DNA of 41,789 nt from IMG/VR virus record IMGVR_UViG_3300017962_000024, positions 1 through 41,789 of that record; one strand, written 5' to 3'. Position 1 is the stretch's first letter. The number at the start of each line of letters is the position of its first letter. The translations under genes and the position numbers were made by a program. The notes beneath the pieces are model-generated. The model worked only from the letters and a program-made list of their open reading frames with translations, was not told where the DNA came from and made no database searches. Source of the stretch: a virus. Below, one piece after another: positions 1-41,789 of the stretch.

Positions 1-1046
1 ATCACAACAGTATTATTAGAAGTGTTTACTCTACCTTGTCTGAAGTTGCCGCTGCCGTCTGCTAGTGTAGTTGCTTTTGATGCTGTACCTATGAAGTTAG
101 TTGCATAGACATCGTTCCATACTAATGATGCGCTGCCTAGATCATAAAAATCATTTTGGCCTGGAATCATTCCAGTTGAAGTGACAGTTGCAACATGGAT
201 AGCAGTGCCGTTTGTGTTTGTTGCTTTAAATTTAATTTTGCTATTTAATCCAGTTGTATTGGATATTACACCTTCAACACCATTTTCTACAAATAATCTA
301 AGATCTTGCGAATCTCCTATTTGTATTCCTGCATCAGGGAATGAAACTGCTGAAGTAAAATTTGGGTTAGACTTCAAAACAAAATCTTCTTTAGGAGTGC
401 CTTCTAGCTTGTCGGCATCAGAAGCTGTTCCCCAAAAACGGTGTGTTGTTGAAGTTTCACCTGTGCTAGAATTAATTAGGGTTACACCTCTGTTTATAAA
501 GTCAAAACCTGTAATTGGATTTGTAATGCTGTCAAGTGTAAAAGGGCTTGGACTTACAATCATTACTACTTCGTCATTTACAGTCGCAGCAATAATACTT
601 CTTGAAGTGCCACCATTATCCAACACTTCTCTACTCTGCATTTGTGTAACACCTTCTCCAGCATTTTGTGGACCTATTAGTATGAAAGCTGTGCCATTGA
701 AAACATAAAGTTGGTCATTTGTAGTATCCCACCAAAAATCACCGTCAGTTAATCCGGTAGGTTCTGTTACAGCAACTTCTGCACCTCCTGTAGTGCGCCA
801 CTGATTACCGTCGTAGAATTTTAACTTAGCATTGCCACTATCAAACCAAACTTGGCCACTTAATGGCCTTCCTGGTTCGTTTGCCCCGCTGAAATTTTCT
901 AACAAATACAAAAAGTTTTCATTTTGTATTTCACCGTATCCGGCATAGTTTTTACCAATAAACTTAAGATCGGTAGTTTGGTCTACTGTACCATCTTCAA
1001 CTATGGTTAAAACAGTATTATTATATCTATCAATTTGATATGCCAT
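1..1046 (-). CDS. Tail fibre protein, paralogue 1 of 3 (C-terminus beyond window)
   Basis: The frame is open from an ATG at 1046 to the left edge, giving about 348 residues of a longer protein whose 3' end is outside the window. The first ~127 residues (MAYQIDRYNN...) align by eye with the N-termini of the next two genes. Shared pieces are a LLENF motif, a GQ-W-[YF]D motif, a YDG-W-GG motif, GD-W and a QLY...GP end. Downstream the protein is rich in beta-type, Gly/Asn/Thr sequence, including a DLGSASLVWNDVYATNF segment typical of phage fibre shafts. It is the last gene seen of the late minus-strand block, 44 bases after the preceding stop. A late-type box (AATAAATA) and a GGGG ribosome site precede it. 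I infer a receptor-binding or fibre-network role outside the baseplate; the receptor is unknown. Confidence 0.8.
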   Translation of the reverse strand, partial: MAYQIDRYNNTVLTIVEDGTVDQTTDLKFIGKNYAGYGEIQNENFLYLLENFSGANEPGRPLSGQVWFDSGNAKLKFYDGNQWRTTGGAEVAVTEPTGLTDGDFWWDTTNDQLYVFNGTAFILIGPQNAGEGVTQMQSREVLDNGGTSRSIIAATVNDEVVMIVSPSPFTLDSITNPITGFDFINRGVTLINSSTGETSTTHRFWGTASDADKLEGTPKEDFVLKSNPNFTSAVSFPDAGIQIGDSQDLRLFVENGVEGVISNTTGLNSKIKFKATNTNGTAIHVATVTSTGMIPGQNDFYDLGSASLVWNDVYATNFIGTASKATTLADGSGNFRQGRVNTSNNTVV

Positions 1047-1077
1047 TTGTTCAAGCCCCTAAAGTATCTATTATACT

Positions 1078-1085
1078 TATTTATT
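1078..1085 (-). promoter_or_regulatory. Late promoter box upstream of fibre paralogue 1
   Basis: AATAAATA on the minus strand, one mismatch to TATAAATA, in the 44-base gap after fibre paralogue 2. A small hairpin (AAGTAT/ATACTT, 1062-1078) follows immediately in the leader. Confidence 0.4.
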
Positions 1086-1090
1086 CAATT

Positions 1091-2992
1091 TTAAGGATAC
1101 GCTGTATCACTTACAAAGTTCCAACTTACTCCGTCAGATGAGAAAGTTAATAGTTGTCTAGATGGTGTTAAAACAGCACTACCAGACGCTGTTGCGTTTG
1201 CAACAATATCTCTAACGACAGGTCCTTGGCTACCATCAGCATAGTCTACCTGTTCATAAGATTTTTGCAAAACACCTGTGTTATTTTCTGCAACAGTAAT
1301 AGAAATTCCGCTAACTGTTGCGCCTGCATACGAAGTAGCATGTATTCTTGCTACTTTGCCGTTATTTTCTAGTACAGCAGGATAAAGATCATTCAAAAAT
1401 ACAATTACATTATCATATAAAGTTGCACCAGTGCCTAAACCTGTGATATCCATAGAAAAGACAATAGGTTCAGTAGCAACAACGTTGTCAACATAATATT
1501 TTGTAGCAGCATCTTGGTTTTCAGTTGGATCTGCTAATCCTGTTATTTTTTGACTATCAGTAACATGGATATCTCCTGTGCCTGTGATTAATATTCCCCT
1601 GCCATCGACATCAACGTTTCCTGAAGTAATATTCAATGTTGTTGTACTTTGTAAAGTATTGCCATCCATTGCAATATTATCAACATTGAGATATTCTAAT
1701 GTGCCAACTCTAACAAGACCAGTAGCATAAATTACACTAGATCCTAGTCTATCATTTAAAACTTTAGCCACACCTCCAATTTTGTAACTGTCGGCTGTGC
1801 TTGTAATATCAAAATTTGTGTTTGCAGTCCATGAATTTGTAGAAGTTTTCCATGTTAAAGTTTTATTACCATCACTAGATAATAGTGTTAGGCCGCCGTC
1901 GTCGACAGCAGCGTTATTTCCATAAGTTCCGCCATTGACATGTGCTATTTCTATGTTTTTATCTTCTACTACTAGTGTAGAAGTTTCTATAGTTGTAGTA
2001 TCACCTTCTACGACCAAATCACCTGTTACTCTAAGATCACCGTTAACATCTAAAGTGTACTGAGGAGTATTGTTAAATATACCAATTTTTTCTTCTGATG
2101 CATCTATATAAAGTGCATCAACAATAATTGCTCCTGACGGTGTTGTTCTAACTCTTAAACTTATATCATGATCAAGTAATTGATTTTCGAAATAATATCT
2201 TGGTCCGACAACCTTTTGTACATGGTTTTGTGATAAGCCAACTGTTAAACCACCTGAATTTTGTATTGTTAATGTTCCAACTGTTACACCGTTAGCATCT
2301 GATGGTAAAAATTGATCAGCTGTACGAACTTGGCCTGTGCCTGTGATAAGTGCATTAGCGCCGCTAGATGTTCCGAAAAACTTGAACGTATCTGGAGAAA
2401 TTACATTTATACCTTCGTATATTATACCATTAGGATTATCATTTGTAACTAGTTCTAAAACTCGTTGACTATATACCGGAGTAAATGCTATCGAGCTTAA
2501 AATTGCAACTCTAGTGTTGCCAATATATAAACTAGCAACGGTCCTAGATCTAGATTGGCTATCTAAAATACTTTCGATTTTGAAACCGCTTACACCTTGT
2601 GCTTCAGTATATTGTGGACCTACTAGAATTAAATCTGAACCATCGTACGCATACAATTGGTTACGTAAATTATCTATCCACAAATCGCCTGCAACCATAG
2701 ACGGTTGACTATCTTGTACATACGGTCCGCCTGATGCTTTCCATGCTGTTCCGTCATATACGTTTAGACGCTGTGCACTCTTATCGTACCACAACTGACC
2801 TACTAGTGGATTACTAGGAGCAGCAGTATTTGCAAAATTTTCTAAAAGTTTTATAAAATTTTCATTAAAAAATTCGCCATACCCGGAATAATTTCTTCCT
2901 ACTAGAACTAAATTTGTAGACGAATTATCAATTTGCCCGTCTATTAATTCTGTAAGTAATGCTCCGTCAGTTTTGTTAAGTTGATAACTCAT
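1091..2992 (-). CDS. Tail fibre protein, paralogue 2 of 3
   Basis: 633 residues. The N-terminal ~128 residues repeat the module found at the start of both flanking fibre genes. Around residues 315-390 there is a fibre-type segment (YTLDVNGDLRVTGDLVVEG followed by VVEDKNIEIAHVNGG). This wording is common in marine phage fibres and resembles the region that leads into trimeric beta-structured shafts. Near residue 480 the motif ITGLADPTENQDAATKYYVD, a common connector before fibre tip domains, is present. The C-terminal ~130 residues (to VSDTAYP) should be the tip and have no domain I recognise. It starts two bases after the preceding fibre gene stop, with a GGAAC ribosome site, so the two are co-transcribed. 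No collar domain is visible, unlike its upstream neighbour. Confidence 0.8.
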   Translation of the reverse strand: MSYQLNKTDGALLTELIDGQIDNSSTNLVLVGRNYSGYGEFFNENFIKLLENFANTAAPSNPLVGQLWYDKSAQRLNVYDGTAWKASGGPYVQDSQPSMVAGDLWIDNLRNQLYAYDGSDLILVGPQYTEAQGVSGFKIESILDSQSRSRTVASLYIGNTRVAILSSIAFTPVYSQRVLELVTNDNPNGIIYEGINVISPDTFKFFGTSSGANALITGTGQVRTADQFLPSDANGVTVGTLTIQNSGGLTVGLSQNHVQKVVGPRYYFENQLLDHDISLRVRTTPSGAIIVDALYIDASEEKIGIFNNTPQYTLDVNGDLRVTGDLVVEGDTTTIETSTLVVEDKNIEIAHVNGGTYGNNAAVDDGGLTLLSSDGNKTLTWKTSTNSWTANTNFDITSTADSYKIGGVAKVLNDRLGSSVIYATGLVRVGTLEYLNVDNIAMDGNTLQSTTTLNITSGNVDVDGRGILITGTGDIHVTDSQKITGLADPTENQDAATKYYVDNVVATEPIVFSMDITGLGTGATLYDNVIVFLNDLYPAVLENNGKVARIHATSYAGATVSGISITVAENNTGVLQKSYEQVDYADGSQGPVVRDIVANATASGSAVLTPSRQLLTFSSDGVSWNFVSDTAYP

Positions 2993-2993
2993 T

Positions 2994-5045
2994 TTATGTT
3001 CCAGTATAAATTATATAATTGACAGCTAAGTAAGGATTCATTATATTCAAATCTTGTCCAACTTCAGATTCTGTTTTCACTCCACCACTTGCAGGATAAG
3101 CTTGTGTGCCGCCTGTGCCGGGGTCTATTTGGAAAGTAATTGCTTCTTCATCAACAGGTTCTCCTGAACCAACTCTAAGTCCATAATATTGGGTACCTGA
3201 AGGGGCTTCCATGTCGTGTTCGTGGTCTGGTAGATTTTCAGCAGCAATTCCTCTAGCTTCAGCACCTGCATTACCGCCAATTGCATCTGCTGCAATATCT
3301 GTAACTCTATTTGCTGAGATGCCTCCCATGTTGTCTGTACCCATTGCAAACCTACCACGCAGATCCGGTAAGGCAAAAGAGTTGACACCTTGATCAGCAA
3401 GTAACGATGCGTCTTTAAAATTGAAACCTATAGCATTAAACAGTGTTGTATAATCTGATTTTAAAACTTCCGAACCATCACAAAGTAACCAACCTTCTGG
3501 TGCTTCTTGGCCGCCGAAGGGCATAATTGCACCTGCCGGTACTAGAGGTATAGTTTTTAGAAAATTTCTTTTACTAACTTTATATACACCTGTGTTACCA
3601 GATCTTTTGTTAAGTAAAATTTCATCTTGGTTGTCAACATCATAAATTGTTTCTTTATTAGAAATAAAACTGTTTGCTATTCTAATATCAAATTGTTTAA
3701 GAGTTCCGCCTGTTTGTCCATCGAACTCTATCGTATTCGTTTCTACATCTCCACCTACTGCAAATGTTGTTGCACTAACTAGTCTATCAGCAGAGCCTGC
3801 TCTGCCAGTAACTGTGCCATTTACGTTACCTTGGATGTTTCCTACAAATGTATTTGCAAAAATTTGGTCATATTTGTTGTTAGCTGTACCTATGTTGCGT
3901 GTTCCGGAGCTGTCTGGAGATATATTTCCTGACAGTAAAACTCCGCCAATGTCAACATCACCACCTACATTTAATGAACCTGCAATTCCTACGCCGCCTG
4001 CTGTTACTATTGAGCCGGAGTTAATACTTGTACTAGGAATATTGTTTTCTAGCGTTAAGCTACCAGAATCGGGGAATCCATCTCTTGGTGATAATTTGAT
4101 ATCACCTTTTACATCAAGTTCTACTTCAGGGCCTATATTATTAATACCAACAAAACCTTCACTGTCTATACGTACTACTGTAGGAAATGCAGTGGATGTT
4201 TTTAATCTAAAGTCAATATTTGATCCTACAATGTTTTGTGATACAATAGCTGCTTCGTTTTCTATAGAAAGTTTTAATTGATTACCTGTACCAATTGTAA
4301 TACCTTCGTTATTTTTAATTGTTAAGTCAAAATTAGATTGGCTAGAAGCATTACCCCTTAAAAAGTTTCCTGCAGGAATAACTTGGTTTCCTATAACTAG
4401 TGCTTCTGCTTTTTCCGAAGTTCCGTAATATTTTAAATCTTCGTTCACTAGCTGATTAGATGTAATATTTAAGCCAGCTTTTAATCCTGTTCTAAAACCA
4501 GGTATAGTTGTTTTTGGGATAAACGATTGATCAGTAAGTATCAAAGCTGGCTTATCTTTAATCTTAATACTTAATACAGTGTAAGTAACATCATCGTCGC
4601 CTACTATTTCTTCGCTTTGCGTGCCTGTAAGTAAACCGTCGCTAAACTCTGGACCAACTAATACCCAACCAGAACCTGTAAACAAGTATAATTGTTGCGA
4701 TTCTGTATTAACCCATACATCTCCTGCTGTGCTATTAGAAACTTCTGGCTGCGTAGATGATTTTTTTAGGCCGCCGCTGGCTACCCATGTTGTCCCATCA
4801 TAAATTTTTAACTGGTTTACACCTTCCGAAGTATCATACCAAAGCTGCCCTTCTACCGGACGCTCAGGTGCAGATGAATTTGCAAAATTTTCTAATAAAT
4901 GTAAAAAGTTTTCAGAAACTGCTTGTCCATATGACGTTACATTCCGTCCTGGTAAAACCAAACTAGTTTCATTATTCAACGTGGCATCTTCAACAATTAT
5001 TGCGCCTTTATTTACTACGTCAGTATAATTAATCGTATATGCCAT
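2994..5045 (-). CDS. Tail fibre protein with C-terminal tail-collar domain, paralogue 3 of 3
   Basis: 683 residues. Residues 1-~133 are the N-terminal module shared with the two downstream fibre genes. A middle shaft-like region contains PDSSGTRNIGTANNKYDQIF and NIQGNVNGTVTGRAGSADRL, typical of long tail fibres. From about residue 500 to the end it matches the phage tail collar domain pattern: VPAGAIMPFGG, then APEGWLLCDGS, then FALPDLRGRFAMG, ending in a MNPYLAVNYII-type strand. That domain is known from T4 gp12 and many short tail fibres. It is the first fibre gene to be transcribed, four bases after the 197-aa gene, with an AGGA ribosome site. The likely role is a baseplate-attached fibre; whether it is a gp12 analogue or a side fibre cannot be settled here. 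Confidence 0.85.
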   Translation of the reverse strand: MAYTINYTDVVNKGAIIVEDATLNNETSLVLPGRNVTSYGQAVSENFLHLLENFANSSAPERPVEGQLWYDTSEGVNQLKIYDGTTWVASGGLKKSSTQPEVSNSTAGDVWVNTESQQLYLFTGSGWVLVGPEFSDGLLTGTQSEEIVGDDDVTYTVLSIKIKDKPALILTDQSFIPKTTIPGFRTGLKAGLNITSNQLVNEDLKYYGTSEKAEALVIGNQVIPAGNFLRGNASSQSNFDLTIKNNEGITIGTGNQLKLSIENEAAIVSQNIVGSNIDFRLKTSTAFPTVVRIDSEGFVGINNIGPEVELDVKGDIKLSPRDGFPDSGSLTLENNIPSTSINSGSIVTAGGVGIAGSLNVGGDVDIGGVLLSGNISPDSSGTRNIGTANNKYDQIFANTFVGNIQGNVNGTVTGRAGSADRLVSATTFAVGGDVETNTIEFDGQTGGTLKQFDIRIANSFISNKETIYDVDNQDEILLNKRSGNTGVYKVSKRNFLKTIPLVPAGAIMPFGGQEAPEGWLLCDGSEVLKSDYTTLFNAIGFNFKDASLLADQGVNSFALPDLRGRFAMGTDNMGGISANRVTDIAADAIGGNAGAEARGIAAENLPDHEHDMEAPSGTQYYGLRVGSGEPVDEEAITFQIDPGTGGTQAYPASGGVKTESEVGQDLNIMNPYLAVNYIIYTGT

Positions 5046-5049
5046 TATA

Positions 5050-5643
5050 TTATCCTGTCAAACTCTGTACTCTTACAGTATAATCTATCTGTATTAGTCT
5101 ATTCAGACTCTTTTGCACTGGATGAAAAATTACATGAGTAATAAGTCTACCTGTGCCGTCTGCGCTGTAACTTCTCAATCCTAATTCATCAAAAACGTAA
5201 GCATTGTTTTGTGACGATGCTGTATCAAATGCTTCTTGGCCGTTGGGCTCTCCGTAGTCTAACAAACAAGTAACTAAAATGTCTGTGTAATTTGTGCCGC
5301 TTACATGCCTAGTTTCTATTTTGTTTCTAGTAGGGTCAAGATTGTTTACACTTCTATCATCAACCACTTTGCTGTAAGTCTGATTATATAAACTAGCATT
5401 TGTTCCTGTGCTATTAGGAGTCAAATAGGTAATGATACCTGTAGGATCAATACTTGTTCCACCATTGCCAAAACTCATTTCATAAATGAATCCTTCTCCT
5501 GCATTAGCAAGACTTTCAGCCAATGCAATACTCATATTTTCGTAATGAATTGCATTTCTTTTGTTTATATAAATTTCGTTGGTTTTTGGGTCAAATATTT
5601 TTATATGACCTTGCACCATTATTCCATGAGTTTCTTGCATCAT
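5050..5643 (-). CDS. Conserved-looking virion structural protein (baseplate region), function unassigned
   Basis: 197 residues starting with a double Met (MMQETHG); the first ATG, at 5643, is used here because an AGGA ribosome site lies about ten bases upstream. The protein has no signal peptide or membrane segment. It reads as mostly beta-structure with recognisable stretches such as NAIHYENMSIALAESLA, YEMSFGNGG, DYGEPNGQEAFDTA and HVIFHPVQKSLNRLIQIDYT. Placed between the giant baseplate protein and the fibre genes, it is probably a baseplate-periphery or fibre-attachment component. By gene order it occupies the T4 gene 8 neighbourhood (T4 order 6-7-8), but it is much shorter than T4 gp8 and I see no motif that proves that identity. 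A late-type promoter box overlaps the stop codon of the preceding giant gene. Confidence 0.7.
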   Translation of the reverse strand: MMQETHGIMVQGHIKIFDPKTNEIYINKRNAIHYENMSIALAESLANAGEGFIYEMSFGNGGTSIDPTGIITYLTPNSTGTNASLYNQTYSKVVDDRSVNNLDPTRNKIETRHVSGTNYTDILVTCLLDYGEPNGQEAFDTASSQNNAYVFDELGLRSYSADGTGRLITHVIFHPVQKSLNRLIQIDYTVRVQSLTG

Positions 5644-5664
5644 ACTATCCGTTTTCCTATACTG

Positions 5665-5672
5665 TATTTATT
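5665..5672 (-). promoter_or_regulatory. Late promoter box upstream of the 197-aa and fibre genes
   Basis: AATAAATA on the minus strand, one mismatch to TATAAATA. It contains the TAA stop of the giant gene and lies 21 bases before the next ATG. It could give fibre genes expression independent of read-through over the 15-kb gene. Confidence 0.5.
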
Positions 5673-8600
5673 CAGGATGCTCATATGTTCCTGCACGTAA
5701 GAATCGTGCTATAGAATTTTGTGCTGTTCCTAGTGTTTCGTTATCTTTTTTCCAAATTTGGCCTTGCTTTTTAATAACTGTAACTCTAGTTTGTTCCTGT
5801 GGTATTTCATTTAAAACTAAGCTGTTATTTGCGACATCAAACTCAGCTGTGACTATTACATCTCCGTCCGGGCTTGTTTGAGCTTTGGTAGGATCGTATA
5901 CAGCAATAGTATTTTTATTCAGTCTTCTTCCGCCAACAAACACTTCGACTTGATTTTTATCTGTTACATCAAAGTTTACTGCAAATGTGTTTGTATATCC
6001 ATCTGCAATGGCATTATAAACCAAATTTGTATCTCTATATGGTATTGTTTTATCTCTATTTTGGTTATAAACTTTAGTTCCTGTTGCATGCACATTAGGA
6101 ACGCCTGTTCCTAGAGTTCCTCTGCGTAATTGTCTAAGTGTATTACCTTCTTTGACAAAATATTCTATACGTTCTCCATTTACAAACAATATACCAGGAA
6201 GATTTTTGCCTTTATCTGGCTCCGGCAAATCTGTTCCATCAACTACTTCTATACGTAAATCATCATATGCTAAATCTTGCAATAAAGTCGTTGCTGCTGC
6301 ATCTAGTCTTTTAAAGTGTGTTCTATTAAGAATGTCTTTAAACTGTCTATAACTAAAGCCATCAACACTAACATCGGCAGCAAAATGTATTACTTCAATA
6401 ACATCATTTTGGTCTGGTAATTCTGTTAATCTAACTTTCCTACGATTGTCTGTGATATAATAATCAACGCTAGGAGTAAGAAGTGTGCCGTTCTTTGTTA
6501 CCCAAACATACTGTGCATCTAGTGCAGGCTTGCGTAATTCAAGTTCTCCTGTTGTCAATCTTAAATAAGATCTTACTTCTTGGTCACTTATCAAATTCAT
6601 ACGTCTTACAACATCGTATTGAGATTTTTCTATATCCTTTAAGTCATGATTACTATACTGATAAACAAATATCTTTTCGTCCGCTGCTGGCACATCATTA
6701 AGTACAAGTTGTGTTCCTGCTATAGTGTATTCGCTTTCTGAAATATTGTAAATTTCTACACTATCACCTGGTACGCCGTATTCATCACTAAGTAAAATTG
6801 CGCTATTTGCAATATCTAAGCGCCATTGTTCAGGAGTAAATATTTCTTGGCCATTCAAAAATACCTTAAGTCCATCTGCAGACAATGATCCTGGAGGTTG
6901 CTGGAAAGACTCTAATCTGTATTCACGTTGATTATTTTGCGGTATAATATGGTTTATACTATATCCACTATTAAGTATAGTTTGTCCTACTTGGACAATT
7001 ACGTTGTGCTCAGTAGGTTGTGCATAAAATGGTGTGCCTTGTAGAGTAAACGTATTGTTTATACCATTACCTGTAAATTGATCAGTAACTACTTGGCTGT
7101 AACTAATTGCTTCGTTACTAGAAAATACAGAGTAATTAATAACATCACCGCCTTGTGCTTCTTGTTCAAGTATGACTGCAAATCTATTGTCTCCTTCAAC
7201 ATCATCCGCATAGTTGTAAGCAGTATATTCTACCGGCTGTCCATTTTTTGTTATAAAAATAGATTTTTCTTCGCTATATTCTTCATCAATCACAAACTGT
7301 GAAAGCACTCCTGTCAAAACAATTTCACCTAAATATTTTATACTTGCAGAAGTGCTTTGTTCTTGCACAATTATAGATAATTGCTTGTCAGCTTCTACAG
7401 GAATTGTGACAGATTTTGCACTCCAATCTATAGTATATTGAGTATCATTTAATATTTGTCCATCATATTTTACTAATACGCTATCTGCCGAACCAGGTAA
7501 TTGTCTAAATATATGTGTGTAATCACCACTAGTTGTTGTTTCATAATTAAAACAATAAACAATACCTTGCCCGCCGCTTTCTTTTGTATGAACCTTAATA
7601 TCTAAAGTATCATATACTGTACCAGGCACTAGTTCTTCTGTTTTTGCTTGTGTTGGTGACACAAATAGATCACCATCAGTAATTATTTCTTCTGCATTAA
7701 TACCTTGTGCAGTAGTATAACCTAAATCGCCTCCTTCTAATGCAGTATCATAACTTGCTAAATCAGGGATAATACTACCATCACTAGTAATTTTTCTAAC
7801 AATGAATATGTCACCATCATTTAATTCAATTCCTAAATCTTGTGTATTGATTATTGTCTGTTGTCCATCGCCAGTAACACTGTTAACTACTGCAAATGGA
7901 TTAGCAGGATCACCTTCATCAAAATTAGGATCATCTATTCTCACACCATTTTTGTATAAATTATAAACTACACCATCTTCTAATGCTTGGGTTAGTTCAA
8001 CTGCAATAGTTGATCCGTCACTATAGAAAACTTCATCTTCAAATGTATTTTCGTATGAATCCCAAGAATCAGTAAACCATGGTTGACTATCCCATCCGCT
8101 TGGGCCACCGAAATCAAAACTTCTTACTTCAACTCCGCCGTAGTCTATTCCTGTCATTAATTGGTTTAGTTTTTTACCAAACATATTTCCTGTAGGATTG
8201 TAGGCAAAATTTATTCTGTCTGCTGCGTCTAACAGTTCAATAGACTTATAATATTCTACTCTAATAGTTGATACAGCGTTAAATGGATTAGTGAATGTAA
8301 TTCTACCATGTTTGTATGTATAACTGCCTTCACTAACTTCAACATTTGTTACAGTATATTTGCTTCTCAACTGCTCTTCATCGTTTACAAAAATCTTAAT
8401 TTTATCTACTTCTACGTTTACTGGCCATTCTAAATCGTAAACTGTGTCTATATTTGTTGCAGTGAATGTTTCTGTAACATCAAGATTTTCTAAAGTGAAT
8501 TCTCCGACAGTTCTATCAAACTTAATTTTTACTGTAGGTGTTCTTACAACCCCTTTTGTAAGTCTTGCATATGCTTTTGCCTGAGTTCCAGTTTCATTTT

Positions 8601-11600
8601 GTGATCCTTCAATTGTTATAGTAGGAGGACTAATAAATCCTTGTCCAGGATTCAAGACTTGTATTTTTGTAACTCTGCCATAACCTAAAAACGCTTGTGC
8701 AGTTGCAGTTGTATTACCATCGCCTATGACTACTTTTGGCGGCAATGTATAACCAGAACCTCCATCTTTGACTATTATTTCATCAATACTAAATCCTAAA
8801 TTATCAAAGAAGTGCTTTCTAGGATAAATGTTCACAGCATCAGCTACATTAGATTTTACAATCCCGTCGAGCACTTGGGTGCTAATTGGTTGTATATTAC
8901 CAAACTGATCGTTGTATTGCGGTGGCAAATCAAAATCTGTCACAACTGAATTTGTAGGTTGAGTATAATCGACACTAGATACAAACTCTCTAATATTAGT
9001 TTTATACGGTTTAACTTCTTTTACATATTCTTCAAAATATTCTTTATTATCTTGTTCGAATGTTCTATCCTGTGTAAGTGCACCTAGTTTGTGATTAATT
9101 TTTATAAAACTACTCTTGAACATCCAATCAACATTTTTTTGCTCTGCAAAAATGTATCTCAATGAACTAAAAAATAATTGATTGTATTCTACAGATAAAT
9201 CATTAATAAAAATATTATCTCTTATACATTCTAAAATTATCCTTAATTCTATTGCAGGATTATTATCATAAATTCCATTATCAAAACTTCTATTATCATA
9301 ACCTGACGCATTAGAATTGATATTATATAAAGAATCATTTAATTCAATTGTACCGTTTTGTCTGCCTATAGTCTTATAATCTGATGTATAATCTTCTGCA
9401 CCACTTGTACCAATTCTTTCTAATAATAACCATCCAGAAGATCCTATGTCTTTTATTTTTACTATAGATCCAAAACGTGGATTTAGAGCTTTTAATTGGT
9501 AGCTTTGATCAATTTCATAATCAACCTGTGTAAATTGATTGTAACCGTTTGCATACCAATCAATGTAATTCCAATAGCGTCTTACATCAAAAGATTGAGA
9601 TTGTCTTCTAAACCAAGTTTTACTAATTTCATTATAGCCATAAATTGTCCAATAATTTATACTTGTGCTGTCAGACGCAACTAAAACACTGAAGCGTCTA
9701 ACAAAGATTGAAGTTGTATTGTCATATCCTGATCCTTGTTGAATTATATTTGCAGAAGTAACTCTACCTAAGTTATCAATAGATAACTCAATTTCTGCAC
9801 CTGAGCCTTTACCTCTTAATTCAAAAGTGGGCGGTGTTTTATATCCACGTCCTGTTTGTTCTATATCAACTCTTACCACTCGTCCATTTAACACAATAGG
9901 TTTGAGTATAGCTTGAGATAATTTGTTTGTACTTACATATTGTAACTCTTCAAACGTATCTATTTGTAAATCATATTCATTTGTTTTTTCTGTAGGTAAA
10001 TTATCAAATCTATTTAATTCACTTATATCAAAATCGTCTGTGATTAAATTATCTTTGAAAATTAAATTAATTCGTTCTATAGACTGCTTTAGTGCTTCTA
10101 TGCGATTAACAAACATACTTTGTCTTGGTCTATTCAAAATACCATATTTTTGTGGTATAGGTAATGATGAATCAGGAACATTCCTACCATTAGTGTCAAA
10201 ACCAATTAAGCTATCATGCCACTTGCGGTCTAAGTCTTCCGGTATTTCAGATGTAGGATCACCGTCTGCAATAAGTTTGTATTGCTTGTGTAGATTAGAA
10301 TCCAATGACGGTTTTTGCTTATATTTTATGTTGAGAACAATATCATTACTAGATACTAGATTATCAAAATTATTTAGAATTATCCTGTCTGTACCTACAA
10401 ATGAAATATACCTATAATTATTTTCTCTAGGACGGCTAATTAATTGTGCAATATCATAAACACTAAGATTTCTATTTTTTATAGACGGTATTGTTTTCTT
10501 ATTTTTCACCCAGAAATAATAACGTGTAGTGAATGATTGAGACAAGTCATCATAAATTAATTTGGCACTATATTTTCCATCTCCGTATAACGGCTCTCCT
10601 GAAATACCTTGCGGTGTCCCTTTATCTGTGTCAGCTAATGCAGACCATCTGCTAGGAAGTATATTACTTTCTACCCATTCGTATACATCAATTGTTGCAC
10701 CTTCTGTAAGTAAGTTCCAATTATTTTTTTGATAGTTTATACTACCTTGGTAAGGATAAACAAATCTTGCCGTGCTTAGATCCCACCAAACTTGTCCTAC
10801 ATGATTATCTAACCAAGCCTGTTTTGTATCTACGTTTGATGACCCAATTACACCTACGTTATAGTATGCAGGATCAAAAAATGTTTTAAATGTAACATCT
10901 TGTTCAGCAGGACCTGCTATCTTGCCCTGCAAAGGATCAATATAATCTACATAACTAACTATTTTATTTTCTTTTTTATTATAAAGGAAAGCACCTTCTA
11001 TCAAATCTAAATTGACAGGTGGACTAATGTTTTTATATATATTCCAGGCAAAAGTATTTTTCGGCTTTCGATAATCTAAAAATACACCCTTTATATCCTG
11101 TTCTGCATAGAAAGGAATACCGACATAAACATGATTGTTGTTTGCTAATAAATTTTTGCCAAATTCATATGTTGAATCTTCAAATCTAAAATTCTCGCTA
11201 TATGTATATTCACCTTCAATATTTTCATATACATATACCATTCCTGCATCTATACTTGTATTAGAAAATTCAGTAAATCCTAAATCAAATGTAGTTTTTT
11301 GACTATCAAACGTAGTTGGATTTTTTTGATCTCCATTAAGACTTGTTATTACTAAATTATCATTTGTAATATCTACTTTATATCCAAATAATTCAGAAAG
11401 TTCTTTAGTAGGGCTTGTTATAATTTGAACGTTATCAGAAAAACTACCAGCACTTTGAGTATAAATGTAAACAGCACCTTGATTTAATCTGTTGACTGTA
11501 GTCTTTGGAGCTGATACAGCAATTTGTAAGCCATCAGGTTTAACACTTATCTCATTGCCCCAGTCTTCAATTTCGTTTGGTGCTTCTATAATTTCGTAGA

Positions 11601-14600
11601 GTTTGTACTTACTGTCTTCTTTTCTATAAATTACAAGATTTTTAGACTTTGTGCTATCAGATTTAGTAAGTTCTGCAATGACTGCTAAAACTTGACCGTT
11701 CTGATTTGCATCAAATTTTTTGCTGAACTCTAGGATATTTGTTTCTGGATCATATACATCTTCACCATAAAAGTTGTTACCTGTAAGATTTGGCAAGTAA
11801 CCTACATAATCAAATTCGTTAGTAACTAATCTCCAGAAAACCGTATTAAACTCTACGCCTGCTGCTACATTAGTAGATGCTTCGTAAAACGCATTGTCTT
11901 TTAATACAATAGAACCTTGTTGATAACCATAAGTATTGTCCCAATTTCCTCTATATGCAGGATCGACTCCATAGCGCCAACTAATATTATCCCAGTTTAC
12001 TGGGTTGGTAATTGACTGTGTAGCAGATTCGTCTGAGTCTTTATTTGCACGGTAATAATTATCCTGATAGACAACTATATCGCCTGCATTATACTGGGTA
12101 AGTTGATAATTGCCTCTGAATCTATCTACTTCTTCAGTACCATGGTAGAATATTTCTATTGAACCAGGATCGAATCTTGTTTCTTTATCTAAGTCTCCTC
12201 TAGATCCTACTAACAGCGTATATAGTTTATCTTGTTTTTTTATTTTTACTTCGTCACCAAAATATCTTTCAGCACTATTGTACTGGCTAACAAGAAGTTT
12301 ATCATAATCATATGCACCGTTCTCTTGTCTTCTAAATATTGCAACTACACCTTCATTAGCATAACCGCTAGAAGTTCCTCTTGCATCTCCTTGGATATTG
12401 TAAACTTGTGTATAATCTTTGTTTAGTTTTGTAGGATGATTAGGTAGTCTTGCAATACCACTTTCAAAATTCTCTCTATAGAAATAATATTCTGCATCTA
12501 GCACTGCTGGATTATCTACAACATCAAAGTTTCCTGACTGATTTTCAAAAACTAATAAATCTCCAATTACAGCACTTCCTAAAATAATATTATTGTTTAC
12601 ATCTTCGATAGTTCCTACTACACGGTCTACATCTAATTCGTCTCTTGCTGTTCTACGTATTTGGAATCTACCTATATTAGACAATTGTGTCCATGATCCG
12701 CTTATAACTTTTACATATACTCTTACATTATTAAACTGTTGTTGAGCAAAAACTATCTCAGCTGAAGAAGTAGTTGTGCTTGTAAGGGCTAAGCCGCCCT
12801 GACCGTCTCGTGGAAATTGTACATCTTCAATAATATCGCCAACTTGTATTCTAAAAGGATTTCCCTCGAAATCAAATTCTGTGTACTCAAAGTCAATATA
12901 CCCATCCCAAATATCATAAATTTGATGTGATTGATTTAATTGCTGTATATCAAATCCCGAGCCATTAAGTGTAACTGGTGAATTATCTAAATCATAAAAA
13001 TTAAACAATAATGATTCGTTTGCAGGATCACCCTTTCCTACAAAGAAGTTATTTGATGCGATATCTTCTTGGAATGATTTTCCTATTCTCACAACCCATA
13101 AATTACTAGGCTGCGGTGCTTCAATTCCATCCGGATCTCCTGTATAAGACAAATGGGTCATAAAGCTAGAACGATTATTCTCATTTACAAAGTTTCCTAC
13201 AATAGAAACAGTGTCTTGAATATTAGAGTAAATGTTTAAAGGACGTTCACTATCTGCAGGTTTAACATCTGCATAAACTAATCCTCGTCCTATATCAGAA
13301 TATCTACCATTATTGCTATAAGTAAATCCAGTATCTATATACCAAAATCCACCTACAGCGTCTGATGTTGCAAATGTAGATTCTTGTGTATAAAAACCTA
13401 CAAAGTTTTTTGTAGCACTTACATACAGTTCGTCTGTTACAGCCATTACACCGTTTATATCTTTGAGATAAATTACAGCACTGTCTCTGTATATTGCAAT
13501 ATAATACACAATACCGCTACCTGTATCTGTTTCTATTTGATCACCTACACTAGGCAAACTAACAAAAGTCTCAACAAAAAGAACTGCATCTATTTTTGCT
13601 ACTATTTCGTGCTCTTGCGATAAAAACTCTGGCGTTATACTTGGAATTTGGCCGTCAAATGGAATATAAATATCTTGGGTAGGATATGCATAACTTTTTC
13701 TGTTCCAGTATAAATTAATTCTATCGCCTGTACCTACTTCATCATTAATCCTGCCAGTAGTGCCTAAATACATATCAATAGGTGCTCTAATTAACAAATG
13801 GTCTATATTTGAAGTAGGCAATCCAAAGTTTCCTGACAGTAATAATTTTAAAGTTGTACTGTCAGTATCTTCTTGGTTTACAAGGTTAACATAGCTATCA
13901 AAAGTAGAGTAAGGTTGTGTAGAAATTTGCGGTTCTATTTTTTTGTTAGCTTTCCAAAATGACTCTCTGTATTTTACAATCTGATTTTTTGAATACGTAG
14001 TGTCTGGATCAAAAGTACCTTTGAATTGTGTTTTGACCCCTGATGCATGCGGGACACCTACAACTAAATATTCTCCATCTTCGCTTACATCTATAGAATA
14101 ACCAAATTGATCATGAGAATCAATAATATCATTTGCTTCTCTAAGGTCTAGTTCTTGTGTAAGTTGTAGCCTTGCAGTTTCTTTACTTCTTTTGTAGACA
14201 AATACCTTGCCGCTTTCGTCGCCACTAGCAGCTACAAAGAAATTATTGTTGTCTGCTGTTGCAGCCATTGACCCTGTAAAATCTTGTCTAGTGCTATCCC
14301 ATTCGGATGGATTATCATACTGGTCTAATAAATTATATACTTTTTTGTTTTGCAGTACTGACCAATTATTATTAGAATAATTATCTACCCAAATTTTCTG
14401 ATTATCATATATTTTTTCATTTACAATAGCATTGACATTTGATAGATTATTTGTCCTTACTTCCCTTAGTGTTGTTACAGTAAGTTTTTCATCTGCAAAA
14501 CCAATTATGTCATTTACAGTTGGTACAACAATAAATGCTAATTGATTTTGTATTTCATATATTTCGTAAAATCCATTGAGATTGTAAGATTGGGCGCCTC

Positions 14601-17600
14601 TTACAGCGATAAAATCTCCTACTTTCACATAAGAATCTAACCACTTATCTACTTCTAGTGTATAAATTAATTTGCCTTCAGGATTTAGAGCTGTAGCTTC
14701 TGTCAAGCTTAGAGCTGTCAAATTTAGATTTTCGTGTTGATACACCGTCCAATTTTCATTTATTTGATTAGTCAGGTGTATGTATCCGCCAAGTTTGAAT
14801 ACATTTACATTTCCTAAAGCAAGATCTTCTTTAGCAGAAACATTAAAATCTATATCAGCTTCGTCTACATATCCTACACTTTTGACATATTCAATAGTAT
14901 TATCTAAAACAGGAAAAACCTGACTTGTATAATCGCTAGGCTTATCTTTTAAATCCGAAGGTAAAATTCTATAAATTTTATCAAAGTTTTTTGTTGGTAA
15001 TGAATCTGTAAACAATACCGCTTGCGGGCTTTCAGTAAGTTTAGTGTCGGATAATTCTACTTCAATTTGTTTAATATCTTCTGTAGATCCGTACATAGCG
15101 GAGCGCACTGCCCATTCTTCATAAAAGTCAATGCTATCTTCTCCACTAGAACTTAGAGCACCAAAAAGTTTTGTAATTGCATTTTGAGAACCTTTTTCTT
15201 GGATCATACCTTGGTAGAATTTCAGTTGGCTTACATCATCTACAATCAAATTACTTAGATATTCTCTTTTTTGAAATCCAATAAATCTTTCGGCGAGTTC
15301 TTGTAAAGAATTGTCAAAACTTGCACTATTATTATCATAATAATCATTAAATTGATTAATTCTATAATCAAAATTTGTAAGTAAGTCAGGTTCTGGCTTT
15401 TCTGATAATCTATACCACTGATTGTAGTTTATATCAGCAGAACCTGACACGTTTTCAGTCGCAACATAATAATACTGCTTATATTTTATAAGACTTCCTA
15501 TTTTGTAATCTTGGAATGGTGTGAAATCTTTTGTTACTGCATCGTCATATAAGAAACCAGGAATATTTAAACTGCCATCCCATTCGTCTGAACGATATCC
15601 AGATACTCTCATTCTTTTTTGCCTGTATCCAGAAGCAGGATGATAAATCACATCATTAAATATTGTGGTATTGTCAATTACAACAACGTGTTCTTTTTGC
15701 ACTAAGGGCAAGTTTGCGCCATACAAACCTAAATCTGTGTCAATTAGTTGTATTCCAAAACTATTACCATCTCTCAGTAAACTAGCAAAGTTTCTTTCTA
15801 AAATATCCCCGTTACTTGATATAACATGACTGTCATAAAATTTGTCGAATATATCGTCTACAACAAGATAATTTGTACGGAATCTTAATTCATTTGCTGA
15901 AGGACTTAAACTAATTACTGTTCCATTAGACCAGCCTTGTGTTGTCCAAAACATAAATTCTTTTGCAACAGATGTCCAATCATTTACAATTTCATCTGTT
16001 ACATCATCGAAAATAAAACCTAGTGTTTCGAGGTATTTTCCGTATCCTAATAAAAAGTCTACAACCTCTTGAACAGTAGGTAGAATTGATCCGTATGGTA
16101 ACTGATTAATTTTGTATGTATCGTAATTTTTATAAAACTCAGCAACTCTGCCGCCTACACTAGGTAAGTTAGGAAGTTTTGCTAAAAATTCTTGATCAAA
16201 AGTATTACCACTTGTAAAATCTGTAATGACTCGATAGTATGCATTTAAATGAAATACAATTGAATCTTTCTTAAAAACTTTTTGCTCAGTCCATAATGAA
16301 AATTCTTCGCTTATTCCGCCTACAGATACAGAATATTTTGTAGATCCAACCAAAGGATTTAGGAAATTAAATAATGGATAATTTTGATTATATCCAGATA
16401 TTTTGAATCCTCCTGGTGTTTTTTCTACAATTACTCCACTATATAAAAAGTTTTCTACAGGTGAACTTGTGTTAAAAACTAAGTTATAATTTTCTTGTGG
16501 AACAAACACACCTGAAGTGCCTATATCATGCTTAGGAGATTTACTTTCTAAAATTAGATTCAGTTTTGCTTTGTCTGAAAAACCTGCAAGTCTAAAACTT
16601 AAATTAATTTCTAATTTTTTGACTTCTTCGACATAAGTTCTGTGTACAGACAAAATATCACTAGCAACTAGATTATAGATATAATTTACTAAGCCACTTG
16701 TCAAATTTCTTTGCGTTTCTTCATACGTATTTGGAAAAACTATATTTTTGTTTTCTATAAATTTGCCTGTATGTTTATACGTCCTTTGATTTCCTATGTT
16801 TATTGTCATATTTGCAACGTCAAATGCTTTTGCAAATGTATCTGCAGGATTTGACAACAGCATAGCACGAATGCAAGCAAAAGGAAAATCAGAACTCTTC
16901 CTCCATGCAGACTCTACAGGACTATAGTCGCCAAATTCAAAAGATTTGCTTGCAGCCCGCTGATTAAAATTTTGTACTACATTTGCTTCTAGAGGCGCTA
17001 GTAAATGCCCCTTTTCATCAACTGGAATAAAATTACGCAATCCGGGTCTAGCATATTTTTTATCTATTCTCGAATTATTAGGATCAGCAATTAATCCTTT
17101 TTCTATATTATCCCAAAGTATTAAATTATCACTTGTATAAGGAGCAGGTCCATAAACTTCTTCCCACCAGTCTGGTTTATTATTATAACCTTGTATATGC
17201 CACGGATGACTATGAGGTTTATCTGTATTAAAGACATTAAAATAAATTTTGCGCCAGAAGCCAGGAAGTTTATCTCCTCTTTCTGTGTTTCCTGCACTAT
17301 AATTGAATGTGAAAGAATTATTCAAATCGTATGCATTATTTGTAGCATAATCTAATTGCACAAATGTTTGCCATTCTGTAAAGTCTCTCAACATTATGTT
17401 ATTTTGAATTTGTTGAGGAACTTTATAACCTATGAAATCATTTCCTAAGAAACTATATACATCAATAGTGTTTTGATCATAGTCTACTTTAATGTTGTTA
17501 TAAATTCTTTTTTCTAATTCTAATTGCAGGCCATCTTTATAATCTTGGTAGCATAGAATTTGGCTACCATCATGTCCTACTATAAACGGTACACCTATAG

Positions 17601-20600
17601 GATAAGTTTCGTAGTCAAAACTATCATTACCTGCATAAGTGCTTATACCTTGTGGCATGTAAAACTTTGTATTAGATCCTCTAAAAAATATTTCTTCAAT
17701 TACACCATTAGAATCATTTGCTACGGAATATTCTTCTGCTGACTTTTTAGTTGTAAACACTGGATAAAACCATCCATGTTTATTTGCATATTTTCCTTTT
17801 TCTGGTTGTGCATAAATTTTATACGGACCTGCTGATAATAAAACTTCTCTATTCATAGAAGTATCATCTAATGTAATGTGCGGATACCAGGTTGGATATA
17901 AACCTAATTTAGATGGAGTAGGCGGAATAAAACTTCCGTCAGTAGAATTGTATTCGTAAATGTCTATTACATCGCCATCATTTTTTTCTGCTGTAACAAT
18001 TACAAATCCTTCATTATTAAAAGTATAGTCACGTTTATAAACTAATTGTGTTCCGTTTAGATAGATATAAACTGATTTTTCAGATAGATTATCTAAAGAA
18101 AATGGATTAGTTAAAGGATAGTAGTCTATATTTTTATCAACTACAGCATATGTATTTCTAATGCTCGGTCCATATGCAATCATATCGCTAAAATAAAAAG
18201 GTCGTGTTTTATTTTTGTCTTTGTTTAATTCTTGTAATATTTTATCAAAGTGTATATTTACTTCGCCGTCAAAACCTAACTTATCTGACATATCTGCAAA
18301 ATTTCTTTTGAAATCCATATATTTAGATTTAGAATATTGCAGAGCCTTAATAATATTAAAATCTTTACTTGTGAAATGGTAAATTGCGTTTGCTAAGCCT
18401 GCATCATGCTTGACAAATCTTTTGCCAAATCTTGATATATTTTTTATATCTCTCAGATTATTGTTACCAGGGTATATACCTTCAAAATCGTTTATGTCTT
18501 CTATCATGCTTCTAACATGATCAAAAACTTCTCCTAATGTAAACTCTTTGATATCTTCATTTAATGGATTTCTCTCAAGTGAAATAGGAAGTTCATAATA
18601 TCCATTTTCGTTTTTAGTTGCAGAACTATGAGTTTTAACAGTAATAAATTCGCCTTCTTGCAAATCATTTGTTAAATTAATATAAACGTTTTTATCTCTA
18701 GATTCTAAATTATAATCTTTACCTTTTGCTAGTAATAAATCTCGTTTGTAGACGTGGACAGTAAGATCATCTAAATCTGCTGGATTTTTGTAAACATCAA
18801 TTTTAAAATTATTTTTATTTCCAAGCGAATATTGTATATCTCTAACAACATATTGTTTAAATCTAGTAGGTGTTGTTGACCAACTATTTACATACGCAAA
18901 AGTTTCTCTACTTCTATATTTTCTCAAAAACGCTGTATCAGTTTTTATTGTTATTAAAGTATCTTCATCTTGGATTGAAAACCTATCTGTCAATAAGTTA
19001 AATTCAAAAAGTATATCACCTGAATTTTGTATGTTACGATAGGATAAAGGAAATCCTAATTCAGGATCATTAGTTCCTGTTCCTTCCTTGTAAGAAAATA
19101 TTTTTGTACCTTTGAAAGTTGTACTATTGAAAACTGTAGGATCGTTATATGCATTTCCTTGTGGACAACATAAATCAAATAAAGGAGGTTGATTAATTTT
19201 ATTTTTTGTTTGAGCTTGTATCCATTTATTTTCATGAAAATGGAATGTTGTACCAGCAAACTTTTTTCCTTTAGTAACAAATACAGTTTCTAGGTCAAGA
19301 GGATCAGTGTCTTCTGTCTCCAAAAGTTGTATAAGTCTATCATTATTGACTGTAACAAAATTTACTGTGAATATTTTACCATAAACTAAAGGATCTTTAT
19401 CCTCAGTGAACAAAACTCGCATGCCCTGTTCTAAATTTTGTCCGTCGACGCTATATCCTTGTTGTCCTTGTATTTTAGAAAAAATATCTGTTGTAAATCT
19501 ATCTATTAAATCAATATCTTGTTTTGCAGAAACTCCAAAATTAAATAACTTTATGCCTGCGTCAAATTCAATAATAGGTCTAGCTGCACGATAGTTGTCA
19601 TCTAGATTTTCAGAAATATTATTATATTCAAAACTTTTTAGAACTACATCTTTATGAAACCATCTATTATTTCTACTCCAAGGATTTTTATCAGCTGACG
19701 ATCTGTTTATAGTAATATAATCTTTTTGTAAGGGATAATTATTAGCACTTGCAAAAGGAAAAACATCAAAGTTTTCTGCGTCGAAAGGAACGTCTATATC
19801 TTCTGTGTATGCAGATGGAATAGTTAAACTTTGCTTCGATACTAGTGTAATTTTATCGCCTACACCTTCAATGTACCAGTCACCAGTAGTGTATTTTTCA
19901 GGATATATATCTCCTTGGAATCTTATACACAATCCATTTGTAAATTCAATACCGTTAGAAGAAGTATATTGTTTTTTTCCTAAAACGTCATCTTCAATAT
20001 TCAAAAATGTATTATCTTCGATATCAAATATTCTAATTTGTCCACTAGTATTAACATCATTTTGGCTGATATAAAACAGTCTTTCGGGTGCATTGAATGG
20101 AATAGTAAATTCTATTGTACCTGATTCTACAAAAGCTACTGCTACTTCGTTTCCAACCTCGTCAAATTTTCTAATACCATCAGGATACAATGTTGAGACG
20201 TTTTCGTCAGGTTCTATAGTAAAACTTGCATCTTCAGGTAAAACAACAAATTCGCCGATGTCATATTCGTTACCGTATAGTTCTGCATCGAAAAGACCAT
20301 CGCCTCTAATTCCTTGTTGTCCTGCAACTAACAAAGCTACTCCAGGAGTAAATGATCTACTTATTGCAAATGCAATTGGATGGCCCGGAGTATCTATTTC
20401 AAATCTATACGTTTGTCCTCTATATAATTTTAATTTTGGATTACGGGTAAATCCATCATTAAAAACATACGCAAAATTATCTCCTTGGTCTTCTAGTGTA
20501 ACTGTGTATGTGCTTGTAACTTCTCTAGTCTGTCCCCTTACAGGCACTGTCATAGGGCCATTTGGCAACCAGTAATATTCTCTGAAATTAGTAAAAGTAT

Positions 20601-21018
20601 CCCAATTTATATGAGGTGTCCAACTATAGCTGTTTACTGTGTTAAGTAAATCATGATTATCAATATTACCGCCAAAGTATTTTATTATGTTTACAAAATC
20701 TTTGTAATCTTTAACTAAATCTACATTTTGTAGGTTGTCTCTCAAAACTATGCTAGGTTCAAGTTGATAATTATTTCTTTGCGTAGAAATATCCTCGACA
20801 TAATTATCGCCTATTTCAAACGACTCACTATATTTTCTTCCAACGTAGCCATCAATTTTCTCTGCTACACCATTTGAAATTAATTGGTCTAGTGTTCCTT
20901 GTAAAAATTTTCTATTAGCTTCTGTTCTAAAAAATTTAGGTAAAAAATTTATAGATTTCTTTTTATTATCATCTGGCGTAGGTAGTGCACTTTCATTTTG
21001 ATTGTCGTTAAGAGCCAT
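5668..21018 (-). CDS. Giant 5116-aa multidomain baseplate/tail structural protein (T4 gene 7 position)
   Basis: One uninterrupted 15.3-kb frame. The ATG overlaps the gp6 stop (TAATG), so translation is probably coupled. By position after gene 6 it corresponds to T4 gene 7 (1032 aa), but it is about five times longer; the equivalence is inference. Visible parts: an N-terminal charged/helical region (1-150); a cupredoxin-like domain at ~184-331 that keeps NPKLKLYRGQTY and GHP but lacks the usual metal-ligand loop; CBM5/12-like modules near 1572-1616, 1829-1872, 2329-2361 and 2966-3062; FG-GAP-like propeller blades scattered over ~2240-3311 (DQFGYSIDVSEDG, ELFGYKVDI, YEFGKNLLA); G-x-GY-x-x-PP segments at ~3713-3779 and ~4076-4136; a VKPYKTNIREF motif near 4000; and a C-terminal array of short beta modules each containing a V-x-V/F-x-NG-type turn. 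It probably forms a large baseplate arm or brush with host-surface-binding modules. Confidence 0.8.
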   Translation of the reverse strand: MALNDNQNESALPTPDDNKKKSINFLPKFFRTEANRKFLQGTLDQLISNGVAEKIDGYVGRKYSESFEIGDNYVEDISTQRNNYQLEPSIVLRDNLQNVDLVKDYKDFVNIIKYFGGNIDNHDLLNTVNSYSWTPHINWDTFTNFREYYWLPNGPMTVPVRGQTREVTSTYTVTLEDQGDNFAYVFNDGFTRNPKLKLYRGQTYRFEIDTPGHPIAFAISRSFTPGVALLVAGQQGIRGDGLFDAELYGNEYDIGEFVVLPEDASFTIEPDENVSTLYPDGIRKFDEVGNEVAVAFVESGTIEFTIPFNAPERLFYISQNDVNTSGQIRIFDIEDNTFLNIEDDVLGKKQYTSSNGIEFTNGLCIRFQGDIYPEKYTTGDWYIEGVGDKITLVSKQSLTIPSAYTEDIDVPFDAENFDVFPFASANNYPLQKDYITINRSSADKNPWSRNNRWFHKDVVLKSFEYNNISENLDDNYRAARPIIEFDAGIKLFNFGVSAKQDIDLIDRFTTDIFSKIQGQQGYSVDGQNLEQGMRVLFTEDKDPLVYGKIFTVNFVTVNNDRLIQLLETEDTDPLDLETVFVTKGKKFAGTTFHFHENKWIQAQTKNKINQPPLFDLCCPQGNAYNDPTVFNSTTFKGTKIFSYKEGTGTNDPELGFPLSYRNIQNSGDILFEFNLLTDRFSIQDEDTLITIKTDTAFLRKYRSRETFAYVNSWSTTPTRFKQYVVRDIQYSLGNKNNFKIDVYKNPADLDDLTVHVYKRDLLLAKGKDYNLESRDKNVYINLTNDLQEGEFITVKTHSSATKNENGYYELPISLERNPLNEDIKEFTLGEVFDHVRSMIEDINDFEGIYPGNNNLRDIKNISRFGKRFVKHDAGLANAIYHFTSKDFNIIKALQYSKSKYMDFKRNFADMSDKLGFDGEVNIHFDKILQELNKDKNKTRPFYFSDMIAYGPSIRNTYAVVDKNIDYYPLTNPFSLDNLSEKSVYIYLNGTQLVYKRDYTFNNEGFVIVTAEKNDGDVIDIYEYNSTDGSFIPPTPSKLGLYPTWYPHITLDDTSMNREVLLSAGPYKIYAQPEKGKYANKHGWFYPVFTTKKSAEEYSVANDSNGVIEEIFFRGSNTKFYMPQGISTYAGNDSFDYETYPIGVPFIVGHDGSQILCYQDYKDGLQLELEKRIYNNIKVDYDQNTIDVYSFLGNDFIGYKVPQQIQNNIMLRDFTEWQTFVQLDYATNNAYDLNNSFTFNYSAGNTERGDKLPGFWRKIYFNVFNTDKPHSHPWHIQGYNNKPDWWEEVYGPAPYTSDNLILWDNIEKGLIADPNNSRIDKKYARPGLRNFIPVDEKGHLLAPLEANVVQNFNQRAASKSFEFGDYSPVESAWRKSSDFPFACIRAMLLSNPADTFAKAFDVANMTINIGNQRTYKHTGKFIENKNIVFPNTYEETQRNLTSGLVNYIYNLVASDILSVHRTYVEEVKKLEINLSFRLAGFSDKAKLNLILESKSPKHDIGTSGVFVPQENYNLVFNTSSPVENFLYSGVIVEKTPGGFKISGYNQNYPLFNFLNPLVGSTKYSVSVGGISEEFSLWTEQKVFKKDSIVFHLNAYYRVITDFTSGNTFDQEFLAKLPNLPSVGGRVAEFYKNYDTYKINQLPYGSILPTVQEVVDFLLGYGKYLETLGFIFDDVTDEIVNDWTSVAKEFMFWTTQGWSNGTVISLSPSANELRFRTNYLVVDDIFDKFYDSHVISSNGDILERNFASLLRDGNSFGIQLIDTDLGLYGANLPLVQKEHVVVIDNTTIFNDVIYHPASGYRQKRMRVSGYRSDEWDGSLNIPGFLYDDAVTKDFTPFQDYKIGSLIKYKQYYYVATENVSGSADINYNQWYRLSEKPEPDLLTNFDYRINQFNDYYDNNSASFDNSLQELAERFIGFQKREYLSNLIVDDVSQLKFYQGMIQEKGSQNAITKLFGALSSSGEDSIDFYEEWAVRSAMYGSTEDIKQIEVELSDTKLTESPQAVLFTDSLPTKNFDKIYRILPSDLKDKPSDYTSQVFPVLDNTIEYVKSVGYVDEADIDFNVSAKEDLALGNVNVFKLGGYIHLTNQINENWTVYQHENLNLTALSLTEATALNPEGKLIYTLEVDKWLDSYVKVGDFIAVRGAQSYNLNGFYEIYEIQNQLAFIVVPTVNDIIGFADEKLTVTTLREVRTNNLSNVNAIVNEKIYDNQKIWVDNYSNNNWSVLQNKKVYNLLDQYDNPSEWDSTRQDFTGSMAATADNNNFFVAASGDESGKVFVYKRSKETARLQLTQELDLREANDIIDSHDQFGYSIDVSEDGEYLVVGVPHASGVKTQFKGTFDPDTTYSKNQIVKYRESFWKANKKIEPQISTQPYSTFDSYVNLVNQEDTDSTTLKLLLSGNFGLPTSNIDHLLIRAPIDMYLGTTGRINDEVGTGDRINLYWNRKSYAYPTQDIYIPFDGQIPSITPEFLSQEHEIVAKIDAVLFVETFVSLPSVGDQIETDTGSGIVYYIAIYRDSAVIYLKDINGVMAVTDELYVSATKNFVGFYTQESTFATSDAVGGFWYIDTGFTYSNNGRYSDIGRGLVYADVKPADSERPLNIYSNIQDTVSIVGNFVNENNRSSFMTHLSYTGDPDGIEAPQPSNLWVVRIGKSFQEDIASNNFFVGKGDPANESLLFNFYDLDNSPVTLNGSGFDIQQLNQSHQIYDIWDGYIDFEYTEFDFEGNPFRIQVGDIIEDVQFPRDGQGGLALTSTTTSSAEIVFAQQQFNNVRVYVKVISGSWTQLSNIGRFQIRRTARDELDVDRVVGTIEDVNNNIILGSAVIGDLLVFENQSGNFDVVDNPAVLDAEYYFYRENFESGIARLPNHPTKLNKDYTQVYNIQGDARGTSSGYANEGVVAIFRRQENGAYDYDKLLVSQYNSAERYFGDEVKIKKQDKLYTLLVGSRGDLDKETRFDPGSIEIFYHGTEEVDRFRGNYQLTQYNAGDIVVYQDNYYRANKDSDESATQSITNPVNWDNISWRYGVDPAYRGNWDNTYGYQQGSIVLKDNAFYEASTNVAAGVEFNTVFWRLVTNEFDYVGYLPNLTGNNFYGEDVYDPETNILEFSKKFDANQNGQVLAVIAELTKSDSTKSKNLVIYRKEDSKYKLYEIIEAPNEIEDWGNEISVKPDGLQIAVSAPKTTVNRLNQGAVYIYTQSAGSFSDNVQIITSPTKELSELFGYKVDITNDNLVITSLNGDQKNPTTFDSQKTTFDLGFTEFSNTSIDAGMVYVYENIEGEYTYSENFRFEDSTYEFGKNLLANNNHVYVGIPFYAEQDIKGVFLDYRKPKNTFAWNIYKNISPPVNLDLIEGAFLYNKKENKIVSYVDYIDPLQGKIAGPAEQDVTFKTFFDPAYYNVGVIGSSNVDTKQAWLDNHVGQVWWDLSTARFVYPYQGSINYQKNNWNLLTEGATIDVYEWVESNILPSRWSALADTDKGTPQGISGEPLYGDGKYSAKLIYDDLSQSFTTRYYFWVKNKKTIPSIKNRNLSVYDIAQLISRPRENNYRYISFVGTDRIILNNFDNLVSSNDIVLNIKYKQKPSLDSNLHKQYKLIADGDPTSEIPEDLDRKWHDSLIGFDTNGRNVPDSSLPIPQKYGILNRPRQSMFVNRIEALKQSIERINLIFKDNLITDDFDISELNRFDNLPTEKTNEYDLQIDTFEELQYVSTNKLSQAILKPIVLNGRVVRVDIEQTGRGYKTPPTFELRGKGSGAEIELSIDNLGRVTSANIIQQGSGYDNTTSIFVRRFSVLVASDSTSINYWTIYGYNEISKTWFRRQSQSFDVRRYWNYIDWYANGYNQFTQVDYEIDQSYQLKALNPRFGSIVKIKDIGSSGWLLLERIGTSGAEDYTSDYKTIGRQNGTIELNDSLYNINSNASGYDNRSFDNGIYDNNPAIELRIILECIRDNIFINDLSVEYNQLFFSSLRYIFAEQKNVDWMFKSSFIKINHKLGALTQDRTFEQDNKEYFEEYVKEVKPYKTNIREFVSSVDYTQPTNSVVTDFDLPPQYNDQFGNIQPISTQVLDGIVKSNVADAVNIYPRKHFFDNLGFSIDEIIVKDGGSGYTLPPKVVIGDGNTTATAQAFLGYGRVTKIQVLNPGQGFISPPTITIEGSQNETGTQAKAYARLTKGVVRTPTVKIKFDRTVGEFTLENLDVTETFTATNIDTVYDLEWPVNVEVDKIKIFVNDEEQLRSKYTVTNVEVSEGSYTYKHGRITFTNPFNAVSTIRVEYYKSIELLDAADRINFAYNPTGNMFGKKLNQLMTGIDYGGVEVRSFDFGGPSGWDSQPWFTDSWDSYENTFEDEVFYSDGSTIAVELTQALEDGVVYNLYKNGVRIDDPNFDEGDPANPFAVVNSVTGDGQQTIINTQDLGIELNDGDIFIVRKITSDGSIIPDLASYDTALEGGDLGYTTAQGINAEEIITDGDLFVSPTQAKTEELVPGTVYDTLDIKVHTKESGGQGIVYCFNYETTTSGDYTHIFRQLPGSADSVLVKYDGQILNDTQYTIDWSAKSVTIPVEADKQLSIIVQEQSTSASIKYLGEIVLTGVLSQFVIDEEYSEEKSIFITKNGQPVEYTAYNYADDVEGDNRFAVILEQEAQGGDVINYSVFSSNEAISYSQVVTDQFTGNGINNTFTLQGTPFYAQPTEHNVIVQVGQTILNSGYSINHIIPQNNQREYRLESFQQPPGSLSADGLKVFLNGQEIFTPEQWRLDIANSAILLSDEYGVPGDSVEIYNISESEYTIAGTQLVLNDVPAADEKIFVYQYSNHDLKDIEKSQYDVVRRMNLISDQEVRSYLRLTTGELELRKPALDAQYVWVTKNGTLLTPSVDYYITDNRRKVRLTELPDQNDVIEVIHFAADVSVDGFSYRQFKDILNRTHFKRLDAAATTLLQDLAYDDLRIEVVDGTDLPEPDKGKNLPGILFVNGERIEYFVKEGNTLRQLRRGTLGTGVPNVHATGTKVYNQNRDKTIPYRDTNLVYNAIADGYTNTFAVNFDVTDKNQVEVFVGGRRLNKNTIAVYDPTKAQTSPDGDVIVTAEFDVANNSLVLNEIPQEQTRVTVIKKQGQIWKKDNETLGTAQNSIARFLRAGTYEHPE

Positions 21019-24000
21019 TAGTAACTATATCCTCCGCCGTTTGAACTGTTTGATCCGCTCGAACTTGTATAAGTTGTAGTTGGGTTAGAATTAACAATTA
21101 TATTTCCAGTATTTACTGCTTGTGCTGAACTAGTAGACTGGCTACTAGTTACTTGAGACGCAGTAGTTGAATTAGAGCTAGTAATTATATTACCTGTGGT
21201 TTGAAGTTGTGTAGCTGTTAATTCTTCAATAATTTCTATATCTGAAACTCCTGCGCCGCTAATGAATATTTCGTCTAATTCGCAACGTATTTCAAATAAG
21301 CTACCGAAACTTTGATTGCCTTGTCTAGGAACAATTACAATGCTTACTAATTTAGGACTTAATTGATTCATAATATAAGCAGCTAATTCTTGGAAGTAAA
21401 AAGTTTCTCCAAAATCCCAGTTTTCAATTGTAAAAAATCTATTAATTGCTTCTACTACATCAGCTTTTAATTCATTGTCATTTACAACTAACGCTTTATT
21501 TCTAACAATTTTAAATATCACTTGTAAATCTTCTTTTGCTTTTTCGCCAAATAGTATTTTATATTTTACAGGATGGTAAATTACTTCATCACTAATTGAT
21601 TTGATCTTGGATATTTGGGATCCATAATTCCTAAATAATTCGTCATTACTTTGAGGTAAAGGTAATGACTCAATAGCTCCATTTAAATATTGTCTAATGT
21701 TAGTGTCATAACTTTTAGTCAACAAATACGTATCAATTATATTGCTTGCTGCGGGATCGATTCTATAATTTGAATCAGCTACATGTGTGTATTCAAATCT
21801 TAGATTATCTCTACCTACAAAGACTTTATAATCTGTAATTGTAGTTTGATTATTTAAAGAAGCATTAATTTGTACAAAAATATCTTCTTCAATCAAGTAA
21901 AAAATTTGTCTAGGATTATCATATTGACTGTATGCACCTATTTGGCTTAAATTTGTCTTTGTAATTATTGTGTTATCTGTATTATCAAAGTATCTAAATT
22001 CTTCTACATTATCGCTTGTTGTATATTTTTCTAAAAATATTATTTTACTAGAAGGATTTATTAAAGGCTGTACAATCTGATTAAACATATCAGGATCATC
22101 AATATATCCATCGTCATCTAAATCATAAAAATCAACTTGAATTTTTTTATTATCAATATATCCTTCAGTATCTCTAAAAGCATCTGTGATATTCCAATCA
22201 AAATTTCTAGACATTGGATTGTTATCATCAGGTTGTGTATTGATATCTAAAATTCTAATTTTATCTCTTACTATTTTTCCTGACTTGTAATCATAGATTT
22301 TATCAGAGCTATCAAAAAAGAACTTCATTTCAGAATCACTTTCAAATACATAACGTAAATTTCTATTAGTAATTGTATATTTTTCGCCGTCTGTTTTAAA
22401 ATATAATAGCCAACTTGCATCAAGATTTTCACCGGAAGTGTCTCCTGCTTTTCCTAAACTAAATTTGCTTATGGTATTAATATTTTCCGCAAGGACAACT
22501 TTCCACTGCGATTGTACCCTGTCATATCGCAAAGCAAAATCTTTATAAGCGAAAGTTTGATCAATAATTTGATATTTGAGATCGTTAGGAAAATCTAAAT
22601 TAAACACAGGAACAACTTTTTCTAATAAACTACCAGATGGTATTAAATCATTCAATACAATGCCACCTTGATTTGTAGCAGAATCGATAGTAGTTCCGTC
22701 ATCTGTCACACTAACTACTCTTGTCCATTTATAATTTGAACTGCCAGAATGACCTGCTTCTCCTTCCATTAATGATCCATCTTCCATATAATGGTAACCT
22801 TCTGGTGGAATAAATTTTAAAAGTGATCCTGGTACAATTGTTTGTAAATTATTTGCTGTAAAACTTCCTACTGCAACTGCTGTATTATCTTGATCTACAA
22901 GAGTTCCTATGTCACGATTTGTTGCAGTAGTAAAACTACTCCACGAAGCATTAAGATCGTTAACTAGTAAATCAGGATATTCACTTAGATAAAAATTTCG
23001 TAATTTGTTAGATCTAACAATTCCTTGTATAGTGTTAACTATTATGCCTTCTATATCACTTTGACTGCTAAAACGAAAATCTTGTTTTGTATTATAAAGT
23101 TCTTTATATATTATTCCGTCATCAGCATAAAGTTTAGTTGTACTATATTTTCCACTAGGATCATTTAAATCAAAATATCTACTTATGCCACTTGAAATTC
23201 TGTTTACACTCCTAGTTTTAATAATATCCTGACTGACCGATAAAGGCCCAATATTATAATCTTCTCCTGTAACAAGTCTGTTTTGTGTGTAATATGTAGA
23301 AGGCGCATTAAGTTTTATTTCAGCATTAGATTCAGATCTAGAACCATTAGCAATATTGTACTGTAATCTTAATCCAATTGTTAAAGTTTCTTGTGCACCG
23401 CTTTTGCTTTGATATGGAACACTTAAATTTACATTACCTATAGATCCTGGTGTAATATTAATAGAATTATTTAAACTTGTTCTGTAGTAAATTCTAAAAT
23501 TGCCAGAGGGCAAATCGCCAAATACACCGTCACTGAATACAAGATTGATTCTATCACCTACTCTAGTTTGCACTGAATAAATATTTCTAACCTGATTAAA
23601 CAAACTATTGTAAATGACGTTGTTTCCTTCAACTGCATCTAATTTTGTCCATGCATTTGTTTCAGTGCCCTTTGTGTCAATGTTGTATAACCAAACATCT
23701 GTGTCATTAATATTTGCTGCATCGATTGCAACTAATTGATTAGGAACAGGACTTGTTATATTAAATGTACCTTGTTGTAAATTTCCTTGCCTCATATACA
23801 TGAAGAAACCTGTATTTGTAGAGCCTGCTCCTTGGCCGTCATCTCTAAACAACATTGCTGGGCTTGTTCCAGGCAATGGTGGTTCTTCAACAATACTTGT
23901 GTTGTTTATATCTGAACTTACAACTTCGAATTTTACATTATTTCCTTCAATTACTTTTGTAAAAGGAAATATAGCAGAGTCGGTGTTAATAGAATTAAAT

Positions 24001-24563
24001 CTATATTTTTGGGTTGAAACACCTTCTATATTTAATGCTTTAAGGGGATTTCCTATTTGATTAGATACAGGCAATGCTGCATTTATAATTTTTGTGAATT
24101 GTTCAAAATAGTTTGCATTTGTATTATCATTCCATTTTACAACAGTATTTGATAAATTTAAACCGTTACTGTCAAAAACAGACTCACTGGTTTTTACAGA
24201 TGTAATTTTAAGCAATCCGTTTGCTGCTTGATTTCTGCGTGGATTATACGATAGCATACGTGCAAGACGTAGCACACTTTCTCTGCGTTCTGCTGTTTCA
24301 AGAAAATTTTCTCTAGCATTTAAATCAACACGGAATGATAAATTTTGCCCAAGGAAAGCAATCATATCAATTAGTGCAAGATATTCACTAGATTCAATAT
24401 AATCGTTAAAATCTTCAGGATAGTTCTGACGCAAATAGTTAATCATCGCTCTGCGAAGATTATCAAAATCATAGCTTTGAAATTCTGCATTTCTAAAGCT
24501 TTGGTATACTCTTTTCCAGTCCTCTGCTACTAGCAATTTTGACTGTCTATCACTTGAAGACAT
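21018..24563 (-). CDS. gp6: Baseplate wedge protein gp6
   Basis: 1181 residues, longer than T4 gp6 (660 aa). The N-terminus (residues ~10-110: VAEDWKRVYQSFRNAEFQSYDF, then YIESSEYLALIDMIAFLGQNLSFRVDLNARENFLETA) has the helical signature of T4 gp6 and its J-like relatives. The C-terminal part (~1000-1110: NRFFTIENWDFGETFYFQELAAYIMNQ) also fits baseplate J/gp6 folds. T4 gp6 dimers join neighbouring wedges into the ring around the hub. The last ~55 residues are a Ser/Thr/Asn/Gly-rich low-complexity tail that looks disordered. A ribosome site (AAGGAA) lies 7 bases before the ATG, and a CATAAATA late-type box lies 23 bases upstream of it. The stop overlaps the start of the giant gene by one base. 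Confidence 0.92.
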   Translation of the reverse strand: MSSSDRQSKLLVAEDWKRVYQSFRNAEFQSYDFDNLRRAMINYLRQNYPEDFNDYIESSEYLALIDMIAFLGQNLSFRVDLNARENFLETAERRESVLRLARMLSYNPRRNQAANGLLKITSVKTSESVFDSNGLNLSNTVVKWNDNTNANYFEQFTKIINAALPVSNQIGNPLKALNIEGVSTQKYRFNSINTDSAIFPFTKVIEGNNVKFEVVSSDINNTSIVEEPPLPGTSPAMLFRDDGQGAGSTNTGFFMYMRQGNLQQGTFNITSPVPNQLVAIDAANINDTDVWLYNIDTKGTETNAWTKLDAVEGNNVIYNSLFNQVRNIYSVQTRVGDRINLVFSDGVFGDLPSGNFRIYYRTSLNNSINITPGSIGNVNLSVPYQSKSGAQETLTIGLRLQYNIANGSRSESNAEIKLNAPSTYYTQNRLVTGEDYNIGPLSVSQDIIKTRSVNRISSGISRYFDLNDPSGKYSTTKLYADDGIIYKELYNTKQDFRFSSQSDIEGIIVNTIQGIVRSNKLRNFYLSEYPDLLVNDLNASWSSFTTATNRDIGTLVDQDNTAVAVGSFTANNLQTIVPGSLLKFIPPEGYHYMEDGSLMEGEAGHSGSSNYKWTRVVSVTDDGTTIDSATNQGGIVLNDLIPSGSLLEKVVPVFNLDFPNDLKYQIIDQTFAYKDFALRYDRVQSQWKVVLAENINTISKFSLGKAGDTSGENLDASWLLYFKTDGEKYTITNRNLRYVFESDSEMKFFFDSSDKIYDYKSGKIVRDKIRILDINTQPDDNNPMSRNFDWNITDAFRDTEGYIDNKKIQVDFYDLDDDGYIDDPDMFNQIVQPLINPSSKIIFLEKYTTSDNVEEFRYFDNTDNTIITKTNLSQIGAYSQYDNPRQIFYLIEEDIFVQINASLNNQTTITDYKVFVGRDNLRFEYTHVADSNYRIDPAASNIIDTYLLTKSYDTNIRQYLNGAIESLPLPQSNDELFRNYGSQISKIKSISDEVIYHPVKYKILFGEKAKEDLQVIFKIVRNKALVVNDNELKADVVEAINRFFTIENWDFGETFYFQELAAYIMNQLSPKLVSIVIVPRQGNQSFGSLFEIRCELDEIFISGAGVSDIEIIEELTATQLQTTGNIITSSNSTTASQVTSSQSTSSAQAVNTGNIIVNSNPTTTYTSSSGSNSSNGGGYSY

Positions 24564-24585
24564 ACGTTAATTCCTTATTATAGAG

Positions 24586-24593
24586 TATTTATG
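24586..24593 (-). promoter_or_regulatory. Late promoter box upstream of gp6
   Basis: CATAAATA on the minus strand, one mismatch to TATAAATA, in the 50-base gap between genes 25 and 6 and 22 bases before the gp6 ATG. It would boost gp6 and the giant gene late in infection. Confidence 0.55.
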
Positions 24594-24613
24594 TGAGATA
24601 ATTATCTGAGTAT

Positions 24614-25051
24614 TTAATTTACTAAGCCAATATTTTGATCAAAACTAAAACGCATTTGTTCTGTTACTGCATAATCTTTATAGGTAACTGTTGCAATAAC
24701 CTGTATGCCATTTTCATATGTATCGACGTACACTTCTTCAGCTTTAATCCTTGGATCGTAATTGATAATAAATGTTACATTTTCTACAATGGCACGTTTT
24801 AATGCCGGAGTAAAAGGTTCAAACAAAATGTCCCATATAATACATCCAAAAGTTGGATCTCCTAATTTCTCTCCTTGGCGAATATGGAAATGATTGATTA
24901 GGTCTTGCTTTATAATTTCAAAATCGTAACGCTTGAACCCTTTACTTGGATCGCCTGAATAGAAGCCTCTATAAGCCCTTGATGGTTTTGGCTCGATGTT
25001 TGTACTAGGAACTTGTACCCTTTTGTAAATATTTTGTTCTAATTCACTCAT
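24614..25051 (-). CDS. gp25: Baseplate wedge subunit gp25 (GPW/gp25 family)
   Basis: 145 residues, close to the 132 of T4 gp25. The central segment is characteristic of the family: FHIRQGEKLGDPTFGCIIWD, followed by LFEPFTPALKRAIVENV and a YDPRIK turn, then a beta-rich end (ENGIQVIATVTYKDY). In T4-like and other contractile systems this protein sits at the baseplate wedge core with gp6 and gp7 and nucleates the sheath. It lies directly before gp6, as in other marine T4-like phages, and 11 bases after the gp5 stop. The short leader contains TAGG as the probable ribosome site. Confidence 0.93.
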   Translation of the reverse strand: MSELEQNIYKRVQVPSTNIEPKPSRAYRGFYSGDPSKGFKRYDFEIIKQDLINHFHIRQGEKLGDPTFGCIIWDILFEPFTPALKRAIVENVTFIINYDPRIKAEEVYVDTYENGIQVIATVTYKDYAVTEQMRFSFDQNIGLVN

Positions 25052-25062
25052 AACGTATTTAC

Positions 25063-27792
25063 CTACTGTACATTAGACGTTCCGTCTGCATTTTGTGGGC
25101 CAGGATCGTTTGTATTTTCTGGTTCAGTTGGTGCTTCTTGTGCTTCTTCTTCTGAAATTTCTTTAGAAGGAGCTGTATAATAGTCAGATCCTCTCGGGTC
25201 ACCTTCATCGTGAATTTGTTGGTCAGTGCTAGGACCTTGTGGAATAATACCTGGGACAATCCTATAATTGCCGCCTTCGTTTGCTGCTACACTAAAATGC
25301 ATTGCATCATCGATGCTAGTCCAAGCGCCGCCCCAGCCCAATCCAAACGATTTAGCAAGATCTCCTGTACCTTCTGGCATATCAGTAATTGGTGCATCTG
25401 CAGGCCTTGGGCTAAACAATCCATTTGGAATTCCTCTTTGAACAGGATTAGGAGGATTAATATCTATTGCTGCACCACTTGCATGAGTACTCCAATTACT
25501 AGATCTACCAATATTTCTTTTACAGTATCCTAGTAATGTTTTGATAGTATAACCACTATCTTCTAATGCATCAATAAATCCTTGGAAGTTTGGCACCCAA
25601 ATTTCAGCAACTTGTGCTGTAAGTCCACGTTTTTTAGTAGTAATTGTACCAAGGGGACCGTCTCCCTTAAAGAATCTATTACAATAATTATCTGTAGACC
25701 TTTCTCTATCAAGCTCAAAATTTGGAATAGATCTAAGTTCTGCTGCACCTGGTATATTTTCTGGTGGAACAACTTCGCCGTTTATGATTACATCATCTCC
25801 TGTAGTTCCGTAACTGCTGCTTCCTGCTGAGCCGTAAATAGGAGTAGATAGTTCTCTATTTGACTTTGTTTTAGTAAATGTATCTGGGGTCAAAATTCTA
25901 TCTGATGGCATTAATTGTCCTGGCGATTCCCTGTCAGTTTGAACAGGCTTGAATGATAGTGGATTTAAATTTTCGTGGTGTAAATACGGTTCATGTTGCG
26001 GAGCTCTTGTAAGTATACTTTCATACGGAACAGTATCTTGTGCGCCAGGAAAAGTATATGGTAAAACAATTTGCGGTAATGGTGTAATACCTTCTGCAGG
26101 TTTAGCTAGTGTTGCTGATGTAGCACTTAACGCTGTAGTAGCTGCTGTACCTGCAACTGCTTTTTGTGTATTCCAAGATATTTTGTCTGCATCGCCTGCG
26201 ATTGCTGCTCCACCTATCATATTAATGCCGTTTTGTGCATCAAAATGTTGTGTATCTGCCTGCACATCGAAAACACCTGTAACAGTAGCATGCTGATCGC
26301 CTTGAGTGATAGTGTCAAAATTTGACACACTTAGTATTTTTGTATTAGACAATGAATGTAAATTTATGCCATCTGCTTTGTTTAGATAACTTCCTGCACT
26401 CAAATCATTAATATTACTTGCGCTTTCTCTATAAAATGAATGTGCAGATTTTTGATTAAATGTTCCTTTAGAGGTATCAAATATATTACCAGCAGTTGTT
26501 TCTTGATTATTTTCAACTGTGATATAACTACTATCATCTATTTTTACCTGACTAGTACCTAAAACATTTCTTTTATAATTGTTTCCTACAAGGATATTTG
26601 TATCAAAGGCGCTTTCTATTTGTATTCTGCCTGATTCAATACCGTCATATGTTTTTTGCCCATCACTGTATCTAGCTTGTGCTCTCATATTAATGTTTCT
26701 ACCAGCATCAATATTAAAATCTCTTTCAGCCGTAAAATTAATATCTTGATTACTCATAACACTAATACTATCTTGTGCATGAATATCTATTTTTCCATCA
26801 CTTGTTAATTCTACCCATGCAGTTCCTCTACTGTTTGTAATATAGATTAAGTCTTCTGAATTGTGTAAGAGTATTTGATGTCCGGTCCTAGTTCTCAGTC
26901 TAAGTAATTCATTTTGAGGAATAGTTTCGTCGCCGCCTGCATCTCCGTTTGCTTTGTTTACATATACAGGAGGGCCATCTTCTGCGTGAGTAGCTCTGAC
27001 AAATCTTTCGTCGCCATCATCCATTACAAAACTAGATCCGCCTAGTCTGTTGTATGGAATATTTGCTTTTCTGTCTACAGATCCTACATCAAATTTAGGA
27101 TTATTTTTTCTTTTATCTTTAGGCCCAGGAGTACTCCATCCAAAAACCATGCTAGGAAAATCACGTCTAGCACTACTTGTTGTAATACCACGAGCTTCAT
27201 CTAGAAGCAATCCTTGTACTTCTAAAATTTGGGTAAAGTCTTTGTTGTAAGGTTTACTAAAAAGTGTTGTATCTACTTTATCCCCAGTTTCAATTTTCTT
27301 ATTATATTCTCCAACTGGTAATTTTACTCCTCTAAGATTGTCAGGAGTATTTTCAGTAGTTAGTGTAGTAGATGCACGGCCATCAGGAACCATAAAGTTC
27401 ATATAGTCATCTTGTACGCATCCTATCCAATATCCAAAGTTTTTATTACCTTCTGCAAATATAACAAGAACCTTAGTTCCTATATCAGGCGGAACTGCCC
27501 AAAATCCATAACTCTTCTGGGTAAATTCATAACCATCATTATTTTGCACACCTGCAGATGGAGTTACTCCATAAAATGGACTTAGATATCTTACAGTTTC
27601 CAATTGGCCTGTTTTTTGAGGTAAGTTAGCGCCTTGGGTGTACTTCAAAAGTTCTACTTCTAAAGTTCCCATGTTGTTTACATCAACATTATTAACAATT
27701 ATTGCTTCATAAGGAACACCTGCTTTAATAGCAAAAGAACTATCTCTGCTTGTGCGGGTATATGTAGTACCTCTTCTAGGATTTCTTGCCAT
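25063..27792 (-). CDS. gp5: Baseplate hub needle gp5 with C-terminal M15 peptidase domain
   Basis: 909 residues. Residues ~25-165 form the OB-fold expected for gp5/VgrG (GTLEVELLKYTQGANLP ... GFWAVPPDIGTKVLVIFAEG ... WIGCVQD). Residues ~290-480 carry repeats typical of the triple beta-helix needle (ITNSRGTAWVELTSDGKIDI, then AERDFNIDAGRNINMRA). T4 gp5 has a lysozyme domain between these parts; none is visible here. Instead, residues ~680-850 match peptidase M15 (VanY-like D-Ala-D-Ala carboxypeptidase): WSTHASGAAIDINP at ~765-780 supplies a zinc His and Asp, and DDAMHFS near ~830 supplies a further His. The domain should cleave cell-wall peptide crosslinks during penetration. The extreme C-terminus is acidic and Pro/Glu-rich. 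A GGAAT ribosome site precedes the ATG. Confidence 0.9.
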   Translation of the reverse strand: MARNPRRGTTYTRTSRDSSFAIKAGVPYEAIIVNNVDVNNMGTLEVELLKYTQGANLPQKTGQLETVRYLSPFYGVTPSAGVQNNDGYEFTQKSYGFWAVPPDIGTKVLVIFAEGNKNFGYWIGCVQDDYMNFMVPDGRASTTLTTENTPDNLRGVKLPVGEYNKKIETGDKVDTTLFSKPYNKDFTQILEVQGLLLDEARGITTSSARRDFPSMVFGWSTPGPKDKRKNNPKFDVGSVDRKANIPYNRLGGSSFVMDDGDERFVRATHAEDGPPVYVNKANGDAGGDETIPQNELLRLRTRTGHQILLHNSEDLIYITNSRGTAWVELTSDGKIDIHAQDSISVMSNQDINFTAERDFNIDAGRNINMRAQARYSDGQKTYDGIESGRIQIESAFDTNILVGNNYKRNVLGTSQVKIDDSSYITVENNQETTAGNIFDTSKGTFNQKSAHSFYRESASNINDLSAGSYLNKADGINLHSLSNTKILSVSNFDTITQGDQHATVTGVFDVQADTQHFDAQNGINMIGGAAIAGDADKISWNTQKAVAGTAATTALSATSATLAKPAEGITPLPQIVLPYTFPGAQDTVPYESILTRAPQHEPYLHHENLNPLSFKPVQTDRESPGQLMPSDRILTPDTFTKTKSNRELSTPIYGSAGSSSYGTTGDDVIINGEVVPPENIPGAAELRSIPNFELDRERSTDNYCNRFFKGDGPLGTITTKKRGLTAQVAEIWVPNFQGFIDALEDSGYTIKTLLGYCKRNIGRSSNWSTHASGAAIDINPPNPVQRGIPNGLFSPRPADAPITDMPEGTGDLAKSFGLGWGGAWTSIDDAMHFSVAANEGGNYRIVPGIIPQGPSTDQQIHDEGDPRGSDYYTAPSKEISEEEAQEAPTEPENTNDPGPQNADGTSNVQ

Positions 27793-27795
27793 TTA

Positions 27796-29100
27796 TTATA
27801 TTCCGCCTGTGTTTACCCAACTTTTTGATGCTTGCTTTGCTGCATCAATAGCTTTTTGTGCTTCATTTTCCACTAACTGCGTAGCTTCTCCTACTGCATC
27901 ATCTATAGCATTAGTTAATTGATCTGTAATGCCTTCTTTGCTAAGACTGGCACCATCTAATATAGAATCCACACAAGGAGTAAAATCTGGTATTTTCTTA
28001 CTAATAATTTCTATACCTTTGTTTACTGCGTCTTTGATATCGTCTACGCTGAACGGTAATCCTGGTGCTGACTCATCTTTATTAGTTTCTGCTTCGGTAG
28101 GAAGGGGATCTGGAACATCTTTAGGAACTAGATCAGGCAGTGTTTCTTGTCCCGATGGATTTGCTGCATCAGGATCAGACGGTGCTTCTACAGGAGCAAC
28201 GCCTGCATTTGTAGCTGTGTCAGATGCTCCTACAGAACTTGTAGTAATTGGTGTAGCGGCTGCTGAACTAATTCCATGAATTAATATATCTTTAACCTTT
28301 TCGCCAGTTCTAAAATCATACCTGTCATCTAGTGGATCCATTCTTCCGTACACATAAGGATTATTAGGCTCAGGCAGTGCTAAACTATTAATTGGATATT
28401 CTCCTGCTCTCGTTTGCCTGTATGCACCAACACCTGCTCCTGCGGCTACACGTTCTACTTGTGCTCTATCACTTACTCCACTAACAGGTAGTGCTCTATT
28501 AGCTCCAGAAGTAGTTACATCTATTTCTTTTATTTCTCCAGTTCCGCCATTTTTAATATCTTCAAGTGCTTGATATAAATGATCAGGATCATGATTAGCT
28601 TTGTTTAAGCCGTCGCCTGCATAAAAACTTTGACCTTTTCTTAGATTACGTCTGGGCTGTCCACTATAAACACTACCTGCAGGAACATCAAAAGGTACAG
28701 GCATACTAGCAAATTCAGCGGCTAAAAATACCATAAACTGTCCTGTACTAACACTACCTGTTTTCCATTGATTGTATCTACGAAATTTCTCTAGTCTCTT
28801 TATAATCATTGCATCTTGGACATCTGGAGAAAATACTGTCCGTAAAGGATCGCATCCTAAATATCCAGTACACTCTTCTACTACTCCTTTAAGCATTTGA
28901 TACTTGCCACATGCACTTGATCTTCTACCAGCATCTAAACGATTTTGCTGATAAGCTTGGACTTGAGATATAGTCATAGATGTAAGTTCTGGTTCTACGT
29001 GTCCTGGCCAAACACTACAATAAGGATTGCTTCTTACAGCTTCGCCGTCTGCTATAAGTCTTAGTAATGCTCTATCTTGGTCTGAAACTGTAACTGCCAT
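27796..29100 (-). CDS. Lysozyme-like (lytic transglycosylase/muramidase) virion protein
   Basis: 434 residues. The N-terminal ~170 residues look like a lysozyme-superfamily glycosidase of the lambda R/GH104 type. RALLRLIADGEA places a candidate catalytic Glu at residue 20, the loop Y-C-S-V-W-P-G-H follows, and SACGKYQML (GKYQ at 65-68) corresponds to the AGRYQ motif of that family. The rest is a low-complexity Pro/Ala/Asp/Thr-rich linker (~270-370) and an Ala/Lys-rich C-terminal helix that may anchor the protein in the hub. Its place between the hub protein and gp5 suggests virion-associated murein cleavage during injection, complementing the M15 peptidase of gp5. It is not followed by any holin-like gene, so a role as free endolysin is less likely. 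ATG directly abuts the preceding stop. Confidence 0.75.
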   Translation of the reverse strand: MAVTVSDQDRALLRLIADGEAVRSNPYCSVWPGHVEPELTSMTISQVQAYQQNRLDAGRRSSACGKYQMLKGVVEECTGYLGCDPLRTVFSPDVQDAMIIKRLEKFRRYNQWKTGSVSTGQFMVFLAAEFASMPVPFDVPAGSVYSGQPRRNLRKGQSFYAGDGLNKANHDPDHLYQALEDIKNGGTGEIKEIDVTTSGANRALPVSGVSDRAQVERVAAGAGVGAYRQTRAGEYPINSLALPEPNNPYVYGRMDPLDDRYDFRTGEKVKDILIHGISSAAATPITTSSVGASDTATNAGVAPVEAPSDPDAANPSGQETLPDLVPKDVPDPLPTEAETNKDESAPGLPFSVDDIKDAVNKGIEIISKKIPDFTPCVDSILDGASLSKEGITDQLTNAIDDAVGEATQLVENEAQKAIDAAKQASKSWVNTGGI

Positions 29101-32100
29101 TTACACTAATCCCCTAAGCTTAATTGGAGAATTTTCTAATGCTTGATCTAGTGCCTCTTGCGCTACTTCTAATTCGGCCTTTATCTGAGGTGGTGCAGTA
29201 AACAAGCTCTTAGAAGGTGACCATGTTATTCCAGCAACAGTCACTGATGGTATTTGTGACATCACTGCATCTCCTGCAACTGTGCTCAAATCAGGAAATA
29301 AGTTACTTGCTACATTATCTATTGCATCACCTATTTTAGTTTCTAATTGCTCAAAAGAATTACAAGGTTGATCTGTGTTAGGATCTTGTCCGTTTTCACC
29401 GGAATTGCCTTCTTCACTATTTAAAGGATTATCGTTTACAGCAGAGTCTGAATTTGAAGTTATAAACGTTCCTGATTCGCCTTCAACTTCTTGTGCTCGT
29501 GATCTTACCATTCCTAATTCTTGATAAAATTTGCCACCTTCAAAAATATTTTCTACATCTAATACTTGGAATACACCACTAAATTCAGGAATCAACTCAG
29601 AGTATACAACGTTATCGCCTGTTATACTATAATCGATAGGTGTTTTAAAATTTACATTTACATAAACTTGATTTTCTAAATAAGTCATGTATCCGTCTTG
29701 AGTGATAGACGGAGAATTAGGATCTCTTTCTCCAACGTAATTTCCGGTTTGGGTTGGAATGTAATATGGATCTCCCATTATTGTCATATTTGCTGTAATT
29801 AAGTCTACATCTGAATTTAATAATCTATGGTGAAAGGTTTCTGCCAATCGTTTTCTTATATCAGTAGTTCGACTATCACCAGTAATAGTCATTCTATTAG
29901 ATTCTACTACTTGTCCGCCTCCTAATGCTTTTCTTTCACTTTGTGCATTACTTGTAGACGCACCGTCTTGCTCTCCTGTATTTTGGTATGATTTTCTGTC
30001 GCTACCTGCAGATGATCTTGCACCTTGGTTCATGCCAAAATTTGCATATGCTTCTTGTAAAAAAGCGTTATTAAAGTTTATATCAAACTGCAATACATCA
30101 TCATTTTTACCTGTATAGATATAGTTGTATTCTTTAACTGCTGCTTTTTTGATTCCGCCGCGATTAGGTGCAACAGCATTAGGTGCAGTGTAGCTTGCTT
30201 CGTCAGCATAAAACGGAACAACAACATAAACAAAAATTTTAGGCGATCTTCCTAATTTTTTTACAGTTTCTTCATTGGTGTCAAAATACACATGGGTATT
30301 AATTCTGTACATTTTACGTACACCGTTTTCAGATTGTTCTTCTGCATTTTCAGCTGCATATTCGCTATCTACTAAAACTTTTTCAATTATTTCATCAATA
30401 CGCTGACCTGTTGGAAATGATTTTGTCCTAGTCTTTTGTGCTGGAGCTGCCTCTGCATTGTTTACATCAATTTGATCTCCATTTTCGTCATACAAAATAT
30501 CACTATCAGGTACAGGTTGATTGCCGCCTTCAGCATCGTCATTTAGTAAAAGTGATAATCCAATAGGATTCATAAAATCTTTATTTCTAGAAAAAGAATC
30601 TAAATTTTGGAATATACTGTTTTCAGAAGTTACGACAACTTCTTCTAAGGTTTCTTTCTTAACAGCAGATTCTTCTGGTCTTTCTGCAAGCCCTTTTTCT
30701 ATTCTAGTTTGTTCAGCAGCATCTATATCTTCTGTAGTAGCATCTCCTGACTCAAATTCACCTTCAACAATTGCCTGAATTGCACCAGGATCTTTAGGGA
30801 AACAAATTACATATCTATCACCTTGAGGTATTGCATCTACATCTTCTAAAGTATCTATTCTTTGATTGAGAACAGCCGCTACCGACTTATCTGGGCCGTT
30901 AAGTATTTCTGCAACTGTTGAACCTGTTGCAGTTATGTCAGACAATGTAGTTGCCGCAGTATCTCCTAGTGCTACTTCACTTAGCGGAACACATGATACA
31001 TTGTAAACACTTCCTTGCCCACTAACTTCAAATCCCACATCAAGTATTTGTATAGGAATAAATGCAGGAGTTTGTACTAAAGATCCTCCTTGCTCATTAT
31101 TGCTTTCGTATCCTATAAAGTCAATCTTTATACAAAACGGTGCATCATTAAAATTTTCATATCCTAGATCAGCAGCGCCTTCAACAAGAGCTTGTAAAAA
31201 ATTGCCCATACTATATGGTTCTTGTATTTCAAAACTTAGATCAGTACCCAAAGAAATACCTGTTCTTGTATTTGGTTGAATTACTGCTTTAGTCCTTAAA
31301 TTATCAATAAAGTATTCTGCGTGTATTCCTAAGTCTTGTTCTAAAGGTATTTGATGCCTTTTGTCTATTTGTCCGCCAGCAGATTTGCATATAATTTTTT
31401 TGAAACTATCATCACGAATGATTTGAGGATTGTTTACATCATTTATAGTTAGAACACCTAATGTGATTATATAATTGAATGTGTTATATTCTTTTAATGG
31501 ATTTGCTATGTAGTTTCCTGTGCCAGATCCAGAAAAATCTATATCTAGAGAAATACCTGATCTATCTTCAAACTCTTCAATAAGTTCGCGTAAAACATCA
31601 AATTCGCCACCTACTGCTCCAAGAATAGATTCAAAATCTTTAGGTATGACATTAATTGTATTTGTAACAAAATTTTCAATATTACTAAAGCCGCCTATTA
31701 TATTGTTTAATTTGTCAAATCCAAAATCTAAAACAAAATCGCCAGGAGAAGTAAATGTTCCTAATTTTCTTTCAATGGCATTAGTTATTGCTCCAATTTC
31801 ATCAGAACCTAAACCAGCAAACAAAGCATTAGTATCTAAGCTTGCACTTAATGCTTGGGCAGGAGAAAGTGTTGGATTAGAAGCAAAAGTGCTTAATAAA
31901 CTATCTAGTTTGAGCACTCCTTGCTCTTGCAAATAATTAAAGCCCCCAGACTGAAACTTATCTAACTGCTGTGCACTAAAAGAAGAATTAGCAAAAAAAT
32001 TACTTACTGCTCCTATTGCAGCACTTGTCTTGTCGTTACGCAGCCCTGAAAATACATCATTGACTCCTTGGGTTAACGCACTGCCTGGATCTGAAAATTC

Positions 32101-32226
32101 TTTAGCATTTTGTCCTGCTTGCTGCACTCCAGAAGATGCATTTTTTATAGGAGCCGTTAGAGAATCAACAGTTGAATCAACAGCTTGTGTGAGAGAGTCA
32201 GATGTGTCTTTCCAGGTATCGGCCAT
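29101..32226 (-). CDS. Large baseplate hub-region structural protein (possible gp27 counterpart)
   Basis: 1041 residues. The N-terminus (1-~110) is helical and Ala/Ser/Asp-rich (LTQAVDSTVDSLTAPIKNA). The middle is beta-rich (NYIITLGVLTINDVNNPQII, IPIQILDVGFEVSGQGSVYN, MYRINTHVYFD, KIFVYVVVPFYAD), separated by acidic linkers (~480-620). A later part reads DLITANMTIMGDPYYIPTQTG and YVNVNFKTPIDYSITG. The C-terminal ~130 residues contain an acidic low-complexity stretch and a helix. I recognise no catalytic motif. Located between gp53 and the lysozyme-like and gp5 genes, it is probably a hub component to which the gp5 needle attaches. A gp27-type role is inferred from position only. Start abuts the gp53 stop (TAAATG), with AGGA upstream. 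Confidence 0.65.
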   Translation of the reverse strand: MADTWKDTSDSLTQAVDSTVDSLTAPIKNASSGVQQAGQNAKEFSDPGSALTQGVNDVFSGLRNDKTSAAIGAVSNFFANSSFSAQQLDKFQSGGFNYLQEQGVLKLDSLLSTFASNPTLSPAQALSASLDTNALFAGLGSDEIGAITNAIERKLGTFTSPGDFVLDFGFDKLNNIIGGFSNIENFVTNTINVIPKDFESILGAVGGEFDVLRELIEEFEDRSGISLDIDFSGSGTGNYIANPLKEYNTFNYIITLGVLTINDVNNPQIIRDDSFKKIICKSAGGQIDKRHQIPLEQDLGIHAEYFIDNLRTKAVIQPNTRTGISLGTDLSFEIQEPYSMGNFLQALVEGAADLGYENFNDAPFCIKIDFIGYESNNEQGGSLVQTPAFIPIQILDVGFEVSGQGSVYNVSCVPLSEVALGDTAATTLSDITATGSTVAEILNGPDKSVAAVLNQRIDTLEDVDAIPQGDRYVICFPKDPGAIQAIVEGEFESGDATTEDIDAAEQTRIEKGLAERPEESAVKKETLEEVVVTSENSIFQNLDSFSRNKDFMNPIGLSLLLNDDAEGGNQPVPDSDILYDENGDQIDVNNAEAAPAQKTRTKSFPTGQRIDEIIEKVLVDSEYAAENAEEQSENGVRKMYRINTHVYFDTNEETVKKLGRSPKIFVYVVVPFYADEASYTAPNAVAPNRGGIKKAAVKEYNYIYTGKNDDVLQFDINFNNAFLQEAYANFGMNQGARSSAGSDRKSYQNTGEQDGASTSNAQSERKALGGGQVVESNRMTITGDSRTTDIRKRLAETFHHRLLNSDVDLITANMTIMGDPYYIPTQTGNYVGERDPNSPSITQDGYMTYLENQVYVNVNFKTPIDYSITGDNVVYSELIPEFSGVFQVLDVENIFEGGKFYQELGMVRSRAQEVEGESGTFITSNSDSAVNDNPLNSEEGNSGENGQDPNTDQPCNSFEQLETKIGDAIDNVASNLFPDLSTVAGDAVMSQIPSVTVAGITWSPSKSLFTAPPQIKAELEVAQEALDQALENSPIKLRGLV

Positions 32227-32547
32227 TTATGTTCCTAAAATTGATCTGAGATGCTTTCTTTGAGGAACATAAATTTTTGTTCCTGCAATAAAATCAAACA
32301 ACGGATCTTTGATTATGTCTGGATTCCTCTGCGCAAATATCCACCACAATTCACGAGCTCCATATAAATCGTGTGCAAGTAAATCAGGTCTGTATGTATA
32401 AGCAGGAGTTATTTCATATAATAAATCGTCGCCTGCAACGGGAACAGGTCTAGGCTTTAATATATCAAGATAGCCAGCACCATTAATTTTAGTTTTTCCG
32501 TACGGACCTTTATTCCGTATTTTTTTGATATTTAGATCTAAAGCCAT
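32227..32547 (-). CDS. gp53: Baseplate wedge protein gp53
   Basis: 106 residues, about half of T4 gp53 (196 aa). The protein consists of the conserved core: YRPDLLAHDLYGARELWWIFAQRNPDIIKD, followed by PLFDFIAGTKIYVPQRKHLRSILG. The last ~45 residues have the LysM-like form seen in baseplate proteins of this family (an I-x-V-P strand after a helix). The N-terminal wedge-binding extension of T4 gp53 appears to be missing or reduced. In T4, gp53 locks neighbouring wedges during hexamerisation around the hub. The ATG overlaps the stop of the upstream tail-tube cap gene by one base (TAATG), implying coupled translation. Confidence 0.9.
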   Translation of the reverse strand: MALDLNIKKIRNKGPYGKTKINGAGYLDILKPRPVPVAGDDLLYEITPAYTYRPDLLAHDLYGARELWWIFAQRNPDIIKDPLFDFIAGTKIYVPQRKHLRSILGT

Positions 32548-33479
32548 TAGATAAATCCTTGATCTCTGTTAACAAAATCACCACGTGCAAATTTTTCTAA
32601 GCTAAACTGACTTGTAGCAGATCTTGCATAATTTGGTATAACTGTCACAGTAAATATACTCTGTGTAGGAACATATGTGGTTTGTCCACCTACTGTACAT
32701 TCTATGTAGTCTACATCAGCAGGCATATCTGTTGTGAAATTAGTAATTAGTACAGGTATATTGTTGAAAACATGTTTGCCATAACCATTCAATCTACAAA
32801 CTGGAGGAGGGTTACCAACAGAATCACTTTCTCCATAATACATTTTTGTCATTGTTCTTAAAAAATGCAAACATGCTATCCAATATTTTGCATCTGCTTG
32901 ATTCTCACTAAAAAATTCGCCCGTTATAGTAATGTTGTCTGTTTGGCTGTTTTCATATGCATAAAAAGGGTGATTAGTGTGTACAGGATGAACTGCATTA
33001 TAGTTTGCACTTGATCCTAAAATTACAGTAGGAGTAAACGGAAATAGCATACTGTTGTCAGTGCTAACAATAGGTGCCATAATTTCTCCGTCTAACAAAT
33101 CTCCAGGAGCTGTTATCTTTACACGCCAATCAAGAGCATCTACTGTTGTGTAATCATCTCTAATTATAGCACGTATAAAATTATCAAACTGTGGTGCTGC
33201 TCCATAACCTAAACCTTGTAAAGCATTAGATGCCATTCTAATAGCAGAGCCAACTCCACTAGAACTACCTCCTCTATTAATTAAGGAATCAACAGCACCT
33301 AGTGCATTTGCAACATTTTGTAGATTGTTGCCTCTTCCTGAACCAAGATTAGAAAAGGAGGTAGCAACGGTGTTCAGGTCACGTGTGACTCTGTTCACAG
33401 TAGATACTGTGTTTACCACATTAATCGTGCCTTTGACAATGTCGCCTGCAAGATTGTTAAAAGATGAAAAAATTGACAT
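32547..33479 (-). CDS. gp48: Baseplate tail-tube cap / tube initiator (gp48-like; gp54 possible)
   Basis: 310 residues. The N-terminal ~100 residues are helical with Asn/Gly/Ser-rich segments. Residues ~120-300 have the beta-rich tube-like fold signature: AVHPVHTNHPFYAYENS, DNITITGEFFSENQADAKYW, ACLHFLRTMTKMYYG, PPPVCRLNGYG, FNNIPVLITNF and DMPADVDYIEC. T4 gp48 (364 aa) and gp54 (320 aa) are paralogous proteins that cap the hub and start tube polymerisation; the sequence alone does not separate the two. This is the first gene of the late minus-strand block. An AGGAGA ribosome site precedes the ATG, and a degenerate late box (ACTAAATA) lies just upstream in the divergent region shared with gene 55. 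Confidence 0.8.
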   Translation of the reverse strand: MSIFSSFNNLAGDIVKGTINVVNTVSTVNRVTRDLNTVATSFSNLGSGRGNNLQNVANALGAVDSLINRGGSSSGVGSAIRMASNALQGLGYGAAPQFDNFIRAIIRDDYTTVDALDWRVKITAPGDLLDGEIMAPIVSTDNSMLFPFTPTVILGSSANYNAVHPVHTNHPFYAYENSQTDNITITGEFFSENQADAKYWIACLHFLRTMTKMYYGESDSVGNPPPVCRLNGYGKHVFNNIPVLITNFTTDMPADVDYIECTVGGQTTYVPTQSIFTVTVIPNYARSATSQFSLEKFARGDFVNRDQGFI

Positions 33480-33497
33480 ATAAGGTATCTCCTATAG

Positions 33498-33505
33498 TAT
33501 TTAGT
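33498..33505 (-). promoter_or_regulatory. Degenerate late promoter box for the structural operon
   Basis: ACTAAATA on the minus strand, sharing the last six bases of the TATAAATA consensus, 18 bases upstream of the gp48-like ATG. It shares base 33505 with the -35 of the opposing early promoter. Confidence 0.45.
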
Positions 33506-33533
33506 TGACAAAATTATCCTAGTATATTATAAT
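33505..33533 (+). promoter_or_regulatory. Perfect sigma70-type promoter for gp55
   Basis: TTGACA (33505-33510), a 17-base spacer, and TATAAT (33528-33533) match the vegetative sigma consensus exactly. Transcription should start about 33540, just before the AGGAG ribosome site and the ATG at 33557. It implies early expression of gp55 by unmodified host polymerase. Confidence 0.85.
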
Positions 33534-33556
33534 AAGTACTGTACATAGGAGTCGTT

Positions 33557-34399
33557 ATGAGAAAAAGAAATTACCTCAACAACAAAGATATTCTAAAGGA
33601 AATACATAAATCAAAAAATACATATAATAGCTTTATAGACAAAGATTATCATCAGTTTGATATTATACTTCCAGATATCGAGAAAATTAATATCAGAACC
33701 ATTGCTGAAGCAAAGCGTAACAAGGCAAAAAGACTAAGCACAGAAGATTACGAACTTCGTAAAGGTGCAGGTGAAAAAGTCAAACAGGCAGATTGCGAAA
33801 TAGATTATAAAACAATTACTAAGGAAGAATTAATCTTTCGCATTATGACATTTGATCACATACCAGACGAGCCAGGACGTAAGAAAAATCCTAAGACAGT
33901 AGCAGATACCAAAACAAAATTAAATTTTCCTCCATTTCAACATTATAAATTTAATGAAAACGACGAACTTGTTTGTGTAGGCAAAAGCCATTGGGTAGGC
34001 GGAATGGAAAATGGTCATTTTTCAAAAGACCACGGTAAAGCAACAGACAATTTAGCACTAATGTGGATGAAGCTATGTGATCGCTATGCAACACGAGGGA
34101 ATGTACGTGGCTACACCTACAATGACGAAATGCGTGGACAAGCAATACTGCAACTTGCACAGATTGGCTTACAGTTTGACGAAAGCAAGTCACAAAACCC
34201 ATTTGCATATTACACAGCAGCAGTTACAAACTCGTTTGTGCGTGTTATCAACATTGAAAAACGCAATCAAAACATTAGAGACGACATCCTTGAAATGAAT
34301 GATCTTAATCCTAGCTACACAAGACTGCATGAAGGAGAATGGGAAGCTGCCGTAAAGAGAAACGAAGAAGCTTCTGCAACATCTTTTTCAAAAAAGTAG
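33557..34399 (+). CDS. gp55: Late-transcription sigma factor gp55
   Basis: 280 residues against 185 in T4. The conserved sigma region-2-like core is at about residues 160-245: ALMWMKLCDRYATRGNVRGY, then MRGQAILQLAQIGLQFDESK, then QNPFAYYTAAVTNSFVRVIN and IEKRNQNIRDDIL. The KSQNPFAYYT stretch is the family hallmark. gp55 directs host RNA polymerase to the TATAAATA late boxes, several of which occur in this window. The extra length is an N-terminal extension of basic and acidic sequence; I did not find a clear clamp-binding tail at the C-terminus (it ends SATSFSKK). ATG at 33557 has an AGGAG site 6 bases upstream. It is driven by a perfect sigma70-type promoter at 33505-33533. Confidence 0.92.
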   Translation: MRKRNYLNNKDILKEIHKSKNTYNSFIDKDYHQFDIILPDIEKINIRTIAEAKRNKAKRLSTEDYELRKGAGEKVKQADCEIDYKTITKEELIFRIMTFDHIPDEPGRKKNPKTVADTKTKLNFPPFQHYKFNENDELVCVGKSHWVGGMENGHFSKDHGKATDNLALMWMKLCDRYATRGNVRGYTYNDEMRGQAILQLAQIGLQFDESKSQNPFAYYTAAVTNSFVRVINIEKRNQNIRDDILEMNDLNPSYTRLHEGEWEAAVKRNEEASATSFSKK

Positions 34400-34428
34400 T
34401 TGACAACCGTTAAGAAATAATATATACT
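34400..34428 (+). promoter_or_regulatory. Sigma70-type promoter for the 47/46 operon
   Basis: TTGACA (34400-34405), a 17-base spacer, and TATACT (34423-34428), one base from consensus. The -35 begins one base after the gp55 stop. Start of transcription is expected about 34435, before the TGGAGA site of gene 47. Confidence 0.8.
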
Positions 34429-34455
34429 TTAACAAAGCTATGGAGAATATTAGAT

Positions 34456-35472
34456 TTGTTTAATAAAGCTGCGGTGTTTACGGACATCCATTTTGGTCTT
34501 AAAGGCAATAGTCGTGTTCATAACGAAGATTGCGAAAATTTTGTTGATTGGTTTATTCAAACTGCAAAAGAAAACAACTGTGATACTGCTATTTTCTGCG
34601 GAGACTGGCATCATAACAGAAATAGTCTAAATCTAACTACAATGGACGCAACTATTCGTAGTTTAGAAAAACTTGGCAAGGCATTTGATAAGTTTTACAT
34701 GTTTGTAGGCAATCACGACTTGTATTACAAAGATAAACGTGAAGTAAGTTCTACAATATTTGGTAAACACATTCCAGGTGTAACTTTTGTTGATGAAATT
34801 GTTGAAACAGAAGATGTAGCACTTGTTCCTTGGCTTGTAGGCGACGAATGGAAAAAAATTCCCAAAATTAAAGCCAAATACATGTTTGGACACTTTGAAT
34901 TGCCCAGCTTCTACATGAATGCTATGGTACAAATGCCAGATCACGGTGAATTAAAGTCAGAACACTTTAAGAATCAAGAGTATGTGTTCTCAGGACACTT
35001 CCACAAGCGGCAGAAGCAGGGTAAGATCCACTACATTGGTAATGCTTTCCCGCACAACTATGCAGATGCTTGGGATGATGAACGTGGCATGATGATATTG
35101 GACCGTGAAAACGATGCAGAACCAGAGTATATCAACTGGCCAGACTGTCCAAAGTACCGTACAGTCAAGTTATCACAATTGATTGACGAGAAAGACACTC
35201 TGATCAAACCAAATATGTACTTGAGGGTGACTCTTGACTTACCAGTTAGCTATGAAGAAGCAAATTTTCTTAAAGAGACATTTATACAACAGTATAAATG
35301 CAGAGAAATCACACTTATACCACAAAAACAACTAGAAGAAATTACAACAGACTTAGATATTGCACAGTTTGAAAGTGTAGATCAAATTGTTGCAAGTGAA
35401 ATTGTTGCACTAGACACTGAAAGTTTTGACAAAAACTTATTATTAGACATTTATCATGGATTAGAACAATAA
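34456..35472 (+). CDS. gp47: Recombination nuclease subunit gp47 (SbcD/Mre11-like)
   Basis: 338 residues, almost the T4 length (339). All calcineurin-type phosphoesterase motifs are visible: DIHFG at 10-14, GDWHHNR at 49-55, GNHD at 85-88, GHFE at 145-148 and SGHFHKR at 179-185. They bind the two metal ions of the nuclease. With gp46 it resects DNA ends for recombination-dependent replication and repair. The start is TTG at 34456, with a TGGAGA ribosome site about ten bases upstream; no ATG gives the N-terminal strand that leads into DIHFG. A sigma70-type promoter lies at 34400-34428. Bases ~34981-35160 are clearly richer in GC (about 47 percent by hand count) than the rest of the gene. The gp46 ATG follows one base after the stop. 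Confidence 0.95.
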   Translation: MFNKAAVFTDIHFGLKGNSRVHNEDCENFVDWFIQTAKENNCDTAIFCGDWHHNRNSLNLTTMDATIRSLEKLGKAFDKFYMFVGNHDLYYKDKREVSSTIFGKHIPGVTFVDEIVETEDVALVPWLVGDEWKKIPKIKAKYMFGHFELPSFYMNAMVQMPDHGELKSEHFKNQEYVFSGHFHKRQKQGKIHYIGNAFPHNYADAWDDERGMMILDRENDAEPEYINWPDCPKYRTVKLSQLIDEKDTLIKPNMYLRVTLDLPVSYEEANFLKETFIQQYKCREITLIPQKQLEEITTDLDIAQFESVDQIVASEIVALDTESFDKNLLLDIYHGLEQ

Positions 35473-35473
35473 T

Positions 35474-37246
35474 ATGATTCGTATTAAAGATTTAACAGTT
35501 AAGAACTTTATGAGCGTAGGAAATCAAACACAAGCTGTTGATTTTAATAACGAACGTTTAACACTTGTGCTAGGAGAAAACTTAGATCAAGGCGGAGACG
35601 ACAGTGGAAGTCGTAACGGAACAGGTAAAACGACTATTATTAACGCTCTTTCTTACGCACTGTACGGACAAGCACTTACAAACATCAAAAGAAACAATCT
35701 AATTAACAAAACAAACTCAAAAGGAATGTTAGTTACACTACATTTTGAGAAAAATGGATTAGATTATAGAATTGAAAGAGGAAGATCTCCAAATGTTCTT
35801 AAATTTTATGTAAATGATCAAGAACAGGAACTAGTTGACGAATCTCAAGGTGACAGTAGAAAGACTCAAGATTCTATTAATGATCTATTAGGTATGAGTC
35901 ATGATATGTTTAAACATGTTGTTGCACTTAATACGTACTCGGAACCTTTTTTAAGTATGAGAGCAAACGATCAACGTGCCATTATTGAACAATTACTAGG
36001 AATAACCCTATTAACTGAAAAAGCAGAAGCACTAAAAGAACAAACTCGTATTACAAAAGATGCAATTACACAAGAAACTCTTAAAATAGAAGCTATCCAA
36101 GCAGCTAACAGTAAAATAGAAACAACAATTGAAAGCCTTAAGAAAAATCAAAAGGCATGGTTAGCAAAAAAGAAAACAGATACCGAAAAATTATCTAAAA
36201 ATATCGAAGAACTTGAACGTGTTGACATTGAACAAGAACTCGATAATCACGAAAAATTGCAAAACTGGCAAGAACTGAACAATGCAATTACGGCTCTTAA
36301 TAAAGAAAAAAGCACATTAGAGAGTGCACTGTTACGTGCAACTAAGTCTGTAGAAAAAGCTGAAAAAGAAATCGGAGATTTAGAAGATGCAACTTGTTAT
36401 ACTTGCGGACAAGAACTTCATGCAGACAAAAAACAAGAAATTGAGTTAAGAAAAACAAAAGAATTAAACGATGCAATGGCATATCAGACAGAAGTTGCTG
36501 GCAAATTACAAGATGTGCTTAACGGTTTAGATGAAATTGGAAACATTAATGGACGTCCAAACACATTTTATGAAACAATTAAAGAAGCTTACGATCATAG
36601 ACAAAACGTTGATAGTCTAAAACAGTCTCTTCTGTCAAAAGAACAAGAAGAAGATCCATACGAAACACAAATTGTAGATTTACAAGAAACCGCACTACAA
36701 GACATAAACTGGGATTCTGTAAACAAACTTACATCGTTCAAAGAACACCAAGAATTTTTGCTAAAATTACTTACAAACAAAGATTCATTTATTCGTAAGA
36801 AAATTATTGATCAAAATCTTGCATATCTCAATAATCGTCTTACATATTATCTTGATAAACTAGGTTTACCACACCAAGTAGTTTTCCAAAACGACCTTAC
36901 TGTTGAAATCACACAGCTAGGACAAGATTTAGACTTTGATAACTTATCGCGAGGCGAACGAAATAGACTAATACTTGGTTTAAGTTTTGCATTCCGCGAT
37001 GTTTGGGAAAGTTTGTATCAGCACATAAACTTATTGTTTATTGATGAGCTTATTGACTCAGGTATGGATACTGCTGGTGTTGAAAATTCACTAGCTATAC
37101 TAAAGAAAATGACAAGAGAACGTGATAAAAACATTTTCTTAATTTCGCACAAAGACGAATTAGTAGGTAGAGTAAATCACGTTCTCAAAGTAATAAAGGA
37201 AAATGGATTTACAAGTTATGCTAATGACATTGACATAGTAGAATGA
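35474..37246 (+). CDS. gp46: Recombination nuclease ATPase subunit gp46 (SbcC/Rad50-like)
   Basis: 590 residues against 560 in T4. Walker A is GSRNGTGKT at 45-53. Two coiled-coil stretches (roughly 165-300 and 320-430) flank the zinc hook C-Y-T-C at 308-311. The ABC signature LSRGERNRLILGL is near 490, and Walker B (LLFIDELIDSG) is near 520-530, followed by the D-loop and an ISHKDEL switch His. It is an SMC-like ATPase that tethers DNA and powers the gp47 nuclease. It forms a tight operon with gene 47 upstream and the 66-aa gene downstream (ATGA overlap). In T4 the clamp gene 45 lies downstream of gene 46; here it does not follow. Confidence 0.95.
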   Translation: MIRIKDLTVKNFMSVGNQTQAVDFNNERLTLVLGENLDQGGDDSGSRNGTGKTTIINALSYALYGQALTNIKRNNLINKTNSKGMLVTLHFEKNGLDYRIERGRSPNVLKFYVNDQEQELVDESQGDSRKTQDSINDLLGMSHDMFKHVVALNTYSEPFLSMRANDQRAIIEQLLGITLLTEKAEALKEQTRITKDAITQETLKIEAIQAANSKIETTIESLKKNQKAWLAKKKTDTEKLSKNIEELERVDIEQELDNHEKLQNWQELNNAITALNKEKSTLESALLRATKSVEKAEKEIGDLEDATCYTCGQELHADKKQEIELRKTKELNDAMAYQTEVAGKLQDVLNGLDEIGNINGRPNTFYETIKEAYDHRQNVDSLKQSLLSKEQEEDPYETQIVDLQETALQDINWDSVNKLTSFKEHQEFLLKLLTNKDSFIRKKIIDQNLAYLNNRLTYYLDKLGLPHQVVFQNDLTVEITQLGQDLDFDNLSRGERNRLILGLSFAFRDVWESLYQHINLLFIDELIDSGMDTAGVENSLAILKKMTRERDKNIFLISHKDELVGRVNHVLKVIKENGFTSYANDIDIVE

Positions 37247-37443
37247 TAGACGACGATACACAAGATAAACTTGCAAAAGCATATTTAGAATATTTTAAAG
37301 CAAACGAAATATTTGAACAGCGCAATTCTGTGCGAACACACAGATATGTTAGAAAGTGTCTTAGAGAAATTAGAGAACTTGCCAAACTTAGAATGGACGA
37401 GATACACGTAAAGCACCAAACTACAAGGAAAACAAAAAATTGA
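37243..37443 (+). CDS. Small basic protein downstream of gp46, function unknown
   Basis: 66 residues. The ATG overlaps the gp46 stop as ATGA, and the stop overlaps the TTG of the next gene, which supports a real, coupled gene. The sequence is helical and rich in Lys and Arg (AKAYLEYFKANEIFEQ, then HRYVRKCLREIRELAKLRMDEI), with a basic C-terminus (HQTTRKTKN). There is one Cys and no metal-binding pattern. T4-like phages often have small unannotated genes after 46 (for example T4 46.1 and 46.2), but I cannot match it to one. Nucleic-acid binding is possible from charge alone. Confidence 0.65.
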   Translation: MIDDDTQDKLAKAYLEYFKANEIFEQRNSVRTHRYVRKCLREIRELAKLRMDEIHVKHQTTRKTKN

Positions 37444-38105
37444 TTACAAATTTTAGAAGTATGCGTCCCGAAACACCCTTTACTCCAGAATGGAATATAC
37501 ACCTCTGGACAACACAATATACCAATTTAGAAAATCTAAAGATTATAAGAGATTGGATCACAACTAATGGTCCTATTATCATAGAAAAATACAAAAACGA
37601 AAATAAAAATGACGGTGGTACAGGATTAGGTGACAAAAGTTTAACAGCTACTTTTAGATACTTTGATCTTTTTTATGAAACTAGTAATATAGACGCATTT
37701 TTAGATCTAAAAAAATTCTTAGAAAGCGAATATAGAAAATTTTGCAAAGAACTTAAAATAAAAACAGAAAAATGTTTTGTAAATTCATGGGCTAACATTG
37801 CTCACACTGGACAAAAAATAGAAAAACACAATCACGGTGCTACACATTATGCGTATCTTAGCGGAAACATGCATTTAGATAATTATGATACACAAACAAT
37901 ATATCATAATCCGTTTGATCATAATGTTCAATATGCAGTGCCTAATATAGAAGGCGGCATAACCTTATTTCCTAGCTATCTTTATCACAGTTCTACGACC
38001 CACAAAGAAGATAACGACCGTGTAAGTCTAGCATTTGATATTTTAGTAGAAACTATCTCACCTAAACCAGAAGGCAGACTTTGCACAGACTTTAACAATA
38101 TATAA
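37440..38105 (+). CDS. Putative 2-oxoglutarate/Fe(II)-dependent oxygenase-like protein
   Basis: 221 residues. The C-terminal half matches the phage 2OG-Fe(II) oxygenase pattern: an H-x-H pair at 130 and 132 (EKHNHGA), then YAYLSGNMHLDN, an Asn/Pro strand (TIYHNPF), GGITLFPSYLYHSS with the distal iron-ligand His at 183, and R194 (NDRVSLAFDI) that would bind 2-oxoglutarate. The first position pair is H-x-H rather than the commoner H-x-D, so the metal site is slightly atypical. The N-terminal ~110 residues are helical. The start is TTG at 37440, overlapping the previous stop (TTGA), with AAGGA ten bases upstream. The substrate is unknown; phage members may hydroxylate proteins or nucleic acid bases. 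Confidence 0.75.
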   Translation: MITNFRSMRPETPFTPEWNIHLWTTQYTNLENLKIIRDWITTNGPIIIEKYKNENKNDGGTGLGDKSLTATFRYFDLFYETSNIDAFLDLKKFLESEYRKFCKELKIKTEKCFVNSWANIAHTGQKIEKHNHGATHYAYLSGNMHLDNYDTQTIYHNPFDHNVQYAVPNIEGGITLFPSYLYHSSTTHKEDNDRVSLAFDILVETISPKPEGRLCTDFNNI

Positions 38106-38109
38106 GTTC

Positions 38110-38559
38110 ATGCATTGGACTTATGAAGGCAAACAAATTGATACTATACCAGATGAATACGAAGGCTTTGTTTATCTCATAACCAATCTAAAGACTGGGC
38201 AAAAGTATATAGGCAAGAAACTAGCAAAGTTTAAAACTACAAAGCCACCTTTAAAAGGCAAAAAGAACAAACGCAGAGGCTACAAAGAATCAGACTGGCG
38301 TGACTATTGGGGATCATCTGATAGACTCAACGCTGATGTTGAAGCACTAGGCCCAGAAAACTTCACAAGAGAAATTCTATACCTATGCAAAGGCAGGGGC
38401 GAAATGTCCTACATAGAGGCAAGAGAGCAATTTGACCGCCGTGTATTAGAGAGCGACGAGTATTACAATGGAATTATTAATGTTAGAGTTGGCGGTTCCG
38501 ATAAATTGCGACAGGCATTGCTAGAACATAGCATCAAGGCAAAACAATCCAACACATAA
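38110..38559 (+). CDS. GIY-YIG endonuclease (Seg-like, putative homing endonuclease)
   Basis: 149 residues. The GIY-YIG core is visible: GFVY at 19-22, YIGKK at 33-37, a basic loop (KKNKRRGYKES, 51-61), W-x-x-YWGSS at 63-70, and a candidate catalytic Glu at 103 in YIEAREQF. The remaining C-terminus (FDRRVLESDEYYNGIINVRVGG) could help bind DNA. T4 carries several free-standing Seg enzymes of this family, which cut DNA and spread their own locus. No intron is obvious around it. GC rises within the gene from about 38280 and stays high through the following non-coding region, unlike the genes upstream, which suggests separate ancestry. It begins four bases after the oxygenase-like gene. Confidence 0.85.
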   Translation: MHWTYEGKQIDTIPDEYEGFVYLITNLKTGQKYIGKKLAKFKTTKPPLKGKKNKRRGYKESDWRDYWGSSDRLNADVEALGPENFTREILYLCKGRGEMSYIEAREQFDRRVLESDEYYNGIINVRVGGSDKLRQALLEHSIKAKQSNT

Positions 38560-38682
38560 GGTTAGCGGGCCAGTTTAGTATTACCGCTGTGGAAAAAGCA
38601 TCCGTATAGGAGCACACGTAACACGTTGAGCGGCGTTCGGTAGTAGAGCGTTTGATTGACGTAGACTGATTGTTGGCTGTCG

Positions 38683-38743
38683 AAACACTGCACATTGTAC
38701 ATAAAAACCGTATGCACTAGGAACGAAGCAACGGGTAGTGTTT
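38683..38743 (+). ncRNA. Nested long-range helices in the non-coding island
   Basis: AAACACTGC at 38683-38691 pairs with GGTAGTGTTT-type sequence at 38735-38743 (nine pairs, one G-U). Inside it CCGT at 38708-38711 pairs with ACGG at 38731-38734, which would stack directly on the outer helix on the 3' side. The closed loop contains a TGCAC and ACGAAGCA stretch. This would be a stable RNA domain if transcribed, either by read-through from the gene 47/46 operon or from an unseen promoter. Confidence 0.35.
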
Positions 38744-38762
38744 GCTATTTGCAAATAGCAAA
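38741..38762. repeat. Perfect 22-bp palindrome
   Basis: Two 11-bp arms, TTTGCTATTTG and its exact reverse complement, meet with no spacer. A zero-loop palindrome is a poor RNA hairpin but a good site for a dimeric DNA-binding protein. It overlaps by three bases the outer helix described at 38683-38743, so the two structures compete. Confidence 0.6.
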
Positions 38763-38871
38763 TGCGATGTCGACGTAGGTTGGGAAAGGTCAGAGCCCAT
38801 TGTACAGCAGAAAACACCTACTTCCAAGTCTCGGCTGTGGCGAACTCACATGAAGCGCAAACTTTGAGATT

Positions 38872-38897
38872 AGATGGAACCGTAACAGGTTCCGTCT
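38872..38897 (+). other. GC-containing stem-loop
   Basis: AGATGGAACC pairs with GGTTCCGTCT (ten pairs, one G-U) around a GTAACA hexaloop. No T-run follows, so it is not a classical terminator; it is the most stable local hairpin of the island. Confidence 0.55.
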
Positions 38898-38925
38898 GAC
38901 TGAAACAATCTACATGAAACTTAAA

Positions 38926-38946
38926 CATTATTACTTCGTAATAATG
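38926..38946 (+). terminator. Possible weak terminator hairpin
   Basis: CATTATTAC and GTAATAATG pair perfectly around TTC, followed by TGTTTCTTC. The stem is AT-rich and the T-tract is interrupted, so termination of the upstream plus-strand operon is only a possibility. Confidence 0.3.
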
Positions 38947-39001
38947 TGTTTCTTCATAATAACTTATATCAACAAACGAAGTGTATTAGTTTGAGCGCAA
39001 G

Positions 39002-39027
39002 CGAAAACTTGTTTCGTGCAACGAAAC
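39002..39027 (+). other. Mutually exclusive hairpins next to a late promoter
   Basis: The segments CGAAA (39002-39006), TTTCG (39012-39016) and CGAAA (39022-39026) allow either of two hairpins. The second is longer: GTTTCGT (39011-39017) with ACGAAAC (39021-39027). The array ends one base before the TATAAATA box at 39029. Confidence 0.4.
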
Positions 39028-39028
39028 A

Positions 39029-39036
39029 TATAAATA
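39029..39036 (+). promoter_or_regulatory. T4-type late promoter (TATAAATA)
   Basis: An exact TATAAATA box, the element recognised by gp55-bound RNA polymerase in T4-like phages. It lies 21 bases upstream of the ATG of the 161-aa gene; the ribosome site TAGGAG lies between them at 39042-39047. Confidence 0.75.
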
Positions 39037-39057
39037 TATTGTAGGAGATAATATGTT

Positions 39058-39543
39058 ATGAGAATTAGTGACTTAGATGAATCAACATTAAATGAATTTA
39101 TTCCTTTAACTAAAAAAGGAAGAGAAATTCGTCGTGCTGAAAAAGCTGGTGCTGCTGATTTAAATGATAATGTTACACGTCTTACAAAAGAACTTGCTGC
39201 GTTTCTTGGAACTCAAGGAAAAAGATTAAAAACAGCAACAACTGACGATGTTGTTCAATTCTTAAAAGGAAAAAATGTAGATACTAGTGACATAGGAACA
39301 AGTGATCCTATGAATCCAAAACGTATTGAAAAGATATTTACAGCAAAAGTTCAAAAGAAAATGGCAGGTCAAAGTGTTGCTACTCCACAACCTAGTGCAG
39401 AGCCTCAAAAAGATACTCCTAAAGCTGCTCCTGTTAAAGTGTCAAGTGCATATGCTCAAACAAAAAAAGCAGCTCTTAGTTTAAATGCAAAAGAAAAACG
39501 TAGACTAGCTGATCAAATACTAAAAAGTATAAAGGCACGTTAA
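39058..39543 (+). CDS. 161-aa Ala/Lys-rich protein, function unknown, late-expressed
   Basis: Residues 1-~100 are helical (MRISDLDESTLNEFIPLTKK, then NDNVTRLTKELAAFLG). Residues ~104-130 form a Pro/Ala/Ser/Gln linker (VATPQPSAEPQKDTPKAAPV). The C-terminus is a basic helix (AKEKRRLADQILKSIKAR). There is no membrane segment, signal peptide or recognised motif. It is basic and small enough to be an internal or accessory virion protein, but this is only a guess. The ATG at 39058 is preferred because TAGGAG lies ten bases upstream; an out-of-frame ATG at 39053 would read ATG-TTA-TGA, a two-codon mini-ORF overlapping the start. The stop overlaps the stop of the convergent 72-aa ORF. Confidence 0.75.
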   Translation: MRISDLDESTLNEFIPLTKKGREIRRAEKAGAADLNDNVTRLTKELAAFLGTQGKRLKTATTDDVVQFLKGKNVDTSDIGTSDPMNPKRIEKIFTAKVQKKMAGQSVATPQPSAEPQKDTPKAAPVKVSSAYAQTKKAALSLNAKEKRRLADQILKSIKAR

Positions 39544-39758
39544 AAGAAAGGCATTCCGCTTTTCTTTGTTGTTTCTAAATTTTCTTTGATAATATCACCA
39601 ATTAAACTTTTATCTTCATTGCAAAGATTGTAAGCTTCATCGAGTGTGATGCTGCCACGCATGTACCAGCATATTTTAAAAAGTTCAGCTTTTAATTCTT
39701 TTTGGTAACTTTCTAGCTTTTTTGATTCTTCTAGGATCTTGTCTACACTAAGAGGCAA
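39540..39758 (-). CDS. 72-aa ORF downstream of gp26: gp51-like or -1 frameshift extension
   Basis: 72 residues from TTG at 39758, helical and charged (ESKKLESYQKELKAELFKIC, then GSITLDEAYNLCNEDKSLIG). It begins 5 bases after the gp26 stop and lies in the -1 frame relative to it. The frame is open back through the end of gp26, so it can be read as a C-terminal extension. Its own start is weak: TTG with AAGGA only two bases away, and both the TTG and part of that site lie in the 5' arm of a 9-bp stem. T4 has gene 51 directly after gene 26, so positional homology to gp51 is possible, though T4 gp51 is 249 aa. The stop is tail-to-tail with the 161-aa gene. Confidence 0.7.
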   Translation of the reverse strand: MPLSVDKILEESKKLESYQKELKAELFKICWYMRGSITLDEAYNLCNEDKSLIGDIIKENLETTKKSGMPFF

Positions 39759-40636
39759 GATCCTTATGCGAAAAAATTTGACTGATCAAACACAACAGGC
39801 AATGTCCATTTACTTGGTGCGCCAGCTTCTACCTCCTCGTCAGTGCTAGAAATTTCTAAAGGCTGTGTTGAAAACATTTCTTTTTGTTTGTCAAGATGTT
39901 TTGAAAGACTTGTGTAAAAACTTTTGTCAACGTTTGCAATAAATTCTTCAATGTGCAAAGGATTTGTTACTTCTTCGTCTTCTATTTTAATTTTTACAAT
40001 ACTTTTTGTTATAGTAAAAACTGTAAGCTCAGTAAGTTTTCTAAAACTATCTCCAAATTTAGATAGTTTTTCTGCTTCCCCCATGTCGTCGTCATTTACT
40101 AGAGCAAAAATTCTTTGTTCTTCAAATGTTTTTAAAGCAGCTTCTGTGTATTCTTTGTAGTTCAATGGTCTTAGGGTAACTTCAAAGTTTTCAATTTGAA
40201 TAACATCTTCAAACTGACATGTTACTAATCTGTTGAGCATTTTACGTAGATCAACACTGTATGTTTTTTCTATATTAGTGTTAGGTACTGTAGCATGTAA
40301 ATCAAGTGTTTCGCCATATGTTGCAATTCTGATTGCAATCAATAGTGCATCAAGATCTACGCTTGGTAATCCCCAAGCATTTTTTATTGCAGGAACACAG
40401 CTTTGTATTACATCAACCGTAGACTGACCGTTAAGCAAAGCATCAGGTGTTTTGATAGCTAATTCATCTTTTGCTGTCATTGCATAAACAGGCAATTCGC
40501 CATTCTCAGGCATTTCTAGTGCGCCTGGAGGATAATACTTTCCTTGACTAGGAAGTGTTACAAATACTTTCGGGGTTCTAAAGTATTTCTTTAGTGGGTT
40601 TTGCTGTTCATATTGCGATGGATTAAAATCGGCCAT
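39540..40636 (-). CDS. Predicted -1 frameshift fusion (G/GT-like tail assembly chaperone long form)
   Basis: If ribosomes slip back one base on A_AAT_TTT or T_TTT_TTC at 39779-39770, gp26 residues 1-289 continue as R-I-R-I and then into the 72-aa ORF, giving about 365 residues. The long form adds a helical, charged domain to the gp26-like body. Many tailed phages make two tail assembly chaperones this way (lambda G and GT), encoded beside the tape measure gene on which they act. The tape measure gene here starts 78 bases away on the other strand. The frame relation, slippery site, spacer and stem-loop are all directly visible; use of the signal is inferred. Confidence 0.6.
39733..39779 (-). 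promoter_or_regulatory. Candidate programmed -1 ribosomal frameshift signal
   Basis: Read on the minus strand, overlapping heptamers A_AAT_TTT (39779-39773) and T_TTT_TTC (39776-39770) sit in the gp26 reading frame, three and two codons before its stop. After a 5-base spacer (GCATA) comes AGGATCTTG (39764-39756), a 14-base loop, and CAAGATCCT (39741-39733), a perfect 9-bp stem. The spacer of 5 (8 from the first heptamer) is in the range typical for stimulatory structures. The 0-frame stop TAA lies at the base of the stem. Confidence 0.7.
39764..40636 (-). CDS. gp26: gp26-like baseplate hub / tail assembly protein (T4_baseplate family)
   Basis: 290 residues against 208 in T4 gp26. Family-like features: an N-terminal FRTPKVFVTLPSQGKYYPPG, then ELPVYAMTAKDELAIKTPDALLNG and VIQSCVPAIKNAW with the Asp/Leu-rich IRIATYG. 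The middle and C-terminal parts are helical (NYKEYTEAALKTFEEQR, DSFRKLTELTVFTITKSI). T4 gp26 is needed for hub assembly; members of this family may act as tail chaperones, which fits the adjoining divergent tape measure gene. A GGAG ribosome site precedes the ATG at 40636, and a perfect TATAAATA box lies at 40687-40680. The end of the gene holds a frameshift signal. It is separated from the main baseplate block, unlike in T4. Confidence 0.8.
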   Translation of the reverse strand: MADFNPSQYEQQNPLKKYFRTPKVFVTLPSQGKYYPPGALEMPENGELPVYAMTAKDELAIKTPDALLNGQSTVDVIQSCVPAIKNAWGLPSVDLDALLIAIRIATYGETLDLHATVPNTNIEKTYSVDLRKMLNRLVTCQFEDVIQIENFEVTLRPLNYKEYTEAALKTFEEQRIFALVNDDDMGEAEKLSKFGDSFRKLTELTVFTITKSIVKIKIEDEEVTNPLHIEEFIANVDKSFYTSLSKHLDKQKEMFSTQPLEISSTDEEVEAGAPSKWTLPVVFDQSNFFA

Positions 40637-40647
40637 GGTTTTCTCCG

Positions 40648-40655
40648 TATAAATA
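40648..40655 (+). promoter_or_regulatory. T4-type late promoter for the tape measure gene
   Basis: An exact TATAAATA on the plus strand, 58 bases upstream of the TTG start at 40714. Its transcript would run through the opposing late promoter at 40680-40687. Confidence 0.7.
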
Positions 40656-40679
40656 CATTATAAAAATATGTATCTAATC

Positions 40680-40687
40680 TATTTATA
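40680..40687 (-). promoter_or_regulatory. T4-type late promoter for the gp26 gene
   Basis: An exact TATAAATA on the minus strand (plus strand TATTTATA), 43 bases upstream of the gp26 ATG. It faces the plus-strand late box 24 bases away, so the two 5' ends should overlap by roughly a dozen bases. Confidence 0.7.
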
Positions 40688-40713
40688 TACGTAGTTAACT
40701 TGGAATATTAAAA

Positions 40714-41789
40714 TTGGCCGATCAAGTCGAAATAAGCAATGTAGGCGGCAATGATGGTGTTGCTAGTGAAGCAACACTTGCAAGTCTCGCAGCGGCACTG
40801 CAAAAAATAGCTGCAAAGTCCGGTATGGATCCTGCTTCTCAAGAAGCAAAACTTAAAAAAATTGCCAACAAAGCTACAGAAGATGGTATTACGATTACAA
40901 ACAAAAATACCAAAGCAGAACTTGAAAATACCAAAGTAACCAAAGAAGCAACCGGTGCAACTGCACAGTTTGCTAAAACTATTGCAGACGCATCTCTAGG
41001 TGCGATAGGCGATATTGTAGGATCTATTGTTAACTTTGGCATGGAGTTAGCATTTGGCGGCAATAGGTTAAGTGATTTTGCAGGATCTATTCCATTATTT
41101 GGCCAGTTCCTAGGACCGCTTGCTGGTATGATTGACAATAATGTTGATCAATTCCGTGACCTAAGCAAAGTAGGTGCAACATTTGGAACAGGTCTAGTAG
41201 GTTTACAGCAGGCTGCTGCAGAAGCAGGTATGCCATTAAATGAATTCAGTCAGCTAATACAAGATAATGCAATGATAATGAAAACCTTCGGCGGTGACGT
41301 TGCATCAGGGTCATTAGTATTCAGTAAAATGGCTAAAGAACTTAGAGACGGTCCTGGTAGAGAACTTATGAATATAGGTTTTACATCAGGTGAACTAAAT
41401 GATTTATTAATAAGCTATCAAGAATTACAGACACGACAGTTTACAGGTGATAGAATTCGCAACAGAGTAACTGCACAGAGCGCAGCAGAGTTTGGTGAGC
41501 AATTGCAAAAGCTTTCTACAGCAACAGGTCAACAGAGAGAACAAATACTAGAAGCAATGGAAGCACAGCGTGACGATGTAAGAATTGGTGCTGCTCGTTC
41601 TAGAATGTCAGCAGAAGAGTTTGAACGTTTTAGCGCAAACATAGGTACAGTAAGTGGTATATCCAAAGGACTAGCTGATGCTTTAGTAGACTTTGATGAC
41701 GGCATCCCTACAAATGACTCTACTCGTAGGCTGATGCAAATGAGTGACACCTTTAGAAACTTTGGAGACGAAGTTGAAAATATGAGTCC
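40714..41789 (+). CDS. gp29: Tail tape measure protein, N-terminal part (gp29-like; runs off window)
   Basis: 358 codons are present and the frame is open to the right edge. TTG at 40714 is the only usable start after the in-frame TAA at 40696, with GGAA about ten bases upstream. Residues 1-~95 are hydrophilic and helical (MADQVEISNVGGNDG, AALQKIAAKSGMD). A hydrophobic stretch follows around 95-140 (IGDIVGSIVNFGMELAFGG, IPLFGQFLGPLAGMI), then long amphipathic helices rich in Ala, Gln, Arg and Glu. This pattern is typical of tape measure proteins, which set tail length and are ejected with DNA. The gp26-like chaperone candidate next door supports the call; gp29 homology itself is inferred. A TATAAATA box lies 59 bases before the start. 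Confidence 0.7.
   Translation, partial: MADQVEISNVGGNDGVASEATLASLAAALQKIAAKSGMDPASQEAKLKKIANKATEDGITITNKNTKAELENTKVTKEATGATAQFAKTIADASLGAIGDIVGSIVNFGMELAFGGNRLSDFAGSIPLFGQFLGPLAGMIDNNVDQFRDLSKVGATFGTGLVGLQQAAAEAGMPLNEFSQLIQDNAMIMKTFGGDVASGSLVFSKMAKELRDGPGRELMNIGFTSGELNDLLISYQELQTRQFTGDRIRNRVTAQSAAEFGEQLQKLSTATGQQREQILEAMEAQRDDVRIGAARSRMSAEEFERFSANIGTVSGISKGLADALVDFDDGIPTNDSTRRLMQMSDTFRNFGDEVENMS

Follow-up and report, generated by a model that had tools for sequence, protein, structure and literature searches.

A conserved in-frame slippery heptamer at the end of a gp26-like gene points to short and long tail assembly chaperone forms in a virus and its relatives

A gp26-like gene in a virus recorded in IMG/VR is followed by a 72-aa open reading frame (ORF) in the -1 frame, which raises the question of whether the two are separately translated genes or the two parts of a single frameshifted gene encoding a short and a long tail assembly chaperone (TAC). 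The window analyzed here is the whole stretch of 41,789 nucleotides that makes up positions 1 to 41,789 of the record IMGVR_UViG_3300017962_000024, and the features of the locus are listed in Table 1. The original prediction proposed a chaperone of the G/GT type, made in short and long forms by -1 frameshifting, and this proposal is strongly supported by conservation over about 50 distinct lineages. We place the probability that -1 frameshifting at T_TTT_TTC makes the short and long chaperone forms at about 0.93.

Table 1. Features of the chaperone locus, in window coordinates
Feature	Position	Strand	Basis or remark
Gp26-like gene, putative short chaperone form (TAC-N), 290 aa	39764..40636	-	PF12322 / phrog_150
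Slippery heptamer T_TTT_TTC, in frame, 3 nt ahead of the stop codon	39770..39776	-	kept in 42/42 and 80/80 loci
TAA stop of the short form, 3 nt past the heptamer	39764..39766	-	final base doubles as the first base of the stem
Stem of 9 bp with a 14-nt loop, 5 nt past the heptamer; candidate stimulator, limited to closer relatives	39733..39764	-	pairing, compensatory changes
Extension in the -1 frame (TAC-C), 76 codons and a stop, counted from the slip site; predicted helical hairpin; probable homologue of the gp51 C-terminus	39540..39770	-	alignment, hhalign, model
72-aa ORF, TTG start	39540..39758	-	start not conserved
Divergent gene (5' part), probably encoding the tape measure protein; continues past the window end	40714..41787	+	homology to annotated genes

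The 3' end of the gp26-like ORF reads TCA AAT TTT TTC GCA TAA, in which the slippery run A-AAT-TTT-TTC occupies minus-strand positions 39779-39770. The encoded protein matches the family PF12322 (Pfam E 5.9e-9, 36 bits against a cut-off of 24.5) as well as phrog_150 (PHROG E 1.3e-12). The -1 frame contains no stop from the slip site down to the TAA at 39542-39540, and the predicted fusion product across the slip reads ...QSNFF-RIRILPLSVDKILEE... Downstream of the heptamer, the spacer GCATA is followed by a stem in which the arm AGGATCTTG (39764-39756) pairs perfectly with CAAGATCCT (39741-39733). The arrangement claimed in the original prediction, namely an in-frame slippery site before the gp26 stop, a 5-base spacer, a perfect 9-bp stem with a 14-base loop, and the 72-aa ORF in the -1 frame with no intervening stop, was thus found as described. 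There are 17 copies of TTTTTTC in the window where 23 are expected; the heptamer is common in this AT-rich DNA, and therefore the window sequence alone would not be proof. As judged from the sequences, the weight of the evidence lies in the position, frame and conservation of the heptamer and not in its mere presence.

Conservation was assessed by a scan of IMG/VR with seed peptides that excluded the slip site, which returned 80 relatives; with the window counted in, these reduce to 42 distinct loci whose end can be read. Because the seed peptides did not cover the slip site, this set is not selected for it. T_TTT_TTC stands in frame near the stop in all 42 of these close uncultured loci, and the -1 frame stays open for about 76 codons (76-77) past the slip in every complete close relative. 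The two phenylalanine codons of the slip site are invariant, TTT in 42/42 loci followed by TTC in 42/42, although TTC accounts for 20% of the phenylalanine codons elsewhere in these genes and five other well-conserved phenylalanine columns mix their codons (76-86% TTT). The contrast between the slip site and the other columns of the same genes is sharp, and it is given without a simple probability because the 42 loci share kinship. Among cyanophage-type loci in IMG/VR, the heptamer is present in 80/80 and the second frame is -1 in 78/78 readable cases.

Of the cultured phages examined that lie outside the T4 branch, a single one lacks the heptamer in frame and all others keep it. The same heptamer and -1 extension occur in Phosso, Paride, PA5oct, 121Q, EcMJ, Atu_ph07, XaC1, Erwinia 47, Klebsiella W12-3 and Desulfovibrio 7757, and the hosts of the cultured jumbo phages that carry the heptamer span Sinorhizobium, Agrobacterium, Pseudomonas, Escherichia, Xanthomonas, Erwinia and Klebsiella, in addition to the Desulfovibrio phage. 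In nearly all the loci compared, the next reading frame is -1 and codes for one protein family. Loss of the heptamer or a second ORF in another frame, named in the original prediction as observations that would speak against it, are absent from nearly all homologues compared outside the T4 branch, but Cygsa01 has ATT TTC instead of the exact heptamer, and in the cyanophage S-SCSM1 the heptamer is kept while an 11-nt insertion moves the gp51-like second ORF to the +1 frame. This arrangement in the Synechococcus phage (junction at L087:4680-4715) could stem from a misassembled sequence, from a -2 shift, or from separate translation having taken the place of the shift. The slip site, the frame, and the conservation of the parts on either side of the slip are direct observations.

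The stem-loop is less widespread than the heptamer. In the 11 distinct closest sequences, 90% of cells are paired in a 12-bp version of the stem, and 4 of its pairs have changed on both sides, above both shuffled and slid controls. Over all sequences the pairing drops to 74%, several relatives have no stem at this position, and RNAalifold found no consensus stem in the 41 aligned loci; the stem is therefore ruled out as a universal element. The covariation anticipated in the prediction accordingly holds for the closest sequences and is not general across relatives, and it may be particular to this clade. The lower stem repeats the codons for RIL and [KE]IL, and hence coding alone could explain part of the stem. 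A plausible interpretation of the pairing is a clade-specific candidate stimulator of frameshifting. It is unlikely that the stem-loop is instead an intrinsic terminator or another RNA element unrelated to frameshifting, as its perfect 9 bp right behind a stop codon might suggest, for it is followed by no T-run, the coding frame passes through it, many relatives do without it, and its lower part is partly set by the repeated codons.

A second alternative is that the gp26-like protein and the 72-aa protein are translated separately, the latter from its own TTG by coupling to the gp26 stop, with the T-run incidental. The window does have an in-frame TTG just past the stop, preceded at a few bases' distance by AAGGA, and the annotations of Phosso, 121Q and several others give two genes, the start of the second overlapping the stop of the first; in other phage records the extension appears as a separate hypothetical protein or as 'gp51'. 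This arrangement is, however, not shared by the relatives. An ATG, GTG or TTG occurs anywhere in the first 12 second-frame codons in 14/42 loci, leaving 28/42 with none, and a start combined with a Shine-Dalgarno (SD)-like motif is found in 6/42, leaving 36/42 without. Given how few loci have any start codon or such a motif, the partly buried TTG of the window is a local accident, and a conserved TTG start is ruled out. In a 39-sequence alignment, conservation of the extension protein begins at the first post-slip codon, upstream of any start: arginine occupies this codon in 42/42 loci, and nearly all go on to match R-[ILMV]-[RK]-[ILV]. Variation follows the third positions of the -1 frame, with summed entropies of 22.5 at position 1, 12.8 at position 2 and 31.3 at position 3. 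Together with the invariant TTT TTC codons of the slip site, these features make separate translation very improbable. Since most loci lack a usable start and the protein is conserved right from the slip, fusion is likely the normal route of expression of the second ORF; the prediction that fusion is the main route is in this respect sustained, whereas the start it placed partly inside the stem is not generally conserved. The -1 extension (73 aa; L082:6840-7058, the same gene in L094) is unannotated in the Paride and PA5oct records.

Least probable of all is a shift on A_AAT_TTT, which the original prediction had listed as an alternative heptamer and which is found in the window and most close relatives, because several lineages have AAG-, AAC- or CAA-TTTTTTC in its place with T_TTT_TTC unchanged, it is missing from the cyanophage-type loci and the cultured jumbo phages where T_TTT_TTC stays, and the invariant C of the TTC codon belongs to T_TTT_TTC only; as a conserved slip site A_AAT_TTT is thus ruled out.

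The frameshifted locus was also compared with genes 26 and 51 of T4, whose products are listed as hub assembly chaperones (PMC3004832). T4 gp26 and gp51 both match PF12322 (8.8e-64 and 3.9e-52, respectively), which marks them as paralogues of one Pfam family, and gp51 carries about 48 extra residues relative to gp26. Profile comparison by hhalign joins the extensions of the window clade to those of the jumbo phages and cyanophages (E 5.6e-17), and the latter to the gp51 C-terminus (E 5.3e-7). The direct profile comparison of the window-clade extension with gp51 was not significant, nor was that of the N-part with gp51, though PF12322 unites the latter two. The homology of the -1 extension to the gp51 C-terminus is hence indirect, running through the jumbo phage and cyanophage extensions. 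By the same comparisons, the 72-aa ORF would represent the C-part of gp51 only, and it is the frameshift fusion that corresponds to gp51. The link to the T4 26/51 pair drawn in the original prediction is therefore right in substance, given the shared PF12322 membership and C-terminal extension, but the 72-aa ORF is not itself gp51. Gene 51 of T4 is separate from gene 26 and divergent from it, and neither a slip site nor an open -1 frame was found at the end of T4 gene 26. With the gp51 C-terminus linked to the extension, T4 has two divergent genes for the short and long forms where this virus appears to have one frameshifted gene.

A tentative evolutionary reading, to which we give slightly less than even odds, is that the T_TTT_TTC frameshift is ancestral to the gp26 family outside the T4 (Straboviridae) branch, that T4 genes 26 and 51 arose when the gene was duplicated and the shift was lost, and that some clades, including this one, added a covarying 3' stem. 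If this reading is true, the shift would be common to cyanophages, to jumbo phages of 280-490 kb and to many uncultured viruses.

Structural models were obtained for the two parts of the predicted product. The AlphaFold2 model of the N-part (pLDDT 85) finds its best viral fold matches among predicted T4-like baseplate hub assembly proteins (E 5e-22). A fold search of the PDB with the N-part gave no match at E <= 0.001 and no solved TAC, and a PDB sequence search for a solved TAC returned nothing significant. The C-part is modeled as a helical hairpin (pLDDT 88) and, being too small for such a search, gave no fold matches. Fold search of solved structures detected no homology to lambda G or the HK97 TACs, and on grounds of fold the gp26-like protein is accordingly not placed in the lambda family. 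Further matches to the gp26-like model (E about 1e-3 to 1e-6) are uncharacterised proteins of ~450-600 aa in Ralstonia RSF1 and RP12, Erwinia Special G and Aeromonas PS1, which we take to be phiKZ-type giant phages; on the strength of the model these proteins are possible tail assembly chaperones.

The divergent neighbour is homologous (E 8.8e-22) to a gene annotated as tape measure in EcMJ and Erwinia SNUABM_47, and in relatives its family varies in length from 713 to 1504 aa. The product of this gene showed no sequence similarity to T4 gp29. Synteny, annotation and length variation thus agree with the original prediction that the neighbour is a tape measure gene, similarity to T4 gp29 does not, and we regard this identity as probable. 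In the PA5oct record, the tape measure candidate is marked as seen by mass spectrometry and the gp26-like protein carries no such mark, which is weakly consistent with absence of the latter from the virion.

Other features of the window include a single 5116-aa ORF at 5668-21018 on the minus strand, in a baseplate/tail region, and, near the chaperone locus, a segE-like GIY-YIG endonuclease ORF at 38110-38559 on the plus strand (Pfam E 3e-35). A convergent 161-aa ORF at 39058-39543 on the plus strand has a stop (39541-39543) that shares two bases with the extension stop (39540-39542), and its family matches are weak (phrog_16152, E 6e-4).

The slippage itself, its rate and the chaperone role are what we infer from this locus. 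Most ribosomes would terminate at the TAA and release the 290-aa gp26-like short form, TAC-N. Some would slip back one base on T_TTT_TTC, with Phe-Phe in the P and A sites, and read on in the -1 frame, yielding TAC-NC, a product of about 365 aa whose C-terminal domain is helical. If the analogy with lambda G/GT holds, the tape measure protein, probably the product of the divergent neighbour, would be coated by TAC-N, while tail tube subunits would be recruited through the C-domain. Recognition of the frameshift gives the right annotation to a gene that was overlooked or wrongly split in many jumbo phages and cyanophages, and it provides a simple junction peptide as a detection target.

Among known systems, phage lambda gpG/gpGT and related TACs were reportedly treated by Xu, Hendrix and Duda in 2004. 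Lambda-type TACs consist of a short form and a rarer -1 frameshifted long form, and their gene adjoins the tape measure gene (PMC10885494). The window resembles lambda in its predicted short and -1 frameshifted long forms and in the adjacent tape measure gene, which is probable in the window. It differs in that the gene is divergent to the probable tape measure gene and uses another slippery sequence, and no fold or sequence match to a solved TAC was detected. T4 genes 26 and 51 share PF12322 membership with the window, and gp51 has a homologous C-terminal part; unlike the window, T4 draws the two forms from two divergent genes, and the end of gene 26 has no slip site. The TAC locus of Pakpunavirus and Andersonviridae has a conserved T-rich slip site (GTTTTT) with a -1 frame open in all genomes (PMC12846349). 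It is like the window in its T-rich slip site and open -1 frame, these being different phage families likened by locus layout. Closest of kind are the T4-like phages themselves, in which Vladimirov et al. in 2022 are said to have identified gp26 as TAC-N and gp51 as TAC-NC and to have described frameshifting in several further groups of T4-like phages. For T4-like tail assembly chaperones and their poly-T slip sites, two papers (PMC10885494, PMC12846349) cite Vladimirov, Gautam and Davidson (2022, Virology 566:9-15). TAC-N and TAC-NC of T4-like phages share with the window the gp26/gp51 family PF12322, a poly-T slip site and a -1 extension. Frameshifted tail chaperones in T4-like phages were thus already published in 2022, and the locus in the window is a further real case.
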